DNA of 43,845 bases from Pseudomonadota bacterium (lineage in GTDB: Bacteria > Desulfobacterota > S145-22): assembly GCA_015493505.1 (NCBI GenBank), contig WGDA01000084.1, positions 1 to 43,845 on the forward strand. Reading direction: 5' to 3'. Below the pieces are notes generated by a model. It was not told where the DNA came from. It did no database searches and saw only the letters and a program-made list of their open reading frames with translations. Positions 1 to 43,845 of this stretch are shown piece after piece; positions within the stretch are counted from its first letter, which is position 1, and every line of letters begins with the position of its first letter. The position numbers were made by a program, and so were the translations under genes.

Positions 1-900
1 GCCGCCGGTAAAACCGTTTCCTGGATTCCCACGACGGGATACGCGAACGCCTGGGGTTCCCTGATGGCGGCGGCTGCCATCGAGGGGCCAAAGGATGGCC
101 TGACTTATGGGGAAATGATTCAGGCCATCGACACGGGCAAATTGAAGGCGCTGATCGTGGTGGAGGAAGATCCGCTTTCGTCTCTGCCCGGGAGTTCCAC
201 CGTGGAGGCGGCCCTCAAGAAGCTTGACTTCCTGATGGTGGTGGATCTCTTTGAAACACCGACCGCGAAGCGGGCGCACCTGTTTCTCCCCTCGACCAGC
301 TTCATGGAAAAATCCGGTACCTTCATCAATATGGAAGGGCAGGTGAAACGCGTCACAGAGGTGTTCCCGCCGATGGGGGATAGCCGTTCGGCGGCCAGGA
401 TTTTTGAAGATATCGCGGCAAAGATGAAGCTTTCCGTGGAATCCGGTCCGAACGACAGCGCAGCCCTGATCGAGGCGTTCAACGAGCGGCAAGAGACCCC
501 TGTCCAGGGCTTTTTCCCGGTTGCGTATCAGCCCACCCGGATGGAAGAAAACAGCCACTTGTTTCTGATCCCAACGGACACCCTGTACAACCATCATTAC
601 GGGATCGACGAACCCCACGCCGGGGCCATCAGGAAATTGAATAAAAGCCCTGAATATCTCATGAACCCGAACGATGCCTCCCGGTTGGGCATCGAAGAGG
701 GGGCCTCCGTGACCCTCTCCGCCAACGGCGCCGAACTGACGGTGACCCCCGTGTTTTCCGAAGACGTGAAGGAGGGACACCTGATCCTGATTGGGCATTA
801 TCATGACACCGGCGTGCAAAGGCTCTTTCCGTTCAGCCTGGACAAAGAATCCAAGACGCCCGTTATGGGACTCATCCGTGTCAACCTGAAGAAGGATTAG
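1..900 (+). CDS. nuoG: NADH-quinone oxidoreductase subunit G, C-terminal part (5' end outside window)
   Basis: The reading frame is open to base 1, so this is the 3' end of a longer gene; an internal ATG at 64 is not the start. The product belongs to the molybdopterin-oxidoreductase-like (MopB) region of NuoG, the large subunit of the peripheral arm of complex I, whose N-terminal part (not visible) carries Fe-S clusters. Visible landmarks are IVVEEDPL, FLPSTSFMEKSGTFINMEG (the 'asset/purification' type segment that marks the G-subunit MopB fold) and a C-terminal dinucleotide-binding-like domain (about LMNPNDASRLGIEEGA to the end). Complex I NuoG is not known to bind molybdenum cofactor despite this fold. 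It is followed 15 nt later by nuoH with an AAAGGAAGG ribosome-binding site, so it is the first visible gene of the nuo operon. Assignment to NuoG rather than a formate dehydrogenase rests mainly on the neighbours. Confidence 0.9.
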   Translation, partial: AAGKTVSWIPTTGYANAWGSLMAAAAIEGPKDGLTYGEMIQAIDTGKLKALIVVEEDPLSSLPGSSTVEAALKKLDFLMVVDLFETPTAKRAHLFLPSTSFMEKSGTFINMEGQVKRVTEVFPPMGDSRSAARIFEDIAAKMKLSVESGPNDSAALIEAFNERQETPVQGFFPVAYQPTRMEENSHLFLIPTDTLYNHHYGIDEPHAGAIRKLNKSPEYLMNPNDASRLGIEEGASVTLSANGAELTVTPVFSEDVKEGHLILIGHYHDTGVQRLFPFSLDKESKTPVMGLIRVNLKKD

Positions 901-915
901 AAAAGGAAGGGTGCG

Positions 916-1890
916 ATGGCGTTACTGATTGAATCGATTGTTAAAGTGATTGTCGTGTTCGGGATTTTCCTGGGCTTTGTCGCCTACATGACCCTGCTTG
1001 AAAGAAAGGTGTTGGGGCGCGTTCAGGTCCGCTATGGCCCGAACCGGGTGGGCCCTTATGGTCTGTGGCAGCCGATTGCCGACGGTATCAAGGCGTTTTT
1101 CAAGGAAGACTTGATCCCGGCAAACGCGGACAAGCCCCTGTTTGTCATCGCTCCCATGATCAGCGTGGCGGCCGCTATCTGTCTGATCGGGGTCATCCCC
1201 TTCGGGGACAAGATTACCCTCTTTGGGCATACCATCCATCTCAGGATCACGGATCTGGACGTGGGAATTCTGTACCTCTTCGCCACCGCCTCCATCGGAG
1301 AATACGGCGTGGTGCTCGGGGGATGGGCATCGGGCAACAGGTATGGCGTGATCGGGGCGCTGCGTGCCGCGGCACAGATGATTAGCTATGAACTGGCGCT
1401 GGGGCTCTCCGTCATCGGCGTTATCATGATCAGTGGTTCCCTCAGCCTCTCCGCCATCGTGGCGAAACAGGCGCATGTGTGGAACGTCGTCTACCAGCCC
1501 TTCGCGTTCATCTTTTACATGGTCTGCGCCCTCGCCGAAATCAACCGGACGCCTTTCGATATGCCGGAGGCGGAGGCGGAGCTTGCCTGTGGGTACAACA
1601 TCGAGTACAGCAGCATGAAATTCGCCCTCTTTTTCATGGGGGAATACGCGCATCTCATCGTCGTGTGCGCCGTGGCGACCACCCTGTTCCTAGGCGGGTG
1701 GCAGGGGCCCTTTCTGCCGGGTTTTCTGTGGTTCCTGATTAAAACCTTCGTGCTGGTATTCTTCTGTATCTGGGAGCGGGGGACCTTTCCGAGGCTTCGG
1801 TACGACCAGATTATGCACTTTGGGTGGAAGATTCTGCTTCCCCTGACCCTGGCGAACATCGTGGTAACGGCTATCGTGATGGTCGTGTAG
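916..1890 (+). CDS. nuoH: NADH-quinone oxidoreductase subunit H
   Basis: Membrane subunit of complex I that, with the Q-module subunits, forms the quinone-binding chamber at the junction of the arms. The 324-residue protein is of normal family length with about eight hydrophobic helices. Family signatures are clear: LLERKVLGRVQVRYGPNRVG near residue 28, and EINRTPFDMPEAEAELACGY around residue 213, the acidic loop facing the quinone cavity. The start ATG at 916 is preceded by a good Shine-Dalgarno (AAAAGGAAGG). It lies between nuoG and nuoI in the canonical order. Confidence 0.98.
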   Translation: MALLIESIVKVIVVFGIFLGFVAYMTLLERKVLGRVQVRYGPNRVGPYGLWQPIADGIKAFFKEDLIPANADKPLFVIAPMISVAAAICLIGVIPFGDKITLFGHTIHLRITDLDVGILYLFATASIGEYGVVLGGWASGNRYGVIGALRAAAQMISYELALGLSVIGVIMISGSLSLSAIVAKQAHVWNVVYQPFAFIFYMVCALAEINRTPFDMPEAEAELACGYNIEYSSMKFALFFMGEYAHLIVVCAVATTLFLGGWQGPFLPGFLWFLIKTFVLVFFCIWERGTFPRLRYDQIMHFGWKILLPLTLANIVVTAIVMVV

Positions 1891-1903
1891 AAGGAGCGAA
1901 CAA

Positions 1904-2317
1904 ATGGTAATGGCATTGATCAAAGGTCTGAAATACACCCTGGGCAGGTTTTTTTCCAAACCGATTACCATTCAATACCCGGAGGAGCGACGGGAAGTCG
2001 CCCCTAGGTGGCGCGGGATTCACTATTTCAGAACGGATGAAAACGAAAAAAACACCTGCGTGGCCTGCGGGTTGTGCGCGGCTGTCTGCCCCGCGAGATG
2101 TATTACCATCAAGGCGGGAGAGGACGAAGACGGTAACCGTTACCCTATCAGCTATGAGATTAACGCGATCCGATGCATCTACTGCGGGTTTTGCGTGGAG
2201 GCGTGTCCGGTCGACGCGATTCGGATGAGCACCAAATATGATTTTACGGATTACAGCCGGGAGGATTTCATCTTAACCATCGATCGCCTGACCTCTCAGG
2301 ATTACATGGACAAATAG
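1904..2317 (+). CDS. nuoI: NADH-quinone oxidoreductase subunit I (two [4Fe-4S] ferredoxin)
   Basis: Ferredoxin-like subunit carrying clusters N6a and N6b, which pass electrons towards quinone. Two complete CxxCxxCxxxCP motifs are visible: C52, C55, C58, C62 and C91, C94, C97, C101, with C66 after the first and the usual exchange of the fourth ligands between clusters. At 137 residues it is at the short end of the family, with little extension after the second cluster. The start ATG at 1904 follows AAGGAGCG at a normal distance, 13 nt after nuoH. Confidence 0.97.
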   Translation: MVMALIKGLKYTLGRFFSKPITIQYPEERREVAPRWRGIHYFRTDENEKNTCVACGLCAAVCPARCITIKAGEDEDGNRYPISYEINAIRCIYCGFCVEACPVDAIRMSTKYDFTDYSREDFILTIDRLTSQDYMDK

Positions 2318-2330
2318 GAGCAAACGAATT

Positions 2331-2858
2331 ATGGCTGTTTTGATCGCGAAATGGGTTGTGTTTGTGCTGGTAAGCCTGCTTGCCATCGCCTCGTCCGTGC
2401 TGATGATTTACGTCAAGAATACCCTGCACAGTGCGCTGTTCATGGTGATGGCGTTCATTGCCTCGGCCATCCTGTATCTCCTTTTGGGGTGTCAGTTCCT
2501 TGCCATGCTCCAGATAATCGTTTACGCCGGGGCAGTCATGATGCTGATTATCTTCGTCATCATGATGATCAGCCTGAAAGACGAGGAGAAGCTCGCCCGG
2601 AAGATTACCAAAACGAAGGTCGCGGGGGTGGTTATCAGCATCCTGTTCATGATGCTTTTCATCCTGATTATGGGATTCAACAGCGTCAAGGGAAAGATGG
2701 GTGCCCTGACATCCATTGGTGACGCCAAAACCATCGGGTCCCTCCTGTTCACCCGTTTTCTGTTGCCCTTCGAGGTGGCCTCCGTTCTGTTGCTGGCCGC
2801 CATGGTGGGAGCCGTCATGCTGAGCAAAAAGAAATCCTTTGGAGGAGAAGACCAATGA
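2331..2858 (+). CDS. nuoJ: NADH-quinone oxidoreductase subunit J
   Basis: Small membrane subunit of complex I (175 residues, five predicted helices). The segment [20 protein letters not shown] around residue 62 is the conserved NuoJ helix that contains the pi-bulge and contributes to the coupling path. It is preceded by TAGGAGC and overlaps the nuoK start by 4 nt (ATGA), so translation of the two is probably coupled. Confidence 0.97.
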
Positions 2859-3157
2859 TACCCGTTCAGCTCTATTTCGTCGTCAGCGCGATTCTGTTTG
2901 TCATCGGCGTGATTGGTGCCCTGACGCGGCGAAACGCCATTGTGGTGTTCATGTCGATTGAAATGATGCTCAACGCCGTGAACCTGACACTGATTGCCGC
3001 TTCCAGCTATCTGCATTCAATCGACGGGGTCATGTTCGTTTTCTTCGTCATGACGGTGGCGGCCGCGGAGGCGGCGGTGGGACTGGCCATTTTCCTGATG
3101 ATGTACAGGAAAAAGGATACCATCAAACTGGATGAGTTCAATCTGCTGAAAGGGTAG
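2855..3157 (+). CDS. nuoK: NADH-quinone oxidoreductase subunit K
   Basis: 100-residue, three-helix antiporter-like subunit (MrpC homologue) of the complex I membrane arm. The two membrane glutamates needed for proton translocation in E. coli NuoK are present at the same positions: E36 in [12 protein letters not shown] and E72 in [12 protein letters not shown]. The start overlaps the nuoJ stop (ATGA). The C-terminal motif DEFNLLKG is typical of the family. Confidence 0.98.
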
Positions 3158-3222
3158 CGATGATGCGTGTGCAACAATTAACCAAGGCAGGTTACAAAAT
3201 CGTCGGAAGAGGAGATCTGTAA

Positions 3223-5151
3223 ATGATGTCTCATATCTGGCTTATTCCTTTCTTCCCCATGGTTGGGTTTCTGATTAACGGGTTGCTGGGTGTCCGTTTC
3301 AAGCGCTCGTGGATTCATGTCATCGCCGCTTCGGCCATCGGGCTTTCTTTCCTGACCACTATCATCCTCTTTGTGGACCTGATGAAAGTGGCCCCCGAGG
3401 CGCGTCATTTTGAGGATGTTCTGTTCAACTGGATCGTGGCGGGCAAGTTCAAGGCGCAGGTGGCCTTCCTGATCGATCCGTTGTCGATCGTGATGGCGCT
3501 GGTCGTTACGGGCGTCAGCTTCATGATTCACATCTATTCCGGCGGATACATGGAAGACGATCCGGGATTCCGGCGTTTCTTCGTGTATTTGAACCTGTTT
3601 GTCTTCTCCATGCTGATTCTGATACTGGCCAACAACTTCCTGCTCATGTTTGTTGGATGGGAAGGGGTCGGGCTCTGCTCCTACCTGCTGATTGGTTTCT
3701 GGTTTGAAAAGGACTCGGCGGCCAACGCGGGGAAGAAGGCCTTCGTGGTCAACCGGATTGGTGACTTCGGGTTCGTCCTGGGGCTGTTTCTCATTGTGGC
3801 AACCCTGAGCCAGCATGGCATCTGGTCACTTGATTTCGACGTGGTCTTCAAGAACGCGCCCCTGTTCAGCACGACGACCGTAACGGCAATAACCCTGTTG
3901 CTTTTTGTGGGCGCGACCGGAAAGTCCGCGCAGATTCCTCTGTATGTCTGGCTGCCGGACGCCATGGAGGGTCCGACACCGGTCAGTTCCCTGATCCACG
4001 CTGCCACCATGGTGACAGCCGGTGTGTATATGATCGCGCGTTGTAATGTACTGTACAGCATGGCGCCAGTCAGCCTGGAAGTCGTTGCCGTCATCGGCGC
4101 CCTGACGGCCTTTTACGCGGCGACCATGGCGCTTGTGAACAACGATTTCAAACGGATTCTGGCCTATTCTACTGTCAGCCAGTTGGGTTACATGTTCATG
4201 GGGGTCGGGGTCGGCGCCTACAGTGCCGGGATCTTTCACCTCATGACTCACGCCTTTTTCAAGGGCCTGCTCTTTCTCGCGTCCGGGTGTGTCATGCACG
4301 CCATGGCGGGTGAGCTGGATATCCGGAAGATGGGCGGCCTGAAGAAGTTTATGCCTGTCACGTTCTGGACCTACATGATGGCGACCCTGGCCATCTGCGG
4401 CATCCCCGGCTTCTCGGGTTTCTTCAGCAAGGATGAAATTCTGTGGCAGTCCTTTCACCGGGGGCACATCGTTGTGTGGCTGCTGGGAACGGTGGCTGCC
4501 GGCTTGACCGCCTTCTATATGTTCCGTCTGACGTTCGTCGCCTTTTTCGGTAAGCCACGAATGGATGACGAGCTGAAACATCACCTTCATGAGGCGCCAA
4601 AGGTGATGACCTATCCGATGATCGTTCTGGCGATCGCCTCCGTCGTGGGCGGGTATATCGGTGTCCCTGAGGTCCTTGGCGGGTCCAACCGCTTTGAGAA
4701 GTTCTTTGAGCCGGTTTTCACGGGTGGGGCGGCGCACGCGCTGGCGCACGCATCCGCCTCCGTTGAATTCCTGATGATGGGGATTTCCGTCGCGGTCGCC
4801 GTCATCGGGATTATCGTGGCGTATCTCTTCTATATCAAGAACCCCGAGCTCCCTGTCCGCCTGGCGAATGGGATGAAGGGGCTTTATACCTTGCTCTACA
4901 ACAAGTACTTTGTGGACGAAATCTACAACAGCCTGTTCGTCCAGGGGACGAAGGATTTCGCTACTTTCCTGTGGCAGAAAGTTGACGTGGGAATCGTTGA
5001 CGCCGCCGTAAACGGTGTGGCGTCTCTTGTGGAGTGGTCTGGAGGGATGATCCGGAAACTTCAGACAGGGTATGTCCAAACCTATGCCTTCTCTATTCTG
5101 GTCGGAGGCGTAGTCGTGTTCGTATACTTTTTCTGGGAATCACTGTTTTAG
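3223..5151 (+). CDS. nuoL: NADH-quinone oxidoreductase subunit L
   Basis: Distal antiporter-like subunit of complex I (642 residues, normal length, with the long C-terminal lateral helix region). Signatures include the GWEGVGLCSYLLIGFW motif with the proton-channel glutamate at E147, and the VWLPDAMEGPTPVSSLIHAA loop (discontinuous helix TM7/8). The ATG at 3223 is preceded by GGAAGAGGAG. The 65-nt gap after nuoK is the longest within the operon but contains no evident hairpin. A following ATG (3226) would serve equally as start. Confidence 0.98.
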   Translation: MMSHIWLIPFFPMVGFLINGLLGVRFKRSWIHVIAASAIGLSFLTTIILFVDLMKVAPEARHFEDVLFNWIVAGKFKAQVAFLIDPLSIVMALVVTGVSFMIHIYSGGYMEDDPGFRRFFVYLNLFVFSMLILILANNFLLMFVGWEGVGLCSYLLIGFWFEKDSAANAGKKAFVVNRIGDFGFVLGLFLIVATLSQHGIWSLDFDVVFKNAPLFSTTTVTAITLLLFVGATGKSAQIPLYVWLPDAMEGPTPVSSLIHAATMVTAGVYMIARCNVLYSMAPVSLEVVAVIGALTAFYAATMALVNNDFKRILAYSTVSQLGYMFMGVGVGAYSAGIFHLMTHAFFKGLLFLASGCVMHAMAGELDIRKMGGLKKFMPVTFWTYMMATLAICGIPGFSGFFSKDEILWQSFHRGHIVVWLLGTVAAGLTAFYMFRLTFVAFFGKPRMDDELKHHLHEAPKVMTYPMIVLAIASVVGGYIGVPEVLGGSNRFEKFFEPVFTGGAAHALAHASASVEFLMMGISVAVAVIGIIVAYLFYIKNPELPVRLANGMKGLYTLLYNKYFVDEIYNSLFVQGTKDFATFLWQKVDVGIVDAAVNGVASLVEWSGGMIRKLQTGYVQTYAFSILVGGVVVFVYFFWESLF

Positions 5152-5174
5152 AAGGCGAACGAAGGAGAAACTAA

Positions 5175-6761
5175 ATGGGTGGATTAGCACATATTCCAAT
5201 CTTGAGCATCGTCATCTTTTTCCCGATGGTTGGCGTTCTGTTCCTGCTACTCATCGACAAGGAAAGCGAATCCGTTTTGAAGGGGACGGCGCTGGCCTTC
5301 TCGATTATAGAATTTGCCCTGTCTCTGCCCCTGATAGTTTATTTCAGAAGCGACACCGCCAAATTCCAATTCGTGGAAAGGATTCCCTGGGTGAAATCCT
5401 TTGGTGTCCAGTACTTCCTCGGGATCGACGGTATCAGCCTGCTGCTGGTCATGCTGACCACCTTTTTGACGGTTTTGTGTATTCTCAGCTCCTGGCGGGC
5501 CATCAAGGACCACCTGAAGGAATACATGATCGCCATGCTTTTTCTGGAAACCGGCATGCTGGGTGCCTTTATTGCCCTGGACCTTGTCCTCTTCTACATC
5601 TTCTGGGAAATGATGCTGATTCCCATGTATCTCCTCATCGGTGTGTGGGGAGGACCTCGTCGCATCTATGCCGCAGTCAAGTTCTTCCTGTACACCATGG
5701 TGGGAAGTGTCCTGATGATGGTCGCCATCATGGCGCTCTACTTCTTGTATCATCGCGCCACGGGTGTCTATACCTTTGACATTACAAAACTCTATCAGTT
5801 GAACCTTCCGCTGGGACCCCAGATGTGGATGTTCGCGGCGTTCTCCCTGGCATTTGCCATCAAGGTTCCCATGTTCCCCTTTCATACATGGCTGCCGGAC
5901 GCGCACACGGAGGCACCCACGGCGGGCAGTGTCATCTTGGCTGGTGTCCTGCTGAAAATGGGGACATACGGGTTTATCCGCTTTTCGATTCCGCTCTTTC
6001 CGTCCGCCGCCCATAAATTTGTCCCGCTGATTATGGTTCTCGCGGTGATCGGAATTATTTACGGCGCCCTCGTGGCGATGATGCAAAAAGACGTCAAGAA
6101 GCTTGTGGCTTATTCAAGCGTCAGCCACCTTGGCTTTGTCATGTTGGGGATGTTCGCCCTGAATATCCAGAGCGTGGAGGGCAGCATTTACCAGATGCTG
6201 AACCACGGTATCAGCACCGGCGCACTCTTCCTTATCGTCGGGATGATCTATGAACGCCGGCATACACGGCTTATCAAGGATTTCGGAGGGCTGTCCAAAC
6301 AGCTTCCCATCTACGCCACCTTCTTTATGATCGTAACCCTTTCATCCATTGGGTTGCCGGGAACCAACGGGTTTGTCGGAGAGTTCCTGATTCTGCTGGG
6401 AACTTTCAAGAGCAGCCGGGTTTTCGCGGTTTTTGCCGCCACCGGCGTGGTGCTTGGAGCCGCTTATATGCTCTGGATGTTCCAGCGGGTCATGTTCGGA
6501 AAGCTTGACAAGGAAGAGAACAAGGTCCTGAAAGACCTGAATTTCCGGGAGATCATGACGCTGGTTCCCCTCGTGGTGCTGATTTTCTGGATGGGGGTTT
6601 ATCCCAGCTTCTTCCTGGGTAAAATGCAGAAAAGCGTTTCCCACTTTCTGACGCAAGTCAACACGAAAATTGCCGCCCGTCAAATGCTGGATCATGGAAA
6701 TCGGGCGCTTGCCGAGAATATCTGGAACAACGGCAAAATTAAGATTGTAAACGTGAACTGA
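5175..6761 (+). CDS. nuoM: NADH-quinone oxidoreductase subunit M
   Basis: Second antiporter-like subunit of complex I (528 residues). Family motifs are [20 protein letters not shown] in the discontinuous helix region and [12 protein letters not shown], followed by the conserved [14 protein letters not shown] segment. The conserved TM5 glutamate lies in [18 protein letters not shown] strong ribosome-binding site (GAAGGAGAAA) precedes the ATG, 23 nt after nuoL. Confidence 0.98.
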
Positions 6762-6792
6762 AAATCACAGCGCATGTGGAGGATGATCTAAA

Positions 6793-8241
6793 ATGAATTT
6801 AAACCAGATAATGACCCTTCTTCCGCTCATCATACTGGCGTCATTTGCCATGGGGATTCTGCTTATTGGTGCCTTCGCGAAAAACGCTAAAGGAACCAGC
6901 ACCATTGGGTACATCGCGCTGGCCTCCATGGTTTTCGTCTTCCTTTCCCTTTTTCTCTTCGTCGGGAAGGGAAAGATGGCCTTCGGAAGCATGATGAGGA
7001 TGGATGTCTATTCCATCTTCTTTAACCTTGTCTTCGTTGTGATCGGTGTCTTGACCATCCTTGCGTCCATTTCCTACGTGAAAATCACCGGCATACACAG
7101 CGGTGAATATTACGCTTTGATCCTCTTCTCCATGATCGGCATGATGCTGATGGCGTCCTCCACCAACCTGGTCATGCTGTTCATCTCCCTCGAGATGATG
7201 TCCATCCCCATCTATATCATGGCGGGCTTTCTGAGGAACGATGACCGTTCCATCGAGGCATCCATGAAATATTTCCTCTTAGGGGCCTTTGCCAGCGGGT
7301 TTTTCCTCTACGGATTGACCCTAATTTATATCTCAACGGGAGCCACGTCCTACCAGGCCATCGCCAATTTCATCGCGGGAACACAACGGTGGAACCTGAG
7401 CAAACTCATCTGGGTCGGCATCGCCTTTATTACCATTGGATTCGGGTTCAAGGTGGCGGCGTTTCCCTTTCATGCGTGGACACCCGATGTTTACGAAGGG
7501 GCGCCTACCTCGGTCACGGCCTACATGGCCACAGGCGTCAAGGCTGCGGCCTTTGCCGCCCTGGTGCGTATCTTCTTCTCGGTTTTCTCGCCATTTCAGC
7601 ACGACTGGACCTCCATTATGTGGCTGATTGCCGTGTTGACGATGACGGTGGGAAACTTTACCGCCCTGGTACAGAAAAACGTCAAGAGAATGCTGGCCTA
7701 CTCCAGCATTGCCCACGCCGGTTACCTCCTGGTTGCGTTCGTGGCGGGGAATGCCATGGGGCGTTCTTCCATCTTGTTTTATCTTCTTGCTTACGCCTTC
7801 ATGAATATCGGTGCCTTTACGATTCTGATGGTCATGGCGAAGAAGAATGATTATCACGAGGATCTGGACAGTTTTGCCGGTCTGGGCTTCAAGTACCCTC
7901 TCACGGCCCTGGCGATGAGTGTCTTCATGTTTTCCATGGCGGGCATCCCGCCGACCGCCGGGTTTATCGGCAAGTTCTATATCTTCAGCGCGGCGGTCAA
8001 GTCGCATGACTACTGGTTGGCCGTGATTGGTGTGCTGAACAGCGCCGTGTCGGTTTATTACTACCTGCGTGTCGTGGTGTACATGTATTTCAAGGAACCG
8101 GAAGAGGAGATTCCCACGTATCGCTTTTCCGCGCCAACGGTTTTTTCTATCGTCCTGGCCGTCTGGGGAGTCCTGCAGTTGGGAATCCTTCCGGGAGATA
8201 TTCTAAATATCGCCCGCCATTCCATCATGGCGCTGATGTAG
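6793..8241 (+). CDS. nuoN: NADH-quinone oxidoreductase subunit N
   Basis: Third antiporter-like subunit of complex I (482 residues). Clear motifs are FPFHAWTPDVYEGAPTSVTA, MLAYSSIAHAGYLL and SLEMMSIPIYIMAGF with the conserved TM5 glutamate. GTGGAGGATGATCTAAA precedes the ATG. This is the last nuo gene; the strand stays the same, but 522 nt without a gene follow and base composition then changes. Confidence 0.98.
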   Translation: MNLNQIMTLLPLIILASFAMGILLIGAFAKNAKGTSTIGYIALASMVFVFLSLFLFVGKGKMAFGSMMRMDVYSIFFNLVFVVIGVLTILASISYVKITGIHSGEYYALILFSMIGMMLMASSTNLVMLFISLEMMSIPIYIMAGFLRNDDRSIEASMKYFLLGAFASGFFLYGLTLIYISTGATSYQAIANFIAGTQRWNLSKLIWVGIAFITIGFGFKVAAFPFHAWTPDVYEGAPTSVTAYMATGVKAAAFAALVRIFFSVFSPFQHDWTSIMWLIAVLTMTVGNFTALVQKNVKRMLAYSSIAHAGYLLVAFVAGNAMGRSSILFYLLAYAFMNIGAFTILMVMAKKNDYHEDLDSFAGLGFKYPLTALAMSVFMFSMAGIPPTAGFIGKFYIFSAAVKSHDYWLAVIGVLNSAVSVYYYLRVVVYMYFKEPEEEIPTYRFSAPTVFSIVLAVWGVLQLGILPGDILNIARHSIMALM

Positions 8242-8763
8242 GGTAGGTGTGAGACCGCAGCCGCAGTTAAGTAATTTCGAAAGGGTAAAGGAAGAAACTC
8301 AGGGATTCTTAACTCTGCAACATAGATATCGATTTTAGATTTTAATCACAGCCGGTGGATTGATTGGCTCTGATGGCCCTCAATTGTGTCCCTCAGGCTC
8401 CAATCTCCCCATTTATCGTTCCTTACAATTGAGATGGATATCTCACGATCACTCCACTGATCTCGCCGAATGTTGTGCTTGCGAGTTGGATGCAAGTTAT
8501 AAAAATTAGCCAAAAAAAGCATCCAAAGAAGTAAATAAATATATTATTGTGATATATTAGAATGTTGTAGTTATATTTTAAAGTATAATGTTAAATATAT
8601 TTATACGAAATTATATTTGATTTTAGCAAAATTTTATGTATTTTAAGAAAAAATAGAGCAATGTAGATATAATTTTTACAAGCTGATGGTTTGTGAGAAA
8701 AAAAGATGGAGGACAGGGTATTAAATTAATGTAGAATATTGAAAAACAAATTAAGGATTTAAA
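8242..8763 (+). other. Intergenic region, strongly AT-rich in its right half
   Basis: No open reading frame of gene-like length was seen on either strand. The left part (to about 8500) has ordinary composition and contains a 9-bp perfect inverted repeat, 8379-8387 (CTCAATTGT) and 8425-8433 (ACAATTGAG), separated by 37 nt. From about 8500 to 8760 the sequence is dominated by A and T, with many TATA-like words, including a perfect TATAAT at 8668-8673. The region separates the GC-richer nuo operon from the lower-GC signalling module and probably carries the promoter(s) of the latter. No clear Rho-independent terminator for the nuo operon was found. Confidence 0.7.
8710..8737 (+). promoter_or_regulatory. 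Candidate sigma70-type promoter for the signalling module
   Basis: AGGACA (8710-8715) and TAGAAT (8732-8737) are separated by 16 nt. This would start transcription near 8744, just upstream of the ribosome-binding site AAGGAT (8753-8758) and the ATG at 8764. A second possible -10, TATAAT at 8668-8673, has only a weak -35 at a long spacing. In DNA this AT-rich such words arise easily, so this is a proposal from position and match only. Confidence 0.35.
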
Positions 8764-9660
8764 ATGATAGCATTAAATGGCAAGGTTCCGTATTTTAGTT
8801 TATCCAGTATACTTCGATTTTTATATTCAAATAAGATTACAGGCGCGTTGATCCTTACAAGAAAAAATGAACGGATGAGGATTTACCTTTCGCGAGGTAA
8901 GGTTGTCGGGGCGGAATCTGATCGCAAAGAACACAACAGTCCCATTGAAAACCTAATTGATTTGGCTGTGTGGTTGGACGGAGAGTTTAGATTAGAGATC
9001 CTTCCCGAAGACAAACTCATTAGGAATATCACGGTCCCATCAGATCAGATTACACTTCTTCTGGTAAAAAAAGAAAACGCATTCAAAGAATTAAAGGATG
9101 ATCTTCCCCCTCTGGGCTCTGTTTTGATTATGAATCCAGAGAATAAGACCGAAGAAATCAGACTGCAACCTGATGAGTGGAATTACCTTTCAAAGATAGA
9201 TGGCAAAAAAACGCTCGAAGATCTAATCTTCTCGTTAGACATGAGTGAATTAAATATTTTCAATATTACGGTTAAATTGATTCAAAAGGGAATTCTCAAA
9301 ACACGGGGGGCTCCAGAAACAGTTCAGAAAGTGGAATCCCCCGCAGGACAAAAGGTAAAAGAAGAAGAAACGGTTGAAAAAGAGGTGAAAAAACCGAAAA
9401 ACCAGATAGGGACCGCGCCCCTTTCGCCGAGCCCTGATAAAAAACTGGGAAACATAGAAAAGGTATTTGCGAAGTATGTGGGGCCTATGGCCACGATTAT
9501 AATGGATGAAGTCGTTGACTCGCTGGATGTCGAAGGAGGAAAAACTTCAAAGGAGGCGCTTTCAACCTTGGTTGAAAAGCTTTGTATGGAGTTGGAGTCA
9601 GAGGAGGAAAGGAAAGCATTTGAGGAAGAAGTATTCAGCCTGATGAAGCGGGATGAATAA
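8764..9660 (+). CDS. DUF4388 (PATAN-like) domain protein
   Basis: 298 residues, no signal peptide or membrane segment, so probably cytoplasmic. The N-terminal ~110 residues look like a DUF4388/PATAN domain: LNGKVPYFSLSSILRFLY, then KITGALILTR, then IYLSRGKVVGAES. In other bacteria this domain occurs in two-component and gliding/pilus signalling proteins; its biochemical role is unclear. Residues ~110-180 look like a small winged or helical segment (YLSKIDGKKTLEDLI). A charged, K/E-rich linker (~190-225) leads to a C-terminal helical domain (FAKYVGPMATIIMDEVVD onward) that resembles short C-terminal modules attached to some bacterial kinases. It is first in a five-gene same-strand run with MglA. 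Exact function unknown. Confidence 0.75.
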   Translation: MIALNGKVPYFSLSSILRFLYSNKITGALILTRKNERMRIYLSRGKVVGAESDRKEHNSPIENLIDLAVWLDGEFRLEILPEDKLIRNITVPSDQITLLLVKKENAFKELKDDLPPLGSVLIMNPENKTEEIRLQPDEWNYLSKIDGKKTLEDLIFSLDMSELNIFNITVKLIQKGILKTRGAPETVQKVESPAGQKVKEEETVEKEVKKPKNQIGTAPLSPSPDKKLGNIEKVFAKYVGPMATIIMDEVVDSLDVEGGKTSKEALSTLVEKLCMELESEEERKAFEEEVFSLMKRDE

Positions 9661-9687
9661 AATCAAAAATGATTTAAGGAGGATAAA

Positions 9688-10566
9688 ATGTCAGATAAAA
9701 AGACTGTAAAATTCGGATTATTCCCAAAATTTTTACTTTCTTTTATTCTAATTGCCATCATCCCCATGTTGCTTATCGAGTATCTGTCATTTAAGGGGTT
9801 GCTGGATTTTAAGAAGAACGTGATTCCCGAGAGCAAACGGATTATAACAGATCTTTCTACTTCAAATATCAGGCAGAGAGCCTTGGACGTCGCCAAAGAA
9901 ATGGAGATCTATTTAAAATTAAAGAAAAACATGACGGTTGAAGAAATGCAGCATGACCCGTATTTGAAGTCCATAGCCGTGCAGCCCGTGGGGCGGACTG
10001 GGTACACAGCCGTGCACACAAACGCGGGTATTAATATTTTCCATAAAAACCCAAAAATTGTTGGTATGGACCTGCATAAGCTCAAAAATAAATTCCCTAA
10101 ATTTTGGGCAATCCTCGCAAAAAGCCTGAAAGGCCCCGCGAGTGGCTTTTACAATTGGAAAGATGTCCACGGCAAGGTTCGAGAGAAGTACATGTATTGC
10201 GCCCCGGTAAAAGGAACAAACCTCGTCGTTGCGGCGACGACTTATCTCGATGAATTTTACGCTCCTATCAATCGTCTTGAAGCTGCTGCGAATGAACAGC
10301 AACACAGCATTTTTCTCTACATCCTGATTGTTTCTGTCGCGTTCATCATTTACATGATTGTTTTCTCATATATTTACGCGAAAAGCATCACAAAACCGAT
10401 TTTGCATCTCGCGGATGTGGCTGACAGGATAAGTGTTGGTGATTTGGATGCCGAAGTGGACGTTAAAACTTCTGATGAAATCATGATTCTGGCAGGTGCT
10501 ATCAGCCGAATGCAGAAGAGCCTGAAATCAGCGATCGTACGGCTGAGAGAAAAGAGAAAAAGATAG
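9688..10566 (+). CDS. Cache-HAMP membrane sensor lacking an output domain
   Basis: 292 residues. A transmembrane helix at ~12-30 is followed by an extracytoplasmic region (~35-205) with Cache-type features (GRTGYTAVHTNAG, KGPASGFYNWKD, YMYCAPVKGTNLVVAATTYL), a second helix at ~207-230 and a HAMP domain at ~231-283 (SITKPILHLADVADRISVGD, then DEIMILAGAISRMQ). The protein ends right after HAMP with a short basic tail. There is no methyl-accepting, kinase, cyclase or phosphatase domain, so it resembles the front half of a chemoreceptor. The strong Shine-Dalgarno AAGGAGG 5 nt before the ATG fixes the start. No continuation of a signalling domain appears after the stop, so this does not look like a frameshift. 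The likely role is to pass a small-ligand signal to a partner in this cluster. Confidence 0.85.
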   Translation: MSDKKTVKFGLFPKFLLSFILIAIIPMLLIEYLSFKGLLDFKKNVIPESKRIITDLSTSNIRQRALDVAKEMEIYLKLKKNMTVEEMQHDPYLKSIAVQPVGRTGYTAVHTNAGINIFHKNPKIVGMDLHKLKNKFPKFWAILAKSLKGPASGFYNWKDVHGKVREKYMYCAPVKGTNLVVAATTYLDEFYAPINRLEAAANEQQHSIFLYILIVSVAFIIYMIVFSYIYAKSITKPILHLADVADRISVGDLDAEVDVKTSDEIMILAGAISRMQKSLKSAIVRLREKRKR

Positions 10567-10608
10567 AGGAACAGGCAAAAAGAAGGGATGACAAAAGGAG
10601 GGTTTTTC

Positions 10609-11847
10609 ATGTTTTGGCCCAGAAATCACGTCAGGTACGAAAATCTGAAGTCATCTTTCGTGAACCTTGAAAACCTTTTGGAAGATTTGGATACGGAGAG
10701 CTTTGAAGGTTTCCTTGAGATCGTGTTTGGTGAAGAGTTTTACTATCTGTTAAGGCGGCCGGGGCTAAAGGGCGGCATTTATCTCAAAGATAAAATGGGA
10801 AGATTCATCCCCGCTGAAATTTCGTTGACAGAGATCCAGGCAAGGTGCCATCAAGAAAATGCCATTATCAATGTCTATGATGTCAACAGGGAGCAACTTG
10901 AGTTTTTATCCGAATGCCTGAATTCCACGCCTTTATACACAAATCTTTCCAGTGAATTCACGGATTTTGAAAAGCTACTTTCCAAGCTGTCGAAAGACAC
11001 GCACACGGGCTACCTTGAGGTCTCCTTTCAGGACGTGCCGACTGAACCATGCTATATCTTTTATCAGCAAGGGGAAATTGGTGGTATTCTCTGGGGTGAC
11101 CATCAGTATGAAGATGCGGAAAAGGGAATACAAGAAATAAGCACGAAGCTCCGGGAAAATGAAGCGCAGTTTAACGTATATCAAATTGAAAGGGTGTCTG
11201 TAACGGAGAGGGAAGAAGCCCCGGAAATCGATTTGAACCATGAGCGGGAGACAGCTGCTGAACCCCGCATCCCGGAACCTGAAGAACCTGTTTCAGAACC
11301 AGAGTTCAAGACGCCGGAAAAGCAGCCTGAAGTTACAGAAGAAAAAACTGTAACGTATGAGGAAAACGAGGCGGCGGTTTCTCCTGTGGAAAATGAAATC
11401 CCCGGACAGGCTGAAACGCCACGGGCAGATGCTGAGGACAAAAATAAATTGGAAAATCTTTCGATTTTTCCTTACCTTGATTTCGCTGAAGCGCTGATTC
11501 AGTGGGTTGAAGAAAATGTGAACAAAGTGATGGGGAAAAATTATTTCTCCAAGGCCTTCAAGAAAGGGTTGTTGAATATATCGGACAAATACCCCTTTTT
11601 GGACCCGTTTCTCGCGGAGTTTACCTACATGGATGGGAAGATAACCTTTACTTCCGAAGCCACGGCGATAGAGTTTCTCAAGGGTATCTACGCGGCAATC
11701 GAAAGCTTGTTGGAAGAGTTGACTGTGAAAGAGAGAGAAAATATTCAAAAAAGATTGAAACAATCGCTGAGGCGGCTTGAGAAGATCCACCATGAAAATA
11801 TTGAAATCCTTCGTGTCAGAACGCTTATGCCAACACTTTTTCAGTAA
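10609..11847 (+). CDS. Protein with duplicated DUF4388-like domain and conserved helical C-terminus
   Basis: About 412 residues. I chose the ATG at 10609 because AGGAGGG (10596-10602) lies 6 nt upstream; an in-frame ATG at 10588 would place that site inside the gene. Two similar segments follow each other: the first has GFLEIVF, GLKGGIYL and INVYD; the second has GYLEVSF, EIGGILW and FNVYQ. This points to an internal duplication of a DUF4388/PATAN-like fold. A Glu/Pro-rich acidic linker (about 205-285) joins them to a C-terminal helical region with GKNYFSKAFKKGLL, KYPFLDPFLAEF and a coiled-coil-like end. No membrane segment. Function not recognised; position directly upstream of the MglA-type GTPase suggests a partner or regulator of it. 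Confidence 0.65.
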   Translation: MFWPRNHVRYENLKSSFVNLENLLEDLDTESFEGFLEIVFGEEFYYLLRRPGLKGGIYLKDKMGRFIPAEISLTEIQARCHQENAIINVYDVNREQLEFLSECLNSTPLYTNLSSEFTDFEKLLSKLSKDTHTGYLEVSFQDVPTEPCYIFYQQGEIGGILWGDHQYEDAEKGIQEISTKLRENEAQFNVYQIERVSVTEREEAPEIDLNHERETAAEPRIPEPEEPVSEPEFKTPEKQPEVTEEKTVTYEENEAAVSPVENEIPGQAETPRADAEDKNKLENLSIFPYLDFAEALIQWVEENVNKVMGKNYFSKAFKKGLLNISDKYPFLDPFLAEFTYMDGKITFTSEATAIEFLKGIYAAIESLLEELTVKERENIQKRLKQSLRRLEKIHHENIEILRVRTLMPTLFQ

Positions 11848-11859
11848 AGGATTTCATGA

Positions 11860-12474
11860 ATGTCATTCATAAATTTCAGCTCAAATGAGATACAGTGTAA
11901 AATCGTTTATTATGGTCCAGGTTTGGGGGGGAAAACAACAAACCTGTTATATATTTATGAGCATACCAACCCGGATATTAAAGGGAAAATGATCTCTATC
12001 GACACAAAAGGCGACCGCACGCTCTTTTTTGATTTTCTTTCGCTGAATCTCGGTAAGATCAGGGATTTCAAAATCAGGATCCAGCTTTACACCGTTCCGG
12101 GCCAGGTAACTTATGATTCCACGAGGAAGCTCGTGCTGAAAGGGGTGGACGGCGTTGTGTTTGTCGCTGATTCCATGATGATAAAAAGGCAGGAAAACAT
12201 TGACAGCCTTCAAAATCTTGAGGCAAACCTGGCGGAAAAGGGAATCAATATTTTCGATATCCCCCTGGTTCTTCAATACAACAAACGTGACCTTGAAAAC
12301 GGCAATATACCTATCTTGACGATTGAAGAGCTGCAGCGGGATTTGAATCATGATCTTCATGTGCCTTATTTTCCCGCAAGCGCCATAAACGGCGTGGGAG
12401 TTTTTGAAACATTGAGGGAAATCAGCAAACGGGTCGTAAAGGCTGTGAGCCTTAAGATTTTGGCAAAACGGTAA
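11860..12474 (+). CDS. mglA: MglA-type small Ras-like GTPase
   Basis: 204 residues, nearly co-linear with Myxococcus xanthus MglA, the polarity GTPase that directs type IV pili and gliding motors to the leading pole. Seen: MSFINFSS start, P-loop GPGLGGKTTN (residues 19-28), switch-region Arg R53, PM3 motif TVPGQ with T78 and Q82 in the same register as the characterised protein, DSTRKLVLKGVDGVVFVADS, and guanine-specificity NKRD (141-144). R53 and Q82 are known catalytic residues in MglA, so GTP hydrolysis is probably retained. No Roadblock/LC7 (MglB) gene is recognisable beside it, although mglB usually precedes mglA. The ATG at 11860 follows AAAGG; it sits 12 nt after the preceding gene and 14 nt before the next. 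Confidence 0.93.
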   Translation: MSFINFSSNEIQCKIVYYGPGLGGKTTNLLYIYEHTNPDIKGKMISIDTKGDRTLFFDFLSLNLGKIRDFKIRIQLYTVPGQVTYDSTRKLVLKGVDGVVFVADSMMIKRQENIDSLQNLEANLAEKGINIFDIPLVLQYNKRDLENGNIPILTIEELQRDLNHDLHVPYFPASAINGVGVFETLREISKRVVKAVSLKILAKR

Positions 12475-12488
12475 TAGGGAGTTTTCAA

Positions 12489-14156
12489 ATGAAAGACGAA
12501 GACCTTGAAGAAAAGCTAAAGGATATTGAAAAAGAGATTGATAGCGCGATCGACCAACTGTTTGTCGATAAAGTGGCGGAGGAGCCTCCCGCACAAGCTA
12601 TGATGGACATGGGCCCAGAAACTTCCACTCCCGAAGAGGAAAGCAGCGCGGGACCTACGTCAGAAGCACTGGACAATGAGGTGGAACCGGCAAAGCCTGA
12701 AGATGCTGGCGAAACAGGTATAACAGAAAAATACTCTGATGTTATAGACACGTTGCAATCTAAAGTTGAAGCGTTTACGGAATGGGGTGTCACGGATGTC
12801 GCTTTAGAGAAAATCCTGTCAGAAATTCACGAAATAAAAAATGCCTTTGGTGAAAGAAAGTTGCTGGCGTCTGTGGTCAGCATGATCACCGAAGTACTGA
12901 ATTTTCTGAAAGAGAACCCAACTTCACACGTGCCTGAACTGGTAGAATTTCTTTCCAACGCCTTGAACGCCATAAAAAAACTTATTCATTCGGCAGATGA
13001 AACGTCTCCTGAGGACAAAGAATTATATGACGCGATCAACACGCAGTTTTCAGAGATTTCCACGCTTCTTACGTTTGATATCGACACGATAGAGCTTGAA
13101 GAAAGATTCGCGCTTCCAGGTGACGAAGGGGAAAAATTGGAGGAAACGGAGTCCAAGGAAAATATCGAGCCCATAGACCTTGGCATTCACGGTAGTGCTG
13201 AAACCAGTCAAAAGGAGACTGCCGCTCAGGAAATGGAAGAAAGCGGTGAATCTGAGGAGAAAGGAGAGAGGGAAAAAATTGTTAACTTAAGCATGAGCTT
13301 TCTTGAACCAACCGATAGGGAAGCGGAAGTCCTTGAAGGCGATGAGGGCGCGGCACCCGAAAAAGAACAGGCTGAAGCGTTAGATGTGGGCATTTTTGAT
13401 ATGAAAAAGGTGCCTTCAGAGACTTCTTTAGATGAAGTCGAGGCAAGAGGTTCTGTTGAAACCGCAGAGGGTGAGCGTCAGCCAATCCCCCCGGCAAGTG
13501 TTGTGGCGTCTTCTCCGATTGAGAAATTCCATGAGTTGACGGATGAGCTTCGTGAAACGTTTAAAAGCGTTGAGAAGGTGTTTTTTGAGTCTCACACGAT
13601 TCCGGAGCTTATGGAAAAACTCACGGTCGCGATGGAAGCCCTCAAGAGTCACACAAACAGGCTTCTAACTGTAAAAAGTGCGGGAGTTCAATCCGAAAAT
13701 GAGTTAAAACAGTTACAGAATACCGTTTCGGAACTCAGGGATGATTTTGAATCGTTGTCCGAGCTGTTGGCTCCGGAGGGCATAAACCAATTCAACGTTG
13801 AAGAAATCGTTCCGGTCGTGGTTGGGAAAAAGATGGTTGGCGTCAGCACCAAAGGTATCGGGCAGATATATTCAATTTCGAAAACCCAGGAAGAAAAATT
13901 TTTGAGAGAAGGTAAAATAACACTTAAAGGCGAATCGATTCCTGTCGTCAATCTGTTTGAAGAATTCGCTGAGGTTTCGCAGAATCCTAATAAACGTTTG
14001 ATTGTTGTAAATGGCACGAATGGTTCAAGGGCCCTTTTGGCGGACAAGGTCCTCAAAAGATGTTTCGCGCTGGTTTCGGGTGAACCGGGGGCTCACGATG
14101 TAAGGACGGTCAAGTTCTACGTGGTTGAAGAGATTCCTCTGTATGAAATACCATGA
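12489..14156 (+). CDS. Long acidic protein with C-terminal CheW-like domain
   Basis: 555 residues. The first ~430 residues are Glu/Asp/Ser-rich, with low-complexity acidic stretches and helical segments (e.g. FTEWGVTDVALEKILSEIHE and KFHELTDELRETFKSVEKVF) and no membrane helix. Residues ~435-555 show the pattern of a CheW or CheA-P5 fold: VEEIVPVVVGKKMVGVSTKG, then ITLKGESIPVVNLFEEFAEV (the counterpart of the usual 'lRGevlPvvdL' strand pair), then KRLIVVNGTNGSRALLADKV. The match is by pattern and is degenerate, so it is an inference. CheW-like domains connect receptors to histidine kinases; no CheA or receptor signalling domain is encoded in the window. The ATG follows GGGAG. It is the last gene before an AT-rich gap. 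Confidence 0.65.
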   Translation: MKDEDLEEKLKDIEKEIDSAIDQLFVDKVAEEPPAQAMMDMGPETSTPEEESSAGPTSEALDNEVEPAKPEDAGETGITEKYSDVIDTLQSKVEAFTEWGVTDVALEKILSEIHEIKNAFGERKLLASVVSMITEVLNFLKENPTSHVPELVEFLSNALNAIKKLIHSADETSPEDKELYDAINTQFSEISTLLTFDIDTIELEERFALPGDEGEKLEETESKENIEPIDLGIHGSAETSQKETAAQEMEESGESEEKGEREKIVNLSMSFLEPTDREAEVLEGDEGAAPEKEQAEALDVGIFDMKKVPSETSLDEVEARGSVETAEGERQPIPPASVVASSPIEKFHELTDELRETFKSVEKVFFESHTIPELMEKLTVAMEALKSHTNRLLTVKSAGVQSENELKQLQNTVSELRDDFESLSELLAPEGINQFNVEEIVPVVVGKKMVGVSTKGIGQIYSISKTQEEKFLREGKITLKGESIPVVNLFEEFAEVSQNPNKRLIVVNGTNGSRALLADKVLKRCFALVSGEPGAHDVRTVKFYVVEEIPLYEIP

Positions 14157-14221
14157 CCGGAGAGAGATGATGCTAAATTATACAAAAATAACTATAAATT
14201 TTATAAACCTTAAAAAAATTA

Positions 14222-14250
14222 TTGACAATTATGTTAATTTATGCTTAGTT
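14222..14250 (+). promoter_or_regulatory. Candidate promoter for XRE-pilMNOPQ
   Basis: A consensus -35 TTGACA (14222-14227) lies 17 nt from TTAGTT (14245-14250), which is preceded by TG at the extended -10 position. The setting is a very AT-rich gap (14157-14264). The predicted start near 14257 would fall within the ribosome-binding site GGGGGAG of the next gene, so the -10 may be misplaced or the leader extremely short. Confidence 0.35.
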
Positions 14251-14264
14251 TAGGGGGAGAATAA

Positions 14265-14501
14265 ATGAGAAGGGAAAGCGTCAGAGGAAAGCCAAATAAT
14301 GTCAAAGAGATACGGGAACAACTTCTTATGAGCAAATCTGAACTGGCGCGAAAAGCGGGTGTTTCCGTACTAACCATTACGCGGGTTGAAAAAGGGTATG
14401 ATTGCCGGCTTGAAACAAAAAGGAAAATCCTTAAGGCGCTTGGATATGATGTCAAAGACAAGAACAAGGTTTTTTCAAATGGCGGCCAAGAAGGAGATTA
14501 G
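14265..14501 (+). CDS. Small XRE-family helix-turn-helix regulator
   Basis: 78 residues, almost entirely one Cro/CI-type HTH: VKEIREQLLMSKSELARKAG, then VSVLTITRVEKGYDCRLETK, then RKILKALGYDV. No sensor domain. It has a strong ribosome-binding site (GGGGGAG, 14253-14259) and ends 2 nt before pilM, so it is co-transcribed with, and probably translationally linked to, the pilus genes. It could autoregulate the operon, the AT-rich gap upstream being the obvious operator site. Binding specificity cannot be predicted. Confidence 0.85.
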   Translation: MRRESVRGKPNNVKEIREQLLMSKSELARKAGVSVLTITRVEKGYDCRLETKRKILKALGYDVKDKNKVFSNGGQEGD

Positions 14502-14503
14502 CC

Positions 14504-15556
14504 GTGGGGAAAGGCGCGTATCTTATCGGGTTGGATATTGGCTCAAGTTCCGTCAAGCTGGTTGAACTAAAAGAAAAGAAAGGGCACCCTGTTTTACATC
14601 ATTTGGGGGTTGTGCACCTCGCGCCTGAAACAATTGTCGAAGGCACAATCATTGACAGTTATGACCTGATTAACGCCATCAAACATCTCATTTCCGCTCA
14701 CCACATTAAAAACCGTAAGGTTGCCATCTCTGTTTCCGGCACCCCCGTTATCGTTAAGCGATTGACTTTGGGATACATGACGGACAAGGAACTTGCCGAA
14801 ACGATTGACTGGGAGGTTGAGCGGTACCTTCCCTTTGATCTGTCCGAGGTTAACATCGATTATCATATCATCAGAAGCGATGAAGAGAAAAATCAGCTTG
14901 AGGTTTTAATCGCGGCGGTCAAAAAAGAAACGCTGGAAGAATACCTTTCTGTCGTCGCGGAAGCTGGCCTGAAAGTCCGAGTAGTGGACGTGGACGCCTT
15001 CGCGATGGAAAACGCGTATCTTTTTTCGGGCCAGCGCGAAAAAAACCAGACAGTAATTTTGGCCAATATTGGCGCCAGCCTTATGAACCTGAACATTGTG
15101 AGCGAAGGGGAAACCATGTTCACTAGGGATATCGCCCTCGGTGGAATCAATTTCACCAAAGAGATTCAAAAACAGATTGGTGTAACGTATGAGGAGGCGG
15201 AAAAACTTAAAACGGGAGGAGAACTGGATCCGGCGCAGGAAATCATCGTCAACAACGTTCTGGAAACAGCCAAAGAATCCCTTTCCAGCGAAATTTTAAA
15301 ATCCATCAATTTTTACAATTCAACGTTTGAAGGGAACGAGGTCAAGGAAATCGTGCTTTCCGGCGGGTCAGCCTTGATGAACGGTATCGCAGAATATATT
15401 CAGCAATCACTAAATATCCCGACAAGCATTATAAATCCGTTTGAAGATGTCGATATTAACAGCAAAACGGTTGATATAGATCTCATGGAAAAAACAGCCC
15501 CCATGTTTACGGTTGCCTTTGGGCTGGCTTTGAGGAGAGAAAAAGAGGAGAAATGA
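14504..15556 (+). CDS. pilM: Type IV pilus assembly protein PilM
   Basis: 350-residue actin-like cytoplasmic ATPase that binds the N-terminus of PilN and starts the PilMNOP alignment complex. FtsA/actin-fold motifs are visible: LIGLDIGSSSVKLVEL (phosphate-1), VILANIGASLMNLNIV (phosphate-2) and EIVLSGGSALMNGIAEYI (adenosine site), plus the PilM hallmark DWEVERYLPFDLSEV. It begins with GTG at 14504 after AAGGAGATTA. One base separates it from pilN. Confidence 0.97.
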   Translation: MGKGAYLIGLDIGSSSVKLVELKEKKGHPVLHHLGVVHLAPETIVEGTIIDSYDLINAIKHLISAHHIKNRKVAISVSGTPVIVKRLTLGYMTDKELAETIDWEVERYLPFDLSEVNIDYHIIRSDEEKNQLEVLIAAVKKETLEEYLSVVAEAGLKVRVVDVDAFAMENAYLFSGQREKNQTVILANIGASLMNLNIVSEGETMFTRDIALGGINFTKEIQKQIGVTYEEAEKLKTGGELDPAQEIIVNNVLETAKESLSSEILKSINFYNSTFEGNEVKEIVLSGGSALMNGIAEYIQQSLNIPTSIINPFEDVDINSKTVDIDLMEKTAPMFTVAFGLALRREKEEK

Positions 15557-15557
15557 A

Positions 15558-16100
15558 ATGATAAAAATCAATCTCCTGCCTCTGCGAGAGGAAAAGAGAA
15601 AAGAGAGAAAGCGGCTGGATATCTCCGTCAGTATCTTAATGCTCATTTTGACCGTCCTGATTGGCGGTTATCTGTATATCAATGTTTCAGGAGAGATCGA
15701 GAGCCTCCAGATTCAGATCAGGTCAAAAAAGGCGGAGGACGCCCGTTTGACGAGAAAAGTGGGGGAAATCAGGGTCCTCAAGAATAAGAAAAAAGAGCTA
15801 CAAAAAAAGATCGGCATTATTAACGCGCTTAACCGACAACGTTTGACGGCCATCAAGGTGATGGAAGAATTAAGCATTCAAGTTCCGGATAAAATCTGGT
15901 TTAAATCCCTTACGGTCAGAAATCACCGGCTTACGATTACCGGAATATCTTTGGATGACCAGACATTGTCCAATTTTATCTCAAGATTGAATCACTCGGT
16001 AAGATTTAAAAATGTCTGGCTTCAGGAGTCCAAACAGATTGTGTTAAACCAGGTGAAGCTAAAAGCGTTTTCACTCAATTGTAATGTCGTAACGGAGTAG
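15558..16100 (+). CDS. pilN: Type IV pilus assembly protein PilN
   Basis: 180-residue bitopic inner-membrane protein. The N-terminal MIKINLLPLREEKRK carries the INLLP motif that docks into PilM. A transmembrane helix at ~24-45 is followed by a coiled coil (IESLQIQIRSKKAEDARLTR region) and a C-terminal ferredoxin-like fold expected to dimerise with PilO. Coupled to pilM (1-nt gap) and pilO (4-nt gap). Confidence 0.95.
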   Translation: MIKINLLPLREEKRKERKRLDISVSILMLILTVLIGGYLYINVSGEIESLQIQIRSKKAEDARLTRKVGEIRVLKNKKKELQKKIGIINALNRQRLTAIKVMEELSIQVPDKIWFKSLTVRNHRLTITGISLDDQTLSNFISRLNHSVRFKNVWLQESKQIVLNQVKLKAFSLNCNVVTE

Positions 16101-16104
16101 AAAA

Positions 16105-16725
16105 ATGGCTCTGACATTTCAAGACATCCAGGGTCTCCCGTTTTACAAAAAATTTCTGATTCTTCTTGCGGTTCTGGGGGTCCTTTTCGGGTTGTTCTAT
16201 TATTTTATTTACATGCCAAAGCTTGATGAAGTCGCGTCTTTGCGGGCTCAGTTGCGCCAGCTGGATCAGCAGGTTATCCAAAAAAGAAAACTAGTTAGAA
16301 ACCTGAGGCAATTCAGAAAGGAGTTCGCGCTTCTCAAGAAAAAATACGACGAGTCTTTGCGTCAGCTTCCAAATAAAGAAATGATTGACAAAATCCTGAT
16401 GGATATAGCGAGATTCGAGAGAAAGGAAAGCCTCGAATCAATCCTGTTTAAGCCTAAAAAAGAGATAAAAGCCGGTTTTTACGCCATCGTGCCGGTACAA
16501 ATACAAATTCGCGGAACCTACCACCAGATAGGAAATTTCTTTGTCGACATCGTCAATCTGCCAAGAATTGTGAACATAAAAAGCTTTAAGCTTTCGAAAC
16601 CCAAAGACGTGAATGGCGAAGTCGTGCTGACGGCTGATTGCGCGATCGAAACATACAGATATATCCCAGAGAGCGAGCGTCCTAAGAAAAAGGGGAGAAG
16701 GAAAAATGTCCATAAAAAGAAGTAA
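16105..16725 (+). CDS. pilO: Type IV pilus assembly protein PilO
   Basis: 206-residue inner-membrane partner of PilN. Transmembrane helix at ~13-37, coiled coil ~45-90 rich in R/Q/K/L, then a periplasmic region with YHQIGNFFVDIVNLPRIVNI, a characteristic PilO stretch, and a basic Lys-rich tail. Its 3' end overlaps the pilP start by 20 nt. Confidence 0.95.
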   Translation: MALTFQDIQGLPFYKKFLILLAVLGVLFGLFYYFIYMPKLDEVASLRAQLRQLDQQVIQKRKLVRNLRQFRKEFALLKKKYDESLRQLPNKEMIDKILMDIARFERKESLESILFKPKKEIKAGFYAIVPVQIQIRGTYHQIGNFFVDIVNLPRIVNIKSFKLSKPKDVNGEVVLTADCAIETYRYIPESERPKKKGRRKNVHKKK

Positions 16726-17356
16726 ACCCGGGAAAATCTCGCGAGTGGGTGTCGCCTCGATTGTCATCACCCTTTTCGCCTTTGGGGTGTTTGTGGGGGG
16801 GTGCGGCAACAATGAATCTACGTCCGTCCCTATCAGTCAGGAGGCTGTCGCTATCAAAAAGAAGATAAAATATACCGTTTCTCAAAGCCTGAAAGCCAGG
16901 CAAATCCATCACAAAAAGCAGCAGACGGCCAAAACTGTCAAACCATCCGCCTTGAAGGTTAAAAATGGAAAGGGTAAAATTATAGAAGTTCATTACCGGT
17001 CAAATATCGCGAAGCTGCGTGACCCCTTCGTGCCTTTTATCAAATTCGAAACGGAAAAGAACCTCAAACTCAAGGCAAACAAACACCTTCTTCCCCTTCA
17101 GAAATACACCTTGTCGCAGTTGCGTTTAATCGCCATTATAGATGCCGGCAAGAAGGGGCGCTGGGCCATGGTGTGTGACGCGTCTGGAAAAGGGTATACG
17201 GTTCGGGAAGGAATGCCCATCGGAAGTGAAGGCGGGATTATTGAAAAAATCCTCCCAGATCGTATTGTCGTCAAAAAGACACGGGTTGATCTTTTGGGTA
17301 AAAAGAAAATAAGTTTTGCGGCATTAAAACTCCACCCGGAAAAAAAAGGAGAGTAA
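16706..17356 (+). CDS. pilP: Type IV pilus assembly lipoprotein PilP
   Basis: 216-residue lipoprotein connecting the PilNO complex to the PilQ secretin across the periplasm. The signal peptide ends in the lipobox FVGGC (Cys33). A Lys-rich flexible segment precedes the compact C-terminal beta domain with LRDPFVPF, LSQLRLIAIIDAGKKGRWAM and YTVREGMPIGSEGGIIEKIL, all typical of PilP. AAGGAAAA directly precedes the ATG inside the end of pilO. The gene stops 4 nt before pilQ. Confidence 0.95.
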   Translation: MSIKRSKPGKISRVGVASIVITLFAFGVFVGGCGNNESTSVPISQEAVAIKKKIKYTVSQSLKARQIHHKKQQTAKTVKPSALKVKNGKGKIIEVHYRSNIAKLRDPFVPFIKFETEKNLKLKANKHLLPLQKYTLSQLRLIAIIDAGKKGRWAMVCDASGKGYTVREGMPIGSEGGIIEKILPDRIVVKKTRVDLLGKKKISFAALKLHPEKKGE

Positions 17357-17360
17357 AAAA

Positions 17361-19979
17361 ATGTGTCAGCGCGTGATAGGGAAAAGGGATAAAATTTTGA
17401 AAGGCTGGTGGATTTGTTTCGCATTCCTTGTTTCTATAGTGCTCGTGTTTCCGTCTTACGGGGTGGCCTCCAAAGGGGGAGGAACGCAACAGGCGCCTTT
17501 ATGGGCCTGGGTAAACGTCAGAGAAACGCATGTCAGGCAACAGCCGACCGTAAAATCGCCATCTTTAGGTATTTTGCGGAAGGGCCAAGTTGTGAGAACC
17601 TTAAAGTCTGTCAAAGAATGGACAAAGGTAGAGTACGAACTTGGAAAAACAGGATGGATATTCAGTAAAAATATATCACCTGGCCTGCCGGCCACGCTAC
17701 CCGAAGCAGACCGGATTCTTTACCTGAAAGAGGTAAAAACGGGAAATAGAGGTGTCGTAGAGGTCTTCTTCAACGGCGCTATCGGGAATAAGGTAAAGAT
17801 GTTTAGCATGAAGTCTCCCGTTCGCCTCATTATGGATCTTCCGGGCATGAAGTCTTCCCGCAATAGAACCTTTTCTCTTACAAAAGCGTCATTTGTTTCA
17901 AAGGTTAAAATTGGCGTTCACCCGGATAAATCACGAGTTGTATTGTATTTGAACAATAAAATCAGAAAATTTTCCCACAAAATCAGCCTGGAGAAAAATT
18001 CCTTATCTCTCGCTTTTCTGCTTGGGGGGCAAGCCGTGGCAACAAACGCAGCCACAAAAAATGTCCAAAAGACGGCAAAGATTCATCATCAAAAGAAGAA
18101 AAAAGAGGCCATAAAGGCGACCCATCACATCAAGCGCCTTGCGGAGGTAATCAGAACGGGATTCAGGGATGAAACAACACGGTCCATGGTTGTCTTAAAA
18201 TTAACAGAGAAGCCTGCTTATTATTACATCAGGTTTAAGAACGGAAAGGTGGGGCTCATTTTGGATGACGCCTTTATCAGCAAGAGATACATGAGATTTA
18301 TGGACACATCCGCTTTTCCAACCCCCGTAAAAAAGATTGAATTCAAGAACGTCACAGGTACCAAAGAAGGTAGAAAGGCGGAGGTCTGGGTGACGGTAAA
18401 GGGCATGATCAAAAATGACGTCGCCATTGATGGCACGACACTGAAATGGATATTTCAGAAGCCTGAAGAATATATCGCGAAAGCCCAAAAGACTCAAAAG
18501 GTTCAAAAGTTCCCGGTTAAAAAATCGCTTGTCAAAACGTCCGCAACGGTGGTGCAAAAACCTAAGATGAAAACAGCGTCTAAAGTTGCCAAACCCGTTG
18601 CAAGCACTAACGAGTCTAAAAGGGTCCTGCAAGCTTCCGCACCGTCGCACCCACTGTTCATCAAGAAGAAATACACCGGCACCAAGATGTCTTTCGATTT
18701 CCAGCAAGCGGATATTCATAATGTGTTGCGCTTGATTGCTGAGGTCAGCAACCTGAATATCGTGGCTGGGGACGACGTGAGAGGCAAGATTACCCTCCGC
18801 CTGAAGAACGTGCCGTGGGATCAGGCACTGGATATTATCCTTGAATCACAAGGATTGGGGAAACAGAGAATTGGCAATGTCCTCAGAATTGCCCCCATTT
18901 CAAAGCTCAAAAAGGAAATGCAGGAGAAAATCTCGGCCAAAAAAACGGTGGAGAAACTTGAACCCCTTGTTACCTCTTATATTCCCATCAACTATACCAC
19001 GGCAAAAAACCTGTCCATAAAAGTGAAACCCATGTTGTCTTCCCGTGGAACGGTCATGGTTGACGATCGGACAAACACCCTGATTATTAAGGATATTGCC
19101 AAAAAGGTCAAAGATGTGAAGGCGTTGGTAAAGAAACTGGACACGCCAACTCCGGAAGTTTTGATAGAATCCAGGATCGTAGAAGCGACAAAGGATTTCA
19201 CGCGTGAAATTGGTATCAAATGGGGAGCCAATTACAACGCCGGGCCGCAGTACGGAAACGCCCCGAGCTCGAACTTCCCCAACGCTATGAACGTTAGGGG
19301 TGGCGCCACGGGCCAGGCTGGTGGGGGAACAACAACAGGTACCGGTACAACTGGTGGCACAGGATCCATGCCATCCGGCATTCTCCCCAATGTGAATCTG
19401 CCGGCTGCCGCCTCCTACGGAGCATTAGGCGTAACGTTGGAACAGGTGGCAAACATCTTCACCCTGGATGCGGAGCTGACCGCCATGGAGGACAATGGAA
19501 AGGGCCGTATAATTTCCAGTCCGCGTATCGCCACACTCGACAACAAGACGGCAAAGATTGAACAGGGCCTGAGAATTCCTTATCTGAAGATTACAGAAGA
19601 AGGAACCGTGACCACTGAATTCATCGAGGCGAACCTGAATATGGAGGTGACACCTCACGTGAGTAATGATAAAATGATAAACATGCAGGTGCAGGTCTCG
19701 AAAGATACCCCCGACTGGTCACATCTGGTACAGGGGGTGCCCAGCATCGATAAGAAGGAAGCCACAACCAACGTGATGGTTCGTGACGGCGGTGTCACGG
19801 CAATTGGAGGGATATTTACCATAGAGAGGACGAACTCTATTCATAAGGTTCCTTTCTTTGGGGATATCCCGATTCTCGGCTGGGCATTTAAAAACAAAAG
19901 AACAGTCAAAAACCGTAAGGAGTTGTTGATATTTATCTCACCAAAACTTATCCCGTTAAAAGAAAGCAGAAAGAAGTAA
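17361..19979 (+). CDS. pilQ: Type IV pilus secretin PilQ with N-terminal SH3 domain
   Basis: 872-residue outer-membrane secretin that forms the pilus exit channel. Domain order: signal peptide (~1-37); bacterial SH3-like domain (~44-104: WAWVNVRETHVRQQPT ... LGKTGWIFSKNI); AMIN domain (~118-215); a second AMIN-like segment (~260-355); a Lys/Val-rich linker; STN/N0 domain (~440-515: MSFDFQQADIHNVLRLIAEV); secretin N1/NOLW domain (~535-595); and the secretin barrel from ~597 to the end (VLIESRIVEATKDFTREIG, VPFFGDIPILGWAFKNK). AMIN and SH3 domains are expected to bind peptidoglycan. A Gly/Thr-rich insert (~650-690) interrupts the secretin domain. Last gene of the pilM-Q set; the amidase begins 25 nt later. 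Confidence 0.95.
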   Translation: MCQRVIGKRDKILKGWWICFAFLVSIVLVFPSYGVASKGGGTQQAPLWAWVNVRETHVRQQPTVKSPSLGILRKGQVVRTLKSVKEWTKVEYELGKTGWIFSKNISPGLPATLPEADRILYLKEVKTGNRGVVEVFFNGAIGNKVKMFSMKSPVRLIMDLPGMKSSRNRTFSLTKASFVSKVKIGVHPDKSRVVLYLNNKIRKFSHKISLEKNSLSLAFLLGGQAVATNAATKNVQKTAKIHHQKKKKEAIKATHHIKRLAEVIRTGFRDETTRSMVVLKLTEKPAYYYIRFKNGKVGLILDDAFISKRYMRFMDTSAFPTPVKKIEFKNVTGTKEGRKAEVWVTVKGMIKNDVAIDGTTLKWIFQKPEEYIAKAQKTQKVQKFPVKKSLVKTSATVVQKPKMKTASKVAKPVASTNESKRVLQASAPSHPLFIKKKYTGTKMSFDFQQADIHNVLRLIAEVSNLNIVAGDDVRGKITLRLKNVPWDQALDIILESQGLGKQRIGNVLRIAPISKLKKEMQEKISAKKTVEKLEPLVTSYIPINYTTAKNLSIKVKPMLSSRGTVMVDDRTNTLIIKDIAKKVKDVKALVKKLDTPTPEVLIESRIVEATKDFTREIGIKWGANYNAGPQYGNAPSSNFPNAMNVRGGATGQAGGGTTTGTGTTGGTGSMPSGILPNVNLPAAASYGALGVTLEQVANIFTLDAELTAMEDNGKGRIISSPRIATLDNKTAKIEQGLRIPYLKITEEGTVTTEFIEANLNMEVTPHVSNDKMINMQVQVSKDTPDWSHLVQGVPSIDKKEATTNVMVRDGGVTAIGGIFTIERTNSIHKVPFFGDIPILGWAFKNKRTVKNRKELLIFISPKLIPLKESRKK

Positions 19980-20004
19980 GGCGGTTCTCCAGAATTTCTC
20001 TGTC

Positions 20005-21672
20005 ATGCGTGCAGTAGTTTTACGCGATACCACCTCGATAAGGTGGTATCGCTTTCGCTTTATCCCTTTTATTCTGTTCATGGCTATTTTGTTGGCAGCG
20101 CCCGCGTTCAGTTCCGCGTCCACCACGCCCCAGACGGAGAAGAATTTTTACAGGCTGAGAAAACGGTGTATCCATACCCTAAAGAGCCAAAACCTCTTAT
20201 CTTCTCGCGCGGCTGTCACGAGCCTCGCGCGTGAGTGCCGCGCATTCCAGAAAGCGCACCCCACATCTATTTATGGAACGCGGGCCCTCTATTTATCCGG
20301 GATGCTGTGGGAAGGGCTCTATACCCATACCAAACATATCTCAGACTGGAATCAATCCATGAGGGCGTACGCAAAAGTTGTTGCCCTGTATCCAACTTCA
20401 TGGCTTGCGGATGACGCGCTTTACAGAATCGGGGTGCTCTATTTGAGGATTGGTCTTAATCATTCGGCTTTCGCCACGTTCAAAAAACTGTTGGAAAGAT
20501 ACCCCAACAGTGATTTAAGAAGCATGGCGAAATCGCATCTTTATCGTTTAAGCCACACAACCTCTAAGAATATTTACAAAAAAAAGAAAAATGGGAGGGC
20601 TTATTCCGTTCTCTTCAAGGGGTTTCGTTACTGGTCCAACGCCAAATATACCCGGGTTGTCTTGGATTTCTCTGATAAAATCCCTTTTAATTTTAAAATC
20701 ATCAAAGGATCTCGCGAGACGAAACTACTTATCCTGTTTGCCAAACCCTTTTATCTCCATGGCGCTTCCAGCCGATTGATCCACGGAAAGGATGGTGAAT
20801 ACTTCAAAGAAGCAAGCCTGAAGGGAAGGACGGGGACATCGCCCCTGGCCATGATAACATTCGGACCAAACGCGCAGTGCAGAATTTTCACCCTTGTTTC
20901 GCCTTTTCGGGTTGTGATAGACGCGGTTCATCAAAGAAATAATGAAAAGATGTGCCCCGTGAAGCCGTTACATCGTAAGGCGGAAAATATCATCATTTGC
21001 CTGGATCCGGGTCATGGAGGAAAAGACCCGGGCGCGACAGGGCCCCATGGGATCAAGGAAAAGAATGTGGTGTTGAGAATTGCCAGGATTTTAAGGAAGA
21101 TTCTCATCAAAAAATATGGATTCAAGGTCATCATGACGCGGAACAGCGATGTCTTCATTCCCTTGGAGGAACGCGTCGCTTTCGCGAATTCACACGGAGC
21201 TGACTTATTTGTCTCGATTCACATCAACGCTTCCAGAAATCGGCACCTTCAGGGAATTGCCACTTACTGTTTGAGCAATACCTCCGACAGAAAAAGCTTG
21301 AGGCTCGCTGCAAGAGAGAACGGCGTTCCCCTTTCCAAGATGAGCAGTGTCGAGAAAATCTTAAATGACATGCTCTTCTGCGAGAAATATAATGAATCTT
21401 ATCAGGTAGCGCATATCATACAGGGTGAACTCATGAGAGAAGTAAGGTCTTATAGCCCCTATATTCATAACCTGGGTGTCAGATACGCCCCGTTTTACGT
21501 TCTGGCAGGGGCGAAAATGCCTTCCGTCCTTTTAGAGCTTGATTTTATAAGCAACCCGAAAAGCGAAGCCAGATTGAGCCATTACCCCTATCTGGATACG
21601 ATAGCTGATGGAATCGCCAAGGGGATTTCCAAGACAATTAAAACGACAGACGTGGCGGAAAATTTCAATTGA
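20005..21672 (+). CDS. AMIN-domain N-acetylmuramoyl-L-alanine amidase
   Basis: 555-residue exported zinc amidase of the AmiC (Amidase_3) type that cuts peptide stems from peptidoglycan. Order: Arg-rich signal peptide (hydrophobic core FIPFILFMAILLAA, end near residue 39), a TPR-like helical region (~45-190), an AMIN domain (~200-310: YTRVVLDFSDKIPF ... SPFRVVIDAV), and the catalytic domain (~329-550). Zinc ligands H337 (LDPGHGG), E352 (KEKN) and H406 (SIHINA) and catalytic E511 (LLELDFISN) are all present. The ATG at 20005 has no good ribosome-binding site but is needed to supply the signal peptide's basic n-region; a perfect hairpin lies just downstream of it. It may remodel cell wall for pilus assembly or division; the shared AMIN fold with the adjacent PilQ supports the former. 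Confidence 0.9.
   Translation: MRAVVLRDTTSIRWYRFRFIPFILFMAILLAAPAFSSASTTPQTEKNFYRLRKRCIHTLKSQNLLSSRAAVTSLARECRAFQKAHPTSIYGTRALYLSGMLWEGLYTHTKHISDWNQSMRAYAKVVALYPTSWLADDALYRIGVLYLRIGLNHSAFATFKKLLERYPNSDLRSMAKSHLYRLSHTTSKNIYKKKKNGRAYSVLFKGFRYWSNAKYTRVVLDFSDKIPFNFKIIKGSRETKLLILFAKPFYLHGASSRLIHGKDGEYFKEASLKGRTGTSPLAMITFGPNAQCRIFTLVSPFRVVIDAVHQRNNEKMCPVKPLHRKAENIIICLDPGHGGKDPGATGPHGIKEKNVVLRIARILRKILIKKYGFKVIMTRNSDVFIPLEERVAFANSHGADLFVSIHINASRNRHLQGIATYCLSNTSDRKSLRLAARENGVPLSKMSSVEKILNDMLFCEKYNESYQVAHIIQGELMREVRSYSPYIHNLGVRYAPFYVLAGAKMPSVLLELDFISNPKSEARLSHYPYLDTIADGIAKGISKTIKTTDVAENFN
20024..20052 (+). repeat. Perfect 11-bp inverted repeat at the start of the amidase gene
   Basis: GCGATACCACC (20024-20034) and GGTGGTATCGC (20042-20052) are exact reverse complements separated by a 7-nt loop. 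The stem begins 45 nt after the pilQ stop and lies inside the first 16 codons of the amidase. Only a broken T-run follows (TTTCGCTTT). It could be an attenuating mRNA hairpin, a protein operator or an intrinsic terminator read through by coding sequence. Confidence 0.8.
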
Positions 21673-21814
21673 TATAATCTTGATGCAGTCGCAAAAAGTA
21701 AGAATTAGGAGGCAAAGCAAAAAGCTTCAAGCTCAAGGGGCGAAATGCCTGAGAGACACGATGGCTTTGAACGTCGCGCCGCAATGATGAAGTTTTTCAG
21801 AAAACTGTCAATTT

Positions 21815-23563
21815 TCACGAATACAAAAAGCGCTTAATGTTGATTTGCGGGGTAGTTGTCCCATTCCAGACGTTCAGGGTGGGAACACCGACCAATCCCG
21901 TGACTTGATCAATCGTTTCCCACTCTTTTTCGGCATTGAAGGCGACTCCTGAAACAGGCGCGGAACCCGCGCGGGTTCCGAAGCTAATCTTGATGTGTTT
22001 ATCTTTCAGGAGCCTCTTTGAAAAAACCTTAACCCCTCTGAACATAAGAAGGGGAGGGGGGTTGCCCGTGCCGAAGGGCTCCAATCGGGGCAGCTCCGAG
22101 AAAAATTGCGGGGATATCTCTTCTCCATCGATGATGGCATCAATTTCCCACCTCTTCTTTGGGGGAGTCCCATCTAACTGTTTTTCAATAGATAGAGAAA
22201 ACGTCTCGCAAAAAGCGTGAAGGTTTTCCTTGTTTATCTTCAATCCACCCGCCATGGGATGACCACCATAGGCTTCGAGCAGGTGGTGACATTGGCGTAG
22301 CGCCTTGAAAATGTTGACATCGGAGACCCCTCTGACGGACCCTTTCCCTTCCTGCCGGCTGAAGGTGATTAAAACAGTGGGGCGGCCAAACTTTTCAACA
22401 AGCTTCGAGGCCGCGATACCAATGACCCCTTCATGCCATTCTTCCCCCCAAAGAACCACCGCGTAAGGCGAAAGATATCCGTTTCCTTTTTCAATTTCGC
22501 TATTCAATTGTTCCAGGAGCTTTTTTTCAATCCCTTGCCTTTTAGCGTTTAAAGCTTCCAGTTCCGAAACAATGTCCGCGGCTTCCCGAGGGCTTTCAGC
22601 CGTCAAAAGCGAAACGCAAAGAGAAGCGTCACTCAACCTTCCCGCCGCATTAAAACGGGGGGCCACTTGAAAAGCGATCTCCCACGGTGAAATACTCTCC
22701 TTCCCGTAAAGCCCCAGATGAGATAGAAAAGCCCGCAACCCAATCCGTTTTGTGTTCGCCAAAATATCCAAGCCCGTTGTAACGAGAATTCTGTTGATGT
22801 ATTTTAACGGGACCATATCCGCGACTGTGCCGATGCCGGCCAAATCGAGGTAATTTCTCAAATCAGGCTCCGTTACTTTGTTTTTATGCCATAAGCCTGT
22901 ATCCCGAAAATGTTTACGGAGCGCTATCAGAAGGAAAAAGACAACGCCGGCACCGGATAATTCCTGATAAGGAAAGGGACATTCCGGAAGGGCAGGATTG
23001 AGCACGCCAAACGCTCCGGAAGGCCTCTTCACAGCCTGATGATGGTCTGTCACGATTGTGTCAACCCCCATATTTTTGAGCTCCAGAATTACCTCTTCGT
23101 TGGACGTCCCACAATCTACCGTAATCAAAAGCGAGAATGGGTTAGCCGCGTGGAGAGCCCGCAGCGTCTGAACGTTGAGGCCATACCCATCTGTAAAGCG
23201 GTTGGGAATATGATACCTGACCGGATATCCCAAGTGCCTGAAGAAGTTGACGATCAAAGCCGTTGATGTCACGCCGTCAACGTCATAATCACCATAGATG
23301 AGAATGGATTCCCGGTTGATAATCGCTTTGTGTATTCTTTCCACAACCCGAGGCATTTCCCTGAACAAGAAAGGATCCGGAATATCCATCAAACGGGGGG
23401 AGAGAAAAGCAGAAATCTCTTCAAGAGAACGAAACTCCCGGTTGGCAAGAATTCTCGAAGTCAATTCTGTCAAATGAAAACGGTTCTTAATTTCTCCCAC
23501 GAAAAGCGGGTTGGGTTCCTTGAGCGCGAAAATTTCAGAGCCGTTGTCCATTATTTTTTTCAT
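21815..23563 (-). CDS. recJ: Single-stranded-DNA-specific 5'-3' exonuclease RecJ
   Basis: 582-residue DHH-family nuclease acting in recombination and mismatch/base-excision repair. Metal-binding motifs are intact: DYDVDG (92-97), VDCGTSN (149-155) and TDHHQ (172-176). The C-terminal DHHA1 part has GKGSVRGVSD and AYGGHPMAGGLKI (the GGH motif), and an OB-fold region ends the protein. The ATG overlaps the pyrD stop by 4 nt (ATGA), so it is coupled to pyrimidine synthesis genes. It is the last gene of the minus-strand run and converges on the amidase; the 142 nt between them hold no clear gene or terminator. Confidence 0.96.
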   Translation of the reverse strand: MKKIMDNGSEIFALKEPNPLFVGEIKNRFHLTELTSRILANREFRSLEEISAFLSPRLMDIPDPFLFREMPRVVERIHKAIINRESILIYGDYDVDGVTSTALIVNFFRHLGYPVRYHIPNRFTDGYGLNVQTLRALHAANPFSLLITVDCGTSNEEVILELKNMGVDTIVTDHHQAVKRPSGAFGVLNPALPECPFPYQELSGAGVVFFLLIALRKHFRDTGLWHKNKVTEPDLRNYLDLAGIGTVADMVPLKYINRILVTTGLDILANTKRIGLRAFLSHLGLYGKESISPWEIAFQVAPRFNAAGRLSDASLCVSLLTAESPREAADIVSELEALNAKRQGIEKKLLEQLNSEIEKGNGYLSPYAVVLWGEEWHEGVIGIAASKLVEKFGRPTVLITFSRQEGKGSVRGVSDVNIFKALRQCHHLLEAYGGHPMAGGLKINKENLHAFCETFSLSIEKQLDGTPPKKRWEIDAIIDGEEISPQFFSELPRLEPFGTGNPPPLLMFRGVKVFSKRLLKDKHIKISFGTRAGSAPVSGVAFNAEKEWETIDQVTGLVGVPTLNVWNGTTTPQINIKRFLYS

Positions 23564-24471
23564 TTCAGCCGTCCAATCCAGTTGTTGAGGGAAGGTATTC
23601 CCCTTCTTTTGAAAAACTCTTCCAAACCATCAAGTATTTCATCAAAAATACTTGGATTCACCAGGGCCATCGTTCCGATTTGTACCGCGCGGGCGCCAAG
23701 AAGAAAATATTCGAGGGCGTCTCTCGCGCTGGCACACCCCCCGGAAGCGATCACGGGAACGCGAACCTCTTTTACGACCTGCCAGACCGCGTATTGTGAC
23801 AGCGGCTTGATGGCGGGGCCCGTCAATCCCCCCGTGATGTTTCCCAGACAATATTCCTCGCGTTCGATATCCACTGCAATCCCCGTATAGCTGTTTGCCA
23901 CGGTTATAGCGTCAGCCCCTGCCTCCTCGGCTGCCTTCGCGATTACGGCAATATCATTCACGGAAGGAGTCAGCTTGACCCAAACCGGCTGAGAAGCTTT
24001 GGATTTCACATCCCTAATAAGAGCGGACAAAATACGGGCGTCTTTCCCAAACGCTATTCCTCCAGCCCGAACATTGGGGCAGGAAACGTTTAACTCAAGG
24101 GCCTTGACCGCCTGATGTTTAGAGAGTCTTGATGCTATTTCAACAATCTCCTGGGTGGATTCTCCAAATATGTTTACGATTAAAGGAGGGTTTTCCCCTG
24201 AAAAAAAAGGGAGAATTTCATTGAGGAAGGCCTCCAGGCCAATATTTTCCAGCCCGATCGCGTTCAGGAGCCCGCAGGATGTTTCGCATACCCTCGGGGG
24301 CGGGTTTCCCTTCCTTGGCTTGAGTGAAATCCCTTTGGTAACAAAGGCGCCCAGAGAAGGGCAGGGCGCTTGTAAAAATTCTTTCCCATACCCGGCAGTT
24401 CCGGAAGCGGTCATAAGAGGGCTTGAAAATTGAAGACCCGAAATCTCAGTCGAAAGGTCAATGACATTCAT
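23560..24471 (-). CDS. pyrD: Dihydroorotate dehydrogenase, class 1B catalytic subunit
   Basis: 303-residue FMN enzyme oxidising dihydroorotate to orotate in pyrimidine synthesis. The class 1 catalytic cysteine is C131 in ELNVSCPNVRAGG; other class 1 features are SPLMTASGTAGYG, FVTKGISLKPRKGN and the FMN phosphate region VIASGGCASARDALEYFLLG. The adjacent pyrK, the electron-transfer subunit, shows this is the NAD-dependent 1B type. The start overlaps the pyrK end by 14 nt. Confidence 0.96.
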   Translation of the reverse strand: MNVIDLSTEISGLQFSSPLMTASGTAGYGKEFLQAPCPSLGAFVTKGISLKPRKGNPPPRVCETSCGLLNAIGLENIGLEAFLNEILPFFSGENPPLIVNIFGESTQEIVEIASRLSKHQAVKALELNVSCPNVRAGGIAFGKDARILSALIRDVKSKASQPVWVKLTPSVNDIAVIAKAAEEAGADAITVANSYTGIAVDIEREEYCLGNITGGLTGPAIKPLSQYAVWQVVKEVRVPVIASGGCASARDALEYFLLGARAVQIGTMALVNPSIFDEILDGLEEFFKRRGIPSLNNWIGRLK

Positions 24472-25291
24472 GTATCTGTTCCCACGATAAAGAAGCGGCG
24501 TTAAAAACGGGACCCTCCCGGCACGTCCTCAAGTATTTTCCTTCTGAAGAGGGCACGCTGCACCCCAGGCAATACCCTGTGCCGCAAGCCATTCGGGTCT
24601 CCAGGGAAACATAGAGCTCAATTTTCTGGTCATGACATATCCTTGAAAGAGGACGTAGCATTTCGGTCGGTCCACACGCGTAAACGATGGGGGCGACATT
24701 TAAATCCCGGATATCGTGAACACGCGCCAAGAAAAGCTCCAAGACAGTTCCTTTTTCACCTATGGTGCCGTCTTCAGATGAAAGGGAGAGGGGTAGCCCT
24801 GACAGTGATTCATCAACCATCTTAAAATCGAAGAAATCCGCTTTTCCCCTGATTCCCCAAAACACCCTGGCCTTTTCCGCGAAGGAGCGATTGGTCGAAA
24901 AAATGGAAAGCAAAGGCGCGATACCAATTCCCCCGCCGAGGAGTATGGGCATGGTCCTCTCAGATTGACGAACCGGAAATCCACGCCCAAGGGGATGTGA
25001 TATCGCAAGAGAGTCACCCGGTTTTTCCCTGGACAACATTAGAGTGCCTTTCCCCACCACCTGGTATACGACGGCGATGGTATTGTGGGATGAATCGGCG
25101 TAACAGATACTGAACGGACGGTTCAGCAGGGGATCATAGGTGTCTGAAACACGTATCATGATAAATTGTCCGGGGGAAAAGGAATCTAAAAAATCCGGAT
25201 CAACCTGGATACTCAGGAGGAAAAACCGGTGATTTAGGGGATTGTTAATAAGGATTTTCCCCGTGCGTAGGGCGTGTGTGGCTCTATCCAA
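24458..25291 (-). CDS. pyrK: Dihydroorotate dehydrogenase electron-transfer subunit
   Basis: 277-residue FAD and [2Fe-2S] subunit that passes electrons from PyrD to NAD+. Ferredoxin-reductase-like motifs: FSPGQFIMIRV, NRPFSI (FAD binding) and LLGGGIGIAPL (nucleotide binding). The cluster ligands are C236, C241, C244 and C257 in the spacing C-x4-C-x2-C-x12-C, as in other PyrK proteins. Translation appears to start at TTG 25291, with GGGAAGG 4 nt upstream; no alternative start fits better. It overlaps the rimI end by 8 nt. Confidence 0.94.
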   Translation of the reverse strand: MDRATHALRTGKILINNPLNHRFFLLSIQVDPDFLDSFSPGQFIMIRVSDTYDPLLNRPFSICYADSSHNTIAVVYQVVGKGTLMLSREKPGDSLAISHPLGRGFPVRQSERTMPILLGGGIGIAPLLSIFSTNRSFAEKARVFWGIRGKADFFDFKMVDESLSGLPLSLSSEDGTIGEKGTVLELFLARVHDIRDLNVAPIVYACGPTEMLRPLSRICHDQKIELYVSLETRMACGTGYCLGCSVPSSEGKYLRTCREGPVFNAASLSWEQIHECH

Positions 25292-25766
25292 TGGGCCTTC
25301 CCATGATGAGGGCGTTGACTTTTTCTTTCATGTAGTAGTTTTTCCTCACACCAATCTGCTTGAAGCCCAGTTTTTCGTACAGGCGAATGGCGCCTGAATT
25401 GTTTTCCCTGACTTCCAGAAAGGCGTATCTGGCGAATCCTCTGCGGGATTCCTTTTCCAGGCTTCGCTGAAGCAGCGTTGTCCCGATTCCCATGTCACGG
25501 TAGGATGGGTGAACGGCGATATTCAAGATATGCATTTCAAAAGCGACAACCTGGTAGAAAATATACCCCAAAATCGCGTTGTCGAGATCCAGGCGTTTCG
25601 CGACAAAGGATTGGCTCAGGGGGTTGTTTAGCTCTTCCAGGAACATGTTGCGCGTCCAGGGGGACGGGAATGACTGGATCTCAATCTGAAGGATCTGCTG
25701 AATATCCTCCGGTTTTGTCACATACAGGTAAAGCTGGTTTGTTTTGCTGTCGTATGGGGTATTCAT
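25284..25766 (-). CDS. rimI: Ribosomal-protein-alanine N-acetyltransferase-like GNAT enzyme
   Basis: About 160 residues, a GNAT-fold acetyltransferase. EIQSFPSPWTRNMFLEEL near the N-terminus and NIAVHPSYRDMGIGTTLL (acetyl-CoA-binding motif A) are typical of RimI, which acetylates the N-terminal alanine of ribosomal protein S18. EVRENNSGAIRLYEKLGFKQ completes the fold. I chose the ATG at 25766, 4 nt after the stop of the TPR gene, over an in-frame TTG at 25781 inside that gene. Other GNAT substrates cannot be excluded. Confidence 0.85.
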   Translation of the reverse strand: MNTPYDSKTNQLYLYVTKPEDIQQILQIEIQSFPSPWTRNMFLEELNNPLSQSFVAKRLDLDNAILGYIFYQVVAFEMHILNIAVHPSYRDMGIGTTLLQRSLEKESRRGFARYAFLEVRENNSGAIRLYEKLGFKQIGVRKNYYMKEKVNALIMGRPIG

Positions 25767-25770
25767 CGAC

Positions 25771-27843
25771 TCACGCAGCAAGCTTTCCGACAGTCGGGGT
25801 TCTTTGAAAAATCCGGGTGCTTTTGGCTTGGCTTCTCTTTTTTATGAGTTGGAATAGCTTTCCCGCCTGCTTTTTGATGTCTTCATCTTTCGATTTTTCG
25901 ATGAGATATTTTATCTGCCCGGAGGCCTTTGCGTATTTTTTCTGCAAAACATATAGTTCGGCCAACTGCAGCCGTGAAAGATCCTTCCATTTCAACGCGG
26001 TTTGATCGTTCATATTGATAATTTTCTGGAAAATCTCTGCGCTTTCCTTATAATGTTTCAGAGATTTCTTCGCGAGGCCAAGGCGAAAAAGCGCCTCGGT
26101 TTTGATGGCCGAGTTGGTAGACAGCGAGGCAATCTGGAAATAGGTCTCCGAGAGTTCGGGTTTCCCTTCATCTTCGGAAATGAGGCCGAGGTAGAAAGCC
26201 GCCAGCCGGTTTTCGTCAATGTTTCCTGTTACCTGTTTCAGGACATCCATGAGGGCTCTTTTTGAACTTTCAAAATCCTTTTTCAAGTAATAAATTTTCC
26301 CAAGTTCAAGCTCCGCTTTAGATAACCAGATACTCGTTTGAGAACCGGGTGTTTCCCTTTTTTTCTGAACAATTTTCTTAAAGAGAGTCAAGGCGTTTTC
26401 AGTTTTTCCCGATCTCAGGAGAAGGTCTCCCTGGAGGTACAAGATCGGAGGGCTTTCAGAAAGTTGGGGGTTTTCAAGAAGCAGAATGCTTAAATTCGTC
26501 TTGGCTTCTTTGTATTTCTTCAGGTAATAGTAACACAAGACTATCCGCTCCAGGCAGAACTTCCGGTATTTTTTGTTATTCATAATACTAAAGTAAAAGG
26601 GGAGGGCGGTCTCGTACTTCTTCAGGTCAAAATAAAAGTTTCCCAAAAGATAATTGTCGACCTCACGCGTTTCAGGCAGGTATTTCTTGCTTTTGTTGAT
26701 TCCCAGGAGAATTTCTTCCCATTTTTTGAGGTCTTTTGCCTGATGAAAAATCGTATCCAATTTTATCAAGATGTCGGGCAGGCCGGGATGATCAGGAAAA
26801 GTTTTCAGGGTCTTTATCCAGACGGTTTTTGCCTTTGGATACACGCCTTCCTGGTAATACGTGAGCCCTTCAAGGTAATAAATCTGAAATAAAATTGAGG
26901 GTCTTTTTTGAAATTCTTTCTGTAGGACTTGAAAAATTTCATCCCGCATGTGTTCGTCGGCAAAGCATTTCGTGAAAGAAGTAATATAGCCTCTGATGAT
27001 CGCGCCGAGGAGTGAAGTGTCTTTAAAGGGAAGGATAAGATTTTTGAATACCCCCTGCGCCACGCAGAAACGCTTGAGTTCCAGGTTCGAGAAGGCCCAA
27101 TAGAAATAGAATTTTTTCCCTACCGGGTCCGTATATTTTTCTTGCCGGATGATGGGCTTGAGAAGCGAATAGATGTCGGAGAACCGTTTTTGCGCGGCCA
27201 GAATGGTCACCTTCCGTAACATTGCCTGTTCCTTCCAGGGGGAAGGCGGAGAAAGAGACAAGAGGTTGTTCAGGGTTTGTTCTGCCAACCCGGCATTCCC
27301 TTTCTGCTGGTAATATTTCGCGAGGTTGATAAAGGCCGCAAACGAGGTTGTGTTTTTAATCTTTTTATCAAGTGAAAGGTTGGCCATCGCCTTTAGCTGG
27401 GCGGCAGCTTTCTTTGGCTTTCCGGATTTTTTGAGAAGTCCATACATAATCGCGTGGATTTCCAGTCGCTGCGTGTCGGAAAGTGAGGATCCTTTAGACA
27501 GAATTGAATGATAAGCCTCAAGCGCTTTTTGCACTTTGCCGGCTTTGGCGTAAGCGCTGGCCAAAAGCAGGGATACCTTCTGCGTAAATTTGCTCTTGGG
27601 GTATTTTTTCAGAAAAACGCGCAGATAGTTCGCGGCAATATCGTAGAGGCCATCGTGATAAGCGCCGAGGGCGATTTTCAGATCCGTAAGTTCCTGTTTT
27701 TCATTCTGAACGCGGGACACAGGGCTTTTGTGCTGTTGTTTCATGCTTTTGCAAGTGGAAGGCGCGGGAAACGCGAGGACAGATATCCCGACGCAAAGGA
27801 GCCCGCCTATGAGCAGATGTAATCTTTTTTTTGGCTCAGACAT
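25771..27843 (-). CDS. Exported tetratricopeptide-repeat protein
   Basis: 690 residues. The N-terminus looks like a signal peptide (KKRLHLLIGGLLCVGISVLA, then FPAPSTC, which could be a poor lipobox). The rest is helical, with many degenerate TPR units, e.g. YDIAANYLRVFLKKYPKSKF, KVQKALEAYHSILSK, KYETALPFYFSIMN, KTENALTLFKKIVQKK and KHYKESAEIFQKIINMND. It is probably a periplasmic or outer-membrane-associated scaffold, comparable to BamD/YbgF-type proteins but much longer. It overlaps the moeA end by 8 nt. No specific function recognised, and its place among cofactor and pyrimidine genes does not suggest one. Confidence 0.8.
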   Translation of the reverse strand: MSEPKKRLHLLIGGLLCVGISVLAFPAPSTCKSMKQQHKSPVSRVQNEKQELTDLKIALGAYHDGLYDIAANYLRVFLKKYPKSKFTQKVSLLLASAYAKAGKVQKALEAYHSILSKGSSLSDTQRLEIHAIMYGLLKKSGKPKKAAAQLKAMANLSLDKKIKNTTSFAAFINLAKYYQQKGNAGLAEQTLNNLLSLSPPSPWKEQAMLRKVTILAAQKRFSDIYSLLKPIIRQEKYTDPVGKKFYFYWAFSNLELKRFCVAQGVFKNLILPFKDTSLLGAIIRGYITSFTKCFADEHMRDEIFQVLQKEFQKRPSILFQIYYLEGLTYYQEGVYPKAKTVWIKTLKTFPDHPGLPDILIKLDTIFHQAKDLKKWEEILLGINKSKKYLPETREVDNYLLGNFYFDLKKYETALPFYFSIMNNKKYRKFCLERIVLCYYYLKKYKEAKTNLSILLLENPQLSESPPILYLQGDLLLRSGKTENALTLFKKIVQKKRETPGSQTSIWLSKAELELGKIYYLKKDFESSKRALMDVLKQVTGNIDENRLAAFYLGLISEDEGKPELSETYFQIASLSTNSAIKTEALFRLGLAKKSLKHYKESAEIFQKIINMNDQTALKWKDLSRLQLAELYVLQKKYAKASGQIKYLIEKSKDEDIKKQAGKLFQLIKKRSQAKSTRIFQRTPTVGKLAA

Positions 27844-29050
27844 TCCATACCTTAAAAACGGAAACGGTTTTTAGGTGCTTTTCCTTTGTATTTGGCTCCA
27901 GCACGATAAAGGCGTTCATTTTGGTCAGAGGTTGGCTCCCCATCTTCAAAGGGGCCACCCTTTTTGTTCCTCTCTCGTCCCACATAAATGCCTTGATGAA
28001 CCGTGTTCCCCTTCGCGAATTCCCGCCTGTTTTTGACAGTTCCCACGCCTCGTCGATTTTCGCTTTGACAAATGGACCGGGTGAGGGGGGAGCAGTCCAT
28101 CCCTGCGCCATCCTGACAAAAGGGAGAACGAAAAGTTTTATCAAAAGAATTACACCAACCATTCCCCCCGGCAGCGAAAATATTGTTTTTTTATTATACC
28201 GATAGCATGAAAAAGTTCCAATAGGCACAGCCTCAATCCCTTCGAAAAGAGGTATCGCGCCCGCTTCGCGAATAGCCTGGCGGGTCAGATCTTTGACGCC
28301 TTGTCCCATGCCTCCCGTCGTGATGATGATGCGCGAATCTGACTGGAAAACGTCCCGGAGCGTTTCCTTCATGATACCAAGGTTGTCGGGTAGGCGTTTT
28401 ACCACTTGAGGTTTTCCATGAGGTGCCAGCAGCGCCTTGATCAGTTCTGGATGGCTGTTCCTTATCTTTCCCTTTTTGAGAGACGTTTCCGTGTGTGCCT
28501 CAAGCTCGTCTCCCGAACAGATTATGGCAATGTTAGGGCGTGAAAAAACGCTTATTTCTTCCCGACCGTCAAGCGCCATAAACGCGACATGCACTGGTGT
28601 GATCTTTTCACCCCTTTTCAGGTAAATGTCCCCTTTCTTGAAATCCTCCCCTTTCTCCAGGAACATTCTGCTTTTCACAGGAAGTGACCGGATTTTCAGG
28701 ATATTTCGCTCAATCCGGCAGTATTCATTTGGCACGATTTCTGCTGCGCCATCAGGGATGGGCGCTCCTGTCATAATGGGAACGGCTTCCCCCTTAGAAA
28801 GATTAAAAGTGGATCCATCTCCAGCGGTTATCGGGCGGTTTGTGATGATCCTGAAGAGAGAAGGTGATTCTCCAGGTGATCCCAGGGCGTAACCGTCAAA
28901 CCTGGATTGCGTGAACGGGGGTGAGTCGTGGCACGCGATGACGTCCTCAGCCGCGTAACGCTCAACTGATTCCGAAATGAGAATAAATTCCGGTTCCGTC
29001 AGCGATTGGATATCTTTGAGCTTTGTCCAGGCGGCTTGTAGTGAAATCAT
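27836..29050 (-). CDS. moeA: Molybdopterin molybdenumtransferase MoeA-like
   Basis: 404 residues. MoeA inserts molybdate into adenylylated molybdopterin. Family features: SRFDGYAL (with the conserved DGYA), ITAGDGSTFNLSKGEAVPIMTGAPIPDG in two adjoining pieces, IAIICSGDEL and a TTGGMGQGVKD segment where most members have a GGVSxGxxD motif. The C-terminal 'PGNPVS' region is replaced by LPGGMVGVI. The fold assignment is firm, but these substitutions near the active site make it a divergent member. It overlaps mobB by 4 nt and the TPR gene by 8 nt. Linked mobA and mobB support a role in Mo/W cofactor synthesis. Confidence 0.88.
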   Translation of the reverse strand: MISLQAAWTKLKDIQSLTEPEFILISESVERYAAEDVIACHDSPPFTQSRFDGYALGSPGESPSLFRIITNRPITAGDGSTFNLSKGEAVPIMTGAPIPDGAAEIVPNEYCRIERNILKIRSLPVKSRMFLEKGEDFKKGDIYLKRGEKITPVHVAFMALDGREEISVFSRPNIAIICSGDELEAHTETSLKKGKIRNSHPELIKALLAPHGKPQVVKRLPDNLGIMKETLRDVFQSDSRIIITTGGMGQGVKDLTRQAIREAGAIPLFEGIEAVPIGTFSCYRYNKKTIFSLPGGMVGVILLIKLFVLPFVRMAQGWTAPPSPGPFVKAKIDEAWELSKTGGNSRRGTRFIKAFMWDERGTKRVAPLKMGSQPLTKMNAFIVLEPNTKEKHLKTVSVFKVWNV

Positions 29051-29568
29051 TTTACTTTGCCTAATTTTAATTTTATAATCAGGTAGTTAAAGAGCTTTTC
29101 TTTCTCTTTAAAACGAAAGACGGGGCAGTGGGCGGGCACGGGTTTATCGCTGACGGCGGCAATGACGTTGGGATCCATCAGGAGTAATCGCTCTTTTTCA
29201 TCCGGGTCGTTTTCACTGGGACGCACGACAACGATTTTCGGGTAGTGCGTGTCATGTTTAAATCCTTCAATAATTACAAGGTGATACCCTTTAAAATACC
29301 GCTCCGTATAAAATTTTATGGGGTCAATGCAGGCGAGGTTTGGGGGATCTTCAATGACCACCACGTCTTCAGCGACCAATAAGCTCCTTTCGATCCCAGA
29401 TTTTCTTATAATCGCGGTATTTTTCGTCTTGTTTTTAAAGTAATTTCCATGGTGGTGCTTGATGTATCCCGTCTTGATGCCATTTTTGACAAATAGGGGG
29501 ATCAGATCGCGCAGGAAGGTCGTTTTGCCAGTGCCTGAGTACGCGGAAAACAGGAGGGCGGGAATCAC
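29047..29568 (-). CDS. mobB: Molybdopterin-guanine dinucleotide biosynthesis adaptor MobB
   Basis: 173-residue P-loop GTPase-type protein that assists MobA. The Walker A is SAYSGTGKTTF (about residues 8-18); KTGYIKHHHGN is the usual MobB segment after it. Starts with GTG at 29568 within the mobA stop (overlap 4 nt) and overlaps moeA by 4 nt, so the three cofactor genes are translationally coupled. Confidence 0.93.
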   Translation of the reverse strand: MIPALLFSAYSGTGKTTFLRDLIPLFVKNGIKTGYIKHHHGNYFKNKTKNTAIIRKSGIERSLLVAEDVVVIEDPPNLACIDPIKFYTERYFKGYHLVIIEGFKHDTHYPKIVVVRPSENDPDEKERLLLMDPNVIAAVSDKPVPAHCPVFRFKEKEKLFNYLIIKLKLGKVK

Positions 29569-30179
29569 AACAAATTCCTCTCAACATCTTGGAATGTATT
29601 GATATTGACAAACATCCGCTCATTTTTATCGTGTTTTTGAACAACGCTTGCCGGAATGGTATAAACTGAAGCTTCAGAAAAGAGTTCTTTAATCTTGTTC
29701 GTGTCGTTCATTATGTTTCTCCGGATATTATCAAGGAGAGACTTTTTATATATGGCGTGTAATGTTTCATAGCCTTTGGTGCCTTTCGGAATGATTATGT
29801 CATAACCATTAACGTGACTGGTCATGTAGTCAATGAAGTCATCATTCAAAAAGGGCATGTCACAGGCCGCGACAAATATATATGGCGTGCGCGAGTGAAA
29901 CAGGGCGGTATAAATGCCCCCCAATGCGCCATGTTTTGGGTAGATATCCTTTTGGATAATCGCACCCGAGTTGAGTATCATTTTTAGCTTTGGAAAAAGT
30001 TTTTCGCTGGTTATAACCATGATATCGCGGAAATGACGTTTCATGACATTGAGGGGATATTCGATCATATACGCGTTACCGATTCTTAAAGTCGCTTTGT
30101 CCTTTCCCATGCGTTTGCTCTCACCGCCAGCCAGAATAACCCCTGTTATTATATTCTTTGATTTACTCCTTTCACGCAT
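29565..30179 (-). CDS. mobA: Molybdenum cofactor guanylyltransferase MobA
   Basis: 204-residue nucleotidyltransferase that converts molybdopterin to MGD using GTP. The N-terminal signature GVILAGGESKRMGKDKATL and the metal-binding VAACDMPFL motif are intact. It is the first gene of the minus-strand run ending at recJ. No Shine-Dalgarno sequence precedes the ATG at 30179, and a promoter-like element lies so close that the message may be leaderless. MGD enzymes themselves are not in the window. Confidence 0.94.
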   Translation of the reverse strand: MRERSKSKNIITGVILAGGESKRMGKDKATLRIGNAYMIEYPLNVMKRHFRDIMVITSEKLFPKLKMILNSGAIIQKDIYPKHGALGGIYTALFHSRTPYIFVAACDMPFLNDDFIDYMTSHVNGYDIIIPKGTKGYETLHAIYKKSLLDNIRRNIMNDTNKIKELFSEASVYTIPASVVQKHDKNERMFVNINTFQDVERNLL

Positions 30180-30188
30180 TTCAAACCC

Positions 30189-30217
30189 ATTCTATAACAA
30201 AAGACGGCTCCTGAAAA
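30189..30217 (-). promoter_or_regulatory. Candidate promoter for the mobA-to-recJ run, possibly leaderless
   Basis: On the minus strand TTTTCA (30217-30212) and TAGAAT (30194-30189) are 17 nt apart. The -10 ends 9 nt before the mobA ATG, which would put the transcript start at or within 1-3 nt of the start codon. This fits the missing ribosome-binding site. Confidence 0.4.
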
Positions 30218-30232
30218 GAAAAAATATGCCGC

Positions 30233-30262
30233 TTGACGGGCATGGGGTTCACGCACTAAACT
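30233..30262 (+). promoter_or_regulatory. Candidate promoter for the metallophosphoesterase gene
   Basis: TTGACG (30233-30238) and TAAACT (30257-30262) are 18 nt apart, ending 27 nt before the ATG at 30290, with GAGAGG (30275-30280) as ribosome-binding site in between. It sits in the 110-nt divergent gap shared with mobA. Confidence 0.35.
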
Positions 30263-30289
30263 TTCAAAAAATCTGAGAGGTGCCATGGA

Positions 30290-30787
30290 ATGGAAGTTAT
30301 TGGCGTATTGTCTGACACGCATCTTCGGGAAATAACCCCCGGCTTTCGTGCATTGTTCAAGCCAGGGGGACCTCTGAGCGATTGCACGATGGTGTTTCAC
30401 GCGGGTGATTTCACTTCAATCGCAATTCTTGATTATCTTGAAAACCATTTTCACTTCCATGGAGCCCAAGGCAACATGGATGACTATGAGCTACGAGGTA
30501 GGCTTCCGATAAAAAAGGTTGTAACAATCGAAGGGGTAATCAAAATCGGAATTACCCATGGATGGGGCGCGCCTGTTAAGATTGAAAAAAGGGTGTACGG
30601 ATATTTTAATGATCCATCGCTTGATTGTATTGTCTTTGGCCATTCACACATCCCAAAAAATGAAAGACTGGAAAGCACACTCATGTTCAACCCGGGATCT
30701 TTCAAAGGCGGTTTATTCGCTGAGAGGAGTGTTGGAAAGCTTTATGTCGAGGGCGAAGCTATTCGTGGCGAGATCATCAAAATTTAG
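30290..30787 (+). CDS. YfcE/MJ0936-type metallophosphoesterase
   Basis: 165-residue calcineurin-like phosphodiesterase of the small YfcE class. All five metal motifs are visible: SDTH (8-11), HAGDF, GNMDD (GNxD), THGWG and GHSHIPK. Such enzymes hydrolyse model phosphodiesters; the natural substrate is generally unknown. A single + strand gene between two minus-strand runs. Of two ATGs, 30290 is used because it is in frame; the ATG at 30285 is not. Confidence 0.93.
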   Translation: MEVIGVLSDTHLREITPGFRALFKPGGPLSDCTMVFHAGDFTSIAILDYLENHFHFHGAQGNMDDYELRGRLPIKKVVTIEGVIKIGITHGWGAPVKIEKRVYGYFNDPSLDCIVFGHSHIPKNERLESTLMFNPGSFKGGLFAERSVGKLYVEGEAIRGEIIKI

Positions 30788-30805
30788 GTTTATTTATATA
30801 GTCGG

Positions 30806-30819
30806 ATAATATATATTAT
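30806..30819. repeat. 14-bp AT palindrome between convergent genes
   Basis: ATAATATATATTAT is a perfect palindrome lying in the 49-nt gap between the metallophosphoesterase and histidine kinase 3' ends. It is A/T only and has no loop-and-U-tract arrangement of a standard terminator, so it may be chance. Confidence 0.4.
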
Positions 30820-30836
30820 GTTAACTTTAGTTTTCT

Positions 30837-32345
30837 TCACGAATACGGGAGAATAACCTGCGCGGTTGTTCCTTCTCCCCTCTCACTTTTCAGCGTAATG
30901 GTTCCCCCCAGCTCTCTCATGATGTTCAGCGAAACGGACAGTCCCAGCCCCGTGCCTTTACCCGGCGCCTTGGTGGTAAAGAACGGGTCGAACACATGCG
31001 GCAATTCCGATTCGCCGATTCCCTCACCGTTATCTTTGATTGAAATTAAAACATACTTGCCATTTTCTGTGTCCGGAATCGTTTTCCCCAATATTCTCTC
31101 ACGGGACCGTCCGGACGCCGAGACTATCTCAACAGATATCTCTACCCTTCCTTTCTCTTCAATGCTGTCAAACGCGTTACTGATCAAATTCAGTAAAACC
31201 TCTTCCAGCTTGCCTGCATCGGTTTTCAGTATGATCGTCTCACGACAGAAATGCCGTGTGATATCAATTTCTTTTCCATGAAGTTTCAGAACGAGCAGAG
31301 AGAGCGTTTTCTCTATCAATTCAATCAGGTTTGTCTGGGTAATTTCAAGCCTTTCGTTTTTCCTTGAATAGTCGAGAATATTTTTAACGATTTTATCCAT
31401 TCGTCTGATATCGCTTTCTATTCTGTTCACATAATCTTTCAATTGCGAATCATCATTTATCGAGGGATGATCTTTTATAAGAGAGAGATATCCTTGAATA
31501 TTATTTAAAGGGTTTCCTATTTCATGCGCGATTCCAGCGGACAATTCACCGATTGATGCAAGGCGTTCAAACTTGGACATTTCTTGGTGATATTCCGTGA
31601 TAACGCGGTTTAATTCTCGTAGCTCTTGAATTTTATTGTTCAATAAATAAGATTGGGTATCAATATGTTGTAACAGTTCATTGAAGTTATTTATCAAGTA
31701 ATTGAATTCCTTAAGAAATTTACCGCTAACCCTTTTCTGCCCTCCTGATTTAATTTCATTAATGTCTTTAATAATCAAATGTAACGGATTGATAATGCTT
31801 GCTTTAAGGAGGTAATTTAAAAGAATGACCACCAGAAGGGTCGTCAGAACGACATAGAACAGGATAAGCTCTCGCAGATGTGTAAGAACACCATTTAAAG
31901 AATCGAGACTTTTGGAAATAACAAGAAATTTACCGTTTTTCAGGGGAATAATGCCGAAAACATTTTGGTATTTTGCGAAAATACATCCCTTTTTTATAAC
32001 TATTACCTTCCTCTTTTTGAGCCTTTTATAAGATGGTAACGCAGATTCCCCCTCTCCCGATAATGGTTTCAAGTTCTTATCGAGGATCCAGTATCCGCTG
32101 ATATGCAATAACCTGTTTATGGCGGACAAATGTTTCGGATTCTCACCATTGACGATCTGGTAGAATGCTTTGTAAGACAAAAGCATCTTTTTTTCGTTTT
32201 GAACGAGCGAGGATTCAAACAATTTATAAACGGCACTGCCAAAAAGGAGGCATGAAAAAAGCGCGACGATAACAAGTTTTAAGGTAATTTCAAATTTAAC
32301 ACCAAGGTCTATCGGCTTAAAAAGCGAAATGCTCCTGATTCTCAA
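30837..32345 (-). CDS. Orphan membrane histidine kinase
   Basis: 502 residues. Transmembrane helix ~20-42, extracytoplasmic sensor region ~43-158, second helix ~160-181, a HAMP-like linker, coiled coil, then the kinase core. H-box with phospho-acceptor H274 (GELSAGIAHEIGNPLNNIQG), N-box (EEVLLNLISNAFDSI), G1 (DNGEGIG), F-box (FDPFFTTK) and G2 (GKGTGLGLSV) are intact. This is the NtrB/PilS-like HPK4 type of core. TTG at 32345, 7 nt after the pilD stop, appears to be the start; the next internal Met would remove the first helix. No response regulator gene is in the window, although PilS-type kinases normally sit by one. Confidence 0.92.
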   Translation of the reverse strand: MRIRSISLFKPIDLGVKFEITLKLVIVALFSCLLFGSAVYKLFESSLVQNEKKMLLSYKAFYQIVNGENPKHLSAINRLLHISGYWILDKNLKPLSGEGESALPSYKRLKKRKVIVIKKGCIFAKYQNVFGIIPLKNGKFLVISKSLDSLNGVLTHLRELILFYVVLTTLLVVILLNYLLKASIINPLHLIIKDINEIKSGGQKRVSGKFLKEFNYLINNFNELLQHIDTQSYLLNNKIQELRELNRVITEYHQEMSKFERLASIGELSAGIAHEIGNPLNNIQGYLSLIKDHPSINDDSQLKDYVNRIESDIRRMDKIVKNILDYSRKNERLEITQTNLIELIEKTLSLLVLKLHGKEIDITRHFCRETIILKTDAGKLEEVLLNLISNAFDSIEEKGRVEISVEIVSASGRSRERILGKTIPDTENGKYVLISIKDNGEGIGESELPHVFDPFFTTKAPGKGTGLGLSVSLNIMRELGGTITLKSERGEGTTAQVILPYS

Positions 32346-32351
32346 TGAAAC

Positions 32352-33143
32352 TTATCCCCCTGCCCTTCCCAGGCTCAAATACCAGTGAACCATCTCCGGG
32401 CCCACGAACAGGTATAACAGAGCGGCAAAAGAGAGAAAAGGCCCGAAAGGAATCGCGAACTTGGCGTCTCTTTTTTTTATGGCGATAACCAGGATGCCAA
32501 TAAGCGCGCCTGTGAAAGAGCTGACCAATATCACGAAAGGAATGGCCTGCCACCCCAAAAACGCGCCAATCATGGCGAGGAGCTTGATATCACCTCCGCC
32601 CATTCCCTCTTTATGGGCAATCATTTCATAGAGAAAGGCAACAAGGAAGAGAAACCCGCCACCAATGACAACACCCAGCAGGGATTCCAATGGTGTGATT
32701 CCCTTGATGAAGAATGAGGCGATTACTCCCAGCATCACGCCAGAAAGGCTCAGACGATCAGGGATAATTCTGAAATCGAGGTCGATGAAGGAAATCGCCA
32801 CCAACATCGATACAAAAAGAAAATAAAATAATATTGCCGGCGACCAGCCATACTTCATAAAAAGGAAGAGATACAAGATCGTGTTCAAAGCCTCGACAAG
32901 AGGGTACCGTGGGGAAATCGGAGCGTGACATGATCGGCATTTACCCCGTAGAATGATGTAACTGAGGATTGGGACATTATCGTAAAAGGCGATGGAAGCG
33001 CCACATTTGGGGCAGTGTGAACCCGGGAAAACAATCGATTGAGACCTGGGAATCCGATAGATGCAGACATTCAGGAAGCTTCCGACGATCGCCCCCAGGA
33101 ATCCCGCAGCAAGGTACCCGATTGTGTTCAATAAATTATTCAC
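32352..33143 (-). CDS. pilD: Prepilin peptidase / N-methyltransferase PilD
   Basis: 263-residue polytopic inner-membrane aspartic protease that cleaves and N-methylates type IV prepilins. The N-terminal zinc-binding methyltransferase domain has CPKC and CRSC pairs; catalytic aspartates are in IDLDFRIIPD and GGGDIKLLAMIGAFLG. GSFLNVCIYRIPRSQSIVFP is the family N-terminal signature. Starts at GTG 33143 overlapping the end of the upstream TMTC-like gene by 8 nt. Possibly processes pilins encoded elsewhere, as no pilin gene is here. Confidence 0.96.
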   Translation of the reverse strand: MNNLLNTIGYLAAGFLGAIVGSFLNVCIYRIPRSQSIVFPGSHCPKCGASIAFYDNVPILSYIILRGKCRSCHAPISPRYPLVEALNTILYLFLFMKYGWSPAILFYFLFVSMLVAISFIDLDFRIIPDRLSLSGVMLGVIASFFIKGITPLESLLGVVIGGGFLFLVAFLYEMIAHKEGMGGGDIKLLAMIGAFLGWQAIPFVILVSSFTGALIGILVIAIKKRDAKFAIPFGPFLSFAALLYLFVGPEMVHWYLSLGRAGG

Positions 33144-35031
33144 CAGAAACCGCCTTTCTGATTGCCAAAAGCTTTTTCTTTACCTCTTTCGCGCGCGGGG
33201 AATTCGGGGCATTTTTCAACCCCGCTTCCAGCGCTTGGATGGCCAGTCGAGGTTGATGAAGGTTTTCGTAATAAATAATAGCCATTACCTCATACGGGTT
33301 GATTACGTGAGGGGTTAGCCGGATACAAGTCCGGAGCTCTTTCAGGGCCAGCCCATATTTTCCCCACTTGTAAAAATTGTACGCACGTCTTAAATGCCAG
33401 TTGGAGTTACCAGGATGTTGTTTCAGAAGATGTGCGTATATCTTATCAGCTTTTCTAAATTTTCCCATTGAAGTAAACAACATTGCCATATTAATTTGAA
33501 CCTTAACATTCTTGGGGTCATAATACAGGGCGGTTTCGTATTCTTTCAACGCGTGCTTGTAATCCTTCAAATGGAAGTAGCAGATACCCAGGTTATTATG
33601 CGCGAGGTAATCATAAGGTTGTATCTTGATGGTTTCACTCAGAATATTTTTGGCGACTCCATACGCGCCGATTTTCATAAATACCAGGGCGGCCCCGTGC
33701 TGTGCCGCCGGGGCATGCGGGTATTTTTCATAGGCGTCCATCCAGAGTGTGCGGGTGTCGTGCCATACCCGGTTTTGTTTGATAGTCATATAGCTGTAGC
33801 CAGCGGTTAGCAGAACAAAAATGGCGACGGAAAGTACTTTGAAGAATTCCTTAGTGAATTTTTCGTGTCTCAGGCACATAAGCCAAACAAAAAAGATGCC
33901 AACGAGCAGGGTATAGGAAAACGAGGCGAGCAGCGCGTACCGATCCGCCAGAATGGTGCTGATGGGGATGATATTCGAATAGGGCAGGAGCTGAATATAA
34001 AACCAGAAGATTAAAAAGGTTACGAGAGGAAACTTCTTGTAGTTCCTAATTCCTATCCAGAGGATGAACAGATTAATCAGGATCGCGAGAAAGGTCCACA
34101 CGCTCCAAGGGTGGGATGGCAGCCAGATAGTGTAAGCGGCGGAATAGTTGATCGTGGCGGCACACAGTTTGATGTAATTCAGGAAAATGAAAAAAGAAAC
34201 CAGAAAGTTGGTCCAGAAGGTCCCCCCACGGTAGGGCTTGATCCCTCCCGCTTCCTTCATAACCGTCATCAGAATCGCGATAAAGATTCCCGCGACAACG
34301 ATGGAGGGAATGATAATCGCGAGGAATTTTTTTATCTCCTTCGGATTGTGACAGATTTCAAAAAGAAGGAGAATCGCGGGAAGAACGACCGCCGAAGGCT
34401 TCGAGAGCACGGCAAGCACAAACGCCACGAATGACCAGAAAAACATCTGGACGGCGTGTTTCCCCCCTTCCCTTCCCTTGAGGTAGAAGTAGAGAGAGGC
34501 GCAGAAGAACCACAGCAACAACCCTTCTTTCCGGGCTGAGATCCACGCGACGGATTCCACATGGACCGGATGCACGGCAAAGATAATCGTGGAAAAGAGG
34601 GCGATGAGATACCGTTTAGGTGGCCCCCATGGGCCGAGGAAGTAAAGAAGCCTTTCCGTGAAAAGGTAAAGAAACAAAACGCCAAAAAGGTAATACACCA
34701 CGTTGAAAAAGTGGTAGCAGAACGGGTTATGTTTGCATAAATAATAATCCAGCATGAAACTGATATGGCGCACGGGCTGATAGGTGCTTCCCCGGTGATA
34801 GGTAAAAATTGTTTTGATGTTTTTGAGGCTCGGTGTTCGAATCAGCGTGTCATTATACACGGCGATATCGTCCCAGGTTGTGAATCTGTTCTTGAAGGTG
34901 TTTGAAAAGACCCCAAAAACAAGGATGGTGAGGATTACGAACGACACCAGCGTCATTTTCACAGGATCATCGAGAATCTTCTGAAAGCCCTGTCTCTCCG
35001 CCGTGATTTCCCGCTTTTTACCTGATTTCAT
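33136..35031 (-). CDS. TMTC-like polytopic membrane protein with C-terminal TPRs (candidate protein glycosyltransferase)
   Basis: 631 residues: about ten transmembrane segments (to ~residue 420), then tandem TPR units (~430-600). The pattern FTTWDDIAVYNDTLIR in the first loop, with an Asp pair as in GT-C glycosyltransferases, and FAVHPVHVESVAWISARKE match bacterial relatives of TMTC O-mannosyltransferases. These may transfer sugars from lipid carriers to exported proteins, but the bacterial members are little characterised. GGAGG lies 9 nt before the ATG. Translational coupling to pilD makes pilin a reasonable candidate substrate (inference). A paralogue begins the same gene run. Confidence 0.8.
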   Translation of the reverse strand: MKSGKKREITAERQGFQKILDDPVKMTLVSFVILTILVFGVFSNTFKNRFTTWDDIAVYNDTLIRTPSLKNIKTIFTYHRGSTYQPVRHISFMLDYYLCKHNPFCYHFFNVVYYLFGVLFLYLFTERLLYFLGPWGPPKRYLIALFSTIIFAVHPVHVESVAWISARKEGLLLWFFCASLYFYLKGREGGKHAVQMFFWSFVAFVLAVLSKPSAVVLPAILLLFEICHNPKEIKKFLAIIIPSIVVAGIFIAILMTVMKEAGGIKPYRGGTFWTNFLVSFFIFLNYIKLCAATINYSAAYTIWLPSHPWSVWTFLAILINLFILWIGIRNYKKFPLVTFLIFWFYIQLLPYSNIIPISTILADRYALLASFSYTLLVGIFFVWLMCLRHEKFTKEFFKVLSVAIFVLLTAGYSYMTIKQNRVWHDTRTLWMDAYEKYPHAPAAQHGAALVFMKIGAYGVAKNILSETIKIQPYDYLAHNNLGICYFHLKDYKHALKEYETALYYDPKNVKVQINMAMLFTSMGKFRKADKIYAHLLKQHPGNSNWHLRRAYNFYKWGKYGLALKELRTCIRLTPHVINPYEVMAIIYYENLHQPRLAIQALEAGLKNAPNSPRAKEVKKKLLAIRKAVSGE

Positions 35032-35051
35032 TCACGTATTCCTCCATAAAG

Positions 35052-37040
35052 TTATTCGAGTGTTGTACCGCCAAGGCCCAAATCAAGAGGGCGTGGAACA
35101 ACCATATCATTAAAAGTTCGGTGCCATAATTCAAGCACCAAAAGCTGCCATAACATGGCGGAACGGTCATAAGCCCCTGAGACGTGTTCCTCTATCATTC
35201 TCTCCAGCGCATCCTGTTTGAAGTATCCCCGGTTTTTCTGCGAAGGGCTCAACAGAATCTCCCTTAAGAGGGACGCCCATTTATCTTCCCGAAACCAGCG
35301 GCCGATGGGAACACCGAAGCCCATTTTTCTTCGTTTGAGGATACGCCTTGGCAGTTTATCCCGAAGGCACCGTTTCAGAATTCTCTTGCCTCTCGTGAAA
35401 TGGAGTTTTTCTCTCGATGGGAGGCGACAGGTGAATTCCACAATTTTGTGATCCAGAAACGGGGATCGGCATTCGAGGGAATTGGCCATGGAAGCGATAT
35501 CCACTTTCGCAAGGATATCACCGGGTAGATAAGTCAGAAAATCAGTATAAGAAAAAGCCTGTTTCAGGTCTTTTCTCGAAACATGGTGAAATAGCTTGTC
35601 CACCAGATCCATGGCCTTCCGTGGGACAGCGACCTCCCTGAAAGCGGGGGTGTAAAGCTCGTCTTTTATCCTGTCGTGAATCATGATGACATAGAGAGAA
35701 TAATTTAATGCTTCGTCCGTTTGCACACGTGAAAAGAAGTTTTCCAGCATGACCGGATACTTCCCCAACAGGCGTGTTCTCGAAAGTGCGTGAAAAAACG
35801 CGCGTAACAGGCTGATTGGTATATGCTTCATCGTCTGCTGTAAGCCTTTGAGTGCCGTGTAAAGCCGATAGCGGTTATACCCGAGAAATACCTCATCCCC
35901 GCCATCGCCGGAAAGAACGACTTTCACATTCTCGGCCGTGACCTTAGAGACATAGTAAGTTGGAATCATGGACGAATCCCCAAAAGGCTCGTTATAAAGC
36001 CACACAAGCCTGGGAAGCGTCAGAAGCCCCTGAGAACGGACGGTATATGCGTGGTGGTCGGTTTTGAGAGCCCTTGCCACTTCAAGGGCGTACGATGACT
36101 CATCAAACGCCTGTTCCTCGAAAGAGATTGAAAACGTTTTGGGGGCAGCGGGCAGCAACCGGGTCGCGAAATAGGTAATGGCACTGGAATCCACGCCTCC
36201 GCTGAGAAACACCCCCAACGGAACATCACTTCGGAGCCTCAGCCGGACGGACTCTTTAAGAAGGCTTTCCAGTTCCTCCACGTGTTTTTTCTCTTCTCTT
36301 TTTGAAAGAGGATTATCACGAAAATTAAATGTTGGCTGCCAGTATCTTTTTCTCGTGAAGGAACCGCTTTCAATGTGGTAAATCGCGTAATGCGCGGGTA
36401 AAAGTTTATAGATATCCTTGAAGATGGTATGTTTATGGGGGATATACTGGTAGGTCAGGAAGTAATGAATAGATCTGGGTGAAATCTCTGTTTTCAGGCG
36501 GGGATACGAGTACAATGCCTTCAGCTCTGAAGAAAACGCGAAAAGCCCAGGCCTTTTCGCGTAAACGAGGGGTTTCTGCCCCATCCGGTCTCTGGCTATC
36601 AGCACCTCCCGTTTCCTGGTGTCAAAAATACCGAAGGCGAACATCCCTCTTAACCGATCGAGGATGTCAATACCCCATGTTTCGTATCCGTGCAGGATGA
36701 CCTCCGTATCGGTCTGAGACCTGAACCGATGCCCCTTTTTTACGAGGGTATCCCTGATCTCGCGGTAGTTATAGATTTCCCCGTTAAAAACAATCCAGAG
36801 AGTGGCGTCTTCGTTCATCATGGGCTGTCTGCCGGAAGCACTCAGGTCAATGATGGAAAGCCGTTTGTGCCCCAGGAAAAAGCAAGGGCCCCTGCCCTTC
36901 CACACCTGGCCCCCTGGCGTCAGAAAGAGCGCGCCTTCGTCATCCGGGCCGCGATAGTGAATTCTTTGGAGGTAGTCCCCGCAACGCCTCTCAAAACCCT
37001 CAACAGGTCTGGAATCATAGAGTCCAAGAAAACCGCACAC
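35052..37040 (-). CDS. asnB: AsnB-type glutamine-dependent amidotransferase
   Basis: 662 residues in the asparagine synthetase B class. After the GTG start (37040) the nucleophile Cys2 opens MCGFLGLYDS; FNGEIYNYREIRD and the RDRMGQKPL segment complete the glutaminase domain. The synthetase domain has the PP-loop SGGVDSS (residues 280-286) and VLSGDGGDEVFLGYNRY. In capsule and O-antigen clusters such enzymes often amidate sugars or acids rather than make free asparagine; the glycosyltransferases around it favour that reading, but sequence alone cannot decide. AAAGGTG precedes the start. Confidence 0.88.
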   Translation of the reverse strand: MCGFLGLYDSRPVEGFERRCGDYLQRIHYRGPDDEGALFLTPGGQVWKGRGPCFFLGHKRLSIIDLSASGRQPMMNEDATLWIVFNGEIYNYREIRDTLVKKGHRFRSQTDTEVILHGYETWGIDILDRLRGMFAFGIFDTRKREVLIARDRMGQKPLVYAKRPGLFAFSSELKALYSYPRLKTEISPRSIHYFLTYQYIPHKHTIFKDIYKLLPAHYAIYHIESGSFTRKRYWQPTFNFRDNPLSKREEKKHVEELESLLKESVRLRLRSDVPLGVFLSGGVDSSAITYFATRLLPAAPKTFSISFEEQAFDESSYALEVARALKTDHHAYTVRSQGLLTLPRLVWLYNEPFGDSSMIPTYYVSKVTAENVKVVLSGDGGDEVFLGYNRYRLYTALKGLQQTMKHIPISLLRAFFHALSRTRLLGKYPVMLENFFSRVQTDEALNYSLYVIMIHDRIKDELYTPAFREVAVPRKAMDLVDKLFHHVSRKDLKQAFSYTDFLTYLPGDILAKVDIASMANSLECRSPFLDHKIVEFTCRLPSREKLHFTRGKRILKRCLRDKLPRRILKRRKMGFGVPIGRWFREDKWASLLREILLSPSQKNRGYFKQDALERMIEEHVSGAYDRSAMLWQLLVLELWHRTFNDMVVPRPLDLGLGGTTLE

Positions 37041-37050
37041 GGGTCACCTT

Positions 37051-38205
37051 TCAGCCGATTAGTTTATTTTCAAGAATTCGGACGATTCTTTCCGAGGTCC
37101 GGCCATCCCACAACTCGGGTAAACGCGCGGGTGGATGCTCCTCGCCTTCAATAAGCCTTTGGACAGTTTCACTGACCCTTTCAGGGTCTGGCGCTTTGCC
37201 CAGGAGAGTGTTGGTCCCGTGGGTAATGGTTAGTGGCCACTCGGTCGTGTCTCTGAGTGTCAGGCACGGAACGCCCAACAGCGTGGTTTCCTTTTGAATG
37301 CCGCCGGAATCTGTGAGCACAAAACTCGAGTCCATGACAAGCCTGATGAAATCAGTGTGTCCGACGGGTTTAATCGCGAGGATCCCTCGCTTCTTTTTCC
37401 CCTCATCCGACAGATACAGACGCCCCACGGCCCCCGTCAGGTGAAATTCTTTCAGGCGTTTTTTGGTTCTTGGGTGCACAGGAAAAACGATGGGGCAAAC
37501 TTCCGCGGCCTTGACTGCGACACGCACCAAGTGCGTTAAAACCTCCGGATCATCCACATTTCCCGCGCGGTGCAGGGTCAGAACCCCATACGGCTGGCTG
37601 GGCTCAAAACCAAGGTCCCGCTGGATGGTTGAATGTTGGGCTTTTTCCTTTTCCCACATCAGGGCGTCCACCATGATGTCCCCAACCCGGAAGATTTTTT
37701 CCCGCGGGATTCCCTCTTTCAGCAGGTTTTCATCGGCTGACTCGTCTGGCGTGAAGAGAAAGTCCGACAGGACGTCGGTGACAATCCGGTTGATCTCTTC
37801 GGGCATGGAACGATCAAAACTCCGCAACCCCGCCTCCACATGCGCGACGGGGATATGATTTTTGGCCCCCACAAGGGCGCAGGCCAGTGTTGAATTGATA
37901 TCACCAAAAACAACGATACAGCCTGGATTCTCCTTTTCGCAAAGGGCTTCAAATCTTTCCATGATACGAGCCGTTTGAATGCCATGGCTCGATGACCCCA
38001 CTTCCAGGTTGTAGGTGGGCTCCGGAATGGCAAGGTCGGTGAAAAAAGCGGCGGACATCTCAGGGTCGTAGTGCTGGCCCGTATGGACCAAAATGGTCTG
38101 AAATTTATCATGAGAAAGATGTGACAGCTTCCTGGCCAGTGGTGCGACCTTCACGAAGTTGGGGCGCGCGCCAACAATCAGCATGAGTTTTACGGGAGCC
38201 ATCAT
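37051..38205 (-). CDS. wecB: UDP-N-acetylglucosamine 2-epimerase (non-hydrolysing)
   Basis: About 384 residues; interconverts UDP-GlcNAc and UDP-ManNAc, a precursor of surface glycans. Motifs: LMLIVGARPNFVKVAPLAR, LVHTGQHYDPEM, VFGDINSTLACA, HVEAGLRSFDRSMPEEINR and LTDSGGIQKETTLLGVPCL. I placed the start at ATG 38205, which overlaps the stop of the upstream glycosyltransferase as ATGA, with GGAGG sequences just upstream; an upstream in-frame start would add about 15 unrelated residues. No ManNAc dehydrogenase (wecC) is adjacent. Confidence 0.95.
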   Translation of the reverse strand: MMAPVKLMLIVGARPNFVKVAPLARKLSHLSHDKFQTILVHTGQHYDPEMSAAFFTDLAIPEPTYNLEVGSSSHGIQTARIMERFEALCEKENPGCIVVFGDINSTLACALVGAKNHIPVAHVEAGLRSFDRSMPEEINRIVTDVLSDFLFTPDESADENLLKEGIPREKIFRVGDIMVDALMWEKEKAQHSTIQRDLGFEPSQPYGVLTLHRAGNVDDPEVLTHLVRVAVKAAEVCPIVFPVHPRTKKRLKEFHLTGAVGRLYLSDEGKKKRGILAIKPVGHTDFIRLVMDSSFVLTDSGGIQKETTLLGVPCLTLRDTTEWPLTITHGTNTLLGKAPDPERVSETVQRLIEGEEHPPARLPELWDGRTSERIVRILENKLIG

Positions 38206-39335
38206 CCTCCAAGGACCTCCAGGAGTTTCTCTTCCCAGTTGAAAAGCCATTTCGTTCTTGCCTGTTTGGCCGCCTCTTGGATTTTCCTTTTGAACATGTC
38301 TTCATCATAATACCTTTCGATCAAAGTTGCCAGTTCTTCGGCCGTCTTAAAAGTCAGCGAGGATGCCCCAAGCAGCTCGAGCGCTTCAGGCGTGGCCTTC
38401 GCCACGCAGGGGATATGAAGCGCCAGGCCCTCCAGGATGGCATTTGACATCCCTTCGTGATGGGAAGTGCTGACAAAAAGATCCGCTTTCTTTAAAACAC
38501 CCAATACCTTTTTGCGCTCCAGCCACCCCAGCCAGCTTACGTGCCGTTCAATATTCCGCTTCTCGATGATGTCCCTCAATTCATCGAGGTACGAGGCGTC
38601 TTTTGCGCACGCCGGCCTTCCCGCGATACAGATATGGAAAGGAATTCTCAAGAAGGCGGCGGTTTCGAACAACATTTCATAGTTTTTTCTCGGAGTGATA
38701 ACGCCAGCAAAAAAGAGGCGAATCGCCTCATCAGAGGCGGCGTTTCTCCAGACAGAATCACCAAACCTGGCGTCTATGTCCGCGTCTGAAACATGAGGAA
38801 TCTCATTCGGCAGATGCGCTATTCTTTCCGCGGAAATGCCGTATCTCTTTTGGACCTTTTCTCCAAAAACCTGCGACACCACAATCACCCGTTTCGATAC
38901 CCGTAGCCCTATCTTTTCCGCCAGAAAGGTTCCCCGCCTCATGGCGCCCCCCCTGCCCTGAAGGGTGTATTCGTCGGAGAGCATTCCCCTGACCATGGTG
39001 TAAATTTTCGTTCGGCCACTTAAGGCGCCTGGGAGAAAAACCAAAGCGTAAACCGGGCCGAAAGCAACAACACAATCCACCTTCTGAACAAGGCAAAAAA
39101 AGGTGCTCCAGAGAGGCGAAAAAAGGAAGTACCATATCGTTTTCAACGGGCCTTTGAGCCGCTTTCCAACCTGATGCCAACGAATATTTAAACGGGCTTC
39201 AGGGAAGGGATTTCGCGCCGTACTTATCACATGGACTGTACACCTCTCACTCCCCAGAGCGTCAAGCATCCGTTGAAACCTCATGTATGAACCGCCGGAT
39301 CGAATTTCCGAAAGCCCAGTCAGATACTTACGCAC
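38202..39335 (-). CDS. GT4-family glycosyltransferase
   Basis: 377 residues, GT-B fold. The C-terminal half has the usual GT4 pattern: IRLFFAGVITPRKNYEMLFE, FVSTSHHEGMSNAILEGLA (the EX7E-type segment) and GLALHIPCVAKATPEALELL. The N-terminal half includes IRSGGSYMRFQRML in place of the usual glycine-rich loop. GTG start at 39335 overlapping the preceding gene by 8 nt. Donor and acceptor cannot be named. Confidence 0.88.
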   Translation of the reverse strand: MRKYLTGLSEIRSGGSYMRFQRMLDALGSERCTVHVISTARNPFPEARLNIRWHQVGKRLKGPLKTIWYFLFSPLWSTFFCLVQKVDCVVAFGPVYALVFLPGALSGRTKIYTMVRGMLSDEYTLQGRGGAMRRGTFLAEKIGLRVSKRVIVVSQVFGEKVQKRYGISAERIAHLPNEIPHVSDADIDARFGDSVWRNAASDEAIRLFFAGVITPRKNYEMLFETAAFLRIPFHICIAGRPACAKDASYLDELRDIIEKRNIERHVSWLGWLERKKVLGVLKKADLFVSTSHHEGMSNAILEGLALHIPCVAKATPEALELLGASSLTFKTAEELATLIERYYDEDMFKRKIQEAAKQARTKWLFNWEEKLLEVLGG

Positions 39336-40524
39336 GGGCCCGCCCTTTCAGTAATGAGGCGTAAATCTGTTCAACAGAGACATATTTTTCCCAGGGCATC
39401 CTCAACGCTGCGTTCCGACGCATGTGTTCTTTCATGGCGATCAGTTTTTCAGGAGATTCCAGCGTGCGGCGCAGAAATTCAACAAGCTGCTCCCTTTTAT
39501 TTCTTCTGTCTATCAGGAAGCCGTTTTCTCCTTCCCGGATTAATCTTGGGATATCCCCTACCCTGGTTGCCAGAACCGGGGTACCACAGCTTAACGCCTC
39601 GAGAACCACATTCGGTGTTCCTTCCCGGTCGCTTGGCAGGATGAGAAGGTTCGCAGCGTTCAGATAGAGGGGGATCCGGGGGTGCGGCACCGCCCTGTGA
39701 TAAACCCACAGCCTCCCGTCCGATTGGACGGACAAATCCTTTTCAAGTGGTCCCGATCCGATAATGTGCAGGGTTGCTTTTCCCCTCAGGGATTCCGGCA
39801 GATGCCGGACCGCGTCAATGAGTTCGAGAACACCCTTCTCGCGAACGAGGTTCCCGACAAACAGGAAATGCAGCCCGGTGGGAATTCCAAGCATCCGCCT
39901 CGCCTCGCCTTCTGGGATGGGATGAAACTGGGAGGCGTCGACACTGTTATAGGTTACCAGAAACTTGTCACGATTAAGCCGTGGAAATGCCTCGAGGAGG
40001 CCGGCTCTGGAAGATTCACTCGTGCAAAGGACGCGATCCGCTTGCCGCAGAATAATCCGGGTCAGTGCCCTGAAAAAACTGTCACGGGTGGCGAAGAGAT
40101 TGAAGTCACTTCCCCTGACATGGACGATCAAGGGTTTCCTGAAAAGGGCCTTTACCAGCACGCCGATGATACCGTTCGGGTGGATCCAGTGGACATGAAT
40201 AAGCTGGCAGGAATGTGTGACCATGACCGTGCACGTTCTTGCCGCGCAGGAGAACAGATATAAAATCATTCTGAAAACAGGGATTCTCCGGTAGCTAATG
40301 AGAAGCTTTCCACCGGATGGAAAGACAAACCTGAAAACTTCCACGTTCCCGACGTGTTCCCTCTTTCTGGACCAGTTGAAAATGCGGGGAGTCACCACAA
40401 CAACCCGAAAACCGTTTTCGCCGAGGCGTTTCGCGAGGTTCCTGATGAATATTCCCCGATACGCCTTCTCGTTATCCGGAAAGGCCTGGCTGATGAAGCA
40501 GACAGACGTAAGCTCACTTTCCAT
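39328..40524 (-). CDS. GT4-family glycosyltransferase
   Basis: About 398 residues, GT-B fold with clear GT4 features: a YRGIFIRNLAKRLGENGFRV N-terminal segment, HVHWIHPNG, LIVHVRGSDFN, LHFLFVGNLVREKGVLELI, and LPSDREGTPNVVLEALSCG with the EX7E pair. I start it at ATG 40524, overlapping the GT2 gene by 11 nt; the longer reading from TTG 40563 would overlap by 50 nt and adds no conserved sequence. Donor sugar not predictable. Immediately upstream of another GT4 gene with which it overlaps, probably acting in the same glycan pathway. Confidence 0.9.
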   Translation of the reverse strand: MESELTSVCFISQAFPDNEKAYRGIFIRNLAKRLGENGFRVVVVTPRIFNWSRKREHVGNVEVFRFVFPSGGKLLISYRRIPVFRMILYLFSCAARTCTVMVTHSCQLIHVHWIHPNGIIGVLVKALFRKPLIVHVRGSDFNLFATRDSFFRALTRIILRQADRVLCTSESSRAGLLEAFPRLNRDKFLVTYNSVDASQFHPIPEGEARRMLGIPTGLHFLFVGNLVREKGVLELIDAVRHLPESLRGKATLHIIGSGPLEKDLSVQSDGRLWVYHRAVPHPRIPLYLNAANLLILPSDREGTPNVVLEALSCGTPVLATRVGDIPRLIREGENGFLIDRRNKREQLVEFLRRTLESPEKLIAMKEHMRRNAALRMPWEKYVSVEQIYASLLKGRARA

Positions 40525-41494
40525 GGGCGATGTCTTTGGGAAGGAGCCGTAATTCGCGTTCAATTTTAAGGAGCTCCCGGCGCAACGCCCCGATCAGGAT
40601 GGCGATGAAACCGATGGAAAGTATCTGCACCCCCCCGAGAATAAGCAAAACAATGAGGGAGAAAAGAGGCCGGCTCTGAGACAAGGCATGGTGAAAGTGC
40701 AAATAGATGACATAAAACCCAAGGACTACACCGGAAAGCGTGATGAACCCTCCAAAGGCGCCGAACAGGACAATGGGACGATGGAGAAAGGCGAAAATCA
40801 GATGAGAAACCACTGTTGAGCCAAATCGAAATTTTGAACTTCCTTTTTTCCGCGATTCCAGGACAGCGGGGATCTCCTTGATGCGGTATCCGAGGCCAGT
40901 GGCGCGGGCAATGATCTCAAGATGGATTTCCTTGCCGTTGGATTCAAGCAGCATCCCCTGGACAACGACGCGTCGATACCCGCGGAATATTCCAGTATAA
41001 GTGTGAAGCTTTCCAGGGAAAATCCATTTGAGGAGGAGGTTCCCAACTCGGCTGACGACCCCGCGTTTCAGCGGGACATCTTTGAGCCCACCGCCAGGCA
41101 TGTAAGGGGAGGCCACCACAATATCCGCCTCGTTATTCCGGAGGAGGCGAAACATCTCTTTGATGTATTGGGGTGAATAGCTGAGATCCGCGTCCATGGT
41201 CACAAGAAATTCCCCCCGGGCCTCATTGAACCCCGCGCGCAGTGCCATGCCCCTTCCACGGTTCGCTGGGTAAGACACCACCTGGACATGCCTGTTCTCC
41301 CGGGCGATTTCCTCGAGAACCTTCAGGGTTTCGTCTTGGCTTCCATCGTTGACAGGGACAATCTCATATTGGCAGCCCAATTCCTTTAACACGTCTTCGA
41401 CGGCGTCTATCGTGGCACGGGCATTCTCCGCTTCATTGTACATGGGGATAATGACAGAAAGCTCAATCTTTTGGGAATCTTTCGCAGGGTCCAT
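40514..41494 (-). CDS. GT2-family (dolichyl-phosphate-hexose synthase-like) glycosyltransferase
   Basis: About 326 residues. A GT-A catalytic domain (SVIIPMYNEAENARATIDAV, VNDGSQDET, VTMDADLSYSPQYI with the DxD-like motif, then FRGYRR) is followed by two C-terminal hydrophobic helices (about 235-295). This arrangement is typical of polyprenyl-phosphate-hexose synthases that load a lipid carrier with a sugar. I start at ATG 41494 because GGAGG lies 5 nt upstream and the conserved domain follows within 15 residues; a longer reading would enter the upstream gene. Its product could supply the TMTC-like proteins in this run (inference). Confidence 0.9.
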   Translation of the reverse strand: MDPAKDSQKIELSVIIPMYNEAENARATIDAVEDVLKELGCQYEIVPVNDGSQDETLKVLEEIARENRHVQVVSYPANRGRGMALRAGFNEARGEFLVTMDADLSYSPQYIKEMFRLLRNNEADIVVASPYMPGGGLKDVPLKRGVVSRVGNLLLKWIFPGKLHTYTGIFRGYRRVVVQGMLLESNGKEIHLEIIARATGLGYRIKEIPAVLESRKKGSSKFRFGSTVVSHLIFAFLHRPIVLFGAFGGFITLSGVVLGFYVIYLHFHHALSQSRPLFSLIVLLILGGVQILSIGFIAILIGALRRELLKIERELRLLPKDIAHGK

Positions 41495-41532
41495 ATTTTC
41501 CTCCAGCCCACCCCGGGGCTTTCGCATCAAAA

Positions 41533-43326
41533 TCACCCGGGTGGGGTGAGCTTGGCCCATTGAAGGGTTGCCATCTTGAAAGATTTCTTTTCCTTCATCC
41601 TTTTTATCCATTCCTGGTAGAATGCCCGTGTACCCTCACATGAAGTGCTCGCGTAAGCTATTTTCAGATAAGAGATGGCCTTACGGTATGCCTTTGTCCT
41701 CATATATAAATACGCAAGATTTTCCAGGGCGGAGCGATAGCCTGGAGCGACCGTAAGGGCGCTCTTGAGGTATCGTACCGCCTGATCCCCTTTCCCTTCC
41801 CTGATCATGAGGGCGCCCAGGTCATTCCAGGCGTAGATAAAATATGGATCCATTTTTATAATTTTTTTGAGTGTCCTTTCAGTTACATCCGGGTGCCCCA
41901 ACTGGTTCATCAAGACAGCGTAATCAAACAGGCAGTATTTGTCCCTGTTCTTTTTCGGGTAACGGCTGAAAAGCGCCTTGAATTCTTTTAAGGCGATCTC
42001 AAAACGCAGCAGAAGGTGGTCTGATTTCGCCTTCAGGCACTGCGTTGTGGCACAGGATTCGTGAATGGATCGAAACGCGTGTTCGACACCCTTGGCGTTA
42101 CGCATGGCTGCCTCGTAGTGGCCGTAGATGGCAAGCAACAAGGGGTCGCGGGGAGAGGCTTTTATGGCATCTTGAATTAGGGTAGCCGTTTTCCTCCAGT
42201 CTTCATTCCGTTTATAGCTGAGGATTCCCAGGGAAGCAAAAATCAGCACGGATAAAACGATAGCAAAGGCTTTCAGCCCTTGAGCCTGCGGCTTGAGTGA
42301 TGCAATGCCGATTCCCAGGGCCAGCGAAATCCACAAGAGGGGGAGGTAAGACCCGGCACCGCTGAAGCGGCCGGCGTGTGCGTGAAAAAGCCAGACACTG
42401 AGGAAACTGAGGAAGAGGAACCCCCAGGAGGGATGGTGAGCCTTTAGATAGATTCCCCCGGACAACACCATGATCAAGAAAACCAGAATGGACCAAAAAG
42501 TTGTCTGGGAGGTCAAAACCGGGAGAAGGAAATGGATGTCCCACGGCAAGAAAAGACCTTTGACCATGAATATAGCCGATAAGGGCGCCACTGAAAACAG
42601 ATGGTGAAAAAGTGAGAGGTGAAGCTTCCAGCCCCACACCACGAGTAAAACCACGACAGCCACAACCCCATCGGCCTTGAAAGAAGCCTTTTCCCGCTTA
42701 CTTTCAGAAAGAAGATGCGCCGCAAAAATAAAGAACAAAGCGAGAGGAGACAAAATGGTGGCAAGGGCAAGAAATATGCCCCTTAGAATTTTGTAGCGTC
42801 TGCTTTCATAGAGAGACGTGTGCAGGTATAAAAGGCCCAAAAGGGCCATCATGAGTATCCCCTGTTGGCTTATCCAGTCCGTCGCCTCACAGTGAAGGGG
42901 ATGCAGGGCGAGAATAAGAGTACTAAAGAAGGCGAGCGTGACCCGTCGGGTAGTTTTCACCAGAAGCAGAAAAAGCAGGGAAGCGCAAAAGGCGTGCAGC
43001 AGATAGCTAATGAAGTGAAAATGAATGTGGTTCAACCCCCCAATCCTGAAAATCCATGCCCAACAATAGGTTGAAAGAAAAGACGGATACCCGTATTTAT
43101 AGAACCCCTTAATATCACGTGCCAGCCCTCCCAAGTGAATATTTCGAATCAAGGGATTTTGAACCACGAGGGTGAGGTCGCTGCCGTCAATAAATTTATT
43201 TTCAAGGAAACCAATGTGGGGGATCAAGGCAATCAGGAATATAAGACACAGAAAGAGATAACGGAGTTCTCTGCGAGTTCGGGTCTGTTCAAAATTTCGT
43301 GTCAGGGATTGAGATCCTTCGTTCAC
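41533..43326 (-). CDS. TMTC-like polytopic membrane protein with TPRs, diverged paralogue
   Basis: 597 residues: about ten transmembrane segments (to ~residue 365) and C-terminal TPR units (KIIKMDPYFIYAWNDLGALM, GDQAVRYLKSALTVAPGYRS). It aligns by eye with the protein at 33136-35031: FIDGSDLTLVVQNPLIRNI against FTTWDDIAVYNDTLIR, and LALHPLHCEATDWISQQG against FAVHPVHVESVAWISARK. One of the paired loop aspartates is replaced here (GSD for WDD), so activity may be altered. GTG at 43326 is the likely start, with only a weak ribosome-binding site. First gene of the 12.5-kb minus-strand run. Confidence 0.78.
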   Translation of the reverse strand: MNEGSQSLTRNFEQTRTRRELRYLFLCLIFLIALIPHIGFLENKFIDGSDLTLVVQNPLIRNIHLGGLARDIKGFYKYGYPSFLSTYCWAWIFRIGGLNHIHFHFISYLLHAFCASLLFLLLVKTTRRVTLAFFSTLILALHPLHCEATDWISQQGILMMALLGLLYLHTSLYESRRYKILRGIFLALATILSPLALFFIFAAHLLSESKREKASFKADGVVAVVVLLVVWGWKLHLSLFHHLFSVAPLSAIFMVKGLFLPWDIHFLLPVLTSQTTFWSILVFLIMVLSGGIYLKAHHPSWGFLFLSFLSVWLFHAHAGRFSGAGSYLPLLWISLALGIGIASLKPQAQGLKAFAIVLSVLIFASLGILSYKRNEDWRKTATLIQDAIKASPRDPLLLAIYGHYEAAMRNAKGVEHAFRSIHESCATTQCLKAKSDHLLLRFEIALKEFKALFSRYPKKNRDKYCLFDYAVLMNQLGHPDVTERTLKKIIKMDPYFIYAWNDLGALMIREGKGDQAVRYLKSALTVAPGYRSALENLAYLYMRTKAYRKAISYLKIAYASTSCEGTRAFYQEWIKRMKEKKSFKMATLQWAKLTPPG

Positions 43327-43356
43327 TCTTTTTTTATCCGGGTTTTTGGTTCCTGA

Positions 43357-43845
43357 TCACATCTTCCTTCGAAATGGCTGGCCAAGCTAACTGGCCCATT
43401 CAAAATACTAAGTCATGGTTAAGGTGTTTTACTCATGGCTATTCTAACCGAGTTTGAGATCTTGTTCAAGGCTTCATTCGGGGCAGATGTCCAATGAAAA
43501 AAGTCCTGGATCAGTTAGGTGCCGGCCGTATTCATTTTTTTTCGGCATGTCGTGTCCCATTACAAGGCACCTTGCGTAAGCTGAAGACAACTCCAAGGCT
43601 ATCAGTTAACTTTTGGCTTGACCCCTCTCCCATTATCACACGCCACTCTGATGTTTCTGCCTGACTTCCGGGCGATGCCAATTTTGAGCCAATCGCTTAG
43701 TCTTAAGAAGTAGAGATATAGGTGTATAGGGAGGGGGGGGAGAAATATGTTACCCCAAGTGTGGCATGTAACGATGGGACATTTGAGGGAGTTATGGGGG
43801 CAGAAAGGGGAAAAACACCCCAGAGAGGGAAGAAAGGGTTTAAGA
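43357..43845. other. Terminal 489 nt with no convincing gene
   Basis: Beyond the candidate promoter, no gene-length frame is present. A 56-codon frame from ATG 43494 to 43664 (+) has no ribosome-binding site and no recognisable motif. From 43747 a frame (+) runs open to the window end (33 codons) after a purine-rich GGGGGAG-AAAT sequence; it could be the start of a gene cut by the window edge, but its translation is not recognised. A run of nine G lies within 43730-43740. The segment could be ordinary intergenic DNA or a decayed element. Confidence 0.5.
43441..43469 (-). promoter_or_regulatory. Candidate promoter for the glycan-pilD-kinase run
   Basis: On the minus strand TTGAAC (43469-43464) and TAGAAT (43446-43441) are separated by 17 nt. 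This would give a leader of about 110 nt before the GTG at 43326. It is the best sigma70-like match upstream of this run. Confidence 0.4.

Follow-up and report, generated by a model that had tools for sequence, protein, structure and literature searches.

A conserved Cache-HAMP/DUF4388 gene set around MglA in Desulfobacterota, and a form of it without MglB next to pilMNOPQ

Outside Myxococcus, little is known of the route from environmental signals to the polarity switch MglA. A locus of a Desulfobacterota genome raises this question in a compact form: what could control an MglA GTPase that is encoded beside pilus genes without MglB? The window analyzed here (the whole stretch of 43,845 nucleotides of contig WGDA01000084.1) contains five genes, g1, g2, g3, mglA and g5, located just 5' of pilMNOPQ on the same strand (Table 1). 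The five ORFs contain no internal stops and are separated by gaps of 27, 21, 12 and 14 bp. An ORF check recovered them at exactly the positions given in the preliminary description, on one strand and closely spaced, and a Pfam search of the cluster confirmed that it encodes no CheA, MCP domain or MglB. A scan of the locus for promoters and terminators yielded no more matches than expected by chance, and the operon structure is therefore deduced from the spacing of the genes.

Table 1. Features of the locus in the window.
Feature	Position	Strand	Basis
g1, DUF4388 protein	8764..9660	+	ORF, Pfam
g2, Cache-HAMP receptor	9688..10566	+	ORF, Pfam
g3, two DUF4388-like units	10588..11847	+	ORF, homologues, structure model
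mglA	11860..12474	+	ORF, Pfam
g5, putative kinase-less CheA-like adaptor	12489..14156	+	ORF, Pfam, fold
g5 residues 1-28, acidic N-terminal helix	12489..12572	+	EKEIDSAIDQLFVDK, matches MglB Ct-helix DDDIDNLF
XRE-type HTH gene, 78 aa, between g5 and pilM	14265..14501	+	sequence
pilM, pilN, pilO, pilP, pilQ, presumed output machine	14504..19979	+	Pfam

The XRE-type gene, as well as the P1/Hpt-like bundle and the acidic N-terminal helix of g5, did not figure in the preliminary description. The same XRE gene also precedes pilM in G001, a genome of the same genus whose contig begins just upstream of this gene and whose pilM matches that of the window at 82%; the remaining family members have no PilM. 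The agreement with G001 makes it unlikely that the window is a contaminant contig.

The g1 protein matches DUF4388 (PF14332; E = 2.9e-8; 34.2 bits relative to a Pfam cut-off of 25), a domain that we take to be PATAN. This DUF4388 (PATAN-like) domain is combined with a winged-helix-like region and a conserved C-terminal domain, and the protein is a fusion: in loci L094, L102, L140 and L184, a gene of its own, 156 aa long, encodes the C-terminal half. The second gene encodes a membrane receptor with Cache (2.8e-10) and HAMP (2.2e-11) domains in Pfam and no output domain after HAMP; it ends in a short conserved tail (RMQ-SLK-AI-RLR). No DUF4388 match was found by Pfam in the sequence of g3 itself. 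DUF4388 was matched in 21 of its 30 homologues and the structure model of g3 presents two similar strand-helix units, so g3 can be described as a duplicated DUF4388-like protein. The two units are accompanied by a disordered linker and a conserved C-terminal helical domain with the motif YPFLDPFLAEF. The earlier assignments of these three proteins thus all held, that of g3 through its homologues and its model. Comparing the g3 model to PDB folds returned no significant match, roadblock included. A role of g3 as a replacement roadblock/GAP was rejected on this ground, and because relatives carry g3 beside MglB.

The identification of the fourth gene as an MglA GTPase was upheld by an Arf/Ras Pfam match and a G3 motif of the MglA type, and it is the sole MglA gene of this genome. 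Group-1 MglA proteins are defined by the TVPGQ G3 motif and an intrinsic Arg finger next to the G2 Thr (PMC4316618). The window MglA is of this type, with Arg53, T54 and TVPGQ at T78-Q82 (including Gln82) all present; its G1 motif is GPGLGGKTTN and it contains NKRDL. It also retains the FFDF roadblock-binding surface, which suggests that some roadblock partner still exists.

The genes are conserved together in several families and orders of Desulfobacterota, and g3 was found in 50 of the 395 genomes of the phylum. Eighteen of the 30 full-length g3 loci adjoin mglA/mglB and nine are stand-alone g1-g2-g3 operons. The gene order of the window is kept, with extra genes, in L183, L179 and L046 and is rearranged in L094, L102, L184 and L185. 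The order assembled from two loci of one genus (L182 and L183), g1-g2-(RRD)-g3-(MglB)-MglA-g5-(HK-NtrC)-pilMNOPQ, agrees with the window, which presents the linkage of g1, g2, g3, MglA and g5 that characterizes the Desulfobacterota module. These results support the earlier view of the five genes as one unit: relatives hold g1-g2-g3-mglA-g5 together, often 5' of pilMNOPQ. The link to pili was borne out in part. It is observed in the window and in L046, L179, L183 and L186. The majority of g3-mglA loci, however, are not close to pil genes, and pili may therefore not be the general output.

The relatives also possess MglB, a response regulator-DUF4388 (RR-DUF4388) protein and an HK/NtrC pair, all of which are missing from the window locus. 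The window locus is a reduced derivative of a conserved module, because all other complete g3-mglA loci encode MglB next to MglA. The absence of MglB is thus not part of the module's design, contrary to what had been proposed, and the distinction from MglAB arrangements applies to this genome only and not to its relatives. In the MglA tree, the window protein groups beside those of L045, L046 and L179, all of which have MglB (98/69).

It is conceivable that the system is a usual MglA/MglB pair to which a conserved sensor is attached, and that its MglB is missing from the assembly or located elsewhere in the genome. The assembly, a MAG, consists of 174 contigs with 99% completeness and 4.1% contamination, and the conservation of the FFDF interface, Arg53 and Gln82 also fits this explanation. 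However, no Robl_LC7 MglB stands beside MglA in the window, where the sequence runs without a break through the 12-bp gap between g3 and mglA. When the genome was searched with a profile, canonical MglB was not found; the only match is a distant roadblock on contig 11, with 32 bits relative to ~130-240 for most real MglBs. We consider a missing MglB somewhat unlikely.

The g5 protein comprises the N-terminal helix, a P1(Hpt)-like bundle (~73-195), a long acidic linker, coiled helices and a CheW/CheA-P5-like C-terminal domain (~435-555). Its own CheW match is weak (2.7e-4, just under the Pfam cut-off), but CheW is matched in 10 of 16 g5 homologues (best 1.6e-17) and the fold of the C-terminal domain resembles CheW/CheA (Foldseek; E = 3.7e-6), which establishes the CheW-like end recognized earlier. 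This end is missing from g5 in L094, L102, L140, L185, L186 and L187, where the other parts of the module remain; it is optional across the family and thus not central to the module. The bundle aligns to CheA P1 with TM(target) values of 0.63-0.72, and designed four-helix bundles match this region too, such helical bundles being common. Aligned to P1 of the genome's own CheA, it obtained P = 0.0019 with a probability of only 14% (hhalign), and Hpt was not matched in g5 by Pfam at a relaxed threshold. Of the domains of a CheA (P1 with a phospho-His, P3 for dimerisation, the P4 kinase domain and P5), g5 has P1-like and P5-like parts only and no kinase domain. It thus resembles a CheA that lacks its kinase, and its bundle has no family-conserved phospho-accepting histidine. 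FimL, a type IV pilus regulator of Pseudomonas aeruginosa in which we know of no CheW domain or MglA-docking motif, differs in being tied to the Chp system. It resembles g5 in its Hpt-like regions, which are likewise devoid of the phospho-accepting histidine (PMC3019171).

The acidic N-terminal helix of g5 contains the sequence IDQLF, which resembles IDNLF of the MglA-binding C-terminal helix (Ct-helix) of M. xanthus MglB. In that helix, Asp154 and Phe157 contact Lys185/Lys181 of MglA, whose Leu64/Ile67 line the pocket (PMC6785124). The window MglA presents L64, I67, R186 and K190 at the aligned pocket positions (4/4 kept). Of 42 g5 proteins, 34 contain the IDxLF core among their first 40 residues, relative to 0.9% in shuffles. 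Moreover, g5 is absent from all loci where MglB carries the Ct-helix (46/46) and present in 38 of the 44 where MglB lacks it, 33 of these with the IDxLF core. Both distributions coincide with a single deep division in the MglA tree, and this reciprocity may therefore represent one event. As judged from sequence, the I/V-D-x-L-F helix of g5 is predicted to bind the pocket of the window MglA. We tentatively suggest that the exchange helix of MglB moved to g5 in Desulfobacterota, splitting GAP and exchange functions, and that the GAP half was then lost here, leaving MglA to be driven, without MglB, by a Cache-HAMP/PATAN receptor together with the adaptor that bears the helix.

We propose, with about even confidence, that the Cache-HAMP/PATAN module sets the nucleotide state or location of an MglA that drives type IV pili, with the g5 helix supplied in trans. 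A ligand would bind the Cache domain of g2, and the HAMP signal would pass to the short conserved tail, where it may be read by g1 and/or g3. These proteins and g5 would act on the nucleotide state or the location of MglA. The acidic helix of g5 would dock in the alpha5/beta2-beta3 pocket, used by the MglB C-terminal helix in Myxococcus, and serve in trans as an exchange factor or tether, while the P1-like and CheW-like parts may form a kinase-less CheA-like scaffold. Following this direction of signal flow, which we infer together with the protein contacts, MglA-GTP would activate the adjacent pilus machine as output; pilus motors are encoded in this genome. MglB, the RR-DUF4388 protein and the HK/NtrC pair have been lost from the locus in this lineage.

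Alternatively, the CheW-like end of g5 could couple MglA to a CheA/MCP array, such that flagellar chemotaxis signals steer pili. The CheW/P5 fold of g5 and the complete CheA/CheW/CheB/CheR/MCP array on contig 125 favor this possibility, but the module persists where g5 has no CheW end, and a CheW-binding hairpin is missing from its dedicated Cache-HAMP receptor, so that we find such coupling unlikely. The genome's CheA, CheW and MCPs are found only on flagellar-linked contig 125 and contig 44, and the Frz-type combination of MCP signalling domain, CheA and CheW was not found within the locus. The preliminary description had also considered a normal MglB and a better-linked array elsewhere in the genome: the array exists but is flagellar-linked, and the MglB was not found.

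The only roadblock proteins of this genome, a tandem pair on contig 11, could replace MglB as the GAP of MglA in trans. The first shares 41% identity with the roadblock domain that the RR-DUF4388 protein carries as a fusion in the related pil-mgl loci L048 and L050. However, orthologues (81% and ~72% identical) adjoin a DUF4388 gene in G005, a member of the family that lacks both MglA and PilM. The contig-11 roadblocks are therefore not tied to MglA, which weakens their case as a dedicated GAP and makes this replacement improbable. It is just as doubtful that the module mainly controls transcription rather than pilus polarity or activity. Winged-helix matches in g1 and its homologues, the XRE gene retained 5' of pilM in G001 and the NtrC regulators within relatives' loci are compatible with such a role; yet the winged-helix matches are weak and spread over different HTH families, the modules of relatives do not include the XRE gene, and an MglA GTPase with DUF4388 proteins would form an unusual transcription circuit. 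Finally, the patchy occurrence within the genus, with no mglA in G001-G005, could point to chance neighbours without joint function, but linkage repeated in many families, with rearranged order, makes this scarcely credible.

The module resembles the M. xanthus MglA/MglB-Frz-RomR/RomX system (PMC6785124, PMC3441718, PMC7519303) in its group-1 MglA with Arg53, Gln82 and TVPGQ, in the pilus as likely output and in an acidic helix for MglA alpha5 docking, here predicted. It differs in that the window locus lacks MglB, the helix is carried by a separate CheW-ended adaptor and the input is a dedicated Cache-HAMP receptor with DUF4388 partners and no MCP/CheA array. In addition, its genes are linked, whereas mglA of M. 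xanthus is not located near its response-regulator partners. The actinobacterial conservons CvnABCD also form a compact conserved locus of a membrane sensor and an MglA-type GTPase, together with a roadblock protein and proteins of unknown function (PMC4316618, PMC13343842). However, conservons combine a histidine-kinase sensor with a group-2 MglA, neither of which is encoded by the window: its receptor ends after HAMP and its MglA belongs to group 1. DUF4388 (PATAN) proteins are occasionally encoded near group-1 MglA (Makarova 2006; Wuichet and Sogaard-Andersen 2014; as cited in PMC4316618). In Synechocystis, PATAN response regulators bind PilB (cited in PMC10519157), which likewise places a PATAN-type domain alongside type IV pilus control. 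In contrast, g1 and g3 have no receiver domain, and the cyanobacterial pathway, as PMC10519157 describes it, includes no MglA. Our literature searches found no description of a fixed module of Cache-HAMP, g3 and g5 or of its link to pilMNOPQ.

Beside pilus genes, this locus brings together a receptor, PATAN proteins, a GTPase and an adaptor in a compact set that is conserved repeatedly. The g5 helix and the MglA pocket constitute a concrete peptide-pocket prediction, and the window represents a natural case of an MglA retained without its usual GAP.

All five ORFs of the preliminary description were found intact at their reported positions, and the intergenic gaps of 12-27 bp suggest that these genes (g1, g2, g3, mglA and g5) form one operon. 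An XRE-type gene missing from that description lies directly before pilM; a near-identical copy exists in G001, a genome of the same genus, and the gene is absent from the module in other families. We class the module among MglA signalling modules, an established type. Earlier work has recorded PATAN genes in the vicinity of MglA or MglB (PMC4316618). We found no description of this module, of a kinase-less CheA-like adaptor or of a relocated helix in the open-access papers searched.

Features of the module in the window and at the loci compared with it
Feature	Position	Content
g1		DUF4388 and winged-helix-like stretch (Pfam)
g2		Cache and HAMP, then protein end (Pfam)
g3		No match in Pfam search of g3 itself
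mglA		Fourth gene of five, between g3 and g5
g5		CheW end, weak match (Pfam)
XRE-type HTH gene	14265-14501	78 aa, between g5 and pilM
pilMNOPQ		Downstream of XRE-type gene
Low-G+C stretch	8501-9000	29% G+C (surroundings 40-58%), spans the DNA directly before g1 and the first part of g1
L046		Cache-HAMP, PhnD-like binding protein, RR-DUF4388, g3, MglB, MglA, g5, HK, NtrC, pilMNOPQ
L182/L183 (one genus)		g1, g2, RR-DUF4388, g3, MglB, MglA, g5, NtrC-like, pilMNOPQ
L094, L102		MglB, MglA, g5 without CheW, g1 C-terminal half, g2, g3, RR-DUF4388
L140		As L094/L102 as far as its contig end
PhnD-like periplasmic binding protein	L045:5793-6650; L046:13320-14189	Inside module, beside Cache-HAMP genes
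Tandem roadblock proteins	L013:158-966	Upstream of 5-oxoprolinase (PxpABC-like) genes
Identical protein stretch at contig ends	L015:3-617; L014:18298-19995	Contigs 44 and 125

Comparison of MglA neighbourhoods within the same phylum, Desulfobacterota (assigned from record titles), confirmed that these genes occur together in relatives, as a fixed set around MglA. A profile search identified g3 in 50 of 395 phylum genomes, and the neighbours of 30 full-length g3 loci were examined. mglA and/or mglB adjoin g3 in 18 of these. Nine others, all from one family (f8), carry g1-g2-g3 alone, with MglBA-g5-pil at a separate locus (e.g. L047/L049); of the last three, one ends at a contig edge and two present neither arrangement. 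Among g3 loci with mglA and enough flank, MglB is missing from the window only. A tree of 113 MglAs places the window with L045, L046 and L179 (support 98/69, one value under the usual bar), all of which possess MglB. Because these neighbours and the other flanked g3-mglA loci all have MglB, it was most likely lost in the window lineage; the response-regulator-DUF4388 (RR-DUF4388) and HK/NtrC genes were most likely lost as well. The PhnD-like protein of L045 and L046 is a possible ligand-binding partner. In a Desulfobacteraceae-type MglA class (L076, L096, L104, L133 and about ten more) MglB is not nearby; its place, directly downstream of MglA, is taken by a DUF4388 protein that has a pair of cyclic-nucleotide-binding-like regions.

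Homologues of g5 start with an acidic helix ending I/V-D-x-L-F, and Myxococcus- and Geobacter-type MglB proteins end in DDDIDNLF. In 34 of 42 g5 proteins the core motif (IDxLF) occurs within the first 40 residues; in shuffled sequence the figure is 0.9%. In M. xanthus, the C-terminal helix (Ct-helix) of MglB carries its exchange activity and sits in an MglA pocket lined by Leu64 and Ile67, its Asp154 and Phe157 touching MglA Lys185 and Lys181; an MglB variant has been made with a RomR helix in its place (PMC6785124). The window MglA presents L64, I67, R186 and K190 at the aligned pocket positions (the alignment is offset by five residues in numbering). None of the 46 loci with the Ct motif in MglB contains g5, versus 38 of the 44 whose MglB lacks it, 33 of which show the core motif; an independent next-gene count gave 0/46 versus 34/44. 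The two classes mostly coincide with a single deep branching in the MglA tree, and this reciprocity therefore probably represents a single evolutionary change. At L051, L068, L069 and L077 the g5 N-terminus bears two or three copies of EIDxxIDxLF, as expected of a docking motif.

The g5 model, built from 16 sequences (mean pLDDT 65, well-folded blocks >85), comprises an N-terminal helix (3-24), a helical bundle (73-195), a disordered linker, coiled helices and a CheW-like domain. The C-terminus matched CheW and CheA P5 (Foldseek E 3.7e-6), and the bundle matched CheA P1 (TM by target 0.63-0.72, E 5e-3 to 4e-2); against the P1 of the genome's own CheA, hhalign gave P 0.0019 with a probability of only 14%. 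At the phospho-site, the family shows no conserved His, and the window g5 has a His nearby. We interpret g5 as CheA-like but lacking a kinase. A precedent is FimL, an Hpt-like pilus regulator with Gln replacing His (PMC3019171).

The tail of g2 after HAMP (~10-15 residues) is conserved in all homologues, which rules out a truncated receptor and makes the missing output domain a family trait. g1 joins DUF4388 to a protein that L094, L102 and L140 encode separately. Homologue comparison and modelling indicate a pair of DUF4388-like units in g3, together with a helical domain conserved at the C-terminus; its model matched no PDB fold significantly. Archaeal DUF2226 was matched by 10 of 30 g3 homologues (set A6), hinting at a wider DUF4388/DUF2226 superfamily. 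We take PF14332 to be the PATAN domain.

The MAG to which the window belongs, as contig 84, has a size of 2.8 Mb (completeness 99%, contamination 4.1%) and carries one MglA copy as well as pilus ATPases. A complete CheA, CheW, CheB, CheR and MCP set lies among flagellar genes on contig 125, and one more MCP on contig 44; the two contigs appear to overlap or adjoin within one MCP gene. MglA was not found in two same-genus and three same-family genomes; among these five only G001 has PilM, on a contig starting just upstream of the XRE gene, so that any module there would lie outside this contig.

Robl_LC7 (roadblock) matches in the genome are confined to a tandem pair of proteins on contig 11, distant from MglB in a profile search (32 bits). 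The window MglA retains the FFDF surface, the roadblock interface in M. xanthus (PMC6785124), suggesting that some roadblock protein may still bind it. The contig-11 pair is a candidate partner, but its orthologues occur in G005, a relative without MglA. In that genome a DUF4388-roadblock protein precedes them, and a 169-aa gene lies between the two orthologues.

We propose that the g2 receptor, with g1 and g3, would sense a ligand and that g5 would provide in trans the helix that docks on MglA. Retention of g5 and of the MglA pocket alongside the loss of MglB fits this proposal. The output may be the pilus, given the gene order, the M. xanthus role of MglA (PMC7519303) and the binding of PilB by Synechocystis PATAN domains (cited in PMC10519157).

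Follow-up and report, generated by a model that had tools for sequence, protein, structure and literature searches.

The open reading frame at positions 10609–11847 of the window, the 43,845-nt stretch of DNA analyzed in this study, encodes a protein whose N-terminal part is a tandem duplication of one fold. Judged by homologs and profiles, both copies are probably divergent DUF4388/PATAN domains. An earlier note on this DNA had suggested that the protein, encoded directly upstream of mglA, could replace MglB. Such a replacement was not supported as a role of the family and is unlikely in the window genome. Instead, the protein may link MglA to the type IV pilus.

Architecture of the tandem-DUF4388 protein

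The identified features are listed in Table 1. The gene starts with an ATG at 10609, and an alternative longer start at 10588 is likewise open. A promoter and terminator scan found sites no commoner than in shuffles.

Table 1. Features of the window in and around the gene of the tandem-DUF4388 protein.
Feature	Positions	Strand	Basis
Single-DUF4388 protein, 298 aa	8764..9660	+	Pfam DUF4388 E 2.9e-8, over cut-off
Cache-HAMP membrane protein, ORF ending just past HAMP	9688..10566	+	dCache_2 E 2.8e-10, HAMP E 2.2e-11 (Pfam)
Shine-Dalgarno-like AGGAGG, serving the start at 10609	10596..10601	+	Sequence
Tandem-DUF4388 protein, 412 aa	10609..11847	+	ORF and homologs
DUF4388-like copy 1, residues about 7–103	10627..10917	+	AlphaFold2, profile and pairwise comparison
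DUF4388-like copy 2, residues about 104–197	10918..11199	+	AlphaFold2, profile and pairwise comparison
Acidic, proline-rich low-confidence linker, residues about 198–284	11200..11460	+	pLDDT, 10-row alignment
C-terminal helical domain with beta hairpin, residues about 285–412	11461..11844	+	AlphaFold2
YPFLDPF signature, residues 328–334	11590..11610	+	62-row alignment
12-nt gap, mglB absent	11848..11859	+	Relatives L021, L022, L063, L064, L112 and L115 carry mglB between homolog and mglA
MglA GTPase, intact	11860..12474	+	ORF, alignment to M. xanthus MglA
CheW-like protein, 555 aa, long variable N-terminal part	12489..14156	+	Pfam CheW E 2.7e-4, below cut-off
pilM, pilN, pilO, pilP, pilQ (type IV pilus alignment and secretin complex)	14504..19979	+	ORFs

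The tandem duplication claimed in the earlier note was confirmed by pairwise comparison, profile comparison and two AlphaFold2 models. The Smith-Waterman score between residues 1–103 and 104–203 was 110, while 5000 shuffles gave a mean of 27 and a maximum of 53. Profile-profile comparison of the copies from 62 homologs gave a probability of 99.2 and an E of 1.8e-18, which is the value of one comparison with the same proteins on both sides. The 688-aa ORF of L097 was left out of the family alignment, and 7 weak members of 69 were left out of the 62. The models of the window protein (10-row alignment, mean pLDDT 74) and of its ortholog L021 (62 rows, mean pLDDT 89) both possessed, in each copy, the order beta-alpha-beta-beta-beta-beta-alpha-beta, followed by a helical C-terminal domain with one hairpin. 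Thus, the folds of the two copies are not unrelated, their strand and helix orders being identical in both models. Moreover, the three motif pairs from which the repeat had been read, GFLEIVF/GYLEVSF, LKGGIYL/EIGGILW and INVYD/FNVYQ, all lined up in register when copy 1 was aligned with copy 2.

The description of a two-domain protein held for the two N-terminal copies, but the AlphaFold2 models also contained a third domain at the C-terminus. As this conserved domain (residues about 285–412) is separated from the copies by the linker, the protein comprises three folded domains instead of two. The pLDDT of the window protein was <50 across most of residues 196–281, and its linker was longer than those in the other nine rows of the 10-row alignment. 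The invariant columns of the 62-row alignment were P4, G34, L113, G155 and F330-L331-D332-P333-F334. Sequence comparison found no relatives of the C-terminal FLDPF domain, and neither Pfam nor NCBIfam has a model for it.

Identity of the duplicated fold

Between the two folds that the earlier note had named for comparison, the results were in favor of DUF4388 and against Roadblock/LC7. Pfam DUF4388 (PF14332) was matched by 30 of the 62 homologs at E ≤ 0.01 (best 1e-11), and the match of ortholog L021 reached 45.3 bits (cut-off of 25) over two stretches. The window protein itself matched neither a Pfam family at E ≤ 0.01 nor an NCBIfam model; its sequence marks it as an unusually diverged member of the family. 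When copies 1 and 2 were compared locally with two sets of DUF4388 proteins encoded by neighboring genes, the profile scores ranged from 36 to 43 over 44–62 of about 97 columns, and those of permuted columns were ≤20.4 (4 × 100). In the non-local comparison, the probabilities with the DUF4388 sets were only 30–59, and those with a third set were 4 and 11 (E 0.003 and 0.0007), where unrelated controls gave E of 0.02–0.05.

Against the MglB profile, the local scores of the copies were 15.3 and 9.2, values that permuted nulls reached in 4 and 98 of 100 cases, respectively, and the non-local comparison gave E of 0.32 and 0.53. As this similarity is about chance level, the possibility that the copies are Roadblock domains was rejected. 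The Roadblock/LC7 domains of MglB structures follow the order alpha-beta-beta-alpha-beta-beta-beta-alpha, from which the order predicted for both copies differs.

Searches of the PDB with both models yielded no match at E ≤ 0.001 with Foldseek (best E 0.04 and 0.0073, to sliding clamps with a TM of about 0.1) and no clear match with VIA-align (best Z 6.4 and 4.9). Roadblock chains were absent among the structure matches listed for both models, which excludes nothing. The best E of the family profile against PDB sequences was 0.39, and for a REC-DUF4388 neighbor the best 60 of 241 matches reached the receiver part only. In addition, 10 of the 62 family members matched archaeal DUF2226 (best 6.2e-9), a hint at a relationship between DUF2226 and DUF4388.

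Distribution, gene neighborhood and coexistence with MglB

With E ≤ 0.001 as the threshold, the family profile matched 55 of the 395 genomes in a sample of the phylum, one of them being the window genome. A scan of named genomes identified 44 loci out of 81 candidate stretches, which were mostly from Desulfobacterota/Deltaproteobacteria and also from KSB1, Caldithrix, Acidobacteria and one Chloroflexi assembly. Two layouts recurred. The first, of which L022, L063, L064 and L112 each carry a part, consists of DUF4388, Cache-HAMP, REC-DUF4388, the tandem protein, MglB, MglA, CheW-like, kinase, NtrC and PilMNO(P). The second, found in many Desulfobacterales, consists of MglB, MglA, CheW-like, DUF4388, Cache-HAMP, the tandem protein and REC-DUF4388. 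The gene mglB was adjacent to the homolog in L021, L022, L061, L063–L065, L112 and L115. Among 62 loci (L097 counted, L067 counted once and 6 duplicate loci removed), at least 54 had Cache-HAMP relatives, which varied in length, at least 55 any DUF4388 neighbor, at least 33 a CheW-like protein, at least 36 MglA, at least 36 MglB and at least 33 both; these are lower bounds because the fetched stretches are truncated. Within the fetched stretches, 23 of the 62 loci had neither MglA nor MglB, and 6, including the window, had at least three pil genes.

Several other arrangements were observed. L067 (KSB1) contained two tandem-DUF4388 genes at one locus (3074–4057 and 8001–8963). In G061, a REC-DUF4388 protein with a Roadblock-like C-terminal part is encoded directly upstream of mglB-mglA (L140, 6544–7917), and a match was found in a similarly long frame of G024; DUF4388 and Roadblock domains are thus used together. 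In the window genome, a DUF4388 gene at the end of contig C66 (L142, 5666–6487) and a Roadblock pair at the start of contig C11 (L020, 158–966) possibly belong to one split locus.

Strong homologs, defined by E ≤ 1e-20, were found in 46 of the 395 genomes, which the combined profile searches are all assumed to cover. Strong MglB matches were present in 41 of the 46 and MglA in 41, with no MglA match in the other 5. Given these 5 genomes and the 23 loci without MglA or MglB nearby, the link between the tandem protein and MglA is not universal. Among the genomes with MglA, MglB was found in 40 of 41 with a strong homolog and in 112 of 179 without one. The co-occurrence of strong homologs with strong MglB had an odds ratio of 17 (p 9e-14; 395 genomes, phylogeny not corrected). 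The sole exception among the 41 was the window genome. The strong set excludes the 9 of the 55 genomes whose family matches were weak (E above 1e-20), and the MglB count excludes the weak MglB-profile matches in G000, G199 and G343 (E 1e-11 to 1e-13). At the loose cut-off, the window genome is joined by the weak-match genomes G106, G134 and G144, in which MglA also occurs without MglB. The coexistence in 40 of 41 genomes led us to reject replacement of MglB as a general role of the family. The loci that hold both MglA and MglB and the lack of Roadblock similarity also argue against the replacement that the earlier note had put forward.

Absence of mglB from the assembly of the window genome

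As the earlier note had stated, 12 nt separate the two genes, the stop of the tandem gene ending 12 nt before the ATG of mglA at 11860. Relative to the closest operons, the tandem gene is indeed at the place of mglB, because mglB is absent from the window locus. Searching the whole window by tblastn with five MglB proteins found nothing better than E 0.18, and no strong MglB match was found in the window genome. In the assembly, mglB is truly absent from this place. At locus level, L025, whose genome has MglB on another contig, and the partly masked L078 had MglA but no MglB as well. Orphan MglAs of this kind have been described (PMC3983030; PMC4316618).

In the MglA tree, the smallest well-supported set holding the window comprised 14 rows (99/97). 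The presence of MglB at every one of the other 13 loci favors loss of mglB in the window lineage over primary absence. The fork of the window with L021, L022 and L064 was weak (82/53), and in a second tree with 33 of the 69 rows the place of the window, on a long branch, was unsure. Neither the MglA tree nor the divergence comparison below included L078, whose mglA is masked in part.

MglA of the window was 72–75% identical to those of L021, L022, L064 and L115. It deviated at only one of the positions conserved in ≥90% of the other members, for which reason a decaying MglA was rejected. Placed by alignment to M. xanthus MglA, it possesses a P-loop with G21, as well as R53, T78 and Q82. An MglA of the Bdellovibrio type with S21 was rejected, since G21 is kept.

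Over the range of 60–76% MglA identity (6 window pairs and 165 others; 30 loci tabulated), the two copies were 25 and 28% identical in window pairs versus 45 and 45% in other pairs, and the C-terminal domain 30% versus 40%, the window copies being the most diverged. However, the CheW-like protein, PilM, PilN, PilO and PilP of the window were also more diverged than in the compared operons, although the Cache-HAMP protein was not. Thus, the divergence of the tandem protein is not specific and is suggestive only.

Neighboring genes and proposed role

The Cache-HAMP ORF (9688–10566) contains no kinase, chemoreceptor or cyclase output domain and has relatives of the same length (289–295 aa) in L022, L023 and L112; its output may thus be by protein contact. 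The CheW-like homolog of L022 matched Pfam CheW over the cut-off (E 2.9e-6). CheA was not noticed in passing among the ORFs near the CheW-like gene (12489–14156). The genes that follow are presumably pilM to pilQ, names that we gave by recognition and not by family search. In L022, L063, L064, L112 and L115, at least three relatives of the pil genes of the window adjoin the homolog. A PilB family match over the cut-off was found on contig C143 of the window genome (753 bits), and none of 14 control genomes had a match over the cut-off.

Based on gene context and on cyanobacterial PATAN regulators that bind PilB, we propose, at roughly even odds, that the tandem protein is a cytoplasmic tandem-PATAN adaptor, through which the MglA switch and inputs from Cache-HAMP/CheW are connected to type IV pili. 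For PixG, interactions with PilC and PilB1 have been reported (PMC12288463), and PixE is hypothesized to bind PilB1 (PMC7690835). PATAN genes were reported near MglA Groups 1 and 5 (PMC4316618). In Myxococcus, MglA is described to act on pili via SgmX, FrzS and SopA, and two M. xanthus PATAN proteins are among those co-occurring with the MglA effector SgmX (PMC11580455). Together with PilB in the window genome, these links of PATAN to pili underlie the adaptor reading, in which we infer each contact. The protein consists of a pair of DUF4388/PATAN-like domains followed by a flexible linker and a C-terminal domain specific to the family, and it is part of a conserved signaling cluster (Cache-HAMP, DUF4388 proteins, CheW-like, MglA and usually MglB) that would feed the type IV pilus. 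Its PATAN pair would dock on PilB/PilC, the PilM-PilO base or the MglA/MglB switch, its conserved FLDPF domain would make the other contact, and MglA-GTP and the membrane sensor would decide where or when pili extend. The tandem protein would not itself be a GTPase-activating protein. In the window lineage, mglB would have been lost between the tandem gene and mglA, and a Roadblock pair encoded elsewhere could, but need not, act on MglA.

This Roadblock pair, on contig C11, might supply the MglB function, probably with a DUF4388 partner, while the tandem-DUF4388 protein stays an adaptor, which we consider rather unlikely. Its two proteins are the only Roadblock-family matches in the window genome, and both are over the Pfam cut-off. 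The DUF4388 gene is cut by the end of contig C66, and on C11 the first Roadblock gene lies 157 nt from the contig start, an arrangement that resembles the DUF4388-Roadblock order of G005 (L139), and a homologous Roadblock domain (41% identical) is the one fused to REC-DUF4388 beside mglB-mglA in G061. However, the two proteins share only 22 and 14% identity with the MglB of L021 and lack its conserved ANFGAT and FHKG stretches. The NCBIfam MglB model matched the first weakly (E 0.0012, compared with 1.3e-18 for MglB of L021, both under the cut-off of the model) and the second not at all. Moreover, an 81% identical Roadblock protein is present in G005, a genome of the same family, though MglA was not found there.

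It is improbable that the tandem protein is a partner of MglB, like RomY in Myxococcus, that lost this partner in the window genome and is now drifting. Strong co-occurrence with MglB across the 395 genomes and the adjacency of mglB at the loci named above would agree with this explanation, as would the fast divergence of the copies in the sole strong-homolog genome with MglA and without MglB. In contrast, the frame is intact, FLDPF is kept and 23 of the 62 loci have neither MglA nor MglB nearby. RomY is described as a protein of 188 aa with a conserved N-terminal region of its own (PMC9481161). The chance is similarly small that the organism has mglB and that the assembly lacks it. The genome is a draft of 174 contigs with 4.1% contamination, but its completeness is 99%, and the continuous contig with the 12-nt junction means that at least its usual place does not hold mglB.

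That the tandem protein substitutes as a single chain for the MglB dimer in the window genome, as GTPase-activating protein or exchange factor of MglA, is very unlikely. It would account for the missing mglB, at the locus and as a strong match in the genome, and for window copies that are the most diverged of 30 loci, as a change of partner might give. It would also suit an MglA that keeps G21, R53 and Q82, since loss of mglB in Bdellovibrio is described to accompany S21, although the same source reports four species with a G21 MglA and no MglB, so that a substitute is not needed (PMC3983030). Nor do the 67 of 179 genomes that have MglA but neither a strong homolog nor strong MglB need one, and the coexistence with MglB, the absence of Roadblock similarity in the copies and the unspecific divergence all speak against it. 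That mglB was deleted in the lineage and the fast-diverging tandem protein took over the nucleotide cycle of MglA as a non-Roadblock GTPase-activating protein, a kind of protein of which we know no example for MglA, is highly improbable.

Given that this domain type binds the pilus motor elsewhere and that the C-terminal domain is strongly conserved, the tandem-DUF4388 family is a concrete candidate for a link between MglA-type GTPases and pilus machines outside Myxococcus. With the window genome, there is one more example of an MglA that looks intact in the absence of MglB.

Comparison with known systems

The proposed adaptor shares its type of gene neighborhood with the PATAN genes that Wuichet and Sogaard-Andersen (2014) described close to mglA/mglB, although the text of that study, as available to us, does not describe the tandem protein or its conserved FLDPF domain (PMC4316618). 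Phrases for tandem-PATAN or DUF4388 domains were not found in the open PMC papers searched. Similar to MglB, the Roadblock/LC7 GTPase-activating protein of MglA, the tandem protein is encoded directly upstream of mglA in the window genome. Different from MglB, it has another strand and helix order and no profile similarity, and it co-occurs with MglB in relatives. With the cyanobacterial PATAN regulators PixG, PixE, LsiR and TaxP2, as far as these are described, it shares a DUF4388-type domain and a link to type IV pili and chemotaxis-like systems. Different from them, it contains two divergent tandem copies, no receiver and a family-specific C-terminal domain, and has MglA in its cluster. Finally, SopA of M. 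xanthus, an MglA-dependent pilus regulator that its description reports only in Myxococcales, is similar in possessing about 400 aa, two folded ends and a disordered middle (PMC11580455).
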